From Asaia bogorensis (lineage in GTDB: Bacteria; Pseudomonadota; Alphaproteobacteria; Acetobacterales; Acetobacteraceae), in the NCBI GenBank assembly GCA_945897825.1, contig CAMDGX010000018.1, positions 1-59,904 on the forward strand: a stretch of 59,904 nt of DNA, given 5' to 3'. Of this stretch, positions 1-59,904 are shown piece after piece. Numbering within the stretch: the stretch's first letter is position 1; every line of letters starts with the position of its first letter. The notes under the pieces were generated by a model. The model did not search any database. It was not told where the DNA came from and saw only the letters and a list, made by a program, of their open reading frames with translations. The translations under genes were made by a program, and so were the position numbers.

Positions 1-2
1 CC

Positions 3-995
3 GCCCTGGCGATGGGCCTTGCCGGCCGTGACCGCACGCCCCCTTCCTCCCGCCTCGCCGTCGACGCCATCGGCCTGCGCTTCCCCAGCCCGATCGGCCT
101 CGCCGCCGGCTTCGACAAGAACGCCCGCGCCCTGCCCGCCCTCGCCCGCCTCGGCTTCGGCTTCGTTGAGGCCGGGACCGTCACCCCCCGCCCGCAGGAG
201 GGCAACATGCGCCCGCGCCTCTTCCGCCTGGCGGAAGACCGCGCCGTCATCAACCGCATGGGCTTCAACAACGACGGCCTCGAGGCCTACCTCCCCCGCC
301 TCGCCGCCGCCCACCGCACGCTGACCATCACCGGCGTCCCCGTCGGCGCCAATGTCGGCATCAACAAGGACGGCGCGGACCCCGAGCGCGACTACCCCGA
401 ACTCATCGAAGCCGTCGCCCCGCACTGCGACTACGCCGTCATCAACGTCTCCTCCCCCAACACCCCCGGCCTGCGCGACCTCCAGGGCGAGGAACGCCTG
501 CGCGCCATCCTGCGCGCCGTCGCCGCTGGCGTCCCCACCCGCCCGAAGCTGCTGGTCAAGGTTGCCCCCGACCTCTCCGAGGACGGCCTGCGCAGCGTGG
601 TCGACACCGCGCTGGAGGAAGGGCTCGACGGCCTGATCGTCAGCAACACCACCATCCGCCGCCCACCCGGCCTGCGCTCGCCGAACGCCACCCAGCCCGG
701 CGGCCTCTCCGGTCGGCCGCTCAAGCCGCTGGCCCACCAGGCGCTGCTCACCGTGGCCCGCCACCTCGCCTCCCACGGCGCCGCCGGCCGCCTCCTGCTC
801 ATCGGCGTCGGCGGCATCGCCACCGGCGAGGACGTCCTCGCCCGCATCCGCGCCGGCGCCAGCCTGGTCCAGGTCTACTCCGAATTCTCCTACGCCGGCC
901 CGGCGCTGATCGGCCGCATGAAGCGCGAACTCCTCGCCGCCCTCGACCGCCAGGGCTTCGCCACCATCGCCGACGCCATCGGCGCGGATCTCTGA
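3..995 (+). CDS. pyrD: Dihydroorotate dehydrogenase (quinone), class 2, 5'-truncated by window edge
   Basis: Oxidises dihydroorotate to orotate in pyrimidine synthesis, with FMN as cofactor and quinone as acceptor, at the inner face of the membrane. The N-terminal region shows the class-2 pattern GLAAGFDKNA, followed by INRMGFNNDG, and the substrate-loop motif NVSSPNTPGL, whose serine is the class-2 catalytic base. The C-terminal FMN phosphate-binding glycines appear as IGVGGI. An ATG lies at 12, but the frame is open to the window edge and reads Ala-Leu-Ala before it, matching the usual class-2 N-terminal helix. The true start is therefore probably upstream and the entry is partial. The HAD gene follows after 8 nt, probably co-transcribed. 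Confidence 0.93.
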   Translation, partial: ALAMGLAGRDRTPPSSRLAVDAIGLRFPSPIGLAAGFDKNARALPALARLGFGFVEAGTVTPRPQEGNMRPRLFRLAEDRAVINRMGFNNDGLEAYLPRLAAAHRTLTITGVPVGANVGINKDGADPERDYPELIEAVAPHCDYAVINVSSPNTPGLRDLQGEERLRAILRAVAAGVPTRPKLLVKVAPDLSEDGLRSVVDTALEEGLDGLIVSNTTIRRPPGLRSPNATQPGGLSGRPLKPLAHQALLTVARHLASHGAAGRLLLIGVGGIATGEDVLARIRAGASLVQVYSEFSYAGPALIGRMKRELLAALDRQGFATIADAIGADL

Positions 996-1003
996 GGGCC
1001 ACA

Positions 1004-1855
1004 ATGGACCACCTGACCGGCTTCGAATCCCTCGCCCGCCGCTACAGCGGCTTCATCCTCGACCTCTGGGGCGTCATCCACGACGGCGTGAAGCCCTACC
1101 CCGGCGCCGCCGACTGCCTCGCGCGCATCCGCGACCTCGGCAAGCCCGCCATCCTGCTTTCCAACGCCCCCCGCCGCGCCCACGCCGCCCAGGCCGCCAT
1201 GCGCGCCATGGGCCTGCCCGACGACCTCTATGCCGGCATCCTCACCTCCGGCGAAGCCACCCACATCGCGCTGCGCGACCGCACCGACCCGTGGTTCGCT
1301 GGCCTGGGCCGCCGCATGTACCACCTCGGCCCCGACCGCGACCGCAACGTCTTCGAAACCCTCGACCTCACCGTCGTCGACCGCCCCGAGGACGCCGACT
1401 TCGTCCTCAACACCGGCCCCGACGACCTCGGCGGCCCCACCGAAGTGTCGGACTGGGAACCCCTCCTGCAATCCTTCCGCCGCGCCAACCTGCCGATGAT
1501 CTGCGCCAACCCCGACCTCGAGGTCATCCGCGGCGGCACCCGCGTCATCTGCGCCGGCGCGCTGACCGCGCGCTACGAGGAACTCGGCGGCGACGCCCGC
1601 TGGCTCGGCAAGCCGGATCCCGCCATCTACACCCCGGTCCTGGCCACGCTCGGCACCGCCCCCGGCGAAACCCTGGCTGTCGGCGACGCCCTGCGCACCG
1701 ACATCGCCGGCGCCAAGAGCCGAGACATCCCCTCCTGCTGGGTCCTCGGCGGCATCCACGAAGCCGAGCTCGGCAACGACCCCGCCCGCATCAAGGCCGC
1801 CGCCAACGCCGCCGGCCTCAGCCCGGTGGCCGCGATGCCGCGCTTCGTCTGGTAA
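1004..1855 (+). CDS. HAD-superfamily hydrolase, TIGR01459-type (HAD-IIA)
   Basis: A 283-residue cytoplasmic HAD phosphatase. Motif I appears as ILDLWGVIHDG near residues 18-28, with the usual first Asp nucleophile and the second acidic position replaced by Trp-Gly-Val as in this subfamily. Motif II is in LLSNAPR, the motif III Lys is in WLGKPDP and motif IV is in AVGDALRTDIAGA near residue 225. Length and spacing fit the HAD-IIA group (NagD-like, pNPPase-like). The substrate is not identifiable from sequence. It starts 8 nt after pyrD, so it is probably in the same transcript. Confidence 0.85.
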   Translation: MDHLTGFESLARRYSGFILDLWGVIHDGVKPYPGAADCLARIRDLGKPAILLSNAPRRAHAAQAAMRAMGLPDDLYAGILTSGEATHIALRDRTDPWFAGLGRRMYHLGPDRDRNVFETLDLTVVDRPEDADFVLNTGPDDLGGPTEVSDWEPLLQSFRRANLPMICANPDLEVIRGGTRVICAGALTARYEELGGDARWLGKPDPAIYTPVLATLGTAPGETLAVGDALRTDIAGAKSRDIPSCWVLGGIHEAELGNDPARIKAAANAAGLSPVAAMPRFVW

Positions 1856-1902
1856 GGACAGTCAAGGCGAACCCTTCCTGGTGCGCCTCTGGCCAGTGAA
1901 CG

Positions 1903-1932
1903 GCGGCCCCGGGCCGGGGTGCGCGGGGCCGC
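1903..1932. terminator. GC-rich hairpin between convergent genes
   Basis: GCGGCCCC (1903-1910) can pair with GGGGCCGC (1925-1932). It lies between the HAD gene (+) and the Spy-like gene (-), which converge. There is no clear U-tract, so termination is inferred from position and pairing. Confidence 0.5.
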
Positions 1933-1938
1933 GTCCGA

Positions 1939-2607
1939 TCACATGCCGTGCATGGGCATGGCGAGAAGCTCGTCCGCGGTTTTCTTCTGCTCGTCGGACA
2001 GCGCGCCGTAGAGCGCACGCCCGGCGGTGGCAATGCCGCGGGCCGCTTCCAGCCGGGCCGACAGGCCTTGTACGATGCGGTCAGCCTCGTCGGGGAAGGG
2101 ATGGGCGGCCGCCATGCCCATGGGGCCCGACCCCATCGGGGCCATCGGCGTGCCGGGGCCGCCTCGCGGCATCCGGTTGCGCGTCTCCGCCATGGACCGC
2201 GCCTGGGCGCGCAGCGCGTCCGCGAAGCTGTTCCAGGCCGGGAGCTGGGCATCCGTGATGGCGAGCTCGGTGCGCAGGAAGGCGATCCGGCCCTCGACAC
2301 GGTGCGGCGCCATCATCGCCATGGGGCCTTCCATCCGGGCGGCGCCGTGCCGCGCCATCATGGCCCGCATCATCGGCATCATCTGCTGCATCATGGGCCC
2401 CATGTCGCCGCCCATCATTCCCATGCCCATTCCCGGCGCCGGGGCGGCAGGGGCCGCTGCGGCTGCTGCGTCCGCGGGGTGGTGAGCCTTGTGGTCGTCG
2501 TCGGCGGCGGCAGGCGGTGACGCCTGGGCACGCAGCACGCCCGGCGCCAGCGCGACGGTGGCGGCGAGCAGCAGGGCAGGCACGAAGCGGGGGGTGGTGC
2601 GGATCAT
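1939..2607 (-). CDS. Spy/CpxP-like periplasmic refolding chaperone (LTXXQ family)
   Basis: A 222-residue predicted secreted protein. The ATG at 2607 is preceded by AGGAG at good spacing, and upstream codons in the same frame do not look coding. It has a signal peptide (residues 1-24, ending LRAQA), then an Ala/Pro/His-rich linker, a very Met-rich tract (MGMGMMGGDMGPMM, about 50-75), and an LTXXQ-like helical part (AITDAQLPAWNSFADAL). Met-rich Spy/CpxP proteins bind unfolded periplasmic proteins, and Met clusters commonly bind Cu(I). Its position beside the csoR-copA locus suggests a role in envelope copper stress; that is inference. Confidence 0.75.
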   Translation of the reverse strand: MIRTTPRFVPALLLAATVALAPGVLRAQASPPAAADDDHKAHHPADAAAAAAPAAPAPGMGMGMMGGDMGPMMQQMMPMMRAMMARHGAARMEGPMAMMAPHRVEGRIAFLRTELAITDAQLPAWNSFADALRAQARSMAETRNRMPRGGPGTPMAPMGSGPMGMAAAHPFPDEADRIVQGLSARLEAARGIATAGRALYGALSDEQKKTADELLAMPMHGM

Positions 2608-2856
2608 GACGTTGCTCCTGTGGGTGGGAGGGACGGCGCGGTCCAGGCGGACTTCGGCGCACTGCGCAGGGAGGCCGCCTCGGATCGCGGTGTCGTAGGC
2701 GGGTCCGGTCATCGTGCCGGCCGCCATGCGGAACGGGTTGTGGCAGAGCCGCAGCGATCGTCGGCATCGATGCCGGCTACGAACGCCAAGCTGTGGCTCC
2801 AAGGCGCGGACACGTCGGCCCGGCCTCCCTTCCGCAGCGCGGCCAGGGAGCTCCGG

Positions 2857-3240
2857 TCAGGCCGCGTGTCTTGGCGGCGGCGTCAGCGGCGGCGCGCCGG
2901 TGCCCTTCGGGGCGGTCGCCACAGCCGGGGCGAACGCCGCCTTGCCGCTGGCGCGCTCGGGCAGGCAGTGATCCCGGGGCAGGGCTGCAACCGAGGCACC
3001 GCATCCCGCCATCGCGCAGCAAGCCGCATGCTGGGCGGCCTGTCCGACGGGGTGGTGAGGCAGGCAGTCGGCCGGTACGCCGATGGCGGCCGCGGATTCC
3101 ACCTGCGCGGAATGCCGGCCGTGTGCCGCGCCATGCGCCTGCGCCGGGCTCAGGGCGGCATGCGCGAGTACGAACAGGAGCAGGGCGGCCAGGAACGCCA
3201 CGAGATTGCCGGCCGCACCAGTTCCGCCGCGCTGCTTCAT
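2857..3240 (-). CDS. Small secreted Cys/His-rich protein, function unknown
   Basis: A 127-residue protein with an N-terminal hydrophobic signal segment (about 12-33), then a His-rich stretch (HGAAHGRHS), a paired-Cys motif CCAMAGCGA, a later Cys (RDHCLP) and a Pro-rich tail ending PPPRHAA. The ATG at 3240 lies one base from the csoR stop codon, so the two are almost certainly co-transcribed and this gene should share CsoR control. The Cys, His and Met content suggests a periplasmic metal-binding peptide. It resembles the protein at 5995-6435 in architecture. No family is confidently recognised. Confidence 0.6.
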   Translation of the reverse strand: MKQRGGTGAAGNLVAFLAALLLFVLAHAALSPAQAHGAAHGRHSAQVESAAAIGVPADCLPHHPVGQAAQHAACCAMAGCGASVAALPRDHCLPERASGKAAFAPAVATAPKGTGAPPLTPPPRHAA

Positions 3241-3241
3241 C

Positions 3242-3517
3242 CTACCTCGTCATTCGGCTGATCGTGTCCACCAGTTCCTCCACCTTGCGCTTCTGGCCGT
3301 CGGCGTCGCCGGAGGCGAAGGCGTCGGACACGCAATGCGCCACGTGGCTGCGCAGGATCTCGGCCTCCACCTTGTGCAAGGCGGCACGCACCGCACTGAT
3401 CTGCGTCAGGATGTCGATGCAGTAGCGGTCGTCCTCCACCATGCGGTGCAGGCCGGCGACCTGGCCCTCGATGCGCTTGAGCCGGGTCTGGACCGACGTT
3501 TTCGTGTCGTGCTTCAT
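3242..3517 (-). CDS. csoR: Copper-sensing transcriptional repressor, CsoR family (DUF156)
   Basis: A 91-residue all-helical metal sensor. The Cu(I) ligand set of CsoR is present: Cys33, His58 and Cys62, with spacing 25 and 4 as in the characterised CsoR Cys-His-Cys site, and a Tyr immediately before Cys33. RcnR- and FrmR-type sensors differ at these positions, so Cu(I) is the best-supported ligand. The start at 3517 gives the usual family N-terminus (KRIEGQVAGLHRMV follows at about 14-27). It is divergent from copA across an inverted repeat that looks like its own operator, and is followed by a small Cys/His secreted protein one base downstream. Confidence 0.9.
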   Translation of the reverse strand: MKHDTKTSVQTRLKRIEGQVAGLHRMVEDDRYCIDILTQISAVRAALHKVEAEILRSHVAHCVSDAFASGDADGQKRKVEELVDTISRMTR

Positions 3518-3525
3518 GCTTGAAA

Positions 3526-3544
3526 TATACCAATACGGGGTATA
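3526..3544. promoter_or_regulatory. Candidate CsoR operator in csoR-copA divergent region
   Basis: The inverted repeat TATACC (3526-3531) / GGTATA (3539-3544) with a 7-nt spacer contains a GGGGTATA half-site, as in CsoR boxes upstream of copper ATPase genes. It lies 9 nt upstream of the csoR start and about 53 nt upstream of the copA start, so it could repress both directions until Cu(I) binds CsoR. It is AT-rich in otherwise very GC-rich DNA. Confidence 0.7.
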
Positions 3545-3596
3545 GGTGTCAAGCGCGCTGCCGCCGGCCCAGGGCGCGCCACGCAAGAGGTCCCCC

Positions 3597-5948
<2,352 letters not shown>

Positions 5949-5994
5949 CCATTCGCTCCGCCCCTTTACCGCCCGGGGCGGGGTGGGATATGCG

Positions 5995-6435
5995 ATGAAC
6001 CCTGCCATGGCCCCACCCCGCGCGCCCTCGCTTCTGATCTGGCTCGCTGCCGTCCTCGTGATGGCGCTGGGCGTAATCGTGCCTGACGCGGCGTCGGCCC
6101 ATGCCGGGCATGGGGCGCACGCCGGGCGCACGGCCGGGCATGCGGCAGAGTCCGCGCGCCCTGCAGCATCGCCCGCATCCACCGCGATCGAGGCGATCCA
6201 GGCCGAGCCCGACGTCACGCCCGCCACCGTCTCCCTGCCCGACGACGCGACCTCCCTGCCGTGCGGCGGTTCGGCCTGCTGCACCGCCGGCCATGGCTGC
6301 TGTGCCGCGATCCCGGTCGCGGAGCCCGCCGCCCCCGCCCGGCCGCGCGGCTCGCGGCTGGGGATGGTGCTTGCCGGCCTGCCGCCGGGCGTGTCCGGAT
6401 CCACAGTGCCGGAGCCACCCAGACCCTTCCGCTGA
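5995..6435 (+). CDS. Small secreted Cys/His-rich protein between copA and the RND operon
   Basis: A 146-residue protein with a signal peptide (about 12-37, ending DAASA), a His-rich segment HAGHGAHAGRTAGHA, a Cys cluster CGGSACCTAGHGCC, and a Pro-rich C-terminus ending PEPPRPFR. Architecture matches the CsoR-linked protein at 2857-3240: signal peptide, His-rich linker, CC cluster, then Pro/Arg tail. Small proteins of this kind often sit at the head of copper or heavy-metal RND operons. A periplasmic metal-binding role is inferred. The start at 5995 is preferred over a GTG at 5983; the ribosome-binding site is weak in either case. Confidence 0.6.
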   Translation: MNPAMAPPRAPSLLIWLAAVLVMALGVIVPDAASAHAGHGAHAGRTAGHAAESARPAASPASTAIEAIQAEPDVTPATVSLPDDATSLPCGGSACCTAGHGCCAAIPVAEPAAPARPRGSRLGMVLAGLPPGVSGSTVPEPPRPFR

Positions 6436-6497
6436 TCCATCCGCCGCGCCGGGCCCCGGCGCGGCTGCTTTGCCTGGACAGATGGAAGAGGTCCCGC

Positions 6498-8126
6498 ATG
6501 ACCCGCCTGCGCGCGACGGCCCTGGCCGCCGCCATCACCCTCGCTGCCGCGATCCACTCCGCCGGCGCGCATGAGGGGCACGACCACGATGCCCCGCCCC
6601 CTCCCGCCACCGTGGTCTCCGCGCCGCGCGGCGAGGCGGCCTCCGATGCCGTCGAACTGGTCGCGGTCGCCCGCGGCGGCGTGATCGAGATCTACCTGGA
6701 CGATTTCCGCACCAACGCCCCGATCGAAGGCGCCAGCGTGGAGGTCGAGACGCCGGAAGGGCCCATGCCGGCCACCGCCACCATCGGCCAGCCCTACCGC
6801 CTCGCCGCCCCGTGGATCGCCAGGCCCGGGCGGCACGACCTGATCGTGACGGTGGCGGCCGGCGACCTGCTGGAGGTCATGTCCCTCGGCCTGACCATCC
6901 CGGAACCGACGACCACGCCCGCTCCGGCGGGGCTGATCTCCACCGCCCATGCCGCGCTGGCACCCGGTCTCCCGGCGCCGGACGCGCGCGGCTGGCTCGC
7001 CCTGGGCGCCGCCTTCCTCGGCGGCATGGTCGCGATGCGCCTGCTGGGGCGCCGCCGCAGGGGCGCTGCGGCGCTGGCCCTCCTGCTGCCGCTTGCGTCC
7101 GCCCCGGCCTTGGCCCAACCGTCCCTGGTCGTCCGCGACCAGGCGCAGCGCCTGCCCGACGGCATGGTCTTCGTGCCCAAGGCCAGCCAGCGCATCCTCG
7201 GCCTGCGCACCCAGGTGGCCACATCCGCGGCGCAGACCCGCACGGTCGAGCTCCCCGGCCGCATCATCCCCGACCCGAACGCCAGCGGCTACGTGCAGGC
7301 CGCGGTCAGCGGCCGGCTCTCCGCGCCGCCGGGCGGTTTCCCGCGTCTGGGTGCTCCGGTGCGCGCCGGCGAGGTGCTGGCCTATGTCACCCCGCCATTC
7401 CAGGCCATCGACACCTCCACCATCCGCCAGCAGGCCGGCGAACTGGACCAGCAGATCGCCATCGCCGAACGCCGCGCGGCCCGCCTGCGCGCCCTGGGCG
7501 ACGTGGCGGCGCGCAGCCAGCTGGAGGAGGCGGAGCTGGAGTTGCGCGGCCTGCGCACCCGGCGCGCCAGCCTGGACCAGGTGCGCCGCGAGCCGGAGGC
7601 GCTGGTGGCGCCGATCGACGGCGTCATCGCCGCGAGCAGCGCCGCCGCCGGCCGCATCGCCGAGACCAACGCCGTGGTGTTCCAGGTGATCGACCCCCGG
7701 CACCTCTGGGTGGAGGCGCTCCAGGTCGAACCCCTCGACGTCGCGCGGGACGCCACGGCGCTGCTGGCCGGCGGGCGCGCACTGACGCTCGCCTGGCGCG
7801 GCGCGGGGCTCACCGGCGCAGCCCAGGCCGTGCCGGTCCAGTTCGCCATCGAGGACGATGCCGCGGGGTTGCGCGTGGGCCAGCTGGTCACGGTGCTCGC
7901 GCGCGTCGCGGCGGTGCAGGAGGGCCTCGCCCTGCCGCGCGCCGCCGTGCTGCGCGGCGCGGGCGGGGTGGCGATCGTCTACGAGCACAGCGCCGCCGAA
8001 CAGTTCCGCCCGCACGAGGTGCGCACCGAAGCGCTGGACGCCACGCGGGTGCTGGTGGTGGCGGGCCTGCGGCCCGGCCAGCGCATCGTGACCCAGGGCG
8101 CCGAACTGCTGAACCAGGTGCGCTGA
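6498..8126 (+). CDS. RND efflux membrane fusion protein (CusB/CzcB-like) with fused N-terminal domain
   Basis: A 542-residue periplasmic adaptor linking an RND pump to an outer-membrane channel. It has a signal peptide (1-23) followed by HEGHDHD, a beta-rich domain at about 45-130, a transmembrane segment (GWLALGAAFLGGMVAMRLLG, about 166-185), then a second signal-like hydrophobic run ending ASAPALAQ (about 193-210), and only then the adaptor core: barrel-sandwich hybrid, coiled-coil hairpin (AGELDQQIAIAERRAARLR, later LEEAELELRGLRTRR) and beta-barrel. The extension and internal signal-like segment suggest two once-separate secreted proteins fused. GGAAGAGG precedes the ATG. The RND gene starts 4 nt after its stop. 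Confidence 0.86.
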   Translation: MTRLRATALAAAITLAAAIHSAGAHEGHDHDAPPPPATVVSAPRGEAASDAVELVAVARGGVIEIYLDDFRTNAPIEGASVEVETPEGPMPATATIGQPYRLAAPWIARPGRHDLIVTVAAGDLLEVMSLGLTIPEPTTTPAPAGLISTAHAALAPGLPAPDARGWLALGAAFLGGMVAMRLLGRRRRGAAALALLLPLASAPALAQPSLVVRDQAQRLPDGMVFVPKASQRILGLRTQVATSAAQTRTVELPGRIIPDPNASGYVQAAVSGRLSAPPGGFPRLGAPVRAGEVLAYVTPPFQAIDTSTIRQQAGELDQQIAIAERRAARLRALGDVAARSQLEEAELELRGLRTRRASLDQVRREPEALVAPIDGVIAASSAAAGRIAETNAVVFQVIDPRHLWVEALQVEPLDVARDATALLAGGRALTLAWRGAGLTGAAQAVPVQFAIEDDAAGLRVGQLVTVLARVAAVQEGLALPRAAVLRGAGGVAIVYEHSAAEQFRPHEVRTEALDATRVLVVAGLRPGQRIVTQGAELLNQVR

Positions 8127-8129
8127 GCC

Positions 8130-11261
<3,132 letters not shown>

Positions 11262-11277
11262 ACCGAAGGAGCCGACC

Positions 11278-11643
11278 ATGTTCCGCCGAGCCCTGTTCGC
11301 CATCCTCCTGCTGGCGCCGCTGGCCGCGCACGCCCACGAGCCCCGCACCGGCCCACGCGGCGGCATGCTGGTGGATGCCGGGCCCTACCATGTGGAGGTG
11401 GTCGTCACCGCCGGCGCGCTCGACGTCTTCGTCAGCGACGCACAGGATCGCCCGCTGCCCGCCACGGGCTTCAAGGGCATCGCGGTGATCGTGTCCGGCG
11501 GCAAGCCGCTGCGCATCCCGCTGGAGGCACGCCAGCCCGATCGCCTGTCGGGCGGCGCCGGGCTCGCGGCCGGGCAACCGCTGAAAGGCGTCATCCAGCT
11601 GACCGCCCCGGACGGCAAGCCAGCCTCCGCGAAGCTGGAATGA
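11278..11643 (+). CDS. Small periplasmic protein at the end of the RND operon
   Basis: A 121-residue predicted secreted protein. The signal peptide (1-20) ends AAHAHEP, followed by a compact beta-rich region with GPRGGMLVDAGPYHVEVVV, a form often seen in small proteins attached to metal RND operons. The ATG at 11278 has a GAAGGAG ribosome-binding site and lies 16 nt after the RND stop, so it is probably co-transcribed. The function is unknown; the location suggests an accessory or metal-handling role. Confidence 0.65.
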   Translation: MFRRALFAILLLAPLAAHAHEPRTGPRGGMLVDAGPYHVEVVVTAGALDVFVSDAQDRPLPATGFKGIAVIVSGGKPLRIPLEARQPDRLSGGAGLAAGQPLKGVIQLTAPDGKPASAKLE

Positions 11644-11685
11644 GGCCGCCCCCCACCGACAATCACCAGCCTGCCCGGCCGTCCC

Positions 11686-13866
11686 TCACTTCCGCCCCCG
11701 CCCTCGCCGCTTCGCCGGATCATATCCCCCGCCCCCCGGCCCCATCGGCCGCGGCGTATGGTCCTTGCGCGGCCGCAGGCTGGCGCTGGTCACCGGCGGC
11801 GGCTCCAGCCCGAGGTCGAGCGCTTCCAGCCGCTTGATCTCGTCGCGCAGCCGCGCCGCCTCCTCGAACTCCAGGTCCGCCGCCGCCGCCCGCATCCGCT
11901 TCTCCAGCTCGGCGATCGACGCCTTCAGATCCTTGCCGACGAACTCCGTCGCCCCGCCGCCCTCCATCGGCGCCACGGTCACGTAGTCCTGCTCGAATAC
12001 GCTCTCGAGCACCTTGCCGATCTGCTTGCGGATGCCCTGCGGCGTGATGCCATGCGCCTCGTTCCAGGCCCGCTGCCGGTTGCGCCGCCGTTCGGTCTCC
12101 TCGATGGCGAAGCGCAGGCTGTCGGTCATCCGGTCGGCATACAGGATCACCCGCCCGTCGATGTTGCGCGCCGCCCGCCCGATCGTCTGGATCAGCGAGG
12201 TCCGGCTGCGCAGGAACCCCTCCTTGTCCGCATCCAGGATCGCGACGAGCTGGCACTCCGGGATATCCAGCCCCTCGCGCAGCAGGTTGATCCCCACCAA
12301 CACGTCGAACACCCCCATGCGCAGGTCGCGGATGATCTCGATGCGCTCCAGCGTGTCCACGTCGGAATGCAGGTAGCGAACGCGCACGCCGTTCTCGTTG
12401 AGGTATTCGGTCAGGTCCTCGGCCATCCGCTTGGTCAGCACCGTCACCAGCGTGCGCCCGCCGTTCTGCGCCACCGTCCGCACCTCGGCCAGCAGGTCGT
12501 CCACCTGGCGCTCCACCGGGCGGATCTCGGTCACCGGGTCGATCAGCCCGGTCGGCCGGATCACCTGCTCGGCGAAGGTGCCGCCGGTCCGCTCCATCTC
12601 CCACGGCCCGGGCGTGGCCGAGACGAACAGCGTCTGCGGCCGGAAGCTCTCCCATTCCGCGAACTTCAGCGGCCGGTTGTCGATGCAGGACGGCAGGCGG
12701 AAGCCGTACTCGGACAGGATGGATTTGCGGGCGTAGTCGCCGCGTTCCATGCCGCCGATCTGCGGCACCGTCACATGGCTCTCGTCCACGATCAGCAGCG
12801 CGTTCTCGGGGAGGTATTCGAACAGGGTGGGCGGCGGTTCGCCGGGGTTGCGGCCGGAGAGATATCTTGAATAGTTCTCGATGCTTTTGCAGGCGCCGGT
12901 GGTCTCGATCATCTCCATGTCGAAGGTGGTCTTCTGCTGCAACCGCTCGGCTTCCAGCAGCTTGCCGTTCGCGGTGAAGAAGTCCAGCCGCTCCTTCAGC
13001 TCCTTCTTGATGTCCTGCACCGCCTGCTGCAGCGTCGGCCGCGGCGTCACGTAGTGGCTGTTGGCATACACCGTGATGGCGTCGAGCTTGGCCGTCACCT
13101 CGCCGGTCAGCGGGTCGAACTCCGCGATGCCCTCGATCTCGTCGCCGAACAGCGTCACCCGCCAGGCGCGGTCCTCGTAATGCGCGGGATAGACGTCCAC
13201 CACCTCGCCGCGCAGCCGGAAGGTGCCGCGCTGGAACGCCACGTCGTTGCGGCGGTACTGCAGCTCCACCAGCGCCTTAGCCAGCCGGTCGCGGTCGATC
13301 TGCCCGCCGGCCTCCAGCTTCACCACCATCTTGGAATAGGTCTCGACCGACCCGATGCCGTAGATGCACGACACGGACGCCACGATCACCACGTCGTTGC
13401 GCTCGAGCAGGGACTGGGTGGCCGCATGGCGCATCCGGTCGATCTGCTCGTTGATCTGGCTGTCTTTCTCGATATACGTGTCGGTGCGCGGAACATACGC
13501 CTCCGGCTGGTAGTAGTCGTAGTAGCTGACGAAGTATTCCACCGCGTTGTCCGGGAAGAACGCCTTCATCTCGCCATAGAGCTGGGCGGCCAGCGTCTTG
13601 TTCGGCGCCAGGATCAGCGTCGGCTTCTGCACCGCCTCGATCACCTTGGCCATGGTGAACGTCTTGCCCGAGCCGGTGACGCCGAGCAGCACCTGGTCGC
13701 GCTCGCCCCCCTGCACGCCCGCGACAAGCTCGCGGATCGCCGTCGGCTGGTCGCCGTTCGGTTCGAACTCCGAGACCACGCGCAACGGCGTGCCGGCCGG
13801 CTTCGGCGGCTGCCGCCGCGGCTGGAACAGCACGGCTTCGCGCGGAGGGGCAAGAACCTGCGACAT
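11686..13866 (-). CDS. uvrB: UvrABC excinuclease subunit B
   Basis: A 726-residue DNA damage-verification helicase of nucleotide excision repair. It shows Walker [13 protein letters not shown] (about 60-71), the beta-hairpin region with [12 protein letters not shown], the DEAD-like motif DESHVTVPQ, helicase motif V/VI residues QTIGRAARN, and the C-terminal UVR domain ([20 protein letters not shown]) that contacts UvrC. The ATG at 13866 gives a slightly extended Pro/Arg-rich N-terminus before [11 protein letters not shown]. It converges with the metal operon and is divergent from the ABC importer, sharing a 122-nt intergenic region with it. Confidence 0.97.
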
Positions 13867-13952
13867 GGAGCGCTCCGGGAAACGGAGGGAACATACTAGC
13901 ACACCCCCAGATGGGGTGCCCGCCTGCCCCGCGCAAATCTGCGCCCCAGGGA

Positions 13953-13979
13953 GTAGCGCAACGTTATAATGTACGCTAC
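13953..13979. promoter_or_regulatory. Palindrome with TATAAT core upstream of the ABC importer
   Basis: GTAGCG (13953-13958) and CGCTAC (13974-13979) form an inverted repeat around an AT-rich core that contains GTTATAA and a perfect TATAAT hexamer (13965-13970). It ends 9 nt before the importer start codon. The core resembles alphaproteobacterial Zur boxes (GTTATAA-centred), and a repressor bound there would cover a -10 element. No good -35 is seen, and the regulator is not identified. Confidence 0.4.
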
Positions 13980-13988
13980 CGAATCCCC

Positions 13989-15506
13989 ATGAAACGCCGA
14001 CACCTCCTCGCCGCAATCGCGGCCGCCCCCCTCGCACCCGCCGCCCAGGCCCAGGCGCCGCGGACCCTGCGCATCGTCACCCCCTGGGAGATCGGCGGCC
14101 TGGACCCCGCCCGCTCCGGCTACATCTTCCAGCGCATGCAGATCGCCGAAACCCTCGTCGGCACCGACGAATCCGGCGCCCTGGTCCCCTCGCTCGCAAG
14201 CGCTTGGCGCATCGACCCCGACCGCCTCGCCTGGCGCTTCGCGCTGCGCGCCGGCGCCAGCTTCCACGACGGCACGCCCGTCACCGCCGAGGCGGTCGCC
14301 GACGCCCTCGCCCGCGCCCGCACCCAGCCCGGCCCCCTGGCCCAGGCCCCGGTGGCCACCATCACCGCCGAAGCCGGCGAGGTCGTCGTGCGCACCGCGC
14401 GGCCGTTCCTGTCGCTGCCCGCCTTCCTCGCCCATTCCGGCACCATCGTCCTGGCCCCCGCGTCCTTCGCCGACGGCGCGGTCCGCGCCATCATCGGCAC
14501 CGGCCCCTACCGCATCACCGAGCTGCTCGCCCCGCAGAAGCTGGAGGCCGCGCGGTTCGACGACTGGTGGGGCCCCAGGCCGGCGATCGAGCGCGTCGCC
14601 TACCTCGCCGTCGGCCGCGGCGAGACCCGGGCGGCGATGGCCGAGAGCGGGCAGGCGGAGATCGTGGCAACCCTGGCCCCGGAAACCGTCGACCGCCTGC
14701 GCCGCAACGCCCGCCTCCAGGTGATCACCGTGCCGGTTCCGCGCACCCGGGCGATCAAGCTCAACTGCGCCTCGCCGCTGTTCGCCGATGCCCGGACCCG
14801 CCGCGCCTTCGCCCTGGCGCTGGACCGCGACGGCATGGCCCGCGCCCTGCTGCGCAGCCCCGAGACGGCCGCCAACCAGTTCTTCCCCCCCGCCCTGCCC
14901 GACTGGCACCTCGCCGACCTGCCGCCGCCGCGCCGCGACATCGCCGCCGCCGCCCGCCTGCTGGACGAAGCCGGCTGGCGCCCGGGGCCGGACGGCATCC
15001 GCGTGCGCGACGGGCGGCCCTTCCGCGCCACGCTGCGCACCTTCACCGACCGGCCGGAGCTGCCGGTGCTGGCCACCGCCATGCAGGCGCAGCTGCGGGA
15101 GGTCGGCATCGATCTCCAGGTCGCCATCATGAACAGCGGCGAGATCCCCGCCGGCCACAAGGACGGCACGCTGGAAGCCGCCCTGTTCGCCCGCAACCTG
15201 GCCCTGGTGCCCGATCCGCTCGGCACCGTGCTGCAGGATTACGGCCCGCAGGGCGGCGACTGGGGCGCCATGGGATGGTCCAGCCCCGAGCTGGTCGCCG
15301 CTGCGACGCGCATGGGCGAGGAGGCCGATCCGGCGGCGCGTCGCGCATTGGCGCAGCGGATCGCTCGCATTATGCACGACGAGATGCCGGTCGTGCCGGT
15401 GGCCTGGTACGACTACCCGGTCGCCTTCAGCCGGCGCATCGCGGGCGGCAGCGTTGATCCGTTGGAGCTCTCCTACCGGATCGCGGGCATGCGATGGGCG
15501 GACTGA
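13989..15506 (+). CDS. ABC importer substrate-binding protein, family 5 (peptide/nickel type)
   Basis: A 505-residue predicted periplasmic binding protein (SBP_bac_5). The signal peptide [19 protein letters not shown] has a twin-Arg-like start but no full Tat motif. Next comes the family hallmark of an early [18 protein letters not shown], then [16 protein letters not shown] and GTGPYRITE. The family binds di/oligopeptides, nickel complexes or opine-type metallophores, and the ligand cannot be told from sequence. First gene of a four-gene operon; its stop overlaps the permease start by 13 nt. The GTTATAA palindrome just upstream raises the possibility of metal-responsive control. Confidence 0.85.
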
Positions 15507-16438
15507 TCCGCGCGCTGGCCGCCCGGCTGCTCCAGGCCGGGCTGGTCGGGTTCGCCGTGGGGCTGGCGTGTTTCCTGATGGTGCGGATGCTGCCCGGCGA
15601 CATGGCGTACCGCATCGCCGCCGGGCGCTACGGCATGGACCACGTGAACACTGCCGCCGCCGATGCGGTGCGGGCGGAGCTGGGGCTCGACCGGCCGTGG
15701 TGGCAGTTGCTCGGCGGTTGGCTGGGCGATCTCGCGCGGTTCGATCTCGGCGTGTCGCTGGTGTCGGGCGAGCGGGTGGTGGACGAGCTGTCGACATACC
15801 TGGGCCACACGCTGCTGCTGTCGGTGGCGGCGCTGGTGCTGTCGGCGCTGGTGGGGCCGCCGATCGGGGTGCTGCTGGGATTGCGGGCGGGGTCGGTGGC
15901 GGATCGGGCGGGGATGGCGGTCGGGGCGGTGCTGCGGGCGGTGCCGGGGTTCGTGGTCGGGCTGGTGCTGATGCTGGTGTTCGCGGTCGGGCTCGGCTGG
16001 CTGCCGGCGGCCGGTGTCGGCGGGTGGCGGGAGGTGGTGCTGCCGGCGGCGACGTTGGCGGTGGGGCTGGCGGCCGTGTCGAGCCGGGTGGCGCGCGATG
16101 CGGTGGTGGCGATCGGGCGGGCGCCGTACCTGGCGTTCGCGCGGACCAAGGGGCTGCCGGAAGGCGCGGTGATCCGGCGGCATGCGCTGCGCAACGCGGC
16201 GGTGCCGGTGGCGGCGTATCTGGGGGTGCAGCTGGTGACGCTGGTCGAGGGCGTGGTGATCGTCGAGACGCTGTTCGCCTGGCCGGGGATCGGGCATGCG
16301 CTGGTCCATGCGGTGGTGGCCCGCGATGTGCCGATGGTGCAGGGCACGGCGCTGGCGATGGGGTTGATGTTCGTCGGGCTCAACGCGGCGGTGGACCTCG
16401 CGTGCCTGGCCCTCGATCCGCGGCGGCGGCAGGCATGA
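15494..16438 (+). CDS. ABC importer permease, DppB/NikB type
   Basis: A 314-residue inner-membrane permease with about six helices, an N-terminal helix (LLQAGLVGFAVGLACFLMV) and the standard first periplasmic loop. The EAA-type cytoplasmic loop is visible as APYLAFARTKGLPEGAVIRRHALRN shortened around residues 214-240. It starts inside the substrate-binding protein gene and ends in an ATGA overlap with the second permease, indicating translational coupling. Function follows from the operon: one half of the translocation channel. Confidence 0.88.
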   Translation: MGGLIRALAARLLQAGLVGFAVGLACFLMVRMLPGDMAYRIAAGRYGMDHVNTAAADAVRAELGLDRPWWQLLGGWLGDLARFDLGVSLVSGERVVDELSTYLGHTLLLSVAALVLSALVGPPIGVLLGLRAGSVADRAGMAVGAVLRAVPGFVVGLVLMLVFAVGLGWLPAAGVGGWREVVLPAATLAVGLAAVSSRVARDAVVAIGRAPYLAFARTKGLPEGAVIRRHALRNAAVPVAAYLGVQLVTLVEGVVIVETLFAWPGIGHALVHAVVARDVPMVQGTALAMGLMFVGLNAAVDLACLALDPRRRQA

Positions 16439-17211
16439 GCGCGCGGGGGGTGGGGCTGGGGCTGCTCGGCCTGGTGGTGGCGTTCGGGGCGGTGGGGCCG
16501 TTGCTGGCGGGCGATCCGATGCGGCAGGACCTTTCGGCGACGCTGCTGGGGCCGGGGGCGGCGGGGCACCTGCTGGGCACCGACCATCTCGGGCGGGACA
16601 TGCTGGCACGGCTGGCGCACGCGACGCGGCTGTCGCTGGGGCTGGCGGCGGTGACGGCTTTGTGCGCGGCGGTGCCGGGGCTGTTGCTCGGGTTGCTGGC
16701 GGCGTGGCGGGGCGGATGGTTGGAGCGGGTTCTGGTCGGGCTGGCGGATGGGGTGATGGCGTTGCCGGGGCTGCTGCTGGTGCTGCTGTTCGCGGCGTTC
16801 GCGCCGGGGAAGTTCCTGCCGCTGTATCTCGGGCTGTCGCTGGCGTTCTGGGTGGAATACTTCCGGCTGGTGCGCGGCGTGGCCGGCAGCGTGTTCGCGC
16901 GGCCGCAGGCGGAGGCGGCGTTGCTGCTCGGGCTGGGGCCCTGGCACCTGCTGCGGCATCACCTGTTGCCGGAGCTGGGGCCGATGCTGTTGACGCTGCT
17001 GGGGTTCAGCGCGGCGGCGGCGGTAACGGCGCTGTCGGCGCTGGCCTTCGTGGGCATCGGGCTGCGGCCGCCGACGGCGGAGTGGGGCAGCATGATGACC
17101 GAGCTGCTGCCCTATTACGAGGAGGCGCCGCTGCACCTGCTGATGCCGGGCGTGCTGCTGGCGGCGAGCGTTCTGGGGTTGCAGCTGCTGGCCGGGGGCG
17201 GGCGAGCGTGA
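16435..17211 (+). CDS. ABC importer permease, DppC/NikC type
   Basis: A 258-residue inner-membrane permease. It has an N-terminal helix, then the DppC-type periplasmic motif HLLGTDHLGRDMLARL (about 44-59), about five more helices and an EAA loop around QAEAALLLGLGPWHLLRHHL. It begins at the ATGA overlap with the first permease and ends in a GTGA overlap with the ATPase, so the four genes are made as one coupled unit. Confidence 0.88.
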   Translation: MSARGVGLGLLGLVVAFGAVGPLLAGDPMRQDLSATLLGPGAAGHLLGTDHLGRDMLARLAHATRLSLGLAAVTALCAAVPGLLLGLLAAWRGGWLERVLVGLADGVMALPGLLLVLLFAAFAPGKFLPLYLGLSLAFWVEYFRLVRGVAGSVFARPQAEAALLLGLGPWHLLRHHLLPELGPMLLTLLGFSAAAAVTALSALAFVGIGLRPPTAEWGSMMTELLPYYEEAPLHLLMPGVLLAASVLGLQLLAGGGRA

Positions 17212-18599
17212 GCGGGCTGGAGTTGGACGAGGTTTCGGTGCACGGGCCGCAGGGGCGGATCGTGGCGCCGGCGAGCCTGGCGGTGCGGCCGGGGGTGCCG
17301 CTTGCGATCCTGGGGGAGACGGGGTCGGGCAAGTCGTTGCTGGCGCAGGCGGTGATGGGGACCTTGCCGGAGGAGCTTTCGGCGCGCGGGGCGATCCGGC
17401 TGGATGGGGTGGAGCTGCCGGCGCAGGGGAGTTCGGCGTGGCGGGGGCTGTGGGGGCGGGTGGTGGCGATGCTGCCGCAGGAGCCCTGGGTGGCGCTGGA
17501 CCCGACGATGCGGGCAGGGGCGCAGGTGGCCGAGGTGCCGCGGTTCCTGCATGGCACGAGCTGGCGCGAGGGGCGTGCGCAGGCGGCGGAGGCGCTGGCG
17601 GCGGTGGGGCTGGCGCGCGGGGAGCGGCGGTTTCCGTTCCAGCTTTCCGGCGGCATGTGCCAGCGGGTGGCGCTGGCGGCGACGCGGATCGCGGGGGCGC
17701 GGGTGCTGCTGGCGGACGAGCCGACCAAGGGGCTGGATGCGGCGCTGCGCGACGAGGTGGCGGCGCTGCTGCTGGCGGAAGTGGCGCGCGGGGTGGTGGT
17801 TCTGGTGATCACGCACGACATCGCGCTCGCGCGCCTGTTGGGCGGCGAGGTGGCGGTGATGCTTGAGGGCGCGGTGGTCGAGCAGGGGACAGCGGAGCAG
17901 GTGCTGTCGGCGCCGCTTCATGACTACACGCGGCGGCTGCTCGATGCGGAGCCTTCTTCCTGGGCGGCGTGGCCGAGGCGGACTCCGGGCGCGATGGTGG
18001 TGGAGGGGCGGGGGCTGGCCAAGCGCTATGGCGCGCAGCGCGTGTTCGAGGGCATGGACATCGCCCTGGGCGCCGGCGAGACGGTGGCGCTGTTCGGGCC
18101 GAGCGGGTGCGGCAAGTCCACGCTGGGCGGGATGCTGCTGGGGCTGGTGCGGCCGGATTCCGGGCGCGTGCAGCGGCGCGCGGGGTTGCCGGCGCTGGGG
18201 TTGCAGAAGCTCTACCAGGACCCGCTGGCCGCCTTCGCGCCGCGCATGACGCTGGGCGAGGCGATCGCCGCGGTGATCCGCCGGCATGGGCTCGACCCCG
18301 TGGCGGCCACCAGGCTGCGCGAGCGGCTGCGGCTGGGGGTCGGGCTGCTGGGTCGGCGGCCGGACCAGGTTTCGGGCGGGGAGTTGCAGCGCTTCGCGCT
18401 GTTGCGGGCGCTGCTGCTGGACCCGGCGCTGCTGTTCGCGGACGAACCGACCTCCCGCCTCGATCCGGTGACGCAGGCGGAGGTGATGGAATTGCTGCGC
18501 GAGGTGGTGCAGGAACGCGAGATGGCGCTGCTGCTGGTGACGCATGACGGCGGGCTGGCCGGGAAGGTCGCCGGGCGGGTGGTTCGGCTGGGGGGTTGA
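17208..18599 (+). CDS. ABC importer ATPase with two fused nucleotide-binding domains (DppD-DppF fusion)
   Basis: A 463-residue cytoplasmic ATPase carrying two complete but short ABC domains. Domain 1: Walker A GETGSGKS (about 34-41), signature LSGGMCQRVALA, Walker B VLLADEPTKGLD and the H-loop His in VITHD. Domain 2: Walker A GPSGCGKS (about 300), signature VSGGELQRFALL, Walker B LLFADEPTSRLD and VTHD. Related importers usually have two separate subunits of roughly 320 residues with C-terminal oligopeptide-ABC extensions, which are missing here. GTG start in a GTGA overlap with the upstream permease. Confidence 0.9.
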   Translation: MSGLELDEVSVHGPQGRIVAPASLAVRPGVPLAILGETGSGKSLLAQAVMGTLPEELSARGAIRLDGVELPAQGSSAWRGLWGRVVAMLPQEPWVALDPTMRAGAQVAEVPRFLHGTSWREGRAQAAEALAAVGLARGERRFPFQLSGGMCQRVALAATRIAGARVLLADEPTKGLDAALRDEVAALLLAEVARGVVVLVITHDIALARLLGGEVAVMLEGAVVEQGTAEQVLSAPLHDYTRRLLDAEPSSWAAWPRRTPGAMVVEGRGLAKRYGAQRVFEGMDIALGAGETVALFGPSGCGKSTLGGMLLGLVRPDSGRVQRRAGLPALGLQKLYQDPLAAFAPRMTLGEAIAAVIRRHGLDPVAATRLRERLRLGVGLLGRRPDQVSGGELQRFALLRALLLDPALLFADEPTSRLDPVTQAEVMELLREVVQEREMALLLVTHDGGLAGKVAGRVVRLGG

Positions 18600-18824
18600 G
18601 CGGCGGGGTTGGGGGAAGGTTCGGCCGGCGGCGAGGTCCGCGAAGATGCGGGCGAAGGCGGCGCGGGTGGTGCCGAGGCGGGTGGTGAGGGGGGCGGCGA
18701 GCGGGCCGAGCAGGCTGGCGACGAGGTCCTGCAGGGCGGCGAGGATGCCATCGAGGGCGCGCGCGAGATCGACCGCCGTTTCGGCGTTGGGGCAGGCCTG
18801 GGGTGGGGCCGGCTGGGTTTTCAT
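18600..18824 (-). pseudogene. Possible N-terminal remnant of a hypothetical gene
   Basis: On the minus strand the first 70 or so codons from an ATG at 18824 look coding (PNAETAVDLARALDGILAAL, then LLGPLAAPLTTRLGTT, AAFARIFADLAAGR). The open frame then continues antisense through the ABC ATPase gene with no plausible protein. It resembles N-termini of small hypothetical proteins common in Acetobacteraceae. There is no stop codon at the edge and the AAGGA motif touches the ATG, so this is probably a truncated remnant or a chance ORF. The rest of 18600-18951 shows no other gene. Confidence 0.25.
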
Positions 18825-18951
18825 TCCTTGTTCTTAGCCCATCCGATGGATCGGTTCAAGGATTTTTTTCTTTTATCGGTGCACGAGTGGGTGTGGGCGG
18901 GAGCCTTCGGGGGCGGACGGGGGTTGTCGCTCGCGGCATGGAGGGCAGTGG

Positions 18952-19170
18952 ATGCTGGCGCGACGGTTGCAGGGGCTGGGGGTGGCGCTGCTGGTGCTCG
19001 GGCTGGCGGCGCATACCTTCGGGTGGGGCTGGGTGCTGTGGCTGCCGGAGGTGTTCATGGATGCCGCCAGGGCGTTCGTGGAGGCGATCCGGTGGGACCC
19101 GCTGACATATGGGCTGATCGCGGCGGGGCTGGGGCTGATTGTCGTGGCGCGGGTGGTGGGGCGGCGGTGA
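18952..19170 (+). CDS. Small membrane protein, function unknown
   Basis: A 72-residue protein with two predicted membrane helices: GLGVALLVLGLAAHTFGWGW (about 8-27) and YGLIAAGLGLIVVARVVG (about 53-70), joined by a short amphipathic region. Codon use matches the neighbours. The start at 18952 follows a purine-rich GGAGGGCAG stretch. It is followed one base after its stop by a remnant ORF. No family is recognised. Confidence 0.5.
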   Translation: MLARRLQGLGVALLVLGLAAHTFGWGWVLWLPEVFMDAARAFVEAIRWDPLTYGLIAAGLGLIVVARVVGRR

Positions 19171-19171
19171 G

Positions 19172-19288
19172 ATGCGGGACATGGACGAGGCGGTGGCGGG
19201 GGTGAAGCGCTGCCGGAACCCGATGCCGGGGCCGAGCGAGATCGAGATCCGGCCGCTGCATGAGATGGCGGATTTCGAGGGCAGGTAG
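19172..19288 (+). pseudogene. C-terminal remnant of a YCII-related (DGPF-domain) protein
   Basis: A 38-codon ORF reading AVAGVKRCRNPMPGPSEIEI then RPLHEMADFEGR. This matches the C-terminal end of YCII/DGPF-domain proteins, which typically close with a VKRCPNP...EIEIRP...DF pattern. The N-terminal two thirds are absent upstream, where the 72-residue membrane protein gene sits instead. The best reading is a decayed fragment, although a short translationally coupled ORF (TGA-G-ATG) cannot be excluded. Confidence 0.45.
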
Positions 19289-19557
19289 GTTGGGCTTTGC
19301 CGGGACGCGCCAGGTTCGGCGCGCCGTCCCGGGACGGGTGCAGGTCAGGGCCGTTCCGCGAGAGGCGCGGACAGGACATGAGACAGGCGCACGGCGTCGG
19401 TCGGTATTATTTCAGGTATCAATCACAATGACGGCAGTTTCGTGTTTTCCGGATAGTTTGATGGATGATGAAAATCTAGGGTGATGTTTCGGTTTTTGCC
19501 GCCGGGCGAAGCGTTCGTCTGGTGAGGTTTGGCCGGATATCAACAGGGAAATTCACG

Positions 19558-19722
19558 ATGTCGCTTGGAACAATTCTGCTTATCATTCTTATTGTTGCGC
19601 TGCTCGGAGGGTTTTCCGGCATGGGACGCGGCTACGGGTATGGGTTCGGCCATCGGGGCATCGGCGTGCTGGGCACGGTGCTGATCGTTGTGCTCATTCT
19701 GGTGCTGCTCGGGCGGCTCTGA
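19558..19722 (+). CDS. DUF3309 family small membrane peptide
   Basis: A 54-residue protein: hydrophobic helix (LGTILLIILIVALLGGF), Gly/Tyr/His-rich middle (GRGYGYGFGHRG), second helix (GVLGTVLIVVLILVLLG). This two-helix, Gly-rich-centre form is DUF3309, widespread in alphaproteobacteria and of unknown function. CAGGGA stands at good distance before the ATG at 19558. The preceding 269 nt hold only a moderately AT-rich stretch, probably its promoter region; no further gene is seen there. Confidence 0.8.
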   Translation: MSLGTILLIILIVALLGGFSGMGRGYGYGFGHRGIGVLGTVLIVVLILVLLGRL

Positions 19723-19990
19723 ACGGGTTTGCGGGTGTCGCAGACGCGATCTGGGCGGCGTGAGGCTGGTGCCTCGCGCCGTTTGGCTTGGGGGCCGGTT
19801 GGGGGCGCGCGCGAGGCGGGCGGGGATTTGGGTGGAATTTGGTGGGGGGGGAAGGTGAGAGTCTCTGGCGGGGGTTAGCGGGAATGTCTCAAAAATGATA
19901 TGCCGACTGTCGCAAATTTGATACGGCGCAGGTGGTGCTTGAAGCGGTGGGGGGATCAGTACATGTATCTGTACGGCATGGAGGTTGGTG

Positions 19991-20245
19991 ATGGCACAGG
20001 CGACCTATACCGAGTTTCGGCAGAAGCTGGCGGACTACATGGATGATGTGGTGGCGAGCGGGGCGCCGCTGTTGGTGACGCGGCAGGGGCACAAGAATGT
20101 GGTGGTGATGTCGGAGGCTGAGTTCGCGGGGTGGGAGGAGACGGTGCATCTGCTGCGCAGCCCGGCGAATGCGGCGCATCTGCTGGCGTCTATCGCGGAG
20201 GCCGATGCGGGGACGACGGAGGCGCGTGACCTGATCGAGCCGTGA
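19991..20245 (+). CDS. Antitoxin, YefM/Phd family
   Basis: An 84-residue antitoxin: N-terminal Phd/YefM DNA-binding fold (TYTEFRQKLADYMDDVVASG, then LLVTRQGHKNVVVMSEAEF), followed by a flexible acidic toxin-binding tail (WEETVHLLRSPANAAHLL onward). GGAGG lies 6 nt before the ATG at 19991. Its stop overlaps the toxin start (GTGA), the usual coupled layout. The antitoxin alone and the complex normally repress the operon. The 268 nt upstream hold no gene. Confidence 0.92.
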   Translation: MAQATYTEFRQKLADYMDDVVASGAPLLVTRQGHKNVVVMSEAEFAGWEETVHLLRSPANAAHLLASIAEADAGTTEARDLIEP

Positions 20246-20511
20246 ACGTACATTTCACCTCGCGCGGCTGGCAGGATTACCTGCACTGGGTGGAAGCCGA
20301 CCGGGCGGTGCTGGGGCGGGTGAACGAGTTGATCAAGGATGTGCGGCGGTCGCCGTTCGCGGGGCTCGGGAAGCCGGAGCCGTTGAAGGGGGCGCTGGCG
20401 GGGTGGTGGTCGCGGCGTATCACGGGGGAGCATCGGCTGGTGTATCGCGTGGCGGGCGTGGCTGGGCGGGACCAGCGGGTGGAGGTGGCGGGGTGTCGGT
20501 ATCATTATTGA
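20242..20511 (+). CDS. yoeB: Toxin, YoeB family mRNA interferase
   Basis: An 89-residue ribosome-dependent mRNA endonuclease of the YefM-YoeB pair. YoeB catalytic residues are visible at the family positions: Glu46 in GKPEPLKG, Arg65 in GEHRLVYRV, and the C-terminal His88-Tyr89 of CRYHY. Length is normal. GTG start overlapping the antitoxin stop. It is immediately followed by an AT-rich putative defence gene, so the two form a small accessory patch. Confidence 0.94.
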   Translation: MNVHFTSRGWQDYLHWVEADRAVLGRVNELIKDVRRSPFAGLGKPEPLKGALAGWWSRRITGEHRLVYRVAGVAGRDQRVEVAGCRYHY

Positions 20512-20548
20512 AACAAAAATGAGCTAAGACGATGCGGAGAGAACGTAT

Positions 20549-21262
20549 TTGAACAACGACGTCCCTAGAGGGAAGGTTGAAGGGTTGCCCGTTTGGGGAG
20601 CCGACATTCGCGTTCTACCGAGTGGCGCACCCAAAAAATTGGTCGATGCGTACCGGGCTATAGAGATTGCATGCTTAGAAATCGAAAGATCTGTTGCGAT
20701 ATTGCATGTTTTGAGAATGCAAAAAGGAAATTTCGTAACAATAATCAATGAATCTCATCTTCCAAGAATTATGACGACGCTGAACAGCTCATTGACGCGT
20801 GATCTAATAGTTTCTGTGTCTAGATTGTTTGATGATGATTGTCGGTCGACACACATTCGACGTGCAGCAGAAGTTGTTATTTCCTGCGAATACTCGGACA
20901 TATTGTTGCTCAATTCTCTTGAAAAAGGGACAGTGCAAGCTGAATGGATGGCGCGGAAATTAAAATTACAGCGCTTTATAAATAGAATAAAAAATGACAA
21001 ATATCGAGATAGCCTTAAGAAAATCCGCAAATTTAGACAACAAAAAGTCGCTCATTTCAATACTCGGCCGATCATTCAAGAAGCAATTTATCTCGATATA
21101 GAAAATTTATTGCTGATAAGCTCCCAATTGATCAAATATTGTTGCTTGTATGTTGAAGGTAAATATATTCCTATAGATAGTTTGAGTCGCCGGGCTATGT
21201 GCGATGCTCAGCGGTTGATCGACTGTATACACACAGGCATAGCTCGGACGTCGGCCAAGTAA
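20549..21262 (+). CDS. AT-rich HEPN/AbiU2-like protein, possible abortive-infection RNase
   Basis: A 237-residue cytoplasmic, mostly helical protein. Residues about 155-175 read KKIRKFRQQKVAHFNTRP, which fits the R-x(4-6)-H motif and RxxxLAH-like context of AbiU2-type HEPN domains (metal-independent RNases of phage defence and toxin systems). Base composition is far more AT-rich than any neighbour, and codons such as aaa, ata and aat are common, indicating recent transfer. It starts at a TTG at 20549 with GGAGA upstream; the nearby ATG at 20532 leads to an immediate stop. It lies 37 nt after yoeB. The HEPN assignment is by motif and helical pattern only. Confidence 0.6.
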   Translation: MNNDVPRGKVEGLPVWGADIRVLPSGAPKKLVDAYRAIEIACLEIERSVAILHVLRMQKGNFVTIINESHLPRIMTTLNSSLTRDLIVSVSRLFDDDCRSTHIRRAAEVVISCEYSDILLLNSLEKGTVQAEWMARKLKLQRFINRIKNDKYRDSLKKIRKFRQQKVAHFNTRPIIQEAIYLDIENLLLISSQLIKYCCLYVEGKYIPIDSLSRRAMCDAQRLIDCIHTGIARTSAK

Positions 21263-21270
21263 GATGGGGT

Positions 21271-21311
21271 CTGGGGCCGCCGGCCCCAGCGGGTCGAGGG
21301 CAGAGCCCTCG
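21271..21311. terminator. GC-rich double hairpin after the AT-rich gene
   Basis: CTGGGGCC-gcc-GGCCCCAG (21271-21289) is followed by CGAGGGC-aga-GCCCTCG (21295-21311), between converging genes. It is similar in design to the double hairpins at 36039-36076 and 48557-48595. Confidence 0.6.
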
Positions 21312-21328
21312 CCTTCCTTGTCTTCGCC

Positions 21329-22114
21329 TTAGGCGCCGTGGCCGATGTAGTCTTTGCGCCCACCATCCACAGCCAGCACCTGGGCGGTGATGAAGCCGGC
21401 GTCGGGGGCGGCGAGGAAGGTGATGGCTCGGGCGATTTCCTCGGGTTCGCCGACGCGGCCGGTGATGGCGTTGCGGGCGAAGCTGTCGCGCATTTCGGTC
21501 CATTCGGCGTCGGATTTGTTGCCTTGGGTCATGTCGGAGCGGATGAGGCCGGGGGCGACGGCGTTGACCGTGATGTTGTGTTCGCCGAGTTCGAGGGCGA
21601 AGCGCTTGGTGAGGATGTTCACCTCGGCCTTGGTGGATGCGTAGAAGTGGTTGCCGGCGAAGCCGCAGGTGCCGAAGGAGGCGATGCTGGAGACGTTGAC
21701 GATGCGGCCGTAGCGGCGGGTTCGCATGCCGCCCACCACGGCGCGGATGGCGTGGATGGTTCCGTCAACGTTGACGGCGCGCAGGCGGGCGAAGCCTTCG
21801 GCGTTCCAGGTGTCGATGGTGGCGGCCCAGGCGATGCCGGCGTTGTTGACGAGGATGGTGATGGGGCCGAGCTCGGCTTCGGTTCTCGCGGCCATGGCGT
21901 GGACGGCCTGTTCGTCGGCGACGTCGGCCTGGAGGGTGATGGCGCGGCCGCCTTGGGCGCGGATTTCGGCGGCCAGCGCTTCGGCGGCGTCGGCGCGGGT
22001 GGCGTAGTTGATGGCCACGGCGGTGCCTTGGGCGGCCAGCGCGCGGGTGGTGGCGGCGCCGATGCCGCGGGCGCCGCCGGTGATGAGGGCGACCTGGTTG
22101 GTCCATTGGGTCAT
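21329..22114 (-). CDS. Short-chain dehydrogenase/reductase (FabG-like)
   Basis: A 261-residue NAD(P)-dependent oxidoreductase. Cofactor motif TGGARGIG (about 12-19), NNAG near 90, catalytic Ser in VSSIASFG, catalytic YxxxK in FYASTKAEV (about 157-165), and the PG motif in AVAPGLIRSDMT. The DGG near the C-terminus is typical of FabG-like members (VDGGRKDYIGHG). Substrate unknown. It is closely similar throughout to the SDR at 27225-28007, including the identical motif GNHFYASTKAEVN, so the two are paralogues. Confidence 0.9.
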   Translation of the reverse strand: MTQWTNQVALITGGARGIGAATTRALAAQGTAVAINYATRADAAEALAAEIRAQGGRAITLQADVADEQAVHAMAARTEAELGPITILVNNAGIAWAATIDTWNAEGFARLRAVNVDGTIHAIRAVVGGMRTRRYGRIVNVSSIASFGTCGFAGNHFYASTKAEVNILTKRFALELGEHNITVNAVAPGLIRSDMTQGNKSDAEWTEMRDSFARNAITGRVGEPEEIARAITFLAAPDAGFITAQVLAVDGGRKDYIGHGA

Positions 22115-22271
22115 GCGGGGTGCCTTGGCTGGGGTGGGGCGGGAGGATGCATGGTTGCCGGGGGTGGGGCCAGGGGTGGGGGGCGCCGGGCTGAAACCGG
22201 ACAGTTACTTTCGGTCACATAGAAGGGGTGCTGCGCGAGGTGGTTCTTCACCCGACCAGAAAGGTGCAGCG

Positions 22272-22964
22272 GTGTTCCAGCGGTTTTTCGGCGTGGTGGC
22301 GTGCTTGGTGGCTTTGGCGGGGCCGGTTTGGGCGGGGCCAGCTTGGGCGGGGCCGGTCGTTCCGGTTTCGTATGACATGCCGAACGGGCATGGGCATGCG
22401 CTGGGGGGTTGGTACAACTACTGGGACAAGAGCTACAGCGGCAGCGGGAACGTGGAGACGGATGGGGCGCCGCTGACCGGGGGGCTGGGGGACCTGGTGG
22501 ATGGGGTGGTGCCCTGGCAGATCTGGGACGACGTGGAGAACCACGCGGGGACGGGGCCTTATGTGGGGTGGATCAACATCAACCCGACGATGGTGTTCCA
22601 TTTCGAGGGTGATCCGCTGATCGAGAAGGTGCGGGTGCATACCGACGATTCGCTGGGCCAGGGCGGGGTGACGCCGCCGTCGGCGGTGGTGGTGAACGGG
22701 ACGTGGTATCCGGTCGAGCTGGCGGAGGAGCGGAGCGGGGCGCCGTTCGCGATCGAGATCGGGGGGTTGGCGCTGCGTGGGGATGTGACGGTGCAGCTGG
22801 TGCGGCGGTCGGCCTGGGTGTTCATCAGCGAGGTGACGTTCGAGGGGGCGGTGGAGCAGGAGGCCCGGGCGGAGGTGGAGGCGGTGGCGGAGCCGGGGAC
22901 GATGGCGCTGCTGGCGGGCGGGATGCTGGGGCTGATGGGGGTTCGGCGGCGGTCGCGCGGGTGA
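22272..22964 (+). CDS. Secreted protein with PEP-CTERM-like sorting signal
   Basis: A 230-residue protein. Signal peptide about 1-25 (ends AWAGP). The mature part is beta-rich with many Gly, Trp and Asp (YDMPNGHGHALGGWYNYWD, WININPTMVFHFEG). The C-terminus reads AEPGTMALLAGGMLGLMGVR followed by RRSRG: PEP box, membrane helix and Arg cluster of exosortase substrates. The GTG at 22272 is chosen because the frame upstream runs antisense through the SDR promoter and the signal peptide begins here. PEP-CTERM proteins need an exosortase, not present in this window; they usually accompany exopolysaccharide loci. Confidence 0.7.
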   Translation: MFQRFFGVVACLVALAGPVWAGPAWAGPVVPVSYDMPNGHGHALGGWYNYWDKSYSGSGNVETDGAPLTGGLGDLVDGVVPWQIWDDVENHAGTGPYVGWININPTMVFHFEGDPLIEKVRVHTDDSLGQGGVTPPSAVVVNGTWYPVELAEERSGAPFAIEIGGLALRGDVTVQLVRRSAWVFISEVTFEGAVEQEARAEVEAVAEPGTMALLAGGMLGLMGVRRRSRG

Positions 22965-23007
22965 TGGTGTTGCGGGCGATCTTGTCGCGCGGGGCGGTGT
23001 TGACGAC

Positions 23008-23054
23008 CCCCACCCCGGCCCTCCCCACAACGGGGAGGGGGAGGCAGGGTGGGG
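23008..23054. terminator. Palindrome between convergent genes
   Basis: A C-rich arm (CCCCACCCCGGCCCTCCCC, 23008-23026) can pair with a G-rich arm (23032-23054) around ACAAC. Its place between the convergent PEP-CTERM gene and the enoyl-CoA hydratase gene suggests a bidirectional terminator. Similar CTCCCC-ACAACGGGGAG palindromes are common intergenic repeats in alphaproteobacteria. Confidence 0.55.
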
Positions 23055-23076
23055 TTCCGGCGACGGGTGCGCGGTT

Positions 23077-23877
23077 CTATCTGCCCTGAAAGACGGGCTT
23101 GCGCTTTTCCATGAACGAGCGGGTGGCTTCCTTGAAATCCTCGGAGTTTTCGGCTTCGTCGATCATGGCGGCGATGCGGGTTTCGTTGCGCTGGTCTTCG
23201 GGCAGGCCGAGCTGGTTGATGAAGTATTTGCTGGCGCGGATGGACAGGGGGGCGTTGCGGGCCAGGGTTTCGGCGTATTCGACCGTGGCGGCTTCGAGGG
23301 CGTCGGGTTCGTGGACCTGGTTGATGAGGCCGATGCGCAGGGCTTCCTCGGCCTTGAGGCGGCGGCCGGAGAACATGATGTCCTTGGCGCGGGAGGGGCC
23401 GACCAGGTCGACGAGTTGCTGGAGGCCGGAGGGGGCGTAGGCGACGCCGCGCAGGGCGGCGGGGACGGAGAACTGCGAGTCCGACGAGGCGAAGCGGAGA
23501 TCGGCGTTCAGCGCCATGCCCATGCCGCCGCCGAGGCAGTAGCCGTGGATCATGGCGATGAGGGGTTTCTCCAGGTCGAGCATGGCGCGGCGGAGCTTGC
23601 CCGGGATGGCGCGGTTGGCGCGGGCGATTTCGGCGTTGGCGCGGGTTTTCTCGAAGCTCTTGATGTCGCCGCCGGAGATGAAGGCCTTGGTGCCGCTGCC
23701 GCGCATGATGACGACCTTGATGGCGGGGTCGGCGGCGTAGGCCTCGATGACCGCGAGGGCGTCTTCGGACATGCCGGGGGAGAGGGCGTTGAGCTTGGTC
23801 GGGTTGTCCCAGACCAGCCAGCCGATGGGGCCTTTGGTTTCGGCGGCGACGAGGCCGGAGGTGAGGGTGATGGGCAT
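23077..23877 (-). CDS. Enoyl-CoA hydratase/isomerase family protein
   Basis: A 266-residue crotonase-fold enzyme. The first oxyanion-hole segment is SGTKAFISGGDIKSFE, with the usual A-F-x-x-G-x-D form. The second oxyanion strand is HGYCLGGGMGMALNADLRFAS. The Glu pair of true hydratases is not clearly present (ALRGVAYAPSG at the second site), so it could be an isomerase or another crotonase. The start at 23877 (PITLTSGLV) has AGAGGA upstream and is preferred to 23931, whose extra 18 residues look non-coding. The flavoprotein gene lies just upstream on the same strand. Confidence 0.88.
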   Translation of the reverse strand: MPITLTSGLVAAETKGPIGWLVWDNPTKLNALSPGMSEDALAVIEAYAADPAIKVVIMRGSGTKAFISGGDIKSFEKTRANAEIARANRAIPGKLRRAMLDLEKPLIAMIHGYCLGGGMGMALNADLRFASSDSQFSVPAALRGVAYAPSGLQQLVDLVGPSRAKDIMFSGRRLKAEEALRIGLINQVHEPDALEAATVEYAETLARNAPLSIRASKYFINQLGLPEDQRNETRIAAMIDEAENSEDFKEATRSFMEKRKPVFQGR

Positions 23878-23927
23878 GGGGCGGGTTCCTCTCTGTGGCG
23901 GGAGGGTCGGGTTTGCGGCCGGCTGCG

Positions 23928-24449
23928 TCAACTGGCCGGCGCGTGGGGGCGGATGGCGGCGAGGAGGGTTTCGGTGGGGGCGAGGCGGGGGCCTCGGTCG
24001 TCGGACTGGGGCGGGATGATGGTGGCGCCCCAGCTGGGGAGGGTGCGCAGGGAGGATTGGGCGGCTTGGTGGTCCAGCAGGGGCTGGTTGAGGGAGGGGG
24101 CGATGTAGACGGGGGTGCGGCGGCCGATGGCTTCGGCGGCGACGGCCAGGGCCAGGGTGTCGGCGATGCCGGCGGCGAGCTTGTTCAGGGAGTTGAAGGA
24201 GCAGGGGGCGAAGAGCACGACGCCGTGCGGCGGGCGGGGGCGGATGGCGGTGTCGAAGTAGGATTCGACCAGGGTGACGCCGGGAACGCTGGCGAGGTCG
24301 TTGAAGGCGACGACGCGGGCGGCGTTGGGGCTGGGGATGCAGATGACCTGGGGGAAGCCGAGGGCGACCACGCCGCGCAGGATGTCGGGCGCGCGGGCGG
24401 CGGTGCTGGCGCCGCTGAGGAGGAGGTAGGCGGTGGTGTGGCGGGTCAT
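23928..24449 (-). CDS. Flavoprotein (PF02441, phosphopantothenoylcysteine decarboxylase-like fold)
   Basis: A 173-residue Rossmann-like flavoprotein. The N-terminal strand-loop YLLLSGASTAA, the central VLFAPCSFNSLNKLAAGIAD (family motif PxSxNTxxKxxxGIAD) and the late YIAPSLNQ (family PAMN position) match the HFCD family, which binds FMN and includes PPC decarboxylase and LanD/EpiD-type enzymes. The substrate is unknown. The catalytic His usually found near the N-terminus is not evident. Possibly co-transcribed with the enoyl-CoA hydratase, about 50 nt downstream. Confidence 0.75.
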   Translation of the reverse strand: MTRHTTAYLLLSGASTAARAPDILRGVVALGFPQVICIPSPNAARVVAFNDLASVPGVTLVESYFDTAIRPRPPHGVVLFAPCSFNSLNKLAAGIADTLALAVAAEAIGRRTPVYIAPSLNQPLLDHQAAQSSLRTLPSWGATIIPPQSDDRGPRLAPTETLLAAIRPHAPAS

Positions 24450-24608
24450 GCCGGGCTCGCGCGTGGTTTCGGCCACAGGATGCGCCGAAGCGTCGGGAGG
24501 GGACAGGTGGGGGTGGAACCTTCGGGGGGCCGCTCCGTTGCGAATCGCGACATTCATGCGGGCGTGCGGGGTTTTCCCGATTGCGCCCGCCGGGAAGGGA
24601 TGCGGATC

Positions 24609-25550
24609 ATGCAGAATCGACCGGAAGCCACGATCACCGATGGCACGTTGGTGCGGCCGGAAGGAGGGCCGATGCTGCCGCCGCGGGTATCCTGGGGGGC
24701 GGTGTTCGCGGGCGCCGTGGTGGCGGTGGCGATCGGGCTGATGCTGAACGCGCTCGGGGCCGGGGTGGCGGCGGCGATGGTGGATGCGACGCAGCGCGAG
24801 ACGCCCTCGGCGGGCAGCTTCGGCATCGGGGCGGCGATCTGGCTGCTGGTGGCGAACCTGATCGGGCTGGGTGTCGGCGGGTATGTCGCGGCGCGGCTGT
24901 CGGGCAACACGGACGACACCGACGGGACGCTGCATGGCATGGCGGTTTGGGCGACGACGTTCCTGATCTCGGCGATCCTGGTGGGCAACCTGGTGGCCGG
25001 GGCGGCGAGCACGGCGACCAATGCGGCTTCGAACATCGCAGGCGGCGTGGCGCGCGGGGCCGGGGCGGCGATGCCGGCGCTGAGCGGGGCGCGCGGCCAG
25101 GAAGGCGGCGGCGGGATCGCCTCGGCGGCGCAGGGGCTGGTGGATCGCGTGCAGTCCACGCTGGCCAGCGGCGGCGAACCGGCGGCGATGACGCCCGAGC
25201 AGCGCCAGGCGGAGATGGCGACGCTGGTGACGCGGCGGGTGACGGATGGGGCGCTGTCCGCGCCGGATCGCGAGCGGCTGAACGCGCTGGTGGCGGCGGA
25301 ATACAATCTGAGCCCGGAGGATGCGGCTGCGCGGGTGCAGCAGGCCGAGGCGCAGGCCACCCAGGCGGCGCAGCAGGCGGAGGAGCGGGCGCGGGAGGCA
25401 GCCGACGCGGCGGCGACCGGCGCGGCGACGGCGGCTTTCGCGGTGTTCGGCACCATGCTGCTCGGCGCGCTGGCGGCGGTGATGGGGGCGCGGCGCGGCA
25501 CGCGGGAGCTGGTGGCGATCCGCGGGATGCGCGGCGGCGCGCTCGCCTGA
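24609..25550 (+). CDS. PhnA-like multi-pass membrane protein of unknown function
   Basis: A 313-residue inner-membrane protein. After a short leader come RVSWGAVFAGAVVAVAIGLM, a second helix pair (FGIGAAIWLLVANLIGLGVG) with GGYVAARLSGNTDDTDG, TTFLISAILVGNLVAGAAS, then a long Ala/Gln/Glu-rich soluble or coiled-coil region (about 155-270) and a last helix (GTMLLGALAAVMGARRG). This layout is usually annotated PhnA-like in alphaproteobacteria; no phosphonate role is shown. AAGGGA lies 8 nt before the ATG at 24609, and the ATG at 24600 is an alternative. Confidence 0.7.
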   Translation: MQNRPEATITDGTLVRPEGGPMLPPRVSWGAVFAGAVVAVAIGLMLNALGAGVAAAMVDATQRETPSAGSFGIGAAIWLLVANLIGLGVGGYVAARLSGNTDDTDGTLHGMAVWATTFLISAILVGNLVAGAASTATNAASNIAGGVARGAGAAMPALSGARGQEGGGGIASAAQGLVDRVQSTLASGGEPAAMTPEQRQAEMATLVTRRVTDGALSAPDRERLNALVAAEYNLSPEDAAARVQQAEAQATQAAQQAEERAREAADAAATGAATAAFAVFGTMLLGALAAVMGARRGTRELVAIRGMRGGALA

Positions 25551-25569
25551 CGAGCACGCCGGCCACAGG

Positions 25570-25602
25570 GAACAAGGCCAGGGCTTCGTCCTGGCCTTGT
25601 TC
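25570..25602. terminator. Perfect 13-bp-stem bidirectional terminator
   Basis: GAACAAGGCCAGG (25570-25582) pairs exactly with CCTGGCCTTGTTC (25590-25602) around GCTTCGT. It lies between the convergent PhnA-like gene and the amidase gene, with T-rich ends on the plus side. Confidence 0.85.
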
Positions 25603-25609
25603 TTTGGTG

Positions 25610-27010
25610 TCAGCCGGGGTCGACGGGGCCGTAGGGGCCCTCGGCGGCCTCGATCACCTCGCCGGCTTCGAGCACGAGGTCTTCGCGGTAGCGGGCGGCG
25701 ACGAGCTGGACTCCGGGGCGCAGGCGGCCGGCCTGGCCGACCGGTACCTGGAGCGCGGGCAGGCCGAGCAGGGGGATGGCGATCTGCTGCGGGTTGGTGG
25801 CCATGACGTGGGCCTTGCCCTCGATGGAGGCGTCGGCGCCGGCCAGGTGCGGCAGGGCGCAGGACGAGGGCATGAGGATGATCGGATAGGTTTCGAGGAA
25901 GTTCAGCCAGCGGCGGATCAGCCAGTCGCGGTCGGCCAGGGCCTGGATGTAGCCGGCGAGGTCCAGCGCGGGGGCGACGGATTGCCAGCCTTCGAGCGAG
26001 CGCTTGGCGGCCTCGTCGGCGTATTTGTGGACGTTGGGGGCCAGGGCGGGGAGCACGTCCGTGCCGGCGATCCTGTTCCAGAGCATCGCGGCTTCGTGGA
26101 AATCGGGCGGGCTCGCTTCCTCCACGGCGTAGCCGGCGCGGGCGAGGTGATCGGCGGCTTTGCGGGCGGCAGCGGAGAGCGCGGGGTCGGTGGCCGCGCC
26201 GGGCGGCTCGGCCATCAGGGCGACGCGGATCGGGCGCGGGGCGGGCGGGCCTTCCAGCGGGGCGTCGACCCAGCGCGGGTCGGTGCGGTCCGCACCCGCG
26301 AGCACGGCGAGGGCGAGGCGCGCGTCGCGCACGGTACGGGTGAGCGGGCCCTGCACGGCCATGAGCTGGCCGCCGATCGGGCGGCCGCCCTGGGCGGTGG
26401 GGTTGTTCGACGGAATGCGGCCCGGGGTGGGGCGCAGGCCGACGACGCCGTTGCAGTAGGCGGGGTAGCGGACGGAGCCGGCGATGTCGTTGCCGTGGTG
26501 GATCGGGCCGAAGCCCGCCGCGGTGGCCGAGCCGGCGCCGCCGGAGGAGCCGCCGGCGGTGTGGCGGGCGTCGCGCGGGTTGATGGTGTTGCCGTGCAGC
26601 GCGTTCTCGCTGAACAGGCGCATGGAGAAGGCCGGCGTGTTGGTGCGCCCGACGATGATGGCGCCGGCGCGGCGGAAGTTCTTGACCAGGGGGGCGTCCT
26701 CCTGGGCGATGAGGTCGCGGAAGGCCTCGACCCCGTTGTCGGTGGGGTGGCCCTTCTGGTCGGTGTTGACCTTGGTGGTGACGGGCACGCCATGCAGCGG
26801 GCCGAGGGCGGCGCCGCTGGCCTGGGCCTTGTCGGCGGCGGCGGCGGCGGCCAGCGCCTCGTCGTCCAGGCGGCGGACGATGGCGTTGAGGCGGGGATTC
26901 ACCGCGTCGATGCGGGCGAGGACGGACTTGGTCGCCTCGGTGGCGGAGACCCGGCCGGTGCGGATCAGCTTCGCGAGGTCGGTTGCGTCGAGTTGCCAGA
27001 GTTCGGTCAT
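25610..27010 (-). CDS. Amidase, amidase-signature family
   Basis: A 466-residue amide hydrolase. The Ser-cisSer-Lys triad is visible: Lys in VTTKVNTDQKG (about 80), the Gly/Ser-rich signature AGGSSGGAGSATAAGFGP with the cis-Ser, and the nucleophile Ser in GNDIAGSVRYPAYCNGVVG. Length is normal. Substrate unknown (the family spans indoleacetamide, nicotinamide, nylon oligomers and others). AGGAG lies before the ATG at 27010. A composite palindrome (copy A) separates it from the SDR gene upstream. Confidence 0.9.
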   Translation of the reverse strand: MTELWQLDATDLAKLIRTGRVSATEATKSVLARIDAVNPRLNAIVRRLDDEALAAAAAADKAQASGAALGPLHGVPVTTKVNTDQKGHPTDNGVEAFRDLIAQEDAPLVKNFRRAGAIIVGRTNTPAFSMRLFSENALHGNTINPRDARHTAGGSSGGAGSATAAGFGPIHHGNDIAGSVRYPAYCNGVVGLRPTPGRIPSNNPTAQGGRPIGGQLMAVQGPLTRTVRDARLALAVLAGADRTDPRWVDAPLEGPPAPRPIRVALMAEPPGAATDPALSAAARKAADHLARAGYAVEEASPPDFHEAAMLWNRIAGTDVLPALAPNVHKYADEAAKRSLEGWQSVAPALDLAGYIQALADRDWLIRRWLNFLETYPIILMPSSCALPHLAGADASIEGKAHVMATNPQQIAIPLLGLPALQVPVGQAGRLRPGVQLVAARYREDLVLEAGEVIEAAEGPYGPVDPG

Positions 27011-27085
27011 CGGGGGCTCCTGCACGAGAGGCGCGAATGGTGCGGCGAGGCGGGGGGATTGTCACCCGCATTCAGGCAAAGAAAG

Positions 27086-27224
27086 GGAAGAATGTTCTTT
27101 TTTGAAAAAAAGAACCAAAAAAACTTTCCTCTCTTTGCACCGCGCCTGATCGGGAGAGCCGGGTGCAAATGGATAAAAAGTCTTTTTGCTTCTTTTTCTT
27201 CAGAAAAAGAAGATTCTTGCTTCC
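27086..27224. repeat. Composite palindromic intergenic element, copy A
   Basis: About 139 bp. Left AT-rich arm: GTTCTTTTTTGAAAAAAAGA forms an inverted repeat, then CAAAAAAACTTTCCTC. Centre: TTTGCACC (27134-27141) pairs with GGTGCAAA (27162-27169). Right arm: AAAAGTCTTTTTG, then CTTCTTTTTC-TTCA-GAAAAAGAAG. It ends at 27224, directly against the stop codon of the SDR gene (27225-27227). Copies B (43485-43615) and C (45995-46133) share both arms. Three-stem structure inferred from pairing. Confidence 0.85.
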
Positions 27225-28007
27225 CTAGTGCCCGATGTAATCCGTCCGCCCGCCATCGGCCGTCAGCACCTGGGCGGTGACGAAGCTGGCCTCGGGGGAG
27301 GCGAGGAAGGCGATGGCGGCGGCGATTTCCTCGGGTTCGCCGGCGCGGCCGAGGATGGTGAAGCCGGCGAAGGCTTTCTGCAGGGCGGCCCATTCCTCGG
27401 GGGTGCGGCCGCCTTGGGTCATGTCCGAGCGGGTGAGGCCGGGGGCGACGGCGTTGACCGTGATGGCGTGCTGGCCGAGTTCGTAGGCGAAGCGGCGGGT
27501 GAGCAGGTTCACCTCGGCCTTGGTCGAAGCGTAGAAGTGGTTGCCGACGAAGCCGGTGTTGCCGAAGGAGGCGACCGAGGAGATGTTGACGATGCGGCCG
27601 TAGCGGCGGGCCTTCATGCCGGCCATGACGGCGCGGATGCCGTGGATGACGCCGTCGACGTTCACGGCGCGCAGGCGGGCGAAACCTTGGGGTTCCCAGG
27701 ATTCGAGCGTGGCGGGCCAGGCGATGCCGGCGTTGTTGACCAGGATGGTGATGGGGCCGAGCTCGGCTTCGGTGCGGGCGGCCATGGCCTGGACGGCGGC
27801 TTCGTTCGCGACGTCGGCCTGGACGGTGATGGCCCGGCCGCCGGCGGCGGCGACGTCGGCGGCGAGTTCCTCGGCGGCGTCGGGGCGGCTGGTGTAGTTG
27901 ATCGCCACCGCGCAGCCATGGGCGGCGAGGCGGCGGACGGTGGCGCGGCCGATGCCGCGGGCGCCGCCGGTGACAAGGGCAACCTGGTTCGGCCAGTTCG
28001 CTGCCAT
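27225..28007 (-). CDS. Short-chain dehydrogenase/reductase (FabG-like), paralogue
   Basis: A 260-residue NAD(P)-dependent oxidoreductase: TGGARGIG (about 12-19), NNAG, catalytic Ser in NISSVASFG, YxxxK in FYASTKAEVN, AVAPGLTRSDMTQGG. Closely related to the SDR at 21329-22114; the two share length, most of the cofactor region and the C-terminal DGGRxDYIGH. AGGAGG precedes the ATG at 28007. The transcript runs into composite element A immediately after the stop codon. Substrate unknown. Confidence 0.9.
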   Translation of the reverse strand: MAANWPNQVALVTGGARGIGRATVRRLAAHGCAVAINYTSRPDAAEELAADVAAAGGRAITVQADVANEAAVQAMAARTEAELGPITILVNNAGIAWPATLESWEPQGFARLRAVNVDGVIHGIRAVMAGMKARRYGRIVNISSVASFGNTGFVGNHFYASTKAEVNLLTRRFAYELGQHAITVNAVAPGLTRSDMTQGGRTPEEWAALQKAFAGFTILGRAGEPEEIAAAIAFLASPEASFVTAQVLTADGGRTDYIGH

Positions 28008-28139
28008 CTGCGTCCTCCTGTGTTCGACAGGCGGAGTGTCGGCGGTGGCGGGGCTGGCGGCAATCCCTGGCAGGGCGCGGGCCGGTTGCGGGTCAACTGC
28101 AAATTGCGACGCAAAACATGCAGCGGCTGTCACGCGGGG

Positions 28140-28400
28140 TCAGTTGCAATATGCGATTCCGCGACCCCCGGGCGGGTCGGACGGATTGGGGGCGAGGTTG
28201 AGGCGCTGTTCCATGGCCTGGGCGTGGCTGGCCCATAGGGCCATCAGGGCGGCGAGGGTGCGCAGTTCGGACATCTGGGTGTCGTCGAGGTCGTCGAATT
28301 CGCCGAGGGTGATGCGGCAGGCCAATTCCTTGGCGGCGTCGGCGATTTCGTGGCTCAGCTTGCCTGGGGCGTGGGGTGTCAGGGAGTTGGAATCATTCAT
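28140..28400 (-). CDS. Small hypothetical protein
   Basis: An 86-residue soluble, helical and acidic protein: KLSHEIADAAKELACRITLG then EFDDLDDTQMSELRTLAALM, ending with a Pro-rich tail. The ATG at 28400 has GAGGG upstream, and the longer upstream frame is Pro/Arg-rich and does not look coding. No family is recognised. It is divergent from the hypothetical gene at 28764. Confidence 0.55.
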   Translation of the reverse strand: MNDSNSLTPHAPGKLSHEIADAAKELACRITLGEFDDLDDTQMSELRTLAALMALWASHAQAMEQRLNLAPNPSDPPGGRGIAYCN

Positions 28401-28763
28401 TCGAATACCCTCGGGCAGGGAACGGCTTGAAATGGCGTCGCGGCACGCGAAAGAGCGGGGAGAGGCACCGGAGGGGGGTGGCCGGGGCAAGATGCCCGGT
28501 GCTCCGAGGGGGAGCATCCGGGCATCGGGGGTGTTCAAAGGCAGGGATGAAAGACGCTCGGCTGGCAATCTCGTCCGGGAGTGAAATGGGTCTTGGGTCG
28601 TCACCGGCGGAAAGGGCCGGCAGGGAGAGCAAAGCAAACGTTATGCCACTGTGATACCGCTGTGATCCCGCCGGGGCGGTCGCGGCTCCGTGCGGCGGGC
28701 CGGGTCGGCGGGAACCAGCCCCGGGCCTGCGGGCTTGCATGCGGCAAGCAACAGGAGGGCGCG
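28401..28763. promoter_or_regulatory. Divergent intergenic region with strong hairpin and tandem repeat
   Basis: A 363-nt stretch without a gene. GATGCCCGG (28491-28499) pairs with CCGGGCATC (28518-28526) and the stem continues inward with GCTCC/GGAGC. Two adjacent 11-bp direct repeats, CTGTGATACCG and CTGTGATCCCG, lie at 28649-28670, about 95 nt before the next start, and look like a binding site. The regulator is unknown. Confidence 0.4.
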
Positions 28764-29168
28764 ATGCCGAGGATTCTGGTGGCGGCCTCGCCGGTGGAGA
28801 TCGAGGCCAAGGCCGAGGAGGCCGGGCTCGGCGAGCCGGCGCACACGGTGGCACGGCGCATGTTCCACGACCTGACCGACCGCATCGCCAAGGCGACGAT
28901 CGCCCGCGAGCGGCAGCATGAGGACTGGCCCAACCATCGCTTCTACTTTGGCACCGCGGGCGACGAGATGGCGAGCCTGGTGGAGGGGTTGCGCGGCCGG
29001 GAGGACCTCGTGGACGTGGGCGACGGGCCGGCGGAAGCCAGCCCGGCCGGCGAGGTGGAGGCGGCAGGGCTGTTCGCGCGGGACGAAGAAGGAACGTTCG
29101 TGGGCGTGCTGGTGGCGCACCGCAACCTGGAGGGGATGCGCTCGGCCAACCAGCCCGACATCGGCTGA
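28764..29168 (+). CDS. Hypothetical soluble protein
   Basis: A 134-residue acidic cytoplasmic protein: RILVAASPVEIEAKAEEAGL, an Arg/His-containing helical middle (FHDLTDRIAKATIARERQ), then a Glu/Gly-rich C-terminus with FVGVLVAHRNLEGM. AGGAGG lies 5 nt before the ATG at 28764, which sets the start. No domain is recognised. A tandem repeat and hairpin lie in its upstream region, so regulation may be specific. Confidence 0.6.
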   Translation: MPRILVAASPVEIEAKAEEAGLGEPAHTVARRMFHDLTDRIAKATIARERQHEDWPNHRFYFGTAGDEMASLVEGLRGREDLVDVGDGPAEASPAGEVEAAGLFARDEEGTFVGVLVAHRNLEGMRSANQPDIG

Positions 29169-29250
29169 CTGAGTGCGGCCGGAGGCGCAACGGAGGCCAA
29201 CGATCGCGCGGCTGGCGCGTTAGGAGCGTGGTGCCGTTGGGAGAAGCGTC

Positions 29251-29466
29251 ATGGCGCGCGTGATCGCGACCCTGGGTGTCGCTGTTGTCCTGCTGGGCGC
29301 CGGCCTGTCGCGGGCGGAGGCATGGGAGGAGCGGCGCAGCTGGGACTGGGGGCAGCACCGGACCAGTCTGTTTGCGGAGGACGAACCGCGGACCCGCGCG
29401 CCGCAGTCGCGCTTCCATGACCATTGGGACGACCCGGCGGCACCGGTGCGGTTCGCCGACCGGTAG
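29251..29466 (+). CDS. Small secreted hypothetical protein
   Basis: A 71-residue protein with a signal peptide (VIATLGVAVVLLGAGLSRAEA) followed by a short polar mature part rich in Trp, Arg, Asp and His (WEERRSWDWGQHRTS, FHDHWDDP). GGGAGAAG precedes the ATG. No family is recognised; probably periplasmic. Confidence 0.55.
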   Translation: MARVIATLGVAVVLLGAGLSRAEAWEERRSWDWGQHRTSLFAEDEPRTRAPQSRFHDHWDDPAAPVRFADR

Positions 29467-29526
29467 GGTCGTTCCCGCGGCGGCATAGCTGGGCTAGCCT
29501 GCGCGGGTTTCCGCGAAAGGTTGCCC

Positions 29527-30738
29527 ATGGCCCTCGATACCGGCTTCGTCCGCTCCCGCTTTCCGGCCTTGGCCGATGGCTTCGCCTATTTCGACAATGC
29601 CGGCGGGTCGCTGGTGCTGCGCGAGGTGGCGGAGCGGGTGTCGGAATACCTGCTGACCACCAGCGTGCAGACCGGGGCCAGCTACGGCCATTCGCAGCGG
29701 GCCTCGGCGCGGATGGCCGAGGCGCGGGCGCGGGTGGCGCTGTGGATGGGGGCGCGACGGGCGGAGGAGATCGTGTTCGGGCCGTCGACCACGGTGCTGG
29801 CGCAGTTCCTGGCCAAGGCGATGGCCGGGCGGCTGGCGCCGGGAGACGAGGTGGTGGTGACGGATTTCGACCACGAATCGAACATCGGGCCGTGGCGGGC
29901 GCTGGAGAAGGCGGGGCTGGTGATCCGCGAGTGGAAGATCGACCGCACCACGATGCGCCCGGACCTCGGCGCGCTGGAGGCGCTGCTGGGGAAGCGGACG
30001 AAGCTGGTGGCGGTGACGCATGCCTCCAACATCCTGGGCACGATCAACCCGATCGCCGAGATCGCGCGGCTGGTGCATGCGGCCGGGGCGGAGCTGGTGG
30101 TGGATGCGGTGGCGTTCGCGCCGCACCGGGCGCTCGATGTCGCGGCGTGGGACGTCGATTATTATCTGTTCAGTTTCTACAAGACGTACGGGCCGCATTT
30201 CGCGGTGATGTACGGCAAGCACGACCGGCTGCTGGAGTTGGACGGGCTGTATCACTACTTCTACGGGCGGGACAAAGTGCCGGCGAAGCTGGAGCCGGGC
30301 AATGCCAGCTACGAGGCGGCGTGGGGGGCGGCGGGGATCGTCGACTACCTGGAGGCGCTGGGTGGCGGCAGCGGGCGGGCGGCGCTGGAGCGGGGCTTTG
30401 CCGGGATCGCGGCGCATGAGGCCGCGCTGGCGGAGCGGCTGCTGGGGTTCCTGCGCGGGCGCAACGACGTGCGGATCATCGGCGAGGCGACATCGGACCA
30501 GGCGGTGCGGGTGCCGACGATCTCGTTCAAGGCGGCAGGGCGGGATGCGGCGGCGATCGTGGCGCAGGTGGATCGCGACGGGATCGGCATGCGCCATGGC
30601 GACTTCCACTCGCGCCGGCTGGTGGAGGCGCTGGGGCTGGACGATGGCGGCGGCGTGCTGCGCGCCTCCATGGTGCACTACAACACGCTGGAGGAAGTGG
30701 ACCGGCTGGTGGAGAGCCTCGCGCGCGCGATGGCGTAG
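29527..30738 (+). CDS. Class V aminotransferase, cysteine desulfurase-like (TIGR01976-type)
   Basis: A 403-residue PLP enzyme of the NifS/CsdA-like fold. The N-terminal FPALADGFAYFDNAGGSLV is the family entry motif. Substrate and PLP contacts appear at TDFDHESNIGPW and VTHASNILGTINPI, the PLP-Asp at VVDAVAFAPHRALDV, and the Schiff-base Lys in LFSFYKTYGPHFAVMYG. A clear catalytic Cys loop of true desulfurases is not obvious, so a desulfurase activity is uncertain. GAAAGG lies before the ATG at 29527. Confidence 0.85.
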   Translation: MALDTGFVRSRFPALADGFAYFDNAGGSLVLREVAERVSEYLLTTSVQTGASYGHSQRASARMAEARARVALWMGARRAEEIVFGPSTTVLAQFLAKAMAGRLAPGDEVVVTDFDHESNIGPWRALEKAGLVIREWKIDRTTMRPDLGALEALLGKRTKLVAVTHASNILGTINPIAEIARLVHAAGAELVVDAVAFAPHRALDVAAWDVDYYLFSFYKTYGPHFAVMYGKHDRLLELDGLYHYFYGRDKVPAKLEPGNASYEAAWGAAGIVDYLEALGGGSGRAALERGFAGIAAHEAALAERLLGFLRGRNDVRIIGEATSDQAVRVPTISFKAAGRDAAAIVAQVDRDGIGMRHGDFHSRRLVEALGLDDGGGVLRASMVHYNTLEEVDRLVESLARAMA

Positions 30739-30750
30739 CGCGGGCGGCGT

Positions 30751-30782
30751 CCGCTGCGTCCGGCTGCGGGCGGACGCAGCGG
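30751..30782. terminator. Perfect 12-bp-stem hairpin between convergent genes
   Basis: CCGCTGCGTCCG (30751-30762) pairs exactly with CGGACGCAGCGG (30771-30782) around an 8-nt loop. It lies between the class V aminotransferase (+) and the DUF883 gene (-). Confidence 0.8.
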
Positions 30783-30788
30783 CGGGGA

Positions 30789-31172
30789 TCAGTCGCGGCC
30801 GCGGCCGACCATCATGCCGATGGCGAAGCAGGCGATGCCGGTGACGGCGAGCGCCATGAACGGCTGGTCGCGGACCATCTGGCCGGTGGATTCCATGGCC
30901 TGGCCGCCGCGGGTGGAGATGGTGTCGCGGGCCTGTTCGGCGGCGTCGCGGACGGTGGATTTCACCCGTTCCATGCCTTCGCGCGCCTGCTCGGCGACGC
31001 CGGCGGTGGATTGCCAGGAGCCGGTGGCGGCGCCGCCCTCGGGTGCGTTGCCGGCCTTGGGCTGGCCGTGGGACGAGGCACCGGACTGGGTGCCGGGCTG
31101 GCCGGGAACGCTGTCCTTGCTGTGGGCCCCGAGGGAGGAGGCGGCACCGCCCTGCGGCTGTTTCTCTTGCAT
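30789..31172 (-). CDS. DUF883/ElaB-YqjD-like membrane-anchored protein
   Basis: A 127-residue protein with a Gly/Gln/Ser-rich N-terminus, an amphipathic helix (GVAEQAREGMERVKSTVRDA), and a C-terminal membrane anchor (PFMALAVTGIACFAIGMMVG) ending RGRD. ElaB/YqjD/DUF883 proteins tether to the inner membrane and some bind ribosomes in stationary phase. It is followed upstream by two YsnF-domain genes on the same strand, consistent with a general stress or stationary-phase group. Confidence 0.75.
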   Translation of the reverse strand: MQEKQPQGGAASSLGAHSKDSVPGQPGTQSGASSHGQPKAGNAPEGGAATGSWQSTAGVAEQAREGMERVKSTVRDAAEQARDTISTRGGQAMESTGQMVRDQPFMALAVTGIACFAIGMMVGRGRD

Positions 31173-31270
31173 GTTGCGAGCTCCGTGATGGGGTCAAATG
31201 GAAGCGACGGAAAAGGGGACGCGACCGGCAATGCCGGCCACGCCCCCCGGGTTCCGCCGCCGGGCTGGTG

Positions 31271-32365
31271 TCAGGGCTTGCGCGTCTTGTTCTTGTCGCT
31301 GAGGTCGGTGCCGAGGGTGCGATCGACCGCGCGGCTGGCCATGGTGCCAGGCGGGTTGCCGGGCGCGCCGTCGGGCGGGGAGGCGGAGGTGGCGCCGGGG
31401 GTTTTGCCGCCGGTTTCGTCCTGCACGTCGACCTCGGTGCGGCGCACCGTGTCCTGGACGGTCTCGGTGCGCTCGGTGGCGTCCTTGCGCATCACGACCT
31501 CGCCGGTGACGCGCGTTTCCTTGGCCACCACGGCTTCCTCGCCGTGCTCCACCGCTTCGATGGTGCGTTCGCGGAACAGGTCGTCGCCAGGCCTGGCGGC
31601 GCGGTCCACGGCGCGGCGCTCCACCTCCACGTTCTCGCTGTGCAGCGTCACCTGCTCGTTCACCGGCGTTTCGACGACATAGGAGCGCACGCGCACGCGG
31701 CCGCGTTCCACGTCGCGCTTGCCGATCTGGACGCGTTCCTCGGCCAGCGGGATGACCTCGTCGCGGGCCGTGGCGGATGCGCGCCTGGGGGCGGCGCCGG
31801 AGGCGGGCGTCATGGGCGCGGTGTTGCCGGCGCCGGCCATGCGGCCCTGCTCGTTGGTCATGCTGCCGGGGGCGGGGTGGTTGGAGAAGTCGCCGCCGGC
31901 GCCGCCGGGGCGGGCGATGACGGGCTCGTTGGTGGTGCCGGCGACGCCGATCTCGGGCGATGTCGGCAGCGTGGTGGCGGCATCGGACGCGTATTCGCCG
32001 CTCCAGCCGGAGGCGCGCCATTGCGCCTCGCGGTTCTCGAGGTCGACGGCGCCGTGGCTCTCGAGGACATCCATGGCGTCGTCGATCTGGTCTTCCTCGA
32101 CCTCGGCGGAGACCAGGAAGCTGCCGCGGCGCAGGCCCTCGGCATAGGTGGTGCGGTCCTCATCCGGGACGAACAGGTCGCGCAGGGCGGCCCAGAAGCC
32201 ACGGTCTTCCTCGCCCACGCTGGCGGCGGACGGCGCATCGACGCGGCTGCCGTCGCCATGGACGCGGACGGCGGCGCGGTTGAGCAACAGGTCGCGCACC
32301 AGGTGGTCGGCGGCGGCATCGGCTTCGGCACGGCTGTCGAACATCGCGGTGATCATGCGTGTCAT
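31271..32365 (-). CDS. YsnF/AvaK (DUF2382) domain protein with N-terminal general-stress domain
   Basis: A 364-residue protein. N-terminal 1-110: compact alpha/beta part (ITAMFDSRAEADAAADHLV, SFLVSAEVEEDQIDDAMDVL) as in heat/general-stress proteins of the YflT/DUF1269 type. Middle: Gly/Pro/Ala-rich linker. C-terminal 200-320: DUF2382 region beginning VIPLAEERVQIGKRDVERGR, with VEVERRAVDRAA and VRRTEVDVQD, charged beta-strand repeats of the YsnF family. GGGAG lies before the ATG at 32365. Expected to be stress-induced; the molecular role of the family is unknown. The second DUF2382 gene ends 5 nt upstream, so they are co-transcribed. Confidence 0.8.
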   Translation of the reverse strand: MTRMITAMFDSRAEADAAADHLVRDLLLNRAAVRVHGDGSRVDAPSAASVGEEDRGFWAALRDLFVPDEDRTTYAEGLRRGSFLVSAEVEEDQIDDAMDVLESHGAVDLENREAQWRASGWSGEYASDAATTLPTSPEIGVAGTTNEPVIARPGGAGGDFSNHPAPGSMTNEQGRMAGAGNTAPMTPASGAAPRRASATARDEVIPLAEERVQIGKRDVERGRVRVRSYVVETPVNEQVTLHSENVEVERRAVDRAARPGDDLFRERTIEAVEHGEEAVVAKETRVTGEVVMRKDATERTETVQDTVRRTEVDVQDETGGKTPGATSASPPDGAPGNPPGTMASRAVDRTLGTDLSDKNKTRKP

Positions 32366-32370
32366 CAACA

Positions 32371-32898
32371 CTACTCCCTGGAAAGATCAGGCGGCGCGGC
32401 TGCGCCGGGGGAAAGATCAGGCGGCGCGGCTGCGCCGGGGGAAGGGTCGGGCGGCGCGGTGGCGCCGGGTTCGTTCGTGGCCGTGTCGGGGTGGGCGCCG
32501 TTCTCCGCCTCATCGGCGGCGACGCGGGTGACTTCGGCGTGCTGCACGCGGCGGCGCACCGGGACGGCGACGTTCTCCTCGACCGTCTCGAGGCGCAGGT
32601 GCAGTTCCTCGCGCAGGCGCAGGCGGCGCTCGACGACGAGCACCTCCTCCACCACCGGGACCACCACGACGTCGCCCTCCTGGCGGACGGCGGGGACCTC
32701 GGATACGTCGCGGTCGATCGGCACGCGCTGCACCGAGGCGCGGCGGCCATGCAAGGTGGCGCGCAGCGTTTCCTCCACCTCCTCGGTCGTCAGGTGAATG
32801 CGCACCAGGCCGTGCGCGACCTCGCTCGTGTCGATGCGCACGCGCTCCTCCGCGAGTGGAATGCGGTCGGTTGGCTGGTCGTCCGGCGGAAGCGCCAC
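32371..32898 (-). CDS. Second YsnF/DUF2382 domain protein with repeat-encoded tail
   Basis: A 175-residue protein. The DUF2382 domain begins RIPLAEERVRIDTSEVAHG and contains VPIDRDVSEVPAVRQEGDVV and a charged strand region (RLRLREELHLRLETVEENV). The C-terminal tail is built from near-identical 10-residue units (SPGAAAPPDL). The GTG at 32898 is chosen because AAAGGA stands 7 nt before it; the longer frame upstream is Pro/Cys-rich and not convincing. It ends 5 nt before the ATG of the other DUF2382 gene, forming a tandem pair. Confidence 0.75.
   Translation of the reverse strand: MALPPDDQPTDRIPLAEERVRIDTSEVAHGLVRIHLTTEEVEETLRATLHGRRASVQRVPIDRDVSEVPAVRQEGDVVVVPVVEEVLVVERRLRLREELHLRLETVEENVAVPVRRRVQHAEVTRVAADEAENGAHPDTATNEPGATAPPDPSPGAAAPPDLSPGAAAPPDLSRE
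32381..32470. repeat. Three tandem 30-bp in-frame repeats
   Basis: Units 32381-32410 and 32411-32440 are identical (GAAAGATCAGGCGGCGCGGC followed by TGCGCCGGGG); 32441-32470 is a diverged third unit. They encode 10-residue SPGAAAPPDL-like units in the C-terminal tail of the DUF2382 protein, so copy-number change would keep the frame. Confidence 0.95.
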
Positions 32899-33028
32899 GG
32901 CTTCGTCCTTTGGATGCGGGAGGGGGTGCACCGGGCTCGTCGTGGGGGGCGGGACCGCAGCCTGTGGCGCGCGGCCGGTGTGGATGAGGCAACGGCACCG
33001 CGGCGCGATGGTTCCTGCGGATGCGTGC

Positions 33029-34939
33029 TCAGCGCGCCGGGGGCGGGGGGCGGGCGAGGGCGGCGCAGGCGTTGTCCTCGCCGATGCCGAACTGGATGGT
33101 GGGCAGCAGGGCGGCGGGGGCGAACAGCAGGCCGAGGCCGACGGCGCCGGCGCCGCGGGCGGCAAGTTCGCCGGCCTCGGGCGCGAAGTTCGGGTTCTTC
33201 AGCGTGCCGGTGATGCGGATGGGAGCGGCGAGTGTTCCGATGGTGAAATGCTTGGCGCGGGTGCGCAGCTCGGCGCGGATCGCCTCGCTGCGCAGGTCGA
33301 GCGTGCCCTGGACCACGGTGCGGTCGTCGCCCGTATCGAGCAGCAGGGTGCGGGTGGTGAGCATGCCGCGACCCAGGGCGAGGTCGCCGATCAGGCAGCG
33401 CACCGGCGTGCGGTCGGGCAGGCCGAGGGCGGAGAACACCGCCTCGCCGATCTGCAGGCCGGAGAGGTCGACGACCAGCTGGCTCATCGAGCCGCCGGCC
33501 ATGAAGAAGGTGAGGCGGCCGGTGCCGCGCTGGAGGATCTCGGCCAGCGAGCGGCCGACCGAGTCGATCTCGATACGGCCGCCGAGCAGGCCGTTGCCCT
33601 CGAACAGGTCGCCGGCGGCGGCCAGCAGGCGGCGGAGGTCCAGGCGGCGCATCTGGAGGTCGGCACGGGTGCGCATGCCGCCCTCGGCGGGGGTCATGTC
33701 GATCGTACCCTCGATCGCGCCTCGCCCGACCGTCATGCGGGCATCGGTGAGGCGGATGCGGCCGTCCTCGATGTCCAGGCGCGTGGCGAAGGCGTCGAAG
33801 GGCGGCGCGCGGCCGATGATGCGCTCGCCGCGATAGGCGATGTGGAAATCGGCCGCGGCGATGCGCGGCAGGTCCATGGGGATGTTGGGGATCAGGCGGG
33901 GATTGGCCTCGGCGCGGGCGACGGCCTGGCGCTGTTCGGGGGTGAGGCCGGGGGTGGTGGCGCGGCCGGGCTGGGAGCCGATGAAGCCGGCGAGGTCCTG
34001 GAGGTCGAGCTTCTCGGATGCGAGTTCGCCGGCCAGGACCGGACGGGGGCCGGTGAGGTCGAGGGCGAGGTCGCCGCGCAGGTCGCTGCTGCCGAGCTGG
34101 CCCTGGAGGCCGGCGAGCTTCACCACGCCGGCCTCGAAGCTGGTGGCGGCGGCGAGGCGGAAGGGTGGTGTGGGCGGCAGGGGGATGCCGGTGAGTGCCT
34201 CGAGCCCGTCGAGGCTGGCGCCGGCCAGTTCGATCTGCAGCCGGGCGGCGGCGGGCTGGAGCGGGCCGGCGACGGTGCCGCTGGCCGAAAGCTCGGCGCT
34301 GCCGCTCTGCAACCGGGCCTCGACCGCGTAGGGCAAGGCGCTGTCGGCCAGGGTGGTGGCGGGGGCGCCGCGGATGCGGCCGGTGACCGGCTGGCCGCCG
34401 TAGCTGCCGTCGATATCGGCGGTGATGGTGGCGTCGGCCTCGGTGGCGAGCAGGACGCGGCCCTGGGCGCCGATGCGGGCGAGCTGGAGGTCCACGGCAC
34501 CGTCCTGCACGCGCAGGACGCCGATGCGCGGTCCGGCGCCAGCGCCGCCCTGCAAGGCGAAGGTGTAGTTGTTGGCGCCGTCTGGCTGCTGCACCGCGGC
34601 CACGCGCAGGCCGGTGAGCGTTGCCTCGGGGACGTCCGGCAGGCCGCCGCGCCACACCGGGCCGAGGGACAGGGTCAGGTCGAGACGGGCGACAGTGGCG
34701 AAGGCGGGGGCCGCGGCCGCCAGTTCGGGGGGGCTGGCAATGCGGACGTCGTGCAGGGCGATGCGCAGCGGGCGCAGGCCGAGGAATTCCAGCCGCCCGA
34801 CCTGCACGTCGCGCCCCAGCGCCGTGCTGGCGCGCGCGGCGAAGATCGGGCGCAGCCATAGCGGCGCGGTGGCGACGGCGGTGCCGGCCAGGGCCAGGAC
34901 CGCCGCCCCGGCGATCGCCCATCGCCAGGCCGGGCGCAT
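33029..34939 (-). CDS. AsmA family protein
   Basis: A 636-residue envelope protein with a single N-terminal membrane helix (WAIAGAAVLALAGTAVATAP) followed by a long repeating-beta periplasmic part. AsmA features: FAARASTALGRDVQVGRLEF early, then recurrent PxLxGELxS-type strands (RPVLAGELASEKLDLQDLAG), and the C-terminal AsmA signature with RIEIDSVGRSLAEILQ and GTGRLTFFMAGGSMS. AsmA-like proteins act in lipid transport between membranes. Length is typical. The start at 34939 gives the membrane helix directly. Confidence 0.88.
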   Translation of the reverse strand: MRPAWRWAIAGAAVLALAGTAVATAPLWLRPIFAARASTALGRDVQVGRLEFLGLRPLRIALHDVRIASPPELAAAAPAFATVARLDLTLSLGPVWRGGLPDVPEATLTGLRVAAVQQPDGANNYTFALQGGAGAGPRIGVLRVQDGAVDLQLARIGAQGRVLLATEADATITADIDGSYGGQPVTGRIRGAPATTLADSALPYAVEARLQSGSAELSASGTVAGPLQPAAARLQIELAGASLDGLEALTGIPLPPTPPFRLAAATSFEAGVVKLAGLQGQLGSSDLRGDLALDLTGPRPVLAGELASEKLDLQDLAGFIGSQPGRATTPGLTPEQRQAVARAEANPRLIPNIPMDLPRIAAADFHIAYRGERIIGRAPPFDAFATRLDIEDGRIRLTDARMTVGRGAIEGTIDMTPAEGGMRTRADLQMRRLDLRRLLAAAGDLFEGNGLLGGRIEIDSVGRSLAEILQRGTGRLTFFMAGGSMSQLVVDLSGLQIGEAVFSALGLPDRTPVRCLIGDLALGRGMLTTRTLLLDTGDDRTVVQGTLDLRSEAIRAELRTRAKHFTIGTLAAPIRITGTLKNPNFAPEAGELAARGAGAVGLGLLFAPAALLPTIQFGIGEDNACAALARPPPPAR

Positions 34940-35109
34940 CGCGCGGCGCTCCGTCAGCGACCGCCTTGCGTTCGGGGGCGTATCCGGTGCGTGTTCCGGT
35001 TCCGGATCATCGTGTCCTCCGTTTGCGCTGCGGTCTTCCTCAACGCCGACGGCAGGGGCGGGTTGCGCGCGGGCGCCGGAGGCTCGACGTTGGGGGAAGG
35101 AGGCACGCC

Positions 35110-35931
35110 ATGGACCCGACGAATCCGAACGACGCCCGGCAGACGCGCTCGCACAGCTATCGGCTGGCGGTGGAGGACACCGACTTCCTGCTGCGCCAGG
35201 AAATGCGCGCGATGCGCTTCAGCCTCGAATACGCCAAGGCGGACCTGCTGCTGCGCGACTGGGGGGTGCGGTCGACGATCATCGTGTTCGGGAGCGCGCG
35301 GGTGGCGGCCCCCGAGCAGGTGGCGGCGGCGGAGCTGGTGTCGCACACGGAGGCGGATGCGGAGGTGCTGGCGCGGATGCGGCGGCAATTGCCGTGGTAC
35401 GAAGGGGCCCGGTCCTTCGCCCGCATCGCCTCCGAGCGCGGGGGGGCGCTGGCGCCGCGCAATCGGTGGCACGACAACGTCATCGCGACCGGCGGCGGCG
35501 GCGGGATCATGGAGGCGGCGAACCGCGGCGCGCACGAGGCCGGGGCGCCCAGCATCGGGTTCAACATCACGCTGCCGATGGAGCAGCTGCCCAACCCCTA
35601 CATCACGCCGGAGCTGAGCTTCCGCTTCCACTACTTCGCGATGCGCAAGATGCACCTGGCGATGCGGGCCAACGCGCTGGTGGTGTTCCCCGGCGGGTTC
35701 GGCACTTTCGACGAGCTGTTCGAGATCCTGACGCTGACGCAGACGCGCAAGATGGGGCCCGTGCCGATCGTGCTGTTCGACGAGGGCTACTGGCGGCGGC
35801 TGGTGAACTTCGAGGCGCTGGTGGAGGAGGGGATGATCGCGCGCGACGACCTGGCGCTGTTCGACTTCGCCGACACGGCGGAGGCGATCTGGGCGCGGCT
35901 GAGCGCGCGGGGGGTGGGTGCGGCGGTGTGA
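35110..35931 (+). CDS. LOG family protein (TIGR00730-like, Rossmann fold)
   Basis: A 273-residue protein with the LOG family signatures: nucleotide-binding glycines ATGGGGGIMEAANRGA (about 135-150) and VVFPGGFGTFDELFE (about 192-206). LOG enzymes are cytokinin-riboside phosphoribohydrolases or nucleotide 5'-monophosphate nucleosidases. The N-terminal 80-residue helical extension before IVFGSARV is longer than in minimal LOG proteins. GAAGGAGG precedes the ATG. It is divergent from the AsmA gene. Confidence 0.87.
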   Translation: MDPTNPNDARQTRSHSYRLAVEDTDFLLRQEMRAMRFSLEYAKADLLLRDWGVRSTIIVFGSARVAAPEQVAAAELVSHTEADAEVLARMRRQLPWYEGARSFARIASERGGALAPRNRWHDNVIATGGGGGIMEAANRGAHEAGAPSIGFNITLPMEQLPNPYITPELSFRFHYFAMRKMHLAMRANALVVFPGGFGTFDELFEILTLTQTRKMGPVPIVLFDEGYWRRLVNFEALVEEGMIARDDLALFDFADTAEAIWARLSARGVGAAV

Positions 35932-35965
35932 TGGGAGATGTTGGAGCAGACCGACGAAGCCAAGG

Positions 35966-36076
35966 GCAGGGCTTCGCCCTGCACCCACCAAAGGCCGACG
36001 GCCTTTGGAAACCCATTCATGAGAATGGATCAGAGGTTCAGGGGCTCGGCTCCTGGCGGGTCTGGGCGGAGCCCAG
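35966..36076. repeat. Cluster of five short hairpins between convergent genes
   Basis: Successive inverted repeats: GCAGGGC/GCCCTGC (35966-35982), CCAAAGGCC/GGCCTTTGG (35988-36008), CCATTC/GAATGG (36013-36028), CAGGGGC/GCTCCTG (36039-36055), CTGGGC/GCCCAG (36062-36076). The last two match the double hairpin at 48557-48595 in reverse orientation. Probable terminators or REP-like repeat. Confidence 0.75.
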
Positions 36077-36108
36077 CCTTGCGTGCCGTTGCGCCGTAGC
36101 CCGCTGAT

Positions 36109-36360
36109 TCAATGATCCGTGGCGCGCAACTCGCCGGCGCGGACCGAGGCGATGGCGTTGTTCAGCACCTGGACCACCGCATCGTCGGACAGCGAGCGGG
36201 ACAGCATGCCCATGGCGCCGCCGAGCAGGGCGGAGGCGATGGCCAGCGAGCCGATGTTCTGGCTGGTCATGTATTCGATCGCCTTGTCGACCACCGCGCC
36301 GGCGTGGCTGAGGTCGGCCGGGCTGCCACCTTCGTCGAAGCCGTTCTCGTCGTGGGCCAT
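36109..36360 (-). CDS. Small hypothetical protein
   Basis: An 83-residue protein: acidic N-terminus (AHDENGFDEGGSPADLSHAG), then a mildly hydrophobic helical middle (IGSLAIASALLGGAMGMLS) and a polar C-terminus (VVQVLNNAIASVRAGELRAT). GAGGAG stands 8 nt before the ATG at 36360. It follows the ABC exporter gene at a 62-nt distance on the same strand. No family is recognised. Confidence 0.55.
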   Translation of the reverse strand: MAHDENGFDEGGSPADLSHAGAVVDKAIEYMTSQNIGSLAIASALLGGAMGMLSRSLSDDAVVQVLNNAIASVRAGELRATDH

Positions 36361-36422
36361 GGCTCGCACTCCTCTTGTGTTGGCCGATATGGGCCAGCGG
36401 GGCCGCGATTGGAACCCCGCGG

Positions 36423-38282
36423 CTATTTCGCCGGCGCCGCGTCCTGCTGCTCGGCCTGCATCGCCCACATGCGGGCATACACGCCACCGCGGGCGACCAG
36501 CTCGGCATGGGTGCCGCGCTCGGCCACCATGCCGTGGTCGAGCACGATGATCTCGTCGGCGTCGACCACGGTGGAGAGGCGGTGGGCGATGGTCAGCGTG
36601 GTGCGCTCGCTCGCGACGGCGCGCAGGGCGGCCTGGATTTCCTGCTCGGTGCTGGTGTCGAGCGCGCTGGTGGCCTCGTCCAGCACCAGGATCGGCGGGT
36701 CCTTCAGGATGGTGCGCGCGATGGCGACGCGCTGCTTCTCGCCGCCGGAGAGCTTGAGGCCGCGCTCGCCGACGCGGGTGTCGTAGCCCTCGGGCAGGCG
36801 CAGGACGAAATCGTGCACCTGGGCGAGGCGGGCGGCGTGTTCCACCTGGTCCTGCGTGGCGCCGGGGCGGCCATAGGCGATGTTGTAGCGGATGGTGTCG
36901 TTGAACAGCACGGTATCCTGCGGCACCACGCCGATGGCGGCGCGCAGGCTGTCCTGGGTGATGTCGCGGATGTCCTGCCCGTCGATCAGGATGCGGCCTT
37001 CGGTGGTGTCGTAGAAGCGGAACAGCAGCCGGTTGATGGTGGACTTGCCCGCGCCGGTGGGGCCGACGATGGCCAGCGAACCGCCGGCGGGGATGCGGAA
37101 GGACAGGCCCTTGAGGATCTCGCGCTCCGGCTGGTAGCCGAAGCGGACATCGTCGAACACCACCTCGCCGGGGCGGCCGGCGGCGGGGGGAGCGAGCGCG
37201 GTGGCGCCGGGCTTGTCGGCGACTTCCTGGTTCAGGGAGAGCAGGCGGAACAGCGCCTCCATGTCGGTCAGGCCCTGCTTGATCTCGCGGTAGACGAAGC
37301 CGAGCATGTTCAGCGGCTGGTAGAGCTGCATCAGGTAGGTGTTCACCAGCACGAACTTGCCCACGCTCATGGTGCCGCCGGCCACGCCCTGGGCTGCCAT
37401 CAGCATCACCACCGACAGGCCGATGGCGATGATCGCCGCCTGGCCGAGGTTGAGCATGTTCAGCGTCACCTGGTTCTTCACCGCGGCGCGCTCGTAGCGG
37501 GCCCAGCTTTCGTCGAAGCGGCGGGACTCGTGCGCCTCGTTGCCGAAATACTTGACCGTCTCGTAGTTCAGCAGGCTGTCGACGGCCTTGGTCTGCGCGT
37601 CGCTGTCGGTCTCGTTCATGGTGCGGCGGATGCGCACGCGCCAGTTGGTGAAGAACAACGTGAAGGAGAGGTACAGCGTAACCGCCAGGAGGGTGACGCT
37701 GGCGAAGCGCCAGTCGAACACGTACCAGAGGATGCCGACGACCAGCGCCACCTCGAACAGCGTCGGCAGCACGTTGAACACGGCCAGGCGCAGCACGTTC
37801 TCGATGCCCGTGGTCCCGCGCTCGATGGCGCGCGAAAGGCCGCCGGTCTGGCGGTCGAGGTGGAAGCGCAGCGACAGGCGGTGCAGGTGGCGGAAGGTTT
37901 GCAACGCGATGCGGCGCACGGTGCGCTGCTGTACGGCGGCGAAGATGGCGTCGCGCATCTCGCCGAAGCTGCTGGCGGCGATCCGCAGCAGGCCGTAGCC
38001 GACGATCAGTGCGACGGGAACGGCGATCACGGCGGCGGCGGGCAGCGTTCCGGCCGAGCCAGACGCGGGCACCAGCGCGTCGACGGCCCAGGAATACACC
38101 ACCGGCACCCACACAAGGGCGAGCTTGGCGCAGACCAGGAAGATGGCGGCGATGACCACGCGCACGCGCGCGCCCATGTCGTCGCGGGGCCAGAGATAAG
38201 GCAGGAGGGAGCCGATGGTCTGCAGGCCGGATCGGGTCTGGCCTGCGGTAAAGGTCAGCTGGGGGCCGCTGGTGCGTCTCAT
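36423..38282 (-). CDS. ABC exporter of the Atm1/HMT1 type (fused permease-ATPase)
   Basis: A 619-residue half-transporter of six N-terminal helices and one ATPase domain. Family residues include GGLSRAIERGTTGIENVLR and VDSLLNYETVKYFGNEAHE, the latter hallmark of mitochondrial-Atm1-like exporters that move glutathione-linked sulfur or metal-thiol conjugates. ATPase: Walker A VGPTGAGKST, Q-loop VPQDTVLF, signature LSGGEKQRVAIARTI, Walker B ILVLDEATSALD, H-loop AHRLST. The start at 38282 lacks a strong ribosome-binding site, but longer frames collide with the divergent NUDIX gene. Its likely role here is thiol or metal-conjugate export. Confidence 0.9.
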   Translation of the reverse strand: MRRTSGPQLTFTAGQTRSGLQTIGSLLPYLWPRDDMGARVRVVIAAIFLVCAKLALVWVPVVYSWAVDALVPASGSAGTLPAAAVIAVPVALIVGYGLLRIAASSFGEMRDAIFAAVQQRTVRRIALQTFRHLHRLSLRFHLDRQTGGLSRAIERGTTGIENVLRLAVFNVLPTLFEVALVVGILWYVFDWRFASVTLLAVTLYLSFTLFFTNWRVRIRRTMNETDSDAQTKAVDSLLNYETVKYFGNEAHESRRFDESWARYERAAVKNQVTLNMLNLGQAAIIAIGLSVVMLMAAQGVAGGTMSVGKFVLVNTYLMQLYQPLNMLGFVYREIKQGLTDMEALFRLLSLNQEVADKPGATALAPPAAGRPGEVVFDDVRFGYQPEREILKGLSFRIPAGGSLAIVGPTGAGKSTINRLLFRFYDTTEGRILIDGQDIRDITQDSLRAAIGVVPQDTVLFNDTIRYNIAYGRPGATQDQVEHAARLAQVHDFVLRLPEGYDTRVGERGLKLSGGEKQRVAIARTILKDPPILVLDEATSALDTSTEQEIQAALRAVASERTTLTIAHRLSTVVDADEIIVLDHGMVAERGTHAELVARGGVYARMWAMQAEQQDAAPAK

Positions 38283-38364
38283 GCTGCGGGATGTGGCACG
38301 CCGGACCCCGGCTGGAAAGAGATGGGGGTGGTGGGGGCTGCCATTCCGGGTTAACGCATCGGCC

Positions 38365-39183
38365 ATGGAAGCCCTGCTGCGCCGCATCGCCGAGGTGAAC
38401 AACGCCCTCCTGCCGGGCGGGCGGGTGCCGTTCCTGCTGGGCGCCGAGCAGGTGGGCTGGCTGGCGCCGGGGCTTGCGGAAGCGGTGGCCGAATTCGACC
38501 ATGTGGCGGCCGGGCCGGCCGGCGTGGTGCTGGAGCGGCCGGGGGATTTGCCGGAGATCGCGCGCGCGCTGTCGCGCCGCGGGCTGATGCGGTGGCGGCG
38601 GGAGGCGTTCGACGTGCGGGCGACGCCGGATGGCGAGGTGCTGTCGACGATCGATCGCGGCGCCCTGCCCGGCTTCGGGATCGAGGCGCAGGGCATTCAC
38701 CTGGATGGGCTGGTGCGCCGGGCGGACGGGCTGCACATCTGGATCGCGCGGCGGTCGGCGACCAAGGCGCTCGATCCCGGCAAGCTGGACCATATCGTGG
38801 CGGGCGGCATGCCGGCTGGGCACACGCCGTTCGAGACGCTGGTGAAGGAGGCGGCCGAGGAGGCCGCGATGCCGGCCGCGCTGGCAGGGCAGGCATTGCC
38901 GACCGGCGTGCTGCGCTACGCGATGGAGCGGCCGGAGGGGCTGCGGCGGGACGTGCTGCACTGCTACGAGGTGGAGCTGCCCGAGGATTTCGTGCCGCAC
39001 GCGCATGACGGCGAGGTGGCGGGGTTCGAGCTGTGGCCCCTGCCCCGGGTCGCGGCGGCGCTGCGGGGTGGCGGGGCGGACTTCAAGTTCAACGTCGTGG
39101 TCGTGCTGGCCATGCTGCTGCTGCGCCATGGCGCGTTCACGGACGCGGAGGCGGCGCAGGTGGCCGCTGCCGTGCCGCGCTGA
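38365..39183 (+). CDS. NUDIX hydrolase with DUF4743-type N-terminal domain
   Basis: A 272-residue protein. Residues 1-110 form a DUF4743/thiamine-pyrophosphokinase-associated domain (LRRIAEVNNALLPGGRVPFL, DVRATPDGEVLSTIDRG). The NUDIX box follows near 148-170: GGMPAGHTPFETLVKEAAEE, matching Gx5Ex7REUxEExGU with Lys for Arg. This two-domain form is related to the NUDIX part of Tnr3-like proteins, so damaged thiamine diphosphate or a nucleotide could be the substrate; not determinable here. Divergent from the ABC exporter. Confidence 0.85.
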   Translation: MEALLRRIAEVNNALLPGGRVPFLLGAEQVGWLAPGLAEAVAEFDHVAAGPAGVVLERPGDLPEIARALSRRGLMRWRREAFDVRATPDGEVLSTIDRGALPGFGIEAQGIHLDGLVRRADGLHIWIARRSATKALDPGKLDHIVAGGMPAGHTPFETLVKEAAEEAAMPAALAGQALPTGVLRYAMERPEGLRRDVLHCYEVELPEDFVPHAHDGEVAGFELWPLPRVAAALRGGGADFKFNVVVVLAMLLLRHGAFTDAEAAQVAAAVPR

Positions 39184-39214
39184 CGGCAGGGCGGCGGCCG
39201 GATCGCGCCTGCCG
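39184..39214. terminator. Hairpin between convergent NUDIX and PRC-barrel genes
   Basis: CGGCAGG (39184-39190) pairs with CCTGCCG (39208-39214). It begins directly after the NUDIX stop codon and ends 5 nt before the PRC-barrel stop. Confidence 0.5.
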
Positions 39215-39219
39215 GTGCG

Positions 39220-39651
39220 CTACATCGTGTAGGGCAGGCCGTAGTAGTCGTAGACGGTGCGGCCATAGCCCGGGCGCTCCCAGGGCGATTCGTCGCTGGC
39301 GTAAGAGGGCGCGCCCTCCAGCTGCTCGCGGGTAAGGTCGACGACGTAGCCGCCGCGGGAGGTGTCGTAGGTCAACGCGCCCCAGGGCAGCGGGTGGTAG
39401 CGTTCGCCGATGCCGAGGAAGCCGCCGAAGCTCATCACCGCATAGGCGACGCGGCCGCTGACCTTGTCGATCATCAGGCCATAGACGCTGCCGAGGCTGT
39501 CGCCGTTGTGGTTGTAGACCGCGGTGCCCTCCACCTTGTCGGCGGCGATGAGGCGGTGGGTCTCGTCGATCGCCATGTCGCCGCCCATGCTGCTGGCGGG
39601 CATGTCGCTTCCGGTCATGCCGCTGCCGGTCGTGCGTCGCGTGCCTGACAT
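39220..39651 (-). CDS. PRC-barrel domain protein
   Basis: A 143-residue protein. After a Ser/Thr/Gly/Met-rich leader the PRC-barrel domain begins HRLIAADKVEGTAVYNHNGD, continues SLGSVYGLMIDKVSGRVAYA and VMSFGGFLGIGERYHPLPWG, and ends with a Tyr-rich tail (YGRTVYDYYGLPYTM). PRC barrels occur in photosynthetic reaction-centre H subunits and RimM, but the free-standing alphaproteobacterial form has unknown function. AGGAGG lies before the ATG at 39651. Confidence 0.85.
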   Translation of the reverse strand: MSGTRRTTGSGMTGSDMPASSMGGDMAIDETHRLIAADKVEGTAVYNHNGDSLGSVYGLMIDKVSGRVAYAVMSFGGFLGIGERYHPLPWGALTYDTSRGGYVVDLTREQLEGAPSYASDESPWERPGYGRTVYDYYGLPYTM

Positions 39652-39747
39652 CGTTGCCTCCTGTGGCCGTGTGCCGGGGCAAGCGCCGAGCGGGGCTCGG
39701 GGTTCCGTGGCGCCTGCCCAGCCCTTTGGCCCAGCCAGTGGGCCGGG

Positions 39748-41436
39748 CTATTCGGCCCGGGCGGCGGCGAGCGCGTCGGCGACGGTGCCGTCGTAGTGCA
39801 CGTGCGGCGGGCGGACGCCGTTGCTGAGCAGGACGCGGCGCACGCCCGGGATGGCGCCGGCGATGCGGACCTGGGCGTGGCGGCGCCCGGCCTTGCGCAC
39901 GAAGCTCTCGATGGTGCTGGCGGCGGTGGAATCGAGCAGCGGCACGGCGGAGAAATCCAGGATGAAGGCCTTCGGACGTTCGGCCAGGTGGTCCAGCGCG
40001 ATCGCCACGTTGGCGGCCGAGCCGAAGAAGAAGGCGCCCGAGATGCGGTGGACCAGGATGTCGGGATCGGATGCGGCGGCGGCATCGTAGGGCGTGCGGT
40101 GTTCGCCCGGGGTGCTGTCGGCCTGGTCCTCGGCGACCAGGGGCAGGCCGGTCTGCACCTCCACCGCCTGGGCCATGCGGTGCAGGAACAGCAGCACGCC
40201 GAGGCCGAAGCCGACCAGGATGCCCTCCGTCAGGTCGCGGAAGATCACCAGCAGGAAGGTGGCCAGCAGCACGACGGCATCGCCCCAGCTGGAGCGGATC
40301 AGGGCCGCGAATTCGCGCTTCTCGAACATGTTCCACGAGACCAGCGCCAGCACGCCGGCCAGGGCGGCGAGCGGGATGTAGGCGGCGAGCGGGGCGGCGA
40401 GCAGCATGAACAACAGCAGGAACACCGCGTGCAACATGCCCGACACCGGCCCGCGCGCGCCGGCGCGCACGTTGGTGGCGGTGCGCGCGATGGTGCCGGT
40501 GACGCAGAAGCCGCCGAACAGGGCGCTGCCGATGTTGCCGACGCCCTGGGCGACCAGCTCGCAGTTCGAGCGGTGGCGGCGGCCGCTCATGTTGTCGGCG
40601 ACGACGGCGGACAGCAGGCTCTCGATGCCGCCGAGCAGGGCGAAGGAGAGGGCGGCGGGCAGCACCTCCAGCACGCGGGCGGGCGAGAGGTCGGGCAGGG
40701 CGGGGGCGGGCAGGCCGCTGGGGATGCCGCCGAACTTGCTGCCGATGGTGGCGATCGGCAGGCCGAGCAGCGCCGCGGCCACGGAGGCGAGCGCCACGGC
40801 GATCAGCATGCCCGGCCAGTGCGGGCGGAAGCGGCGCACCAGCAGGATCACCGCGATCGTGCCGGCGGACACCATGACCGCCTGCGGCGTGATGGTGTGG
40901 CGCACCGCCCACAGCGCCTCAAGCTTGTGCACCAGCTCGCCCGGCTCGGCGGCCAGCGTCATGCCCAGCAGCTCGCGGATCTGGCTGGCGAAGATGATGA
41001 CGGCGATGCCGGCGGTGAAGCCCACCGTCACCGGGAAGGGGATGTACTTGATGAAGGTGCCGAGCCGCAGGAAGCCGATGGCCAACAGGATCAGGCCGGA
41101 GAGGAAGGTGGCCAGGACCAGCCCGTCGACCCCGTGGAGGGTGACGGTGGCCAGCACCAGCACGATGAAGGCGCCGGCCGGGCCGCCGATCTGGAAGCGG
41201 CTGCCGCCGAGCAGTGAGATGAGGAAACCGCCGACGATGGCGGTGGTCAGGCCACGGTCGGGCGAGACGCCGGAGGCGATGGCGATGGCCATGGAGAGCG
41301 GCAGGGCGACAATGGCGACGGTCAGGCCGGCGATGATGTCCGAGCGAAGTTCCTGCAGCCCGTAGCCCTCGCGCAGCACGGTGACGAGCTTGGGCGTGAA
41401 CAGCTCGGCGAAGCTGGGGGCGGGTCGGTGCAACAT
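39748..41436 (-). CDS. SulP-family anion transporter with STAS domain
   Basis: A 562-residue inner-membrane protein. The N-terminal transport domain shows the SulP signature DIIAGLTVAIVALPLSMAIA and GGSRFQIGGPAGAFIVLV, with 11-14 predicted helices to about residue 425. The C-terminal STAS domain (about 445-560) contains RISGAFFFGSAANVAIAL and AFILDFSAVPLLDSTAASTI. The substrate may be sulfate, bicarbonate or a dicarboxylate. There are no sulfur-assimilation genes nearby and no carbonic anhydrase, so specificity is open. AGGAGG precedes the ATG at 41436. Confidence 0.92.
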   Translation of the reverse strand: MLHRPAPSFAELFTPKLVTVLREGYGLQELRSDIIAGLTVAIVALPLSMAIAIASGVSPDRGLTTAIVGGFLISLLGGSRFQIGGPAGAFIVLVLATVTLHGVDGLVLATFLSGLILLAIGFLRLGTFIKYIPFPVTVGFTAGIAVIIFASQIRELLGMTLAAEPGELVHKLEALWAVRHTITPQAVMVSAGTIAVILLVRRFRPHWPGMLIAVALASVAAALLGLPIATIGSKFGGIPSGLPAPALPDLSPARVLEVLPAALSFALLGGIESLLSAVVADNMSGRRHRSNCELVAQGVGNIGSALFGGFCVTGTIARTATNVRAGARGPVSGMLHAVFLLLFMLLAAPLAAYIPLAALAGVLALVSWNMFEKREFAALIRSSWGDAVVLLATFLLVIFRDLTEGILVGFGLGVLLFLHRMAQAVEVQTGLPLVAEDQADSTPGEHRTPYDAAAASDPDILVHRISGAFFFGSAANVAIALDHLAERPKAFILDFSAVPLLDSTAASTIESFVRKAGRRHAQVRIAGAIPGVRRVLLSNGVRPPHVHYDGTVADALAAARAE

Positions 41437-41524
41437 CCATCGTCCTCCTGACGGCCGGTGCGCTCCCGCATGGAGCGGGAAGCGTTACCATGCACCCTTG
41501 GACGACGATGCAACAGGGCGCGGG

Positions 41525-42115
41525 CTAGCCGGCCAGCAGGCGGTCGATCTCGTCCTGCGCTAGGTCGGGGGCAAGGCTGCCGGGGGCGGTGGGGGCGAGG
41601 CCGCTGGGGGGGGCGCGTTCGGCCACCGTGGGCGGGGCCTCTCCGGTGCCAAGGCTGGTCAGCATGGTCTCGACATGGTGCAGGTGGTCGATGGCGCGGC
41701 GGATGCGCTGGCTGGTCAGGTCCTGGAAGGAACAGGCCTCGAAGATCGCGTTGACCTTCTCGCTGATGCGCGCGCGCATCTCGGGGTCGGCGCGGAGTTC
41801 CTCCAGCCATTCGCCGATCGCCTCGGCCGCCTCCATGATGCGGTTGGCCGCGGCCTCGGTGGTTTGCACCACGGCCTCCAACTCGGTGCCGGAGTTGCGC
41901 GTGGCGGCCTGCGGCACCGCCAGGACCTCGGCGAGCTGGGACTTCACCGCGCCGAGCTGGCTGGTGATGTTGGCCTCGCTGTAGTCGATCAGCTGCACCG
42001 AGGCGTGGATTTCCGTGCTCAATTCGGCGAAGCGCCGGTCCACGAAGCGACGCAGGTCGTCGATCCGTGCGCATACGGCAGCCGTATCGGTCGCATCCGC
42101 CAACTCTGCCGCCAT
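41525..42115 (-). CDS. CheZ-like chemotaxis phosphatase, orphan
   Basis: A 196-residue helical protein. Residues 128-140 (ACSFQDLTSQRIRR) match the CheZ catalytic motif, with Asp132 and Gln136 at the positions of the CheY-P-dephosphorylating Asp and Gln. The C-terminus AQDEIDRLLAG resembles the CheY-binding tail of CheZ. Before the motif lies a long helical hairpin region. The start at 42115 has GGGAGA at good spacing and is preferred to 42133. No other chemotaxis or flagellar gene is in the window, so the CheY partner must be elsewhere. Confidence 0.75.
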   Translation of the reverse strand: MAAELADATDTAAVCARIDDLRRFVDRRFAELSTEIHASVQLIDYSEANITSQLGAVKSQLAEVLAVPQAATRNSGTELEAVVQTTEAAANRIMEAAEAIGEWLEELRADPEMRARISEKVNAIFEACSFQDLTSQRIRRAIDHLHHVETMLTSLGTGEAPPTVAERAPPSGLAPTAPGSLAPDLAQDEIDRLLAG

Positions 42116-42178
42116 CCATCCGTCTCCCGCCATCGGCGCACAGAGTGACGGGGCGAGGTTAAGCGTCGCTGAATCGGA

Positions 42179-42592
42179 TTACCGCACCGTCACGCTCAGG
42201 CGGAACGCGGCGTTGCCGCGCGTGCCGCCGACCACGATCAGGTAGGCGCCGCTGGCCGGCAGCCGGCCGCTCCAGCTGCGCGCATCCTCGCCCTCCCCCG
42301 CACCTGGCAGGGCGGTGCCGTCCACCATCGCCATGCCGTCCTGTTGGCGCGGCACGGCGCCGGGGTGCCAGATCTGGAACACCGCGTTGTCCTCCGGCGC
42401 CGTGATGCGCGCGGTCAGCGTCTGCCCGGCGCGGGCCTCGAGCGAGAACAGCGCGCGCTCGCCGCGCACCACGGCGCCCTGCACCTCCGCCCCGCTGGCG
42501 CCACGGGCGAAGCGGATCGGCTGCACCTGCGGCTCCGCCAGGACCGGCGCGGAGGCACATAGCAGCGTGGCGGCGAGGAGGAGGGCTCGCAT
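42179..42592 (-). CDS. Small secreted beta-rich protein, function unknown
   Basis: A 137-residue protein. Signal peptide 1-19 (LLLAATLLCASAPVLA), then a beta-sandwich-like region with VVRGERALFSLEARAGQTLT, the motif DNAVFQIWHPGA, and a closing LPASGAYLIVVGGTRGNAAF. This pattern resembles prepeptidase C-terminal (PPC)-like domains. The start overlaps the end of the GH19 gene region (6 nt apart), so it is probably co-transcribed and may be exported with that enzyme. Confidence 0.6.
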   Translation of the reverse strand: MRALLLAATLLCASAPVLAEPQVQPIRFARGASGAEVQGAVVRGERALFSLEARAGQTLTARITAPEDNAVFQIWHPGAVPRQQDGMAMVDGTALPGAGEGEDARSWSGRLPASGAYLIVVGGTRGNAAFRLSVTVR

Positions 42593-42598
42593 GCGCCC

Positions 42599-43375
42599 TC
42601 AGAGCCCGAGGAAGAACTTCGCCCGGCGCAGATAGGCCTGGCGGTCGGCAAGGCCGTTCAGGCCACCGTTGATGCGCCTTGTGGCGCGCTCCACGTCGTC
42701 GGCGTCGGCCATGGCGTTCAGGCCGCGCGTCTCCCAGAACCAGCAGGCGGCATCGACCGCCAACGCCGGATCGGTGGCGACCGGCGCGGGGTCGGCGGCC
42801 AGGTCGCGCCCGATGGCGCGGCCATAGGCAGTGTAGTTGGCCCGGCCGGTGAGCTGGATCAGCCCGCGCCCCTTGAACCGGCGCCCGTCGCCGGGCTGCG
42901 TGTTGCCCAGGTCGGCGCGGCCCTCGTAGGCGTCGCCGCTGGCCAGTTCCTCGGCATAGCGGAAGGCGCCGCTCTCATGGGCGAGCTGGGCGATGAAATG
43001 GGCCTGGCGCAGGGGCGTGGTGATGTGGCGCTCATGCATGCCGGCCAGCAGGTGCGGCAGGTAGCGCTCGATGCGCTCCGGCGTGGCCGCGGGCATGATG
43101 CCGCGCAGGACCAACGCGTCGAGCCCGCCCTTCAACCCGGCGCGCAGCGCGCCCAGCGTGCGCCCGCCCGGGTCGATCCGGCCGTCCGGCACGGCGCCGG
43201 GCAGGGCTGCCGCCTGGAAATCGCGGATGGCACGGCCGGTCTGGTCGCCGAAGCCGCCATCCACGGCAATGCGCGGCAGGTCGGCGGGGCGGTTGAGGTT
43301 CAGCAACACCTGCACCACCACCACGTCGCCGCGCCCGTTGGCGCAACCCTGGCCCACGGCACCCTCGATACACAT
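42599..43375 (-). CDS. Glycoside hydrolase family 19 lysozyme/chitinase with peptidoglycan-binding-like N-terminus
   Basis: A 258-residue protein. Residues 1-85 resemble a peptidoglycan-binding domain (VVQVLLNLNRPADLPRIAVD, RAIRDFQAAALPG), followed by a GH19 domain: catalytic Glu in FIAQLAHESGAFRYAEE, second acidic region GRRFKGRGLIQLTGRANYTA and a C-terminal DAACWFWETRGLNAMAD. No signal peptide is seen, as in phage endolysins of this family. GGGAGG lies before the ATG at 43375. There is no phage gene next to it, so it may be a domesticated endolysin or a cell-wall enzyme. Confidence 0.82.
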   Translation of the reverse strand: MCIEGAVGQGCANGRGDVVVVQVLLNLNRPADLPRIAVDGGFGDQTGRAIRDFQAAALPGAVPDGRIDPGGRTLGALRAGLKGGLDALVLRGIMPAATPERIERYLPHLLAGMHERHITTPLRQAHFIAQLAHESGAFRYAEELASGDAYEGRADLGNTQPGDGRRFKGRGLIQLTGRANYTAYGRAIGRDLAADPAPVATDPALAVDAACWFWETRGLNAMADADDVERATRRINGGLNGLADRQAYLRRAKFFLGL

Positions 43376-43484
43376 CGCAGTTCCCTCCCTTGCGGTAGAG
43401 GAACAGTATCGAGGATGGAGGGACCGCGCCAAGCGATTGACATGGCAAGGCGAACGAATTTTCGCGAGGAGGGTTCCGCAGGAA

Positions 43485-43615
43485 GGAAGAATGTTCTTTT
43501 TTGGAAAAAAGAAACAAAAAACTTTCCTCCATGGCGCCGCGGCCGAAAGGCTCAGCGAAGCGCCAAGTGGAAAAGTCTTTTTGCTTCTTTTTCTTCAGAA
43601 AAAGAAGATTCTTGG
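43485..43615. repeat. Composite palindromic intergenic element, copy B
   Basis: Same orientation as copy A. Left arm GTTCTTTTTTGGAAAAAAGA, then CAAAAAACTTTCCTCC. Centre TGGCGC (43532-43537) pairs with GCGCCA (43560-43565), different in sequence from copies A and C. Right arm AAAAGTCTTTTTG then CTTCTTTTTC-TTCA-GAAAAAGAAG. It ends at 43615, directly against the folD stop codon (43616-43618). Confidence 0.85.
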
Positions 43616-44476
43616 TTACCGCGCCCGCCGCGCCAGCGCCGCCGTGAGCGTGTTCTCCAGCAGGCAGGCGATCGTCATGGGGCCGACGCCGCCGGGCACC
43701 GGGGTGATCGCGCCGGCGTGGGCGGCGACCTCGTTGTAGGCGACGTCTCCCACCAGCGTGCCGGCGGCGGTGCGGTTGATGCCGACATCGATCACCACCG
43801 CCTCGTGCGCCACCCAGTCGCCGCGCACCATCTCCGGGCGGCCGACTGCGGCGATCAGCACTTCCGCACGGCGGCATTCGGCGGCGAGGTCGCGGGTGCG
43901 GGAGTGGGCCAGCGTCACGGTCGCGTCGGCGCCGGTCAGCAGGGCGGCCATCGGGCGGCCGACCAGGACCGAGCGGCCGAGCACCAGGGCGCGCACGCCG
44001 GCCAGCTTCACCTCGGCGGCGGCCAGCAGCTTCATCACGCCGAGCGGGGTGCAGGGCACCAGGCCGGGGCGGCCGGCGGCGAGCAGGCCGGCGCTGGTCG
44101 GGGTGAGGCCGTCGACATCCTTGGCCGGGTCGATCGCGTCCAGCACCGCTTCGGTTGCGATGTGGGCCGGCAGGGGGAGCTGGACCAGGATGCCGTCCAC
44201 CTCCGGGTCGTCGTTCAGGTTGCGCACGACGGCAAGCAGCTCGGCCTGGGGGGTCGCGGCGGGCAGGCGGATGGTGCGCGCGGCGATGCCCATGGCGGTG
44301 GCCGCGCGGTCCTTGCTGCGGACATAGACCTGGCTGGCGGGATCGTCGCCCACCAGCACCACGGCCAGGCCGGGGCGGAACGGCAGGGCGGCGACGCGGG
44401 CGGCGGTTTCAGCGCGCAGGGCGGCGGCGATGGCTTTTCCGTCGATGATACGGGCCGTGGGGGATTGCGCGGTCAC
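43616..44476 (-). CDS. folD: Bifunctional methylenetetrahydrofolate dehydrogenase/cyclohydrolase
   Basis: A 286-residue cytoplasmic enzyme interconverting 5,10-methylene- and 10-formyl-tetrahydrofolate. The folate-binding Lys appears in [12 protein letters not shown], the core motif is [10 protein letters not shown], then KDVDGLTP, the NADP-binding segment [16 protein letters not shown], and the C-terminal [23 protein letters not shown] start overlapping the stop of the DUF167 gene (GTGA), so the yggT-DUF167-folD set is translationally coupled. Composite element B abuts its stop codon. Confidence 0.96.
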
Positions 44477-44772
44477 AGCGCCTCCAGCCTGGGTGCGAGA
44501 AGGGTGGGGTCGCCGGCGACCATCAGCGTTTTGTCGCGGCTGGTGGCGCCCTGGGCAACCGACACGTCGGCGGGACGGACGGCCAGGGCGGCTGCCAGGG
44601 CGGCGCAGGCGGCGCGGTTGGCGCGGCCATCCTCGGCGGCCTCGGCCACGCCGATGCGCAGGCGCTCGCCGTCGATGTCGGGGGCGCGGCCGCCCACGCC
44701 GGGGCGGCGCGATTTCGGCTGCACCTTCACCGCGACCCGCACGCCGCCGGTGGCCGGGCGCCAGAAGGTCAT
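44473..44772 (-). CDS. DUF167 family protein (YggU-like)
   Basis: A 99-residue protein with the DUF167 layout: [17 protein letters not shown], then [20 protein letters not shown] and a final [18 protein letters not shown], that is, the xVxPxA/SxxxxI...V..pP.dGkAN...i...GxtsrxK pattern. Function unknown; it is usually next to yggT, as here (5 nt from the yggT stop), and overlaps the folD start. Confidence 0.88.
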
Positions 44773-44777
44773 GGCCG

Positions 44778-45095
44778 CTACAGGATCAGGCCCGAGATGT
44801 TGCCGTGCACGATGGCGCCGTAGATCCGCGCCAGCAGCATCTGGGCGACATAGATCAGGAAGATCAGCGCCACGGGGCTGAGGTCGATGCTGCCGAAGGT
44901 CGGGATCACGCGGCGGATCGGGCGCAGCGCCGGCTCGGTGATGCGGTAGAGGAAGTCGCCGATCATCCAGACGAAGCGGTTGCGCGTGTCGAGCACGTTG
45001 AACGAGATGAGCATGCTCATGACCGCCGCCAGGATGACGGCCCATTTGTAGAGATTCAGGACCTCCTGGGCGATCTGGAACAGGATGGTGATCAC
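44778..45095 (-). CDS. yggT: YggT family membrane protein
   Basis: A 105-residue inner-membrane protein with two YggT-type helices: [18 protein letters not shown] and [20 protein letters not shown], separated by the conserved [18 protein letters not shown] loop with its TEPxLxPxRRxxP motif. The family is implicated in cell division and osmotic or K+ stress; role unproven here. GTG start with GGAGG 4 nt before it. First gene of the yggT-DUF167-folD operon. Confidence 0.9.
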
Positions 45096-45233
45096 GGGAC
45101 CTCCGGGCGACGGCGGCGGCGCTGCGCCATGGCGTTCCGTGTGCCATGGCCCGGCCCGGTGGTAAACCCTGGCGCGCGCGGCGGCGACTTGACTTGCCCC
45201 CGGGGCGTGGTCATGTTCCGGCCGCGCGGGGAT

Positions 45234-45309
<76 letters not shown>

Positions 45310-45325
45310 TCCCCGCCGCTTCTTC

Positions 45326-45982
45326 CTACCGCCCGATCCCTTGCAGGACCTCCGTGATCCCGGTGATGGCGATCTGCACGCCGATGCACAGCAGCAGGAA
45401 CGCCGACAGCCGCGCGAAGGTGGTGCGCGCCGAAGGGCCGAGCATTCCCGCGATCCGGTCCGCCGAACGGTAGGACAGCCAGATCACCCCGGCGATCACC
45501 ACAGCCGCGGCCGAGGCGCCGAGGAAGAACCACAGCACCTGCCCCGCCCCCGGCGGACGCTGCGCGCCCAGGGCCACGGCGACCGCGATGGTGCCAGGCC
45601 CGGTGGTGAACGGCAGCGTCAGCGGGAAGAACGCCATGGACGACACGTCGCCCTCGCCGCTCTCGGCCTGCTGCTGCTTGCGCGCCTCCTGCCGCTCCGG
45701 CGCGTTCAGCAGGTCGAAGGCGCGCACCGCCACCACCGCGCCGCCGGCAATGCGCAAGGCGGCCAGCGAGATGCCGAAAAACTCCAGGATGTAGGAACCG
45801 GCCCACAACGCGCCGAGCATCACGCCGAGCGAGTAGAGCGCCACCTTGTCCGACAGCATGCGGCGCTGCGCGGCGGAAAGATGCGCGGTGACCTCGTTGA
45901 AGATGAACGCCGCACCCGGAGGGTTCACGATGGAAAACAGCGCGGGGACGGCGAGGAGGAAGGTCGTCAGCGCGAGGGACAT
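45326..45982 (-). CDS. MarC family membrane protein
   Basis: A 218-residue inner-membrane protein with about six helices. MarC/UPF0056 features: VPALFSIVNPPGAAFIF early and FFPLTLPFTTGPGTIAVAV in the middle, with the conserved PLtiPl..GPG-type motif repeated in each half. Transport substrate is unknown; the name does not imply multidrug resistance. The ATG at 45982 is at the membrane helix; longer frames upstream run into composite element C. Confidence 0.9.
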   Translation of the reverse strand: MSLALTTFLLAVPALFSIVNPPGAAFIFNEVTAHLSAAQRRMLSDKVALYSLGVMLGALWAGSYILEFFGISLAALRIAGGAVVAVRAFDLLNAPERQEARKQQQAESGEGDVSSMAFFPLTLPFTTGPGTIAVAVALGAQRPPGAGQVLWFFLGASAAAVVIAGVIWLSYRSADRIAGMLGPSARTTFARLSAFLLLCIGVQIAITGITEVLQGIGR

Positions 45983-45994
45983 GAGGATACCAAA

Positions 45995-46133
45995 GGAAGG
46001 AAGATTCTTCTTTTTCTGAAGAAAAAGAAGCAAAAAGACTTTTTATCAATTTGCGCCGCGTTTGACCGGTCGGGCGCGGCGCAAAGTGTTGAAAGTTTTT
46101 TTGTTCTTTTTTTCAAAAAAGAACGTGCTTGCC
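45995..46133. repeat. Composite palindromic intergenic element, copy C (inverted)
   Basis: Reverse orientation of copies A and B. Left: CTTCTTTTTC-TGAA-GAAAAAGAAG, then CAAAAAGACTTTT. Centre: an 11-bp perfect stem TTTGCGCCGCG (46050-46060) / CGCGGCGCAAA (46075-46085). Right: AAAGTTTTTTTG then GTTCTTTTTTTC-AAAAAAGAAC. It ends at 46133, directly against the stop codon of the M20 gene (46134-46136). Confidence 0.87.
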
Positions 46134-47303
46134 TTACTTCGCCAGCTCCTGCTCGACGAGCGTGGCCCAGAAGCTGGCCCCGATCGGCAGGATGGCGTCG
46201 TTGAAATCGTATTTCGGGTGGTGGACCTGGGTGGTGAACCTGTCGCCATCGGCCTGGCCGATGCGCACGAAGCAGCCGGGGACGGCCTGGGCCATGTAGC
46301 TGAAATCCTCGCCGCCCATGGTCGGTGGGCGCTGGCGGATCACCTTGCCGTCGCCGAGCAATTTCGTGCCGGCGCGGGCGGCGCGGTCGGCGGCATCTTC
46401 GTTGTTCACCACCGGTGGGTAACCCCGTCGGTAGTCGATGACGGCGGTGGCGCCGTGGGCGGCGGCGGTGGCGTTGACGATCTGGGGGATCAGGCGCTCG
46501 ACCTCGTCCTGCACCTCGGGGCGCAGGGTGCGCACGGTGCCGGAGAGCATGGCGGTGTCGGGAATGACGTTGTGGGCGCTGCCGGCGTGGAACTGGGTGA
46601 CCGAGACGACGGCGCTGGCCAGCGGATCGGTACGGCGGGCGACGATGGATTGCAGGGCGAGGACGACGTGGCTGCCGACGACGACGGGGTCGATCGTCAT
46701 GTGCGGGCGCGCCGCGTGGCCGCCGCGGCCGGAGAGCGTGATGATGAAGCGATCCGATGCGGCCGACACGCTGCCGGCGACCGCCGTGATGGTGCCGACG
46801 GGCAGCGCCGTGTCGTTATGGGCGCCATAGACGCGCTCGCAGGGGAAGCGCTGGAACAGGCCTTCCTCGACCATGATGCGCCCGCCGCCGGCGTTCTCCT
46901 CGGCGGGCTGGAAGATGAAATGCACGGTGCCGTCGAAGTTGCGGGTTTCGGCGAGGTACTTGGCCGCGCCGAGCAGCATGGTGGTGTGGCCGTCGTGGCC
47001 GCAGGCGTGCATCCGGCCGGGGGTGGTGGATTTGTGCGCGAACTCGTTCTCCTCGGTCATCGGCAGGCAGTCCATGTCGGCGCGGATGCCGATGGAGCGG
47101 GACGAGGTGCCGACCTTCAGCGTGCCGACCAGGCCGGTGCCGGCCAGGCCGCGCGTCACCTCGATGCCCCAGGAGGCGAGCTTGTCGGCGACGACCTGGC
47201 TGGTGCGGTGTTCCTCCAGCCCCAGCTCGGGGTGGGCATGGAGGTCGCGGCGCCATTCGGTGAGGGTGTCGGCGTCGGCGGCGATGCGGTTGATGACGGG
47301 CAT
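46134..47303 (-). CDS. M20 family amidohydrolase
   Basis: A 389-residue metal-dependent hydrolase (amidohydrolase/carboxypeptidase clan). Motifs: RRDLHAHPELGLEEHRTS (about 18-35), ADMDCLPMTE with the metal Asp, HACGHDGHTTMLLGAAKYLA with the CGHDGH signature, then FQPAEENAGGGRIMVEEG with catalytic Glu and metal ligand, and the dimerisation-domain SGRGGHAARPH. Substrates of close relatives are N-acyl amino acids or hippurate. AGGAG-like purines precede the ATG at 47303. Divergent from frmA; element C abuts its stop codon. Confidence 0.92.
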   Translation of the reverse strand: MPVINRIAADADTLTEWRRDLHAHPELGLEEHRTSQVVADKLASWGIEVTRGLAGTGLVGTLKVGTSSRSIGIRADMDCLPMTEENEFAHKSTTPGRMHACGHDGHTTMLLGAAKYLAETRNFDGTVHFIFQPAEENAGGGRIMVEEGLFQRFPCERVYGAHNDTALPVGTITAVAGSVSAASDRFIITLSGRGGHAARPHMTIDPVVVGSHVVLALQSIVARRTDPLASAVVSVTQFHAGSAHNVIPDTAMLSGTVRTLRPEVQDEVERLIPQIVNATAAAHGATAVIDYRRGYPPVVNNEDAADRAARAGTKLLGDGKVIRQRPPTMGGEDFSYMAQAVPGCFVRIGQADGDRFTTQVHHPKYDFNDAILPIGASFWATLVEQELAK

Positions 47304-47418
47304 GGGGCACTCCGAGTTTCGGCTATGGGCGACCATAGCAGCCCGGCCCCGGCCTGCCAGTTGATCCGGCGCCGCGCCATCGGCAAATTGCGGCAACCGT
47401 TCCGCAGGAGCCCCGCCG

Positions 47419-48528
<1,110 letters not shown>

Positions 48529-48535
48529 GTTAGGT

Positions 48536-50239
48536 CTACCAAGACCGCACCCAAGGCTGGGCTCCGCCCAGACCCGCCAGGGGCCGAGCCCCTGGCCCCT
48601 CCTTTACCGAACTCTGCATCAAACCGAGAACCGCGGCGGCTGTTGTGGCTTCCTCGGGGGTTTTGGTGACGAGGCCAGCCGCCTGGAGGAGGTTTAGGAA
48701 GTTGCCGAGCAGTTCGATGCCGGGCGGGTCGTCTAGGTCGGTGGGCGGGGTGATGATGACCTTGTTGATGAGCGCGCGCGCTGCCTCGCGGGCTTCGGTT
48801 TGGTCAGGACCGGTCAGGGCGGCGCTGAGGTGGGTCAGCTTGGCGCGGTAGATGGCGACCATGTCGGTCGGGATTGTCGGCACTTGCGGGTGCGGCGTTG
48901 CCAGGGAGGCTGCCAGTTCGGCGCGGCGCGCTTGCAGGTCGCTCAGGCGGCGGGTGATGTCGGGGGCGCGGATGCCCTCGGCGAGGGCGTCGATGAGGTT
49001 GGCGATACGGCGGTCGGTGGTGTCGAGTTCGCGCTGGAGGTGGTCGGGATTGCCGGACGCCGCGGTGATCTGCTCGTGCCACGCCTCGGAAAAGGCGGCG
49101 GCGAAGCTGGCGAGCAGGTCGGGTTGCATCAGTTGGGCGCGCAAGGCGGCGACGACCTGGGCTTCGACGCGGGCATAACGCACCGAGGTTCGGTTGGAGC
49201 AGCCGTGGTCGCGGGCCAGCCGGCAGCTCAGGTAGTCCTTGCCGACGCGATGCAGGGTGCGCTCGCACACGCCACAGACGATCTTGCCGGTGAGCAGGTG
49301 GCGCGGGCGGCGGCACTCCCAGAAGCGGCCGAGCCGGGTGGGTCGGGTCGCAATGGTCGCGCGGGGTGCCGCCTCGGCGATCAGGCGGTCCTGGACGCGC
49401 TGCCAGGTCGGGGTGTCGAGGATCGCCAGGTGGGGCACCTCGCGGACGACCAGGTCTTCCGCCGGGTTCTCCTTGCGGACGCGGTAGCCGCCGGCAGGGT
49501 CCTTGAGGTTGTGGCGCCGGTTCCAAACGAGACGACCGACATAGAGCGCGTTGCGCAGGATGCCCTCGCCGCGCGTGGCCCTTCCGCGGATCGTATTGTC
49601 GGTCCAGACGCCGCCGTTGGGGCTGGGGATGCTGTCGGCATTCAGCGCCCGGGCGATTTGGCGCGGGGAGTGCCCGGCCGCGTAGTCGGTGAAGATGCGG
49701 CGGACGATGGCGGCCTGCTCCGGGTCGATTTCGCGCAGGCCGCGGTCGGGCTCGCCGTCGGGACCGAGGCGGCGGACGATGCGATAGCCGTAGGGCACGG
49801 TGCCGGTGCCGCGCCCCTGGAGGATGCGGCCCTCGAGGCCGCGGCGGGTCTTGGCGGCGAGGTCCTTGAGGTAGAGGGCGCCCATGGTGCCCTTGAGGCC
49901 GATATGGAGCTCGGAGATCTCGCCCTCGGTCAGGGTGACGACGCGCACGCCGGCGAAGACGGTCAGTTTGTGGAAGGCGGCGATGTGCTCCATGTCGCGA
50001 CTGATGCGATCGAGGCTTTCTGTCAGCACGATGTCGATGCCGCCCTGGCGCAGGCGGGCGAGCATGGCCTGGTAGCCCGGACGCAGGGTGGTGGCGCCGG
50101 AGAGGGCGGCATCGGTGTAGGTCTCGGCAACGGTCCAGCCCTCGCGATCCGCGCGCTGCTGGCACAGGCGCAACTGGTCCTCAATCGAGGCCTCGCGCTG
50201 GGCGTCGGAGGAGTAGCGGGCGTAGAGAGCGATTCGCAT
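48536..50239 (-). CDS. Large serine recombinase (resolvase/invertase N-terminal domain)
   Basis: A 567-residue site-specific recombinase. N-terminal catalytic domain: RIALYARYSSDAQREASIED with the nucleophile Ser near residue 10-11, LTESLDRISRDMEHIAAFHK and the conserved Arg residues. Then the recombinase domain, a zinc-ribbon with CGVCERTLHRVGK...C...GC, and a coiled-coil stretch (LQRELDTTDRRIANLIDALA). The last about 20 codons (GARPLAGLGGAQPWVRSW) are encoded by the GC-rich double-hairpin repeat at 48557-48595, so the original end was probably lost. The ATG at 50239 is chosen over a GTG at 50248. Confidence 0.92.
   Translation of the reverse strand: MRIALYARYSSDAQREASIEDQLRLCQQRADREGWTVAETYTDAALSGATTLRPGYQAMLARLRQGGIDIVLTESLDRISRDMEHIAAFHKLTVFAGVRVVTLTEGEISELHIGLKGTMGALYLKDLAAKTRRGLEGRILQGRGTGTVPYGYRIVRRLGPDGEPDRGLREIDPEQAAIVRRIFTDYAAGHSPRQIARALNADSIPSPNGGVWTDNTIRGRATRGEGILRNALYVGRLVWNRRHNLKDPAGGYRVRKENPAEDLVVREVPHLAILDTPTWQRVQDRLIAEAAPRATIATRPTRLGRFWECRRPRHLLTGKIVCGVCERTLHRVGKDYLSCRLARDHGCSNRTSVRYARVEAQVVAALRAQLMQPDLLASFAAAFSEAWHEQITAASGNPDHLQRELDTTDRRIANLIDALAEGIRAPDITRRLSDLQARRAELAASLATPHPQVPTIPTDMVAIYRAKLTHLSAALTGPDQTEAREAARALINKVIITPPTDLDDPPGIELLGNFLNLLQAAGLVTKTPEEATTAAAVLGLMQSSVKEGPGARPLAGLGGAQPWVRSW
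48557..48595. repeat. GC-rich double hairpin at the left edge of the recombinase island
   Basis: CTGGGC-tcc-GCCCAG (48557-48571) followed by CCAGGGGC-cga-GCCCCTGG (48577-48595). This is nearly the reverse complement of the pair at 36039-36076. It could terminate frmA, and it also encodes the last codons of the recombinase. Confidence 0.75.
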
Positions 50240-50244
50240 TGGTA

Positions 50245-50255
50245 TCACGACCTAG
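50245..50255. repeat. 11-bp direct repeat, left copy
   Basis: TCACGACCTAG, identical to 54375-54385. It lies 6 nt upstream of the serine recombinase start and, with its partner, brackets the tyrosine-recombinase module. Candidate attachment core, target duplication or shared regulatory site. Confidence 0.55.
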
Positions 50256-50369
50256 TTGGTGTCAAGCGGGAGGTTTGCTTCGCGGGAGACAGCGGCACCG
50301 GCCACTCCCTCGCGCGATGGGGGGCAAGCGGCGGGCATACCGGCTCGGAGCGCCAGTCAGGGACCGATC

Positions 50370-51821
50370 TCATTGGTCGGACTCCCAGCCGAAGGCGCGG
50401 CCGGCGAGACCACGGTGCTCGGCACGGGACTTGTCCAGGGATGTGCCAAATTTCTCCGCCACGTCGGCCTGGGTCGCGCGGTTGTAGTGCTGCTCGACCA
50501 TGGGCCCCGAGATGCCCAGTACCGCCGCCGCCACCCCGGGATGGGCCGGGTCCTTCAACGGCGTGCTTGTGCCCAGGGCGTGGCGGAAGCGGTGCGGACC
50601 GAACCCCTGGCCGAAGGTTTCCTTGGATTTGCGCTGGATCATGTCGCTGATCTCGCCCTTCGACAGCGCCTCGCCGTACTGGTTGACCCAGAACCAGCCA
50701 TGATCCTGGCCTGTGATCAGTTCCGCCCGCACCACGGCGATGTAGTGGCCGATGGCCGCTGTCAGACCCACCGGCGTATCGTATTCGAGGTGCCGACCGG
50801 TCTTGATGTCCTCATGGGCAAAGACCAGGCGATAGGCGCTGCCGTTGCGCAGGACGGACTCACCCAGGCGCAGGCTGGCCATCGATGTCACGCGCGGGGC
50901 GCGGGCGGCAAAGAGCGCGATCAGCAGGCCGTTGCGATATTTGATCCGCCGGTGCTCGGGATCATCCTCCTGGGGCGCATCCTGCATCATCGATAGCCCC
51001 CACTCGTAGAGCACCTTGCTGTCGATGATTCGGATGGGCTTGGGCACGATCGGCAGCAGCGATGCCAGCGAGCGGCCGCGGGGCGAGGTCAGCCAGCGGA
51101 AGTCCGCCTCGGGGTGCATGATCCGCATCGCCTGGCGCAGCTCGGACATCCTTTGGATGACGCTGGCGTTCGACTGGCTGCCGCGCAGGCAGGCGAAGTA
51201 GGCGCGGACATTGGCGGGCGTGACGCGCGCGGCCGGTGCGATCTCCCGGTCGAGCAAGCCATTCTCCGTCAGGAACACCAGCCAGCGGCGGTAGCCGGTG
51301 ATGATCGACTTCAAGGTCGCCGGCCGTATCTTCGAGGCGTAGTTCGGCTCGTCCAGCAAATCGCCCGTGATCAGGCCGCGTTCCCACAGCTGCCGGTCGA
51401 TCACCGGCCAGATCGCCCATAGATTGTGCGACCGTTCGGTCTCCCGCAGAACGTGCTTTAGCAATGTACGAGGATGAAGCCATGTGAAGCTGCTCTGCGG
51501 AGCAAGGATCCGCAGCGCCAGCTCCAGTTGGCACAAGCGTCTGTAGGCGGTCCTCGTACTCTTCCCTCGCACGTGGAGCGCTGCAATGAAGCGGCTGACC
51601 GCACCAGATGTGACACGGTTCGCCGGATGCAAACGGTGGTCGAGAAGGCCGTGTTCGGCCAGTACGCTGAGCCAGCAGCCGTACCCGTCGCCGATCGCGT
51701 CAAGCATCTTCGGCTTCAGGCTCGTGGCATAGGCACTGGTCAGACCGGCCGCCCACAGCCAGCGGTCGGTCTCGGGCCACGCGCCGAGCGGGACGATCCG
51801 GCGAGGCAAGGGCGCGCGCAT
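50370..51821 (-). CDS. Tyrosine recombinase/integrase family protein (second of pair)
   Basis: A 483-residue protein with a C-terminal phage-integrase-like domain. Candidate catalytic residues: Arg in LIALFAARAPRVTSMASLR, the box-II HxxR in GPHRFRHALGTS, and the nucleophile Tyr in MVEQHYNRATQ. The N-terminal part has two similar helical SAM-like stretches (about 30-100 and 150-215). Its ATG overlaps the stop of the upstream recombinase by one base (TGATG), so both are made together. The overlap pattern recalls Tn554-like and recombinase-in-trio elements. Confidence 0.85.
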   Translation of the reverse strand: MRAPLPRRIVPLGAWPETDRWLWAAGLTSAYATSLKPKMLDAIGDGYGCWLSVLAEHGLLDHRLHPANRVTSGAVSRFIAALHVRGKSTRTAYRRLCQLELALRILAPQSSFTWLHPRTLLKHVLRETERSHNLWAIWPVIDRQLWERGLITGDLLDEPNYASKIRPATLKSIITGYRRWLVFLTENGLLDREIAPAARVTPANVRAYFACLRGSQSNASVIQRMSELRQAMRIMHPEADFRWLTSPRGRSLASLLPIVPKPIRIIDSKVLYEWGLSMMQDAPQEDDPEHRRIKYRNGLLIALFAARAPRVTSMASLRLGESVLRNGSAYRLVFAHEDIKTGRHLEYDTPVGLTAAIGHYIAVVRAELITGQDHGWFWVNQYGEALSKGEISDMIQRKSKETFGQGFGPHRFRHALGTSTPLKDPAHPGVAAAVLGISGPMVEQHYNRATQADVAEKFGTSLDKSRAEHRGLAGRAFGWESDQ

Positions 51822-53650
51822 CAGCGGATCCCCCGCGGCGGCTTAGAGGGGCCGCGACGCTCGCGATAGGCCTGCTGGGCCATATGGCGCAGGGCATGGC
51901 GGTCGCGCAGGACGGTGGCGTCGAAGTGCTTGGCCGCCGAGTCGGCCTCCAGTCCGACATAATAGCGGATGGTCATGTCAATGCTGGCATGGCCGAGCAC
52001 CTGGCGGACGATCTCGTACTGCCCCGGGTTCATGCGCAGGAAGTTCCAGGCGGAGAAGTGGCGGGCGAGATGGACGTTGAACTCGACGCCGATGGCCTGC
52101 GTGACCTTGCCGGCCAACCACTCGCCGAGGTGCTGGGCCGAGCGGATGGTGGTGCCGGTCCCGAAGAGGTAGGGGTTGCCGGGCTCCACGAGATGCGGGC
52201 GGTGGCGCGTCAGGAAGTGCTCGATCAGCCGTGCACTCTCTTTCGGCAGCTCCCACTCGATCGGCGTATTGTTCTTGACCTCGTCGGCGCTGATCAGGAG
52301 GTGCGTCAGGGCCCTCAGACGAGGATCGGGCCGATAGAGGTGCCGGTCGACCCGAAGTTCGGCCAGGTTCTTGCGGCGCATCGGGCAGACCAACAGGATC
52401 TCCATCGCCACGGCATACATGGCCAGCCGGGCGGCGGCCGGCGGTGACAGCGCCGGGTCGGCGGCGCGGCGCATCAGTTCCCGTGGGAACCAGAGCAGCA
52501 TGGCGCGCGCCCGCGGCTCCATCAGCGCCCGCAGCCGGCGCATGTTCTTCTCGGTCAAGCCGGTGGGAGCGGGCATCTTGATCCGCTTGCCCCAGGTCGC
52601 GATCGCCGAGATTTCAGCCTCGGGCAGGCGACAATGGTCGCGCGCGACCAGCAGCAGGGTCTGGGCGATGCGGCTGGCCATCGGGCTGGGCTTGCCGCCG
52701 CGGACGCGGTTGAGGAAGTAGCGCATGATCGTCTTGACCCGCTCGGGCGGATGGACGAGGTCGCGCAGGCTGGTGACCTGGGTCTGCGCTACGCCGGTGA
52801 TCACGAGCGCGCCGGCGGCGCAGCGGATCATCCACACGCGGCTGGTGATCGAAGCCGGGCGGAGCGGACGCTGGAAGCGAGATGCACGCCCGTCATCCTC
52901 GCCGAATATGTCGTCCGCGAAGATGTCGTCGAGGTTGGTGCCGCGCAGGCGCTCGACATAGCGGTCGACGTCCTGCTGGAAGGAGGCGGGGTAGGTGGAA
53001 AGCGGGAACGAGTATCGGTCCGTGCGGTCGGTGCGGATCAGCGGCTGCCCCGGCCAGTGCGGCACGGTCTGGCAGGCCCAGTTCCAGTTCGTGGCGGCCT
53101 GGCAGGCACGAGCGGCCGGATCGGCGCACAGGGTGCGGGTGGCGCAGCGTTCCTGATAGGCGGCCAGGGTGGCGCCGTCGGCGTCTTCGGGGGCGATCTC
53201 CTCCGTGTCGAGGAAGCGCAGGAAGTCGATGACGGCACGCTGCCGCTCGGCCGGAAGGAGGTCGCGGCAGGTGATGAGCTTGGCCGAGCGCAGGTCGTCG
53301 CCGCGGTTGTCCGGCTCATGCTCGCCGAGGCGGCGGAGAATGGCGCGCAGTTCGCTGCACAGGCTGTACATCCGGCCCTGCGACAGGCCGAACGTGGCCG
53401 GTGCGGCCTGCAGCAGGCGGCTGAGGCTCTGGCAGTTCAACTGGGTCTGCGCCGCAGCGAAGATGGTGTCGTGCGCCGGGGCCAGGGCGCGGGCCGCGGT
53501 GGCCAGGGCCGTCTTGAACTTCTGCAACCTGCCGGCCGGCAGGTCCGTCCAGCCGGCGACGATCCGCATGGCGTCGGCGATCGTCATTGACGTGTTCACG
53601 GGCGTGTCCGTGGTAGGGTCGATGAGGATAGTCTGCGTAACGACATTCAT
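51821..53650 (-). CDS. Tyrosine recombinase/integrase family protein (first of pair)
   Basis: A 609-residue protein. C-terminal catalytic domain: Arg in CPMRRKNLAELRVD, His-x-x-Arg in NVHLARHFSAWNFL, nucleophile Tyr in SIDMTIRYYVGLEADSA. The N-terminal 250 residues are a large helical region with core-binding character. The ATG at 53650 is preferred to 53710, since the 20 extra codons would be read through two tandem 10-bp repeats and look non-coding. Size is close to TnpB of Tn554-like elements. Coupled by TGATG to the second recombinase. Confidence 0.83.
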   Translation of the reverse strand: MNVVTQTILIDPTTDTPVNTSMTIADAMRIVAGWTDLPAGRLQKFKTALATAARALAPAHDTIFAAAQTQLNCQSLSRLLQAAPATFGLSQGRMYSLCSELRAILRRLGEHEPDNRGDDLRSAKLITCRDLLPAERQRAVIDFLRFLDTEEIAPEDADGATLAAYQERCATRTLCADPAARACQAATNWNWACQTVPHWPGQPLIRTDRTDRYSFPLSTYPASFQQDVDRYVERLRGTNLDDIFADDIFGEDDGRASRFQRPLRPASITSRVWMIRCAAGALVITGVAQTQVTSLRDLVHPPERVKTIMRYFLNRVRGGKPSPMASRIAQTLLLVARDHCRLPEAEISAIATWGKRIKMPAPTGLTEKNMRRLRALMEPRARAMLLWFPRELMRRAADPALSPPAAARLAMYAVAMEILLVCPMRRKNLAELRVDRHLYRPDPRLRALTHLLISADEVKNNTPIEWELPKESARLIEHFLTRHRPHLVEPGNPYLFGTGTTIRSAQHLGEWLAGKVTQAIGVEFNVHLARHFSAWNFLRMNPGQYEIVRQVLGHASIDMTIRYYVGLEADSAAKHFDATVLRDRHALRHMAQQAYRERRGPSKPPRGIR

Positions 53651-53667
53651 GGCTTGCTGGTCCGATT

Positions 53668-53692
53668 GGCAAGGTGTGGCAAGGTGTGGCAA
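53668..53692. repeat. Tandem 10-bp repeats before the tyrosine recombinase pair
   Basis: GGCAAGGTGT occurs at 53668-53677 and 53678-53687, followed by a partial third unit GGCAA (53688-53692). It lies 18-42 nt upstream of the first tyrosine recombinase start. Possible binding site for the adjacent HTH protein or for a recombinase. Confidence 0.7.
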
Positions 53693-53803
53693 TTTCCAAG
53701 AGCATACCATGTTTTTTGGGCTTGAGAGACACGGCAGTGATTTTGGAATGGTCAGCTAGTGCTTTGATTCTGGTTGTGCTGGACTATCGAATGGCAATTT
53801 CCA

Positions 53804-54145
53804 CTATCCTTCCGGCCAATCCATTTTATCAGGCATCAGCGCGATGAGCTGAGCCTCTGACACGAAGACCGCATTGCCGATCTTGATGGCCTTCAGGCGA
53901 CGGGTGGCGATCCAGTGGCGGATCGTGCGCGGCTTGCGGCCGAACGTCGCGGCCACCTCGGCGATCGAGTAGTAGCGCGGCAGCTTTCGCGCCTGGCTGC
54001 CCTGCGACACCTCGGCAGGGGCCTTTGCAACGTCAGGCGCCGGCGTCTCGATCACCATCAGCGGCACCTGATCGTGCTCGGTCGGGGTTGGCTCGTCCTC
54101 GCTGGAGAACAACGGCAGGCTGGCCTGGCTGGGGTCGTCAATCAT
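53804..54145 (-). CDS. Excisionase-like HTH protein (MerR-type helix-turn-helix)
   Basis: A 113-residue DNA-binding protein. The first 55 residues are acidic and Pro-rich; the C-terminal half carries a HTH_17/excisionase domain: PRYYSIAEVAATFGRKPRTI then RHWIATRRLKAIKIGNAVFV with the wing SEAQL. AGGAG lies 7 nt before the ATG at 54145. It overlaps the small ORF upstream by 8 nt and precedes the recombinase pair by 153 nt, so it is likely the recombination directionality factor or module regulator; that role is inferred. Confidence 0.8.
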   Translation of the reverse strand: MIDDPSQASLPLFSSEDEPTPTEHDQVPLMVIETPAPDVAKAPAEVSQGSQARKLPRYYSIAEVAATFGRKPRTIRHWIATRRLKAIKIGNAVFVSEAQLIALMPDKMDWPEG

Positions 54146-54359
54146 CGTGAGGCTCCTGGAAGGACGCAGGGTCCGGTGGTGTCGTCCACGCCTGTGCCGC
54201 TGCCTGCCGGCCGAGCGCGCGGGCCAGTGCGTGCAGGGCCGCCTGTCTGACCGCCGCGGCGCGCGCGCCGGCGTCGCCTGCAGTGGTCACGACTGTGACT
54301 GACGCAGGTTTGCCGGCGGGTATGGAGGCTGGAGTCGGCGATGTGGGCGTCTTCGACAT
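54138..54359 (-). CDS. Small ORF upstream of the excisionase-like gene
   Basis: A 73-residue Ala/Thr/Pro-rich protein (SVTVVTTAGDAGARAAAVRQ, AALHALARALGRQAAAQAWT). It overlaps the HTH gene by 8 nt (ATGATTGA), which supports translation. The GAGGGG purine run touches the ATG at 54359, so spacing is poor and the real start may be internal. No family is recognised. Confidence 0.45.
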   Translation of the reverse strand: MSKTPTSPTPASIPAGKPASVTVVTTAGDAGARAAAVRQAALHALARALGRQAAAQAWTTPPDPASFQEPHDD

Positions 54360-54374
54360 CCCCTCTAATTGCCG

Positions 54375-54385
54375 TCACGACCTAG
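54375..54385. repeat. 11-bp direct repeat, right copy
   Basis: TCACGACCTAG, identical to 50245-50255, just upstream of the small ORF at the right end of the tyrosine-recombinase module. Confidence 0.55.
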
Positions 54386-54487
54386 GTTTTGGACTACGGG
54401 GCGATGCCAGATTCTGCCGTCATCTTGTCTAGGATGGGATTCTAAAATCGGCTAAAATTAGGATAACACCTACGATAAGGGCCAACC

Positions 54488-55180
54488 ATGTCGCGGTTCA
54501 CGCAACGCAAGGCATTGATTCTTCTCGCGGCAACCGAGTTGATGGCGCGGCGGGGGTACGAGGCGACGACGATCGCAGAGGTGGCGAAGGCCGCTGGGGC
54601 GAGCGTCGGGAGTGTCACCAATTTTTTCGGCTCGAAGGCGCGCCTGGCGTTCGACGTGTGCGAATAGGTGGCGGCGGGTCTGGTGCGCGGCGTCGGCGAA
54701 GCCCTCGAGAGGAGCGCGTTGGACCCCCGGAAAGCCATAGAGGAGGCGATCGCGGCCTGTCTTGCCTGGCAGGTTGCGAATGCCGAGCAGGCCGGCCTGC
54801 TGCAGGAACTGGCAGCGGTCCGGGTCGGTGGTCGCAGAGCGGCAGACGTGACCCTGATCCGGTTGAGCGCAGTTGTGGCGCAGTGGGCTATGCCGCAGAT
54901 TGAAGCCGGCCGCCTGCCCGCGGTGGATCCTACCGAACTCTTTGCTCTGATCTTCGGCCCGGCGCTGGTGATTGCGTCGCTGAGGGCCGCCGAGCGCCCG
55001 GAGGAAATCGACCCGCAGGCGCTGGCCCGGCACTTGGCATCCCAGGTCTGCGCGGCGTTGTGGCGAGAAGGGGCATCTGCCGGATCGGCCGGAGGTTTGG
55101 ACGGGCACCGGAAGGTGGCGAAACGTGCTCCGTCGGTCCACATCCCATCGTCTCAGCAGTTGCTCCTGTCCGGCGTGTAG
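54488..55180 (+). pseudogene. TetR-family regulator interrupted by in-frame TAG
   Basis: Codons 1-59 form a complete TetR HTH: RKALILLAATELMARRGYEA, then TTIAEVAKAAGASVGSVTNF and FGSKARLAFDVCE. A TAG follows at 54665-54667, after which the same frame continues for 170 codons with a TetR-like helical C-terminal domain (GLVRGVGEALERSALDPRKA, PTELFALIFGPALVIASLRA). The join would restore a normal-length regulator. AAGGG lies 6 nt before the ATG at 54488. A GTG immediately after the TAG could allow separate translation of the C-terminal part. Probably a nonsense-mutated pseudogene (CAG to TAG is the simplest change). Confidence 0.8.
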
Positions 55181-55326
55181 CAACAGCCTTCACCGATTGT
55201 GCCGGCTCGCGGGCCAGGACCGTTTCGACGCCTCCTTTGCTGGCTCGGCAGAGCATCTCACGATCGCCACCGGTGCCTGGTTGGATCCCAGCGCAGGATC
55301 TCTTGCGATCGGAGCGGTTGGCGGAT

Positions 55327-55342
55327 ATAGGCTGTTTCCTAT
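55327..55342. promoter_or_regulatory. Inverted repeat before the S24-like repressor
   Basis: ATAGG (55327-55331) and CCTAT (55338-55342) with a 6-nt spacer, 23 nt before the TTG start. Candidate operator for autoregulation by the downstream LexA-like protein. Confidence 0.4.
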
Positions 55343-55365
55343 CACAAGACCAAGGGAGACGCACA

Positions 55366-56109
55366 TTGCGCGGCCGGAGGAAGGACAGGTCTTCTGATCC
55401 AGCTGTCACACGCGCCGCCGACCGCCAGGTGGCGCAGGACAGCGAGCCGCCGATCCAGGCGGGCCCCGGTTCCAAAGGGCGGCGTGGCGAGCAGCCGAAG
55501 GATGCGGTGCGAGCAATGCTTCTCGAGCGCGTCCGCGAGCGCGGCCTGGGCCTGGCGGACCTCAGCCGGGCGTTGAAGAAGAACGACGCCTACATGCACC
55601 AGTTCATCTGGCGCGGCAGTCCCGAGTGGCTGGGGGAGGCTGACCGGGCCATTGTCTGCCGGATGATCGACATCCCGGAAGCCGTCCTGCGGCCGCCGAT
55701 GGTCGATCCGGGCCTCTCGATGCGCGGCGCGCCATCGTCAGGCCCGGTGGAAAGCATGGACCTGCGCGACGTGCCGGTCTTTCGGGAAGATGCTGAAATC
55801 AGCCTCGCGTCCGCACAGGAGTGGGCACACCGGCTGCCCGGGTGGGGGACCGGCGCCTCGATCGCACTCTGGATCACCTCCGAGCACGGTCGGTTCAGCC
55901 CAGGCGACCTGATCTACATCCACCAGCGCCAGCCGCCGCGTGTCGGAGACCATGTCGTGGCATTCGCGGAGCGCCGCATTGCGGCGATCGGCCGGATTGT
56001 GAACATGGACCGGTCGGGGCAGTTCATGATCCAGGACCAAGCGGAGCGAAGTATGGCGATACCGGATGGCGCGACGGTGTACAAAGTTGCGGCAGCGATC
56101 TATGCTTGA
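55366..56109 (+). CDS. S24/LexA-like repressor family protein with atypical catalytic dyad
   Basis: A 247-residue protein. The basic N-terminus is followed by a helix-turn-helix-like segment (VRERGLGLADLSRALKKNDA, YMHQFIWRGSPEWL). The C-terminal half has the S24 fold, with SEHGRFSPGDLIYIHQRQPP aligned to the LexA Ser-x(7)-Gly-Asp segment, so the Ser is kept, then GDHVVAFAERRIAAIGRIV where the usual catalytic Lys is not found. It may therefore not self-cleave. It starts at a TTG at 55366, set by AAGGGAGA six bases before. Phage-type or stress regulators of this form control mobile elements. Confidence 0.72.
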   Translation: MRGRRKDRSSDPAVTRAADRQVAQDSEPPIQAGPGSKGRRGEQPKDAVRAMLLERVRERGLGLADLSRALKKNDAYMHQFIWRGSPEWLGEADRAIVCRMIDIPEAVLRPPMVDPGLSMRGAPSSGPVESMDLRDVPVFREDAEISLASAQEWAHRLPGWGTGASIALWITSEHGRFSPGDLIYIHQRQPPRVGDHVVAFAERRIAAIGRIVNMDRSGQFMIQDQAERSMAIPDGATVYKVAAAIYA

Positions 56110-56262
56110 GGTCGCTGCCCGGTCGCATGCAGTGGCAGGTTGACCAAATCCGTCACCTCCGTCGCGCCCCTCTCTGATCGCCGTCGGTGGTAGTAGGTCG
56201 CCTCCGAAATCCCCAGCCCGCGGGAAATCGCGCCCACCGGCCAGCCGTCGCGATGACGCCCG
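56100..56262 (-). pseudogene. Remnant of an HTH-containing transposase-like gene
   Basis: Minus-strand frame reads HRDGWPVGAISRGLGISEAT then YYHRRRSERGATEVTDL before a TAG at 56100-56102. This resembles the N-terminal helix-turn-helix of IS3-type OrfA proteins (AEVCRQLGVSEATYYRW-like). There is no start codon and no downstream OrfA/OrfB, so it is a decayed fragment. It slightly overlaps the 3' end of the S24-like gene. Confidence 0.35.
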
Positions 56263-56301
56263 GAAACTCTACCTTCGGGTGGTCCAAGGTTAGGTCTCGG
56301 A

Positions 56302-58404
56302 TCACTTTTGCCCAGTCGTCACCTCGTCGGCCTCTGCGCTTTGCAGGATGATGGTAACGACGGCGCCTTCGGTGTCGTTGTGCACCGCGATGCTGCCGCC
56401 CATGCCGTTCACCAGACCGTAGCAGATCGATAGCCCGAGGCCTGTGCCCTTGTCCGGCCCCTTGGTGGTGGCGAAGGGTTCGAACAGCCGTGCCATGATC
56501 TCCGGCGCGATGCCGCCGCCGGTGTCGGCGACCGTCAGCCGCACCATGCCCTCTTCCCCTGGCTCGGCGGCGATGCGGATTCGCCGCGGAGCGCCGGCGG
56601 GGCGCGCAGCCAGAGAGTCTCGGGCATTCAGCAGCAGGTTGGACAGCACCTGCTCAAGCAGCATCTCGTGGCCGTATACGGCGAGCGGCAGGTCGCCTAG
56701 ATCCACCTCCACGCGGATCGAGGCGTCGCGCAGCGCGCTGCGCACAAGCTCCAAGGCGCCATCCACCGCTGCGGTCAGCGGCACGCGCTGTTGCGGTGCT
56801 CCATTCTCTGCGCCGCGCGCAAACCGCCGCAGATGCGCGATCAACGCAGCAGCGCGCGAGGCCTGGTTCAGGATACGCTCGAGCCGCGACATGGCATCCA
56901 GGACATTCGCTTCATGCAGATGAACCGCCCGAAGAGTGTCCAGGGCGTTCTCGGCCGCCATTGCTATGGTGGCCAAGGGCTGATTCAGTTCATGCGCCAT
57001 CCCCGCGGCCATCTCCCCGAGGGTTGCCATTCGGGCGGCGGCCAAGGCGCTGGCCTGCGCATCGCGCTCGGCCGATACGTCAAGGATGTAGCCGACGACC
57101 TCGCAGCTGCCGTCCTGCCGTCGGGCCAGCACCCGGCACTGCGATCTGAGGGCGCGCCAAGAGCCATCGGGTTGGCGCATTCGATACTCGATGGTGCCCG
57201 CCCCCTCGCGCGCTACGCGCTCGTAGAAGGCGAGATGGTCGTCTAACCCGAGGTCCAAATGGGATAGTAAGGTGTCCGCGCCCGCGAAGGTGGACGCGGG
57301 CCACCCTGTCACCAGCTTGAAGTCGCCGCCGCGGTAAATGAGGCGGCTGCTCCCGTCCGGGCGGAGTTCGCGCAGGAAGAGGACAGCCGGCAGTCCTGCG
57401 TGCAGTCGCGCCACTTGGGCCCGGCCGATCTGCAGCACCTCGGTTTCCCGCCGTGCGTGGCGCAGCGTCTCGCGGCGGCTAGCCCAGACCACGACGGCGA
57501 GCCCCACAGCGAGTGCGGCCCCGCCGGCAAGCAGCCAGCGCAGGGCTGCCCAGCCGGAGGCCTGCTGCGTGGCGCGGCGCGTGTAGGCGCCGACAACCCA
57601 TCCGGGAGCCCGCGCCAAGCGCTCCACGGCATAGACGTTGTCCGGCCCGCTCCAGCCGGGTCCGACAATGAGCGTGCGCTCCTTGCCTTCGATTGCGGCA
57701 GTGATCCACTCAGGCGCCCGCATGCCAATCCGACGGTCGTCCAGGTCGGAGCTGTGGGCAATCATCTACAGTTGCCGGTCCGCGATGGCCGCGAATGTCG
57801 CGGGGGGAAGTCCCTGTTTCTGCAGCATCTCGCGCAGGGCGGAGGGGGTAAAGGCCAACGAAAGGACGCGCCGCGATTGGCCTGGGCGGTCGACGGGCAC
57901 CATGGCAGCCAGGGTCGGGCGGCCGGTCACCGCGCCGGTGAAGAGATCAGAGACGGCAGGCATGCCCGACGCGAAGACGCCGGCAAGGATTGGCTCCCTC
58001 CCCGGGATCCCGTAGCGCGGAAGCGGCATGCCCGGCCGCCGGCGAGTATTGGCCAGCATCTGGTAGTCGGGCGGCGCGTCGATCAGCACGATGCCGCCGT
58101 CCAGCCTTTCGCCAGCGTCACGGGCGCGGGCCTCGAACGCCTCGACATCAAGCGGGCCGTCGAGAAGGTTCGAGGTGGCCAGCACCTCGAGAGCGGTGAT
58201 GTAGGTGCCGAGCTGTGCATCCACTGCAGCGGCGACCGCCCGCGCCGTATATTGGAGACGCTCATCGTTGATCGTGCGATAGGCGTTGAGTGCCGACACG
58301 AGAGCAAGGCCCGCGAAGCCCACGAGCGGCAGCAGGGAGACGACGCCGATCAGCCAGGCGGCGCGCCGCTTCTCGCGGATGGGGGGCACTCCTTGTTCAA
58401 GCAT
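56302..58404 (-). pseudogene. Sensor histidine kinase interrupted by in-frame TAG
   Basis: Two adjacent frames form one kinase. Upstream part (58404-57766, 212 codons): membrane helix (WLIGVVSLLPLVGFAGLALV) and an extracytoplasmic sensor domain ending ATFAAIADRQL. A TAG (57768-57766) follows and the same frame continues at once with MIAHSSDLDDRRIGMRAPEW, second membrane helix (WLLAGGAALAVGLAVVVWA), a PAS-like domain, HisKA with phospho-His in GEMAAGMAHELNQPLATIA, and an ATPase with VLSNLLLNARDSL, DTGGGIAP and GTGLGLSICYG. The ATG at 57765 may restart the cytoplasmic half with one membrane helix. There is no response regulator beside it; an IS element sits 30 bp upstream of its start. Confidence 0.85.
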
Positions 58405-58433
58405 CGGTCCAACTCGTCTTCCGCAGCCAATGG

Positions 58434-58459
58434 TGTACCGCACCCGGTTTCCTGGACAC
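58434..58459 (+). repeat. IS3 element inverted repeat, left
   Basis: TGTACCGCACCCGGTTTCCT followed by GGACAC. It shares CACCCGGTTTC and CTGGACAC with the opposite end, differing by one inserted base and a few changes near the tip. Confidence 0.8.
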
Positions 58460-58468
58460 GCGGTTGCA

Positions 58469-59380
58469 CTATGCGGCGCGCCTGAGGCTGGTGTCGAGGC
58501 GTGCGGCGCGCGCGTCGAGCGGGCTGAGGTAGCCGTTCTTTTCGATCAGCCACTCGGCATTGTAGCGGGTGGCGAAGTCGCGGACGGCGTTGCGGACGTC
58601 GTCGATGGTCTGGAAGACGCGGCCGTGAATGGACTGCTCTTTCAGCGTTCGGAAGAACCTCTCGATGACGCCATTCGTCTCGGGCTCGCCGACGAAGGCG
58701 TAGCTTGGCGAGATGCCCCAGAACCTGGCCTGCTTCTGGAAGTGGTCGGCCATGAAGTTGCTGCCGTGGTCGTGGCGGAGAGCGAGGCCGCGGGCGGCGC
58801 CGGCGGAGATGTGGCCGAACTGCTGGCGGACGGCCATGGCGAGCGCCTGGGTGGCCTCGAAGCGCGTGCCGCGCTTCGTCACGTGCCAACCCACGAACTC
58901 GGCATTCCAGTGTTCCGCGACGCCAAAGATCCAGACCTTGCCGTGCTCGACGGTGGCGACCTGGGTGGCGTCGATCGCCCACATGACGTTCGGCGCGGTG
59001 GTGATGATCTGCCGCTCGTGGCTGTCCTCGTCCCGGCGGCGGGCGCGGTGCGGCGAGAGCAGGGCGTGCTCGCGCATCAGGCGCAGGAGCCGCTTGCGGG
59101 AGACGCGGATGCCGTCGCGCACGCGCAGGCGGGCCCAGACTTTGCGGTGGCCCTCACCGGTCCAGGGCGAGGTCTCCAGGTCCCGCTTGATGGCGGCGAG
59201 CAGAGCCTCGTCGGTGATCGCGGGCTTGGGCCCGCGCCGTGCGGGTGCAGCCGCCGGCAGGGCGCTCTCCGGCGCCGGCGCCTGGGCGGCGTAGAAGCTG
59301 GAGCGCGGCACGTCCCAGGCCTGGCAGACGCGCCGGACGCCGTAGGGCTGGCCGCCGTCGGGGGAAGTCGCTTTGGCCAT
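58469..59380 (-). CDS. IS3-family transposase OrfB (DDE integrase domain)
   Basis: A 303-residue transposase. N-terminal HTH_21-like region (PWTGEGHRKVWARLRVRDGI), then the rve catalytic core: first Asp in MWAIDATQVATVEHGK, second Asp in ALRHDHGSNFMADHF, Glu in EPETNGVIERFFRTLKEQ. Its ATG overlaps the orfA stop by one base (TGATG), so expression may rely on re-initiation in addition to, or in place of, the frameshift common in this family. Length is normal and no interruption is seen, so it looks functional. Confidence 0.93.
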   Translation of the reverse strand: MAKATSPDGGQPYGVRRVCQAWDVPRSSFYAAQAPAPESALPAAAPARRGPKPAITDEALLAAIKRDLETSPWTGEGHRKVWARLRVRDGIRVSRKRLLRLMREHALLSPHRARRRDEDSHERQIITTAPNVMWAIDATQVATVEHGKVWIFGVAEHWNAEFVGWHVTKRGTRFEATQALAMAVRQQFGHISAGAARGLALRHDHGSNFMADHFQKQARFWGISPSYAFVGEPETNGVIERFFRTLKEQSIHGRVFQTIDDVRNAVRDFATRYNAEWLIEKNGYLSPLDARAARLDTSLRRAA

Positions 59381-59850
59381 CAGCGCGACCTCCGCCGGAC
59401 CAAAGGGCCGGGTCGCTCCATCTTGGCCCGGAGCAGCTCGTTCTCCATGCTGAGTTCGCCGATGCGCTGCATGGCCGCGGCGAGTTCGATGCTGGCCGTC
59501 TCCGCCTCGCGCTCCTTAAGCGCGCCGTCGAGGGCCGCGTCTGCCTTCTGGCGCCACCCCTCGAGCTTGAAGATCGGAACACCGAGCTCGCGGGAGAGGA
59601 GCTCCACGCTCTCGCCGCGCAGCAGGCGCAGGACGACCTCGCGCTTGCGCGCAACGCTCCAGCGCTGACCGGGGGCCAGGGGGCCGACCTTTAGCAGTGC
59701 CGTGGCGGGCATCGCGGTCGCGCCAGGCACCATGGCCGGCATGGTCGGCGCCTGGCCTGTGGATAGCGCGGACGGGCTGCGCCCGCCCTCGCTACCCACA
59801 GGCCCATCAACGGCCGAAGGGTCTTCGATCTGCTTCATGTTGGACTTCAT
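59380..59850 (-). CDS. IS3-family transposase OrfA
   Basis: A 156-residue protein. The first 60 residues are Pro/Ala/Ser-rich. Next comes the OrfA HTH (RKREVVLRLLRGESVELLSR, ELGVPIFKLEGWRQKADAAL) and a leucine-rich coiled coil (AAAMQRIGELSMENELLRAK) for dimerisation. The start at 59850 has GGAAGG touching the ATG; an ATG at 59838 is an alternative. It overlaps orfB by one base. Confidence 0.88.
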   Translation of the reverse strand: MKSNMKQIEDPSAVDGPVGSEGGRSPSALSTGQAPTMPAMVPGATAMPATALLKVGPLAPGQRWSVARKREVVLRLLRGESVELLSRELGVPIFKLEGWRQKADAALDGALKEREAETASIELAAAMQRIGELSMENELLRAKMERPGPLVRRRSR

Positions 59851-59877
59851 CCTTCCGGTCTCTCCTCGGACAAATGG

Positions 59878-59904
59878 GTGTCCAGAGAAACCGGGTGCAG
59901 CTCA
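59878..59904 (-). repeat. IS3 element inverted repeat, right
   Basis: Read from the minus strand: TGAGCTGCACCCGGTTTCTC followed by TGGACAC. It begins with the TG dinucleotide expected of an IS3 end and finishes exactly at the window edge. Confidence 0.78.

Follow-up and report, generated by a model that had tools for sequence, protein, structure and literature searches.

Three copies of a composite palindrome, each next to the stop codon of a minus-strand gene, raised the question of what this element is and what it does at gene ends. The copies lie in a stretch of 59,904 nt from an Asaia bogorensis assembly (GCA_945897825.1, contig CAMDGX010000018.1), which is called the window here. Our analysis points, with reasonable but not high confidence, to a REPIN/MITE-like non-coding mobile element, confined to the Acetobacteraceae in our sampling, which now commonly serves gene 3′ ends as a two-way terminator.

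Window copies, anatomy and fold

The sequence bore out the positions of the three copies (Table 1), and in 3/3 the element ends on the base directly adjoining the minus-strand gene's stop codon. The genes named in the preliminary description as SDR, folD and M20 hydrolase gave Pfam matches to short-chain dehydrogenase, tetrahydrofolate dehydrogenase/cyclohydrolase (FolD) and M20 peptidase, respectively. The FolD protein showed 86–88% identity to proteins of uncultured Acetobacteraceae/Rhodospirillales MAGs and 73% to that of Neoroseomonas alba. Copy 1 lies between the stop of the SDR gene and the next minus-strand gene. Copies 1 and 2 are oriented alike, and copy 3 is opposite. The arms had been described as AT-rich and shared by the three copies. 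They are of two different types, called C-type and G-type here, which are combined one to one in almost all copies. The repeat finder paired the arms of the window copies at 83–98%, and unlike arms were 68% alike in one ungapped comparison.

Table 1. Element copies, arm hairpins and adjoining stop codons in the window
Feature	Position	Strand	Evidence
Copy 1	27086..27224	− (C-arm to G-arm order)	Sequence; covariance model, 161.5 bits
Copy 1, C-type arm hairpin	27189..27212	−	Arm-string match
Copy 1, G-type arm hairpin	27094..27115	−	Arm-string match
Copy 1, variable central segment	27127..27177 (bounds approximate)	−	Sequence and folding
TAG stop of short-chain dehydrogenase gene (27225–28007)	27225..27227	−	Abuts C-arm end tract of copy 1; gene call, Pfam
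Copy 2	43485..43615	−	Covariance model, 126.2 bits; at stop of folD gene (43616–44476)
Copy 2, C-type arm hairpin	43584..43607	−	Arm-string match
Copy 2, G-type arm hairpin, imperfect	43493..43515	−	Sequence
TAA stop of folD gene	43616..43618	−	Gene call
Copy 3	45995..46133	+	Covariance model, 152.8 bits; at stop of M20 peptidase gene (46134–47303)
Copy 3, C-type arm hairpin	46007..46030	+	Arm-string match
Copy 3, G-type arm hairpin	46103..46124	+	Arm-string match
TAA stop of M20 peptidase gene	46134..46136	−	Gene call

Rfam at gathering cut-offs gave no match to the element in the window, where the sole match was a tRNA; a tRNA gene lies at 45234–45306 on the + strand. The window also carries two short-chain dehydrogenase genes (21338–21637 and 27228–27527) that are 80% alike in DNA over 300 nt and are probably paralogues, and a 30-nt unit in three head-to-tail repeats (32380–32469).

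A typical copy is approximately 140 bp long and consists of two unlike A/T-rich hairpins flanking a variable palindrome. In the aligned copies, a purine tract (AAGN) precedes the C-type hairpin CTTCTTTTTC-TGAA-GAAAAAGAAG (10-bp stem, TGAA loop); CAAAAAGACTT, the centre and AAGTTTTTTGG come next, and the G-type hairpin and then an NCTT tract complete the order. An A-run follows the C-type hairpin. The central palindrome has a free sequence closed by CTTTT/AAAAG, followed by a T-run; in copy 1, the centre with its flanking A- and T-runs forms a stem plus T-run whichever strand is read. In 82 copies from the sample described below, the central segment was 21–72 nt long (mean 48). No mismatch to either of two consensus types (loop-closing C-G or G-C) was found in 71/82 C-arms, and none to the consensus in 65/82 G-arms. 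A few copies carry the C-type arm at both ends. The folding z-score of the centre averaged −2.9, with 48/82 below −2 and 34/82 not, and the central fold was weak in 24/82 copies.

Copy 1 folded on either strand into one long hairpin, which RNAalifold also preferred for 29 copies of the host genome. Covariation was examined in an alignment of 57 hand-picked copies (15 from the host, 22 congeneric and 20 from elsewhere), with deviant copies kept. Compensatory double changes occurred in 6/19 pairs of the arm hairpins, and 0/500 shuffles reached six. The long hairpin had compensatory changes in 0/27 outer pairs, the five inner pairs of the RNAalifold structure being left out of this count, and several substitutions break its pairing. 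Therefore, the three-stem layout appears better supported as the conserved structure. The long hairpin, though favoured by energy, was rejected in that role and may also form. Both a long-hairpin and a clover fold are described for REPINs, whose spacers show compensatory changes (PMC3116915).

Copy number, placement and stop codons

The host draft genome searched comprises 4.93 Mb in 208 contigs. The element had been described as present in three copies; the arm-string counts indicate about 300 in the genome, or approximately one per 16 kb. With up to two mismatches, the C-arm string matched 294 times forward and 312 times reverse, and the G-arm string 284 and 295 times. As an arm and its reverse complement are nearly the same string, the counts stand for about 300 sites rather than 600. 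Reversed-pattern controls of both arm strings gave 0 matches, and the copies go far beyond what chance would give. BLASTN with the element found at least 56 matches in at least 40 places. A covariance model built from 29 host copies found at least 150 places, the weakest of the best 150 scoring 121 bits; the window copy at 43485 was absent from these best 150. The case considered in the preliminary description, that only three copies exist with none in relatives, was contradicted by the covariance-model search and by the family-wide survey.

Placement was studied in 12 contigs (739 kb, 69.7% GC, window included) holding 82 copies. These contigs were picked for many copies among the best 150 covariance-model places, so 82 copies per 739 kb overstates the density of the genome. 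The 82 copies came from 168 cmsearch rows, with both strands of one place merged and a copy split over L147/L148 counted once. The weak places L163:5127–5174 and L163:12991–13151 were left out. A comparison of lists gave four single-arm sites besides the 82 composites. L163:5127–5174 is a chimeric single hairpin, half C-type and half G-type, with both end tracts flanking it, as if two arms had recombined and the centre had been lost. The genes of the sample were called with a home-made codon-usage finder, not a standard annotator.

The midpoint of a copy lay within a called gene in 0/82 cases. By gap, 42 copies were tandem, 33 convergent and 7 divergent, the last (7/82) without any gene end. 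Copies occupied 33/99 convergent, 42/453 tandem and 7/101 divergent gaps; the convergent excess over the rest was significant (p = 1.8 × 10−9) and the depletion of divergent gaps was not (p = 0.07). The stop was within 16 nt of the hairpin edge at 100/108 gene 3′ ends facing a copy, and the start at 4/56 gene starts facing a copy. Both stops abutted the element in 29/33 convergent cases. The residual spacer there had a median of 17 nt; in the 66 convergent gaps that lack the element, the median was 58.5 nt. In convergent pairs the element seems to have replaced the spacer, not split it. One copy separates the ATPase and permease genes of an ABC transporter (Pfam; L144:7177–8842). The two genes overlap or nearly do so in congeners without this copy.

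The stop codon had been described as lying next to the element. It does adjoin the element, but the junctions in the 739 kb showed that it usually reads as a T plus the element's own AAGN purine tract, the phase giving TAA, TAG or TGA. The stops beside elements (n = 104) were TAA 46, TAG 36 and TGA 22, and those of all called genes ending in a stop (n = 655) were TGA 414, TAG 156 and TAA 85. TAA was enriched at elements (p = 3 × 10−19); with TAA making up 46 of the element-side stops, 46/85 TAA stops of the sample sit at an element. Three genes extend to a TGA within the G-arm loop. The element bears on gene annotation, because some genes have their last codons in its tracts.

Tc1/mariner or IS630-like elements have TA as their target. 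A TA insertion target was considered because the element-side stops were mostly TAA or TAG, and it was rejected: the inspected ends that do not face gene stops lack TA there (by eye). GTAG REPs have been reported to supply TAG stops (PMC3733652).

Occurrence and site turnover in relatives

All of the congeners searched (8/8) gave at least 80 matches each. In the Acetobacteraceae sample, in which the best 10 candidates per genome were scored, the element occurred in 93/299 genomes and 37/102 genera. In a class-wide sample it occurred in 2/385 genomes, namely the host genome and one of the same family. Phage sequences gave no element match. The plasmid matches came from two records, both of Pseudoroseomonas cervicalis; in an annotated one, position 1496 is the end of a CDS and the element match starts at 1501. 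The arms were nearly letter-identical across genera, fully so in many copies, and the centres were unrelated.

The placement in relatives was checked with a cruder gene test in 30 of 39 listed congeneric copies and in 17 copies from other genera; the stop tallies of both sets come without background stop usage for comparison. Of the stops found beside the congeneric copies, 40/45 were within 16 nt (TAA 23, TGA 12, TAG 10). The copies from other genera had 20/24 stops within 16 nt (TAA 12, TAG 7, TGA 5), and 1/17 had no stop within 120 nt.

Copy positions were compared among relatives, as had been proposed, and orthologous sites in congeners were found filled, empty or reversed. At the M20 peptidase site (copy 3), four congeners carried a copy oriented as in the window, and in one of them the centre was a wholly different perfect palindrome. 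The folD site was empty in congener G005. The SDR site was empty in G005 and held a reverse-orientation copy in G004. The site C37:7912 was filled in the host, G005 and G008 and empty in G003, G004, G006 and G007; C37:10837 was empty in 5/5 relatives compared. At C37:16201, four relatives were empty, G003 had a truncated G-arm copy and G005 an offset reverse copy. Sites C37:2336, 17748 and 19064 were left out of the filled/empty comparison. Four further orthologous pairs kept their orientation, with arms 97–100% and centres 50–68% identical; four pairs with L051, in which the boundary was mis-parsed, were left out of these identities. Several conserved sites keep orientation across species at 72–93% flank identity, and some element sites are old.

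Other repeats were seen in the same genomes. Where the window has the A/T element at the end of the SDR gene, G007 carries a GC-rich repeat, and G003 has one close by. In the window, a GC-rich interspersed repeat occurs as inverted copies that are 94% alike (36039–36089 and 48544–48594). A third dispersed repeat of approximately 200–225 bp, with many copies in the host genome and congeners, was found at L144:9471–9695 (contig C37).

A miniature mobile element at gene ends was one of three readings offered in the preliminary description, alongside a bidirectional terminator and an mRNA 3′-end protector. This reading is supported by the approximately 300 copies, the filled and empty sites and the opposite orientations at one gene end. 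Filled, empty and reversed sites are the pattern of a mobile element, and we infer transposition from it. The filled/empty comparisons gave no unambiguous target-site duplication, because the AAGN tracts blur the element ends; TGA stands on both sides of C37:7912, for which selection is a possible cause.

Function, origin and known systems

In the 739 kb, 276/320 A/T runs of at least 6 nt lay within elements, which make up 1.5% of this DNA. The element has the layout of an intrinsic terminator, a stem and then a T-run, 3′ of genes and on either strand. The anatomy, the 33/99 convergent gaps and the A/T runs support the bidirectional terminator suggested earlier, which stays a prediction from sequence. 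Given a stem and U-run on both strands and the bias towards convergent gaps and stops, the most economical function of the element would be bidirectional intrinsic termination. Several points speak against termination. A generic consensus terminator scan, which demands a T-tract 0–2 nt past the stem and picks up some arm hairpins, found no excess over shuffles (9 vs. 8.6, 7 vs. 7.9 and 3 vs. 5.0). Further points are the 24/82 weak centres, the seven divergent copies and the copy between the ABC transporter genes. The long hairpin preferred in folding and the 34/82 centres with z-scores not below −2 also count against the overall reading.

In the proposed mechanism, RNA polymerase arriving from either side would first make the RNA of the central stem and next a U-tract, which is UUUUUU on one strand and UCUUUUU on the opposite one. 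A second termination site may come from the outer hairpins with their U-runs, which may also cap the 3′ end of the transcript. An incoming frame would obtain its stop from the purine tract (T+AA, T+AG or T+GA), with a further TGA in reserve in the inward-read arm loops. A mobilising enzyme likely recognises the two unlike, conserved arms as left and right ends, with the centre as passenger.

A RAYT (Y1) transposase was sought as such an enzyme. PF01797 gave 0 matches in the host genome, with controls positive in 5/14, and tblastn with four such proteins of relatives gave no match in the host sequence examined. The absence of a RAYT from the host genome, searched in these two ways, is probable rather than certain, NF047646 being the more sensitive model. 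In the family, 36/299 genomes had a PF01797 match, 33 of them above the cut-off. Seventeen PF01797-bearing genomes were among the 93 element-bearing ones, counted by eye and assuming that both surveys drew the same 299. Among 20 fetched PF01797 loci of relatives, 2 held an arm, at a distance of about 1 kb or more from the gene, and 18/20 showed none; at least 4/20 do not look like RAYTs. The GC-rich repeat of the window was also checked as a RAYT partner, and its motif matched in 1/20 of the loci. The PF01797 matches in three congeners reached only 28–29 bits, and the one checked scored 120 bits with NF047646. L317, L322 and L323, from relatives of the host, encode REP-associated tyrosine transposases (3/3 checked pass the NF047646 cut-off). 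Membership of the element in a REP/RAYT system was not supported (no PF01797 match in the host genome, arms in 2/20 loci).

The foremost alternative is a plain selfish REPIN/MITE, mobile through single-strand transposition and without any part in termination, its position at gene ends marking the survivors of selection. Two conserved inverted palindromic ends, a free centre, a high copy number, filled/empty polymorphism, and copies in divergent gaps and inside an operon all fit it. REPINs share the layout and the compensatory spacer changes (PMC3116915), and GTAG REPs can also supply stops (PMC3733652). We regard this alternative as rather unlikely, as survival alone does not obviously explain two-sided stops within 16 nt (29/33 convergent pairs) or a stem plus T-run on both strands.

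A non-mobile terminator module, inherited vertically, that recombination between copies has spread and selection has maintained, would account for the several sites conserved with orientation at 72–93% flank identity. It would also fit arms of 97–100% against centres of 50–68% identity in the four cleanly parsed pairs. The clean empty sites make such a module improbable, as do congeners in which a gene end holds its copy in reverse or at an offset.

The first hairpin, mostly 3–16 nt past the stop, would lie in the ribosome footprint, where it might stall or insulate the terminating ribosome. The distribution of stop-to-hairpin distances agrees with this translation role, and there are published parallels: REPs within 15 nt of stops have been proposed to affect the terminating ribosome (PMC12306157), and ribosome termination structures have been described (PMC7518266). 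It leaves the central stem with T-runs on both strands and the two-sided design unexplained, and as the whole explanation it is very improbable. An effect of the first hairpin on the ribosome remains, by analogy, a rival or an added layer to termination. A DNA-uptake-type signal doubling as a terminator, as in Neisseria and Pasteurellaceae, where uptake sequences are known in terminators and paired ones are enriched between convergent genes (PMC1852404), is the least credible, because the element is composite, approximately 140 bp long and present about once per 16 kb, whereas uptake signals are about 9–11 nt long and generally number at least 1,000 per genome.

If the element is indeed a mobile repeat acting as a two-way terminator, a mobile repeat would have been taken over as a general 3′-end signal in a large bacterial family. 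This would explain the source of most A/T-run terminators in a GC-rich genome, and why TAA clusters at one repeat despite TGA as the usual stop. REP-like elements could then be tested as selfish survivors versus useful gene-end parts, and ready-made two-way terminators for acetic acid bacteria and their relatives would be possible. We speculate further, as a doubtful extension, on a transposing terminator directed to or fixed almost only at stops, which replaces the native stop and spacer and provides most intrinsic termination in GC-rich members of the family. The terminating ribosome could switch it between three short hairpins and one long hairpin, coupling the end of translation to the end of transcription.

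No published description of the element, and no mention of its arm strings, was found in the open-access papers searched. Like the uptake-sequence terminators of Neisseria and Pasteurellaceae, it is a dispersed repeat that would form terminators between convergent genes, but it is much longer, composite and several times rarer (PMC1852404). It resembles a bidirectional intrinsic (Rho-independent) terminator in its A-run, stem and T-run on both strands and in favouring convergent gaps. It differs in being a dispersed repeat with fixed arms, two extra hairpins and stop-codon tracts, and its termination is predicted.

Like MITEs (non-autonomous DNA transposons), the element is short and present in high copy at polymorphic sites, has terminal inverted repeats (the arms are similar, not identical) and has no ORF, the last point resting on its length of approximately 140 bp. 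Unlike in MITEs, the convergent spacer is seemingly replaced, not split; a target-site duplication could not be read at the ends, which the AAGN tracts blur. The preliminary statement that no known layout corresponds to the three stems was too strong, because two inverted palindromes with a foldable variable spacer are the REPIN layout (PMC3116915). The element shares with REPINs/BIMEs its extragenic position, hundreds of copies, inverted conserved palindromic repeats and a foldable variable spacer (PMC3116915, PMC2817692, PMC3733652). Common to both are also the alternative long-hairpin and clover folds and ends that can supply a stop; single arms are rare here. In contrast to REPINs/BIMEs, its ends are AAGN tracts (by eye) and not the GTAG or CGTC tags named for REPs (PMC3733652). 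Its arms are of two types, A/T-rich in a 70% GC genome and near-identical across genera, and no Y1 transposase was found in the host genome with PF01797. The REPIN layout is thus shared, but the tag and the RAYT are not, and we therefore class the element as REPIN/MITE-like with two unlike ends and a predicted two-way terminator action.
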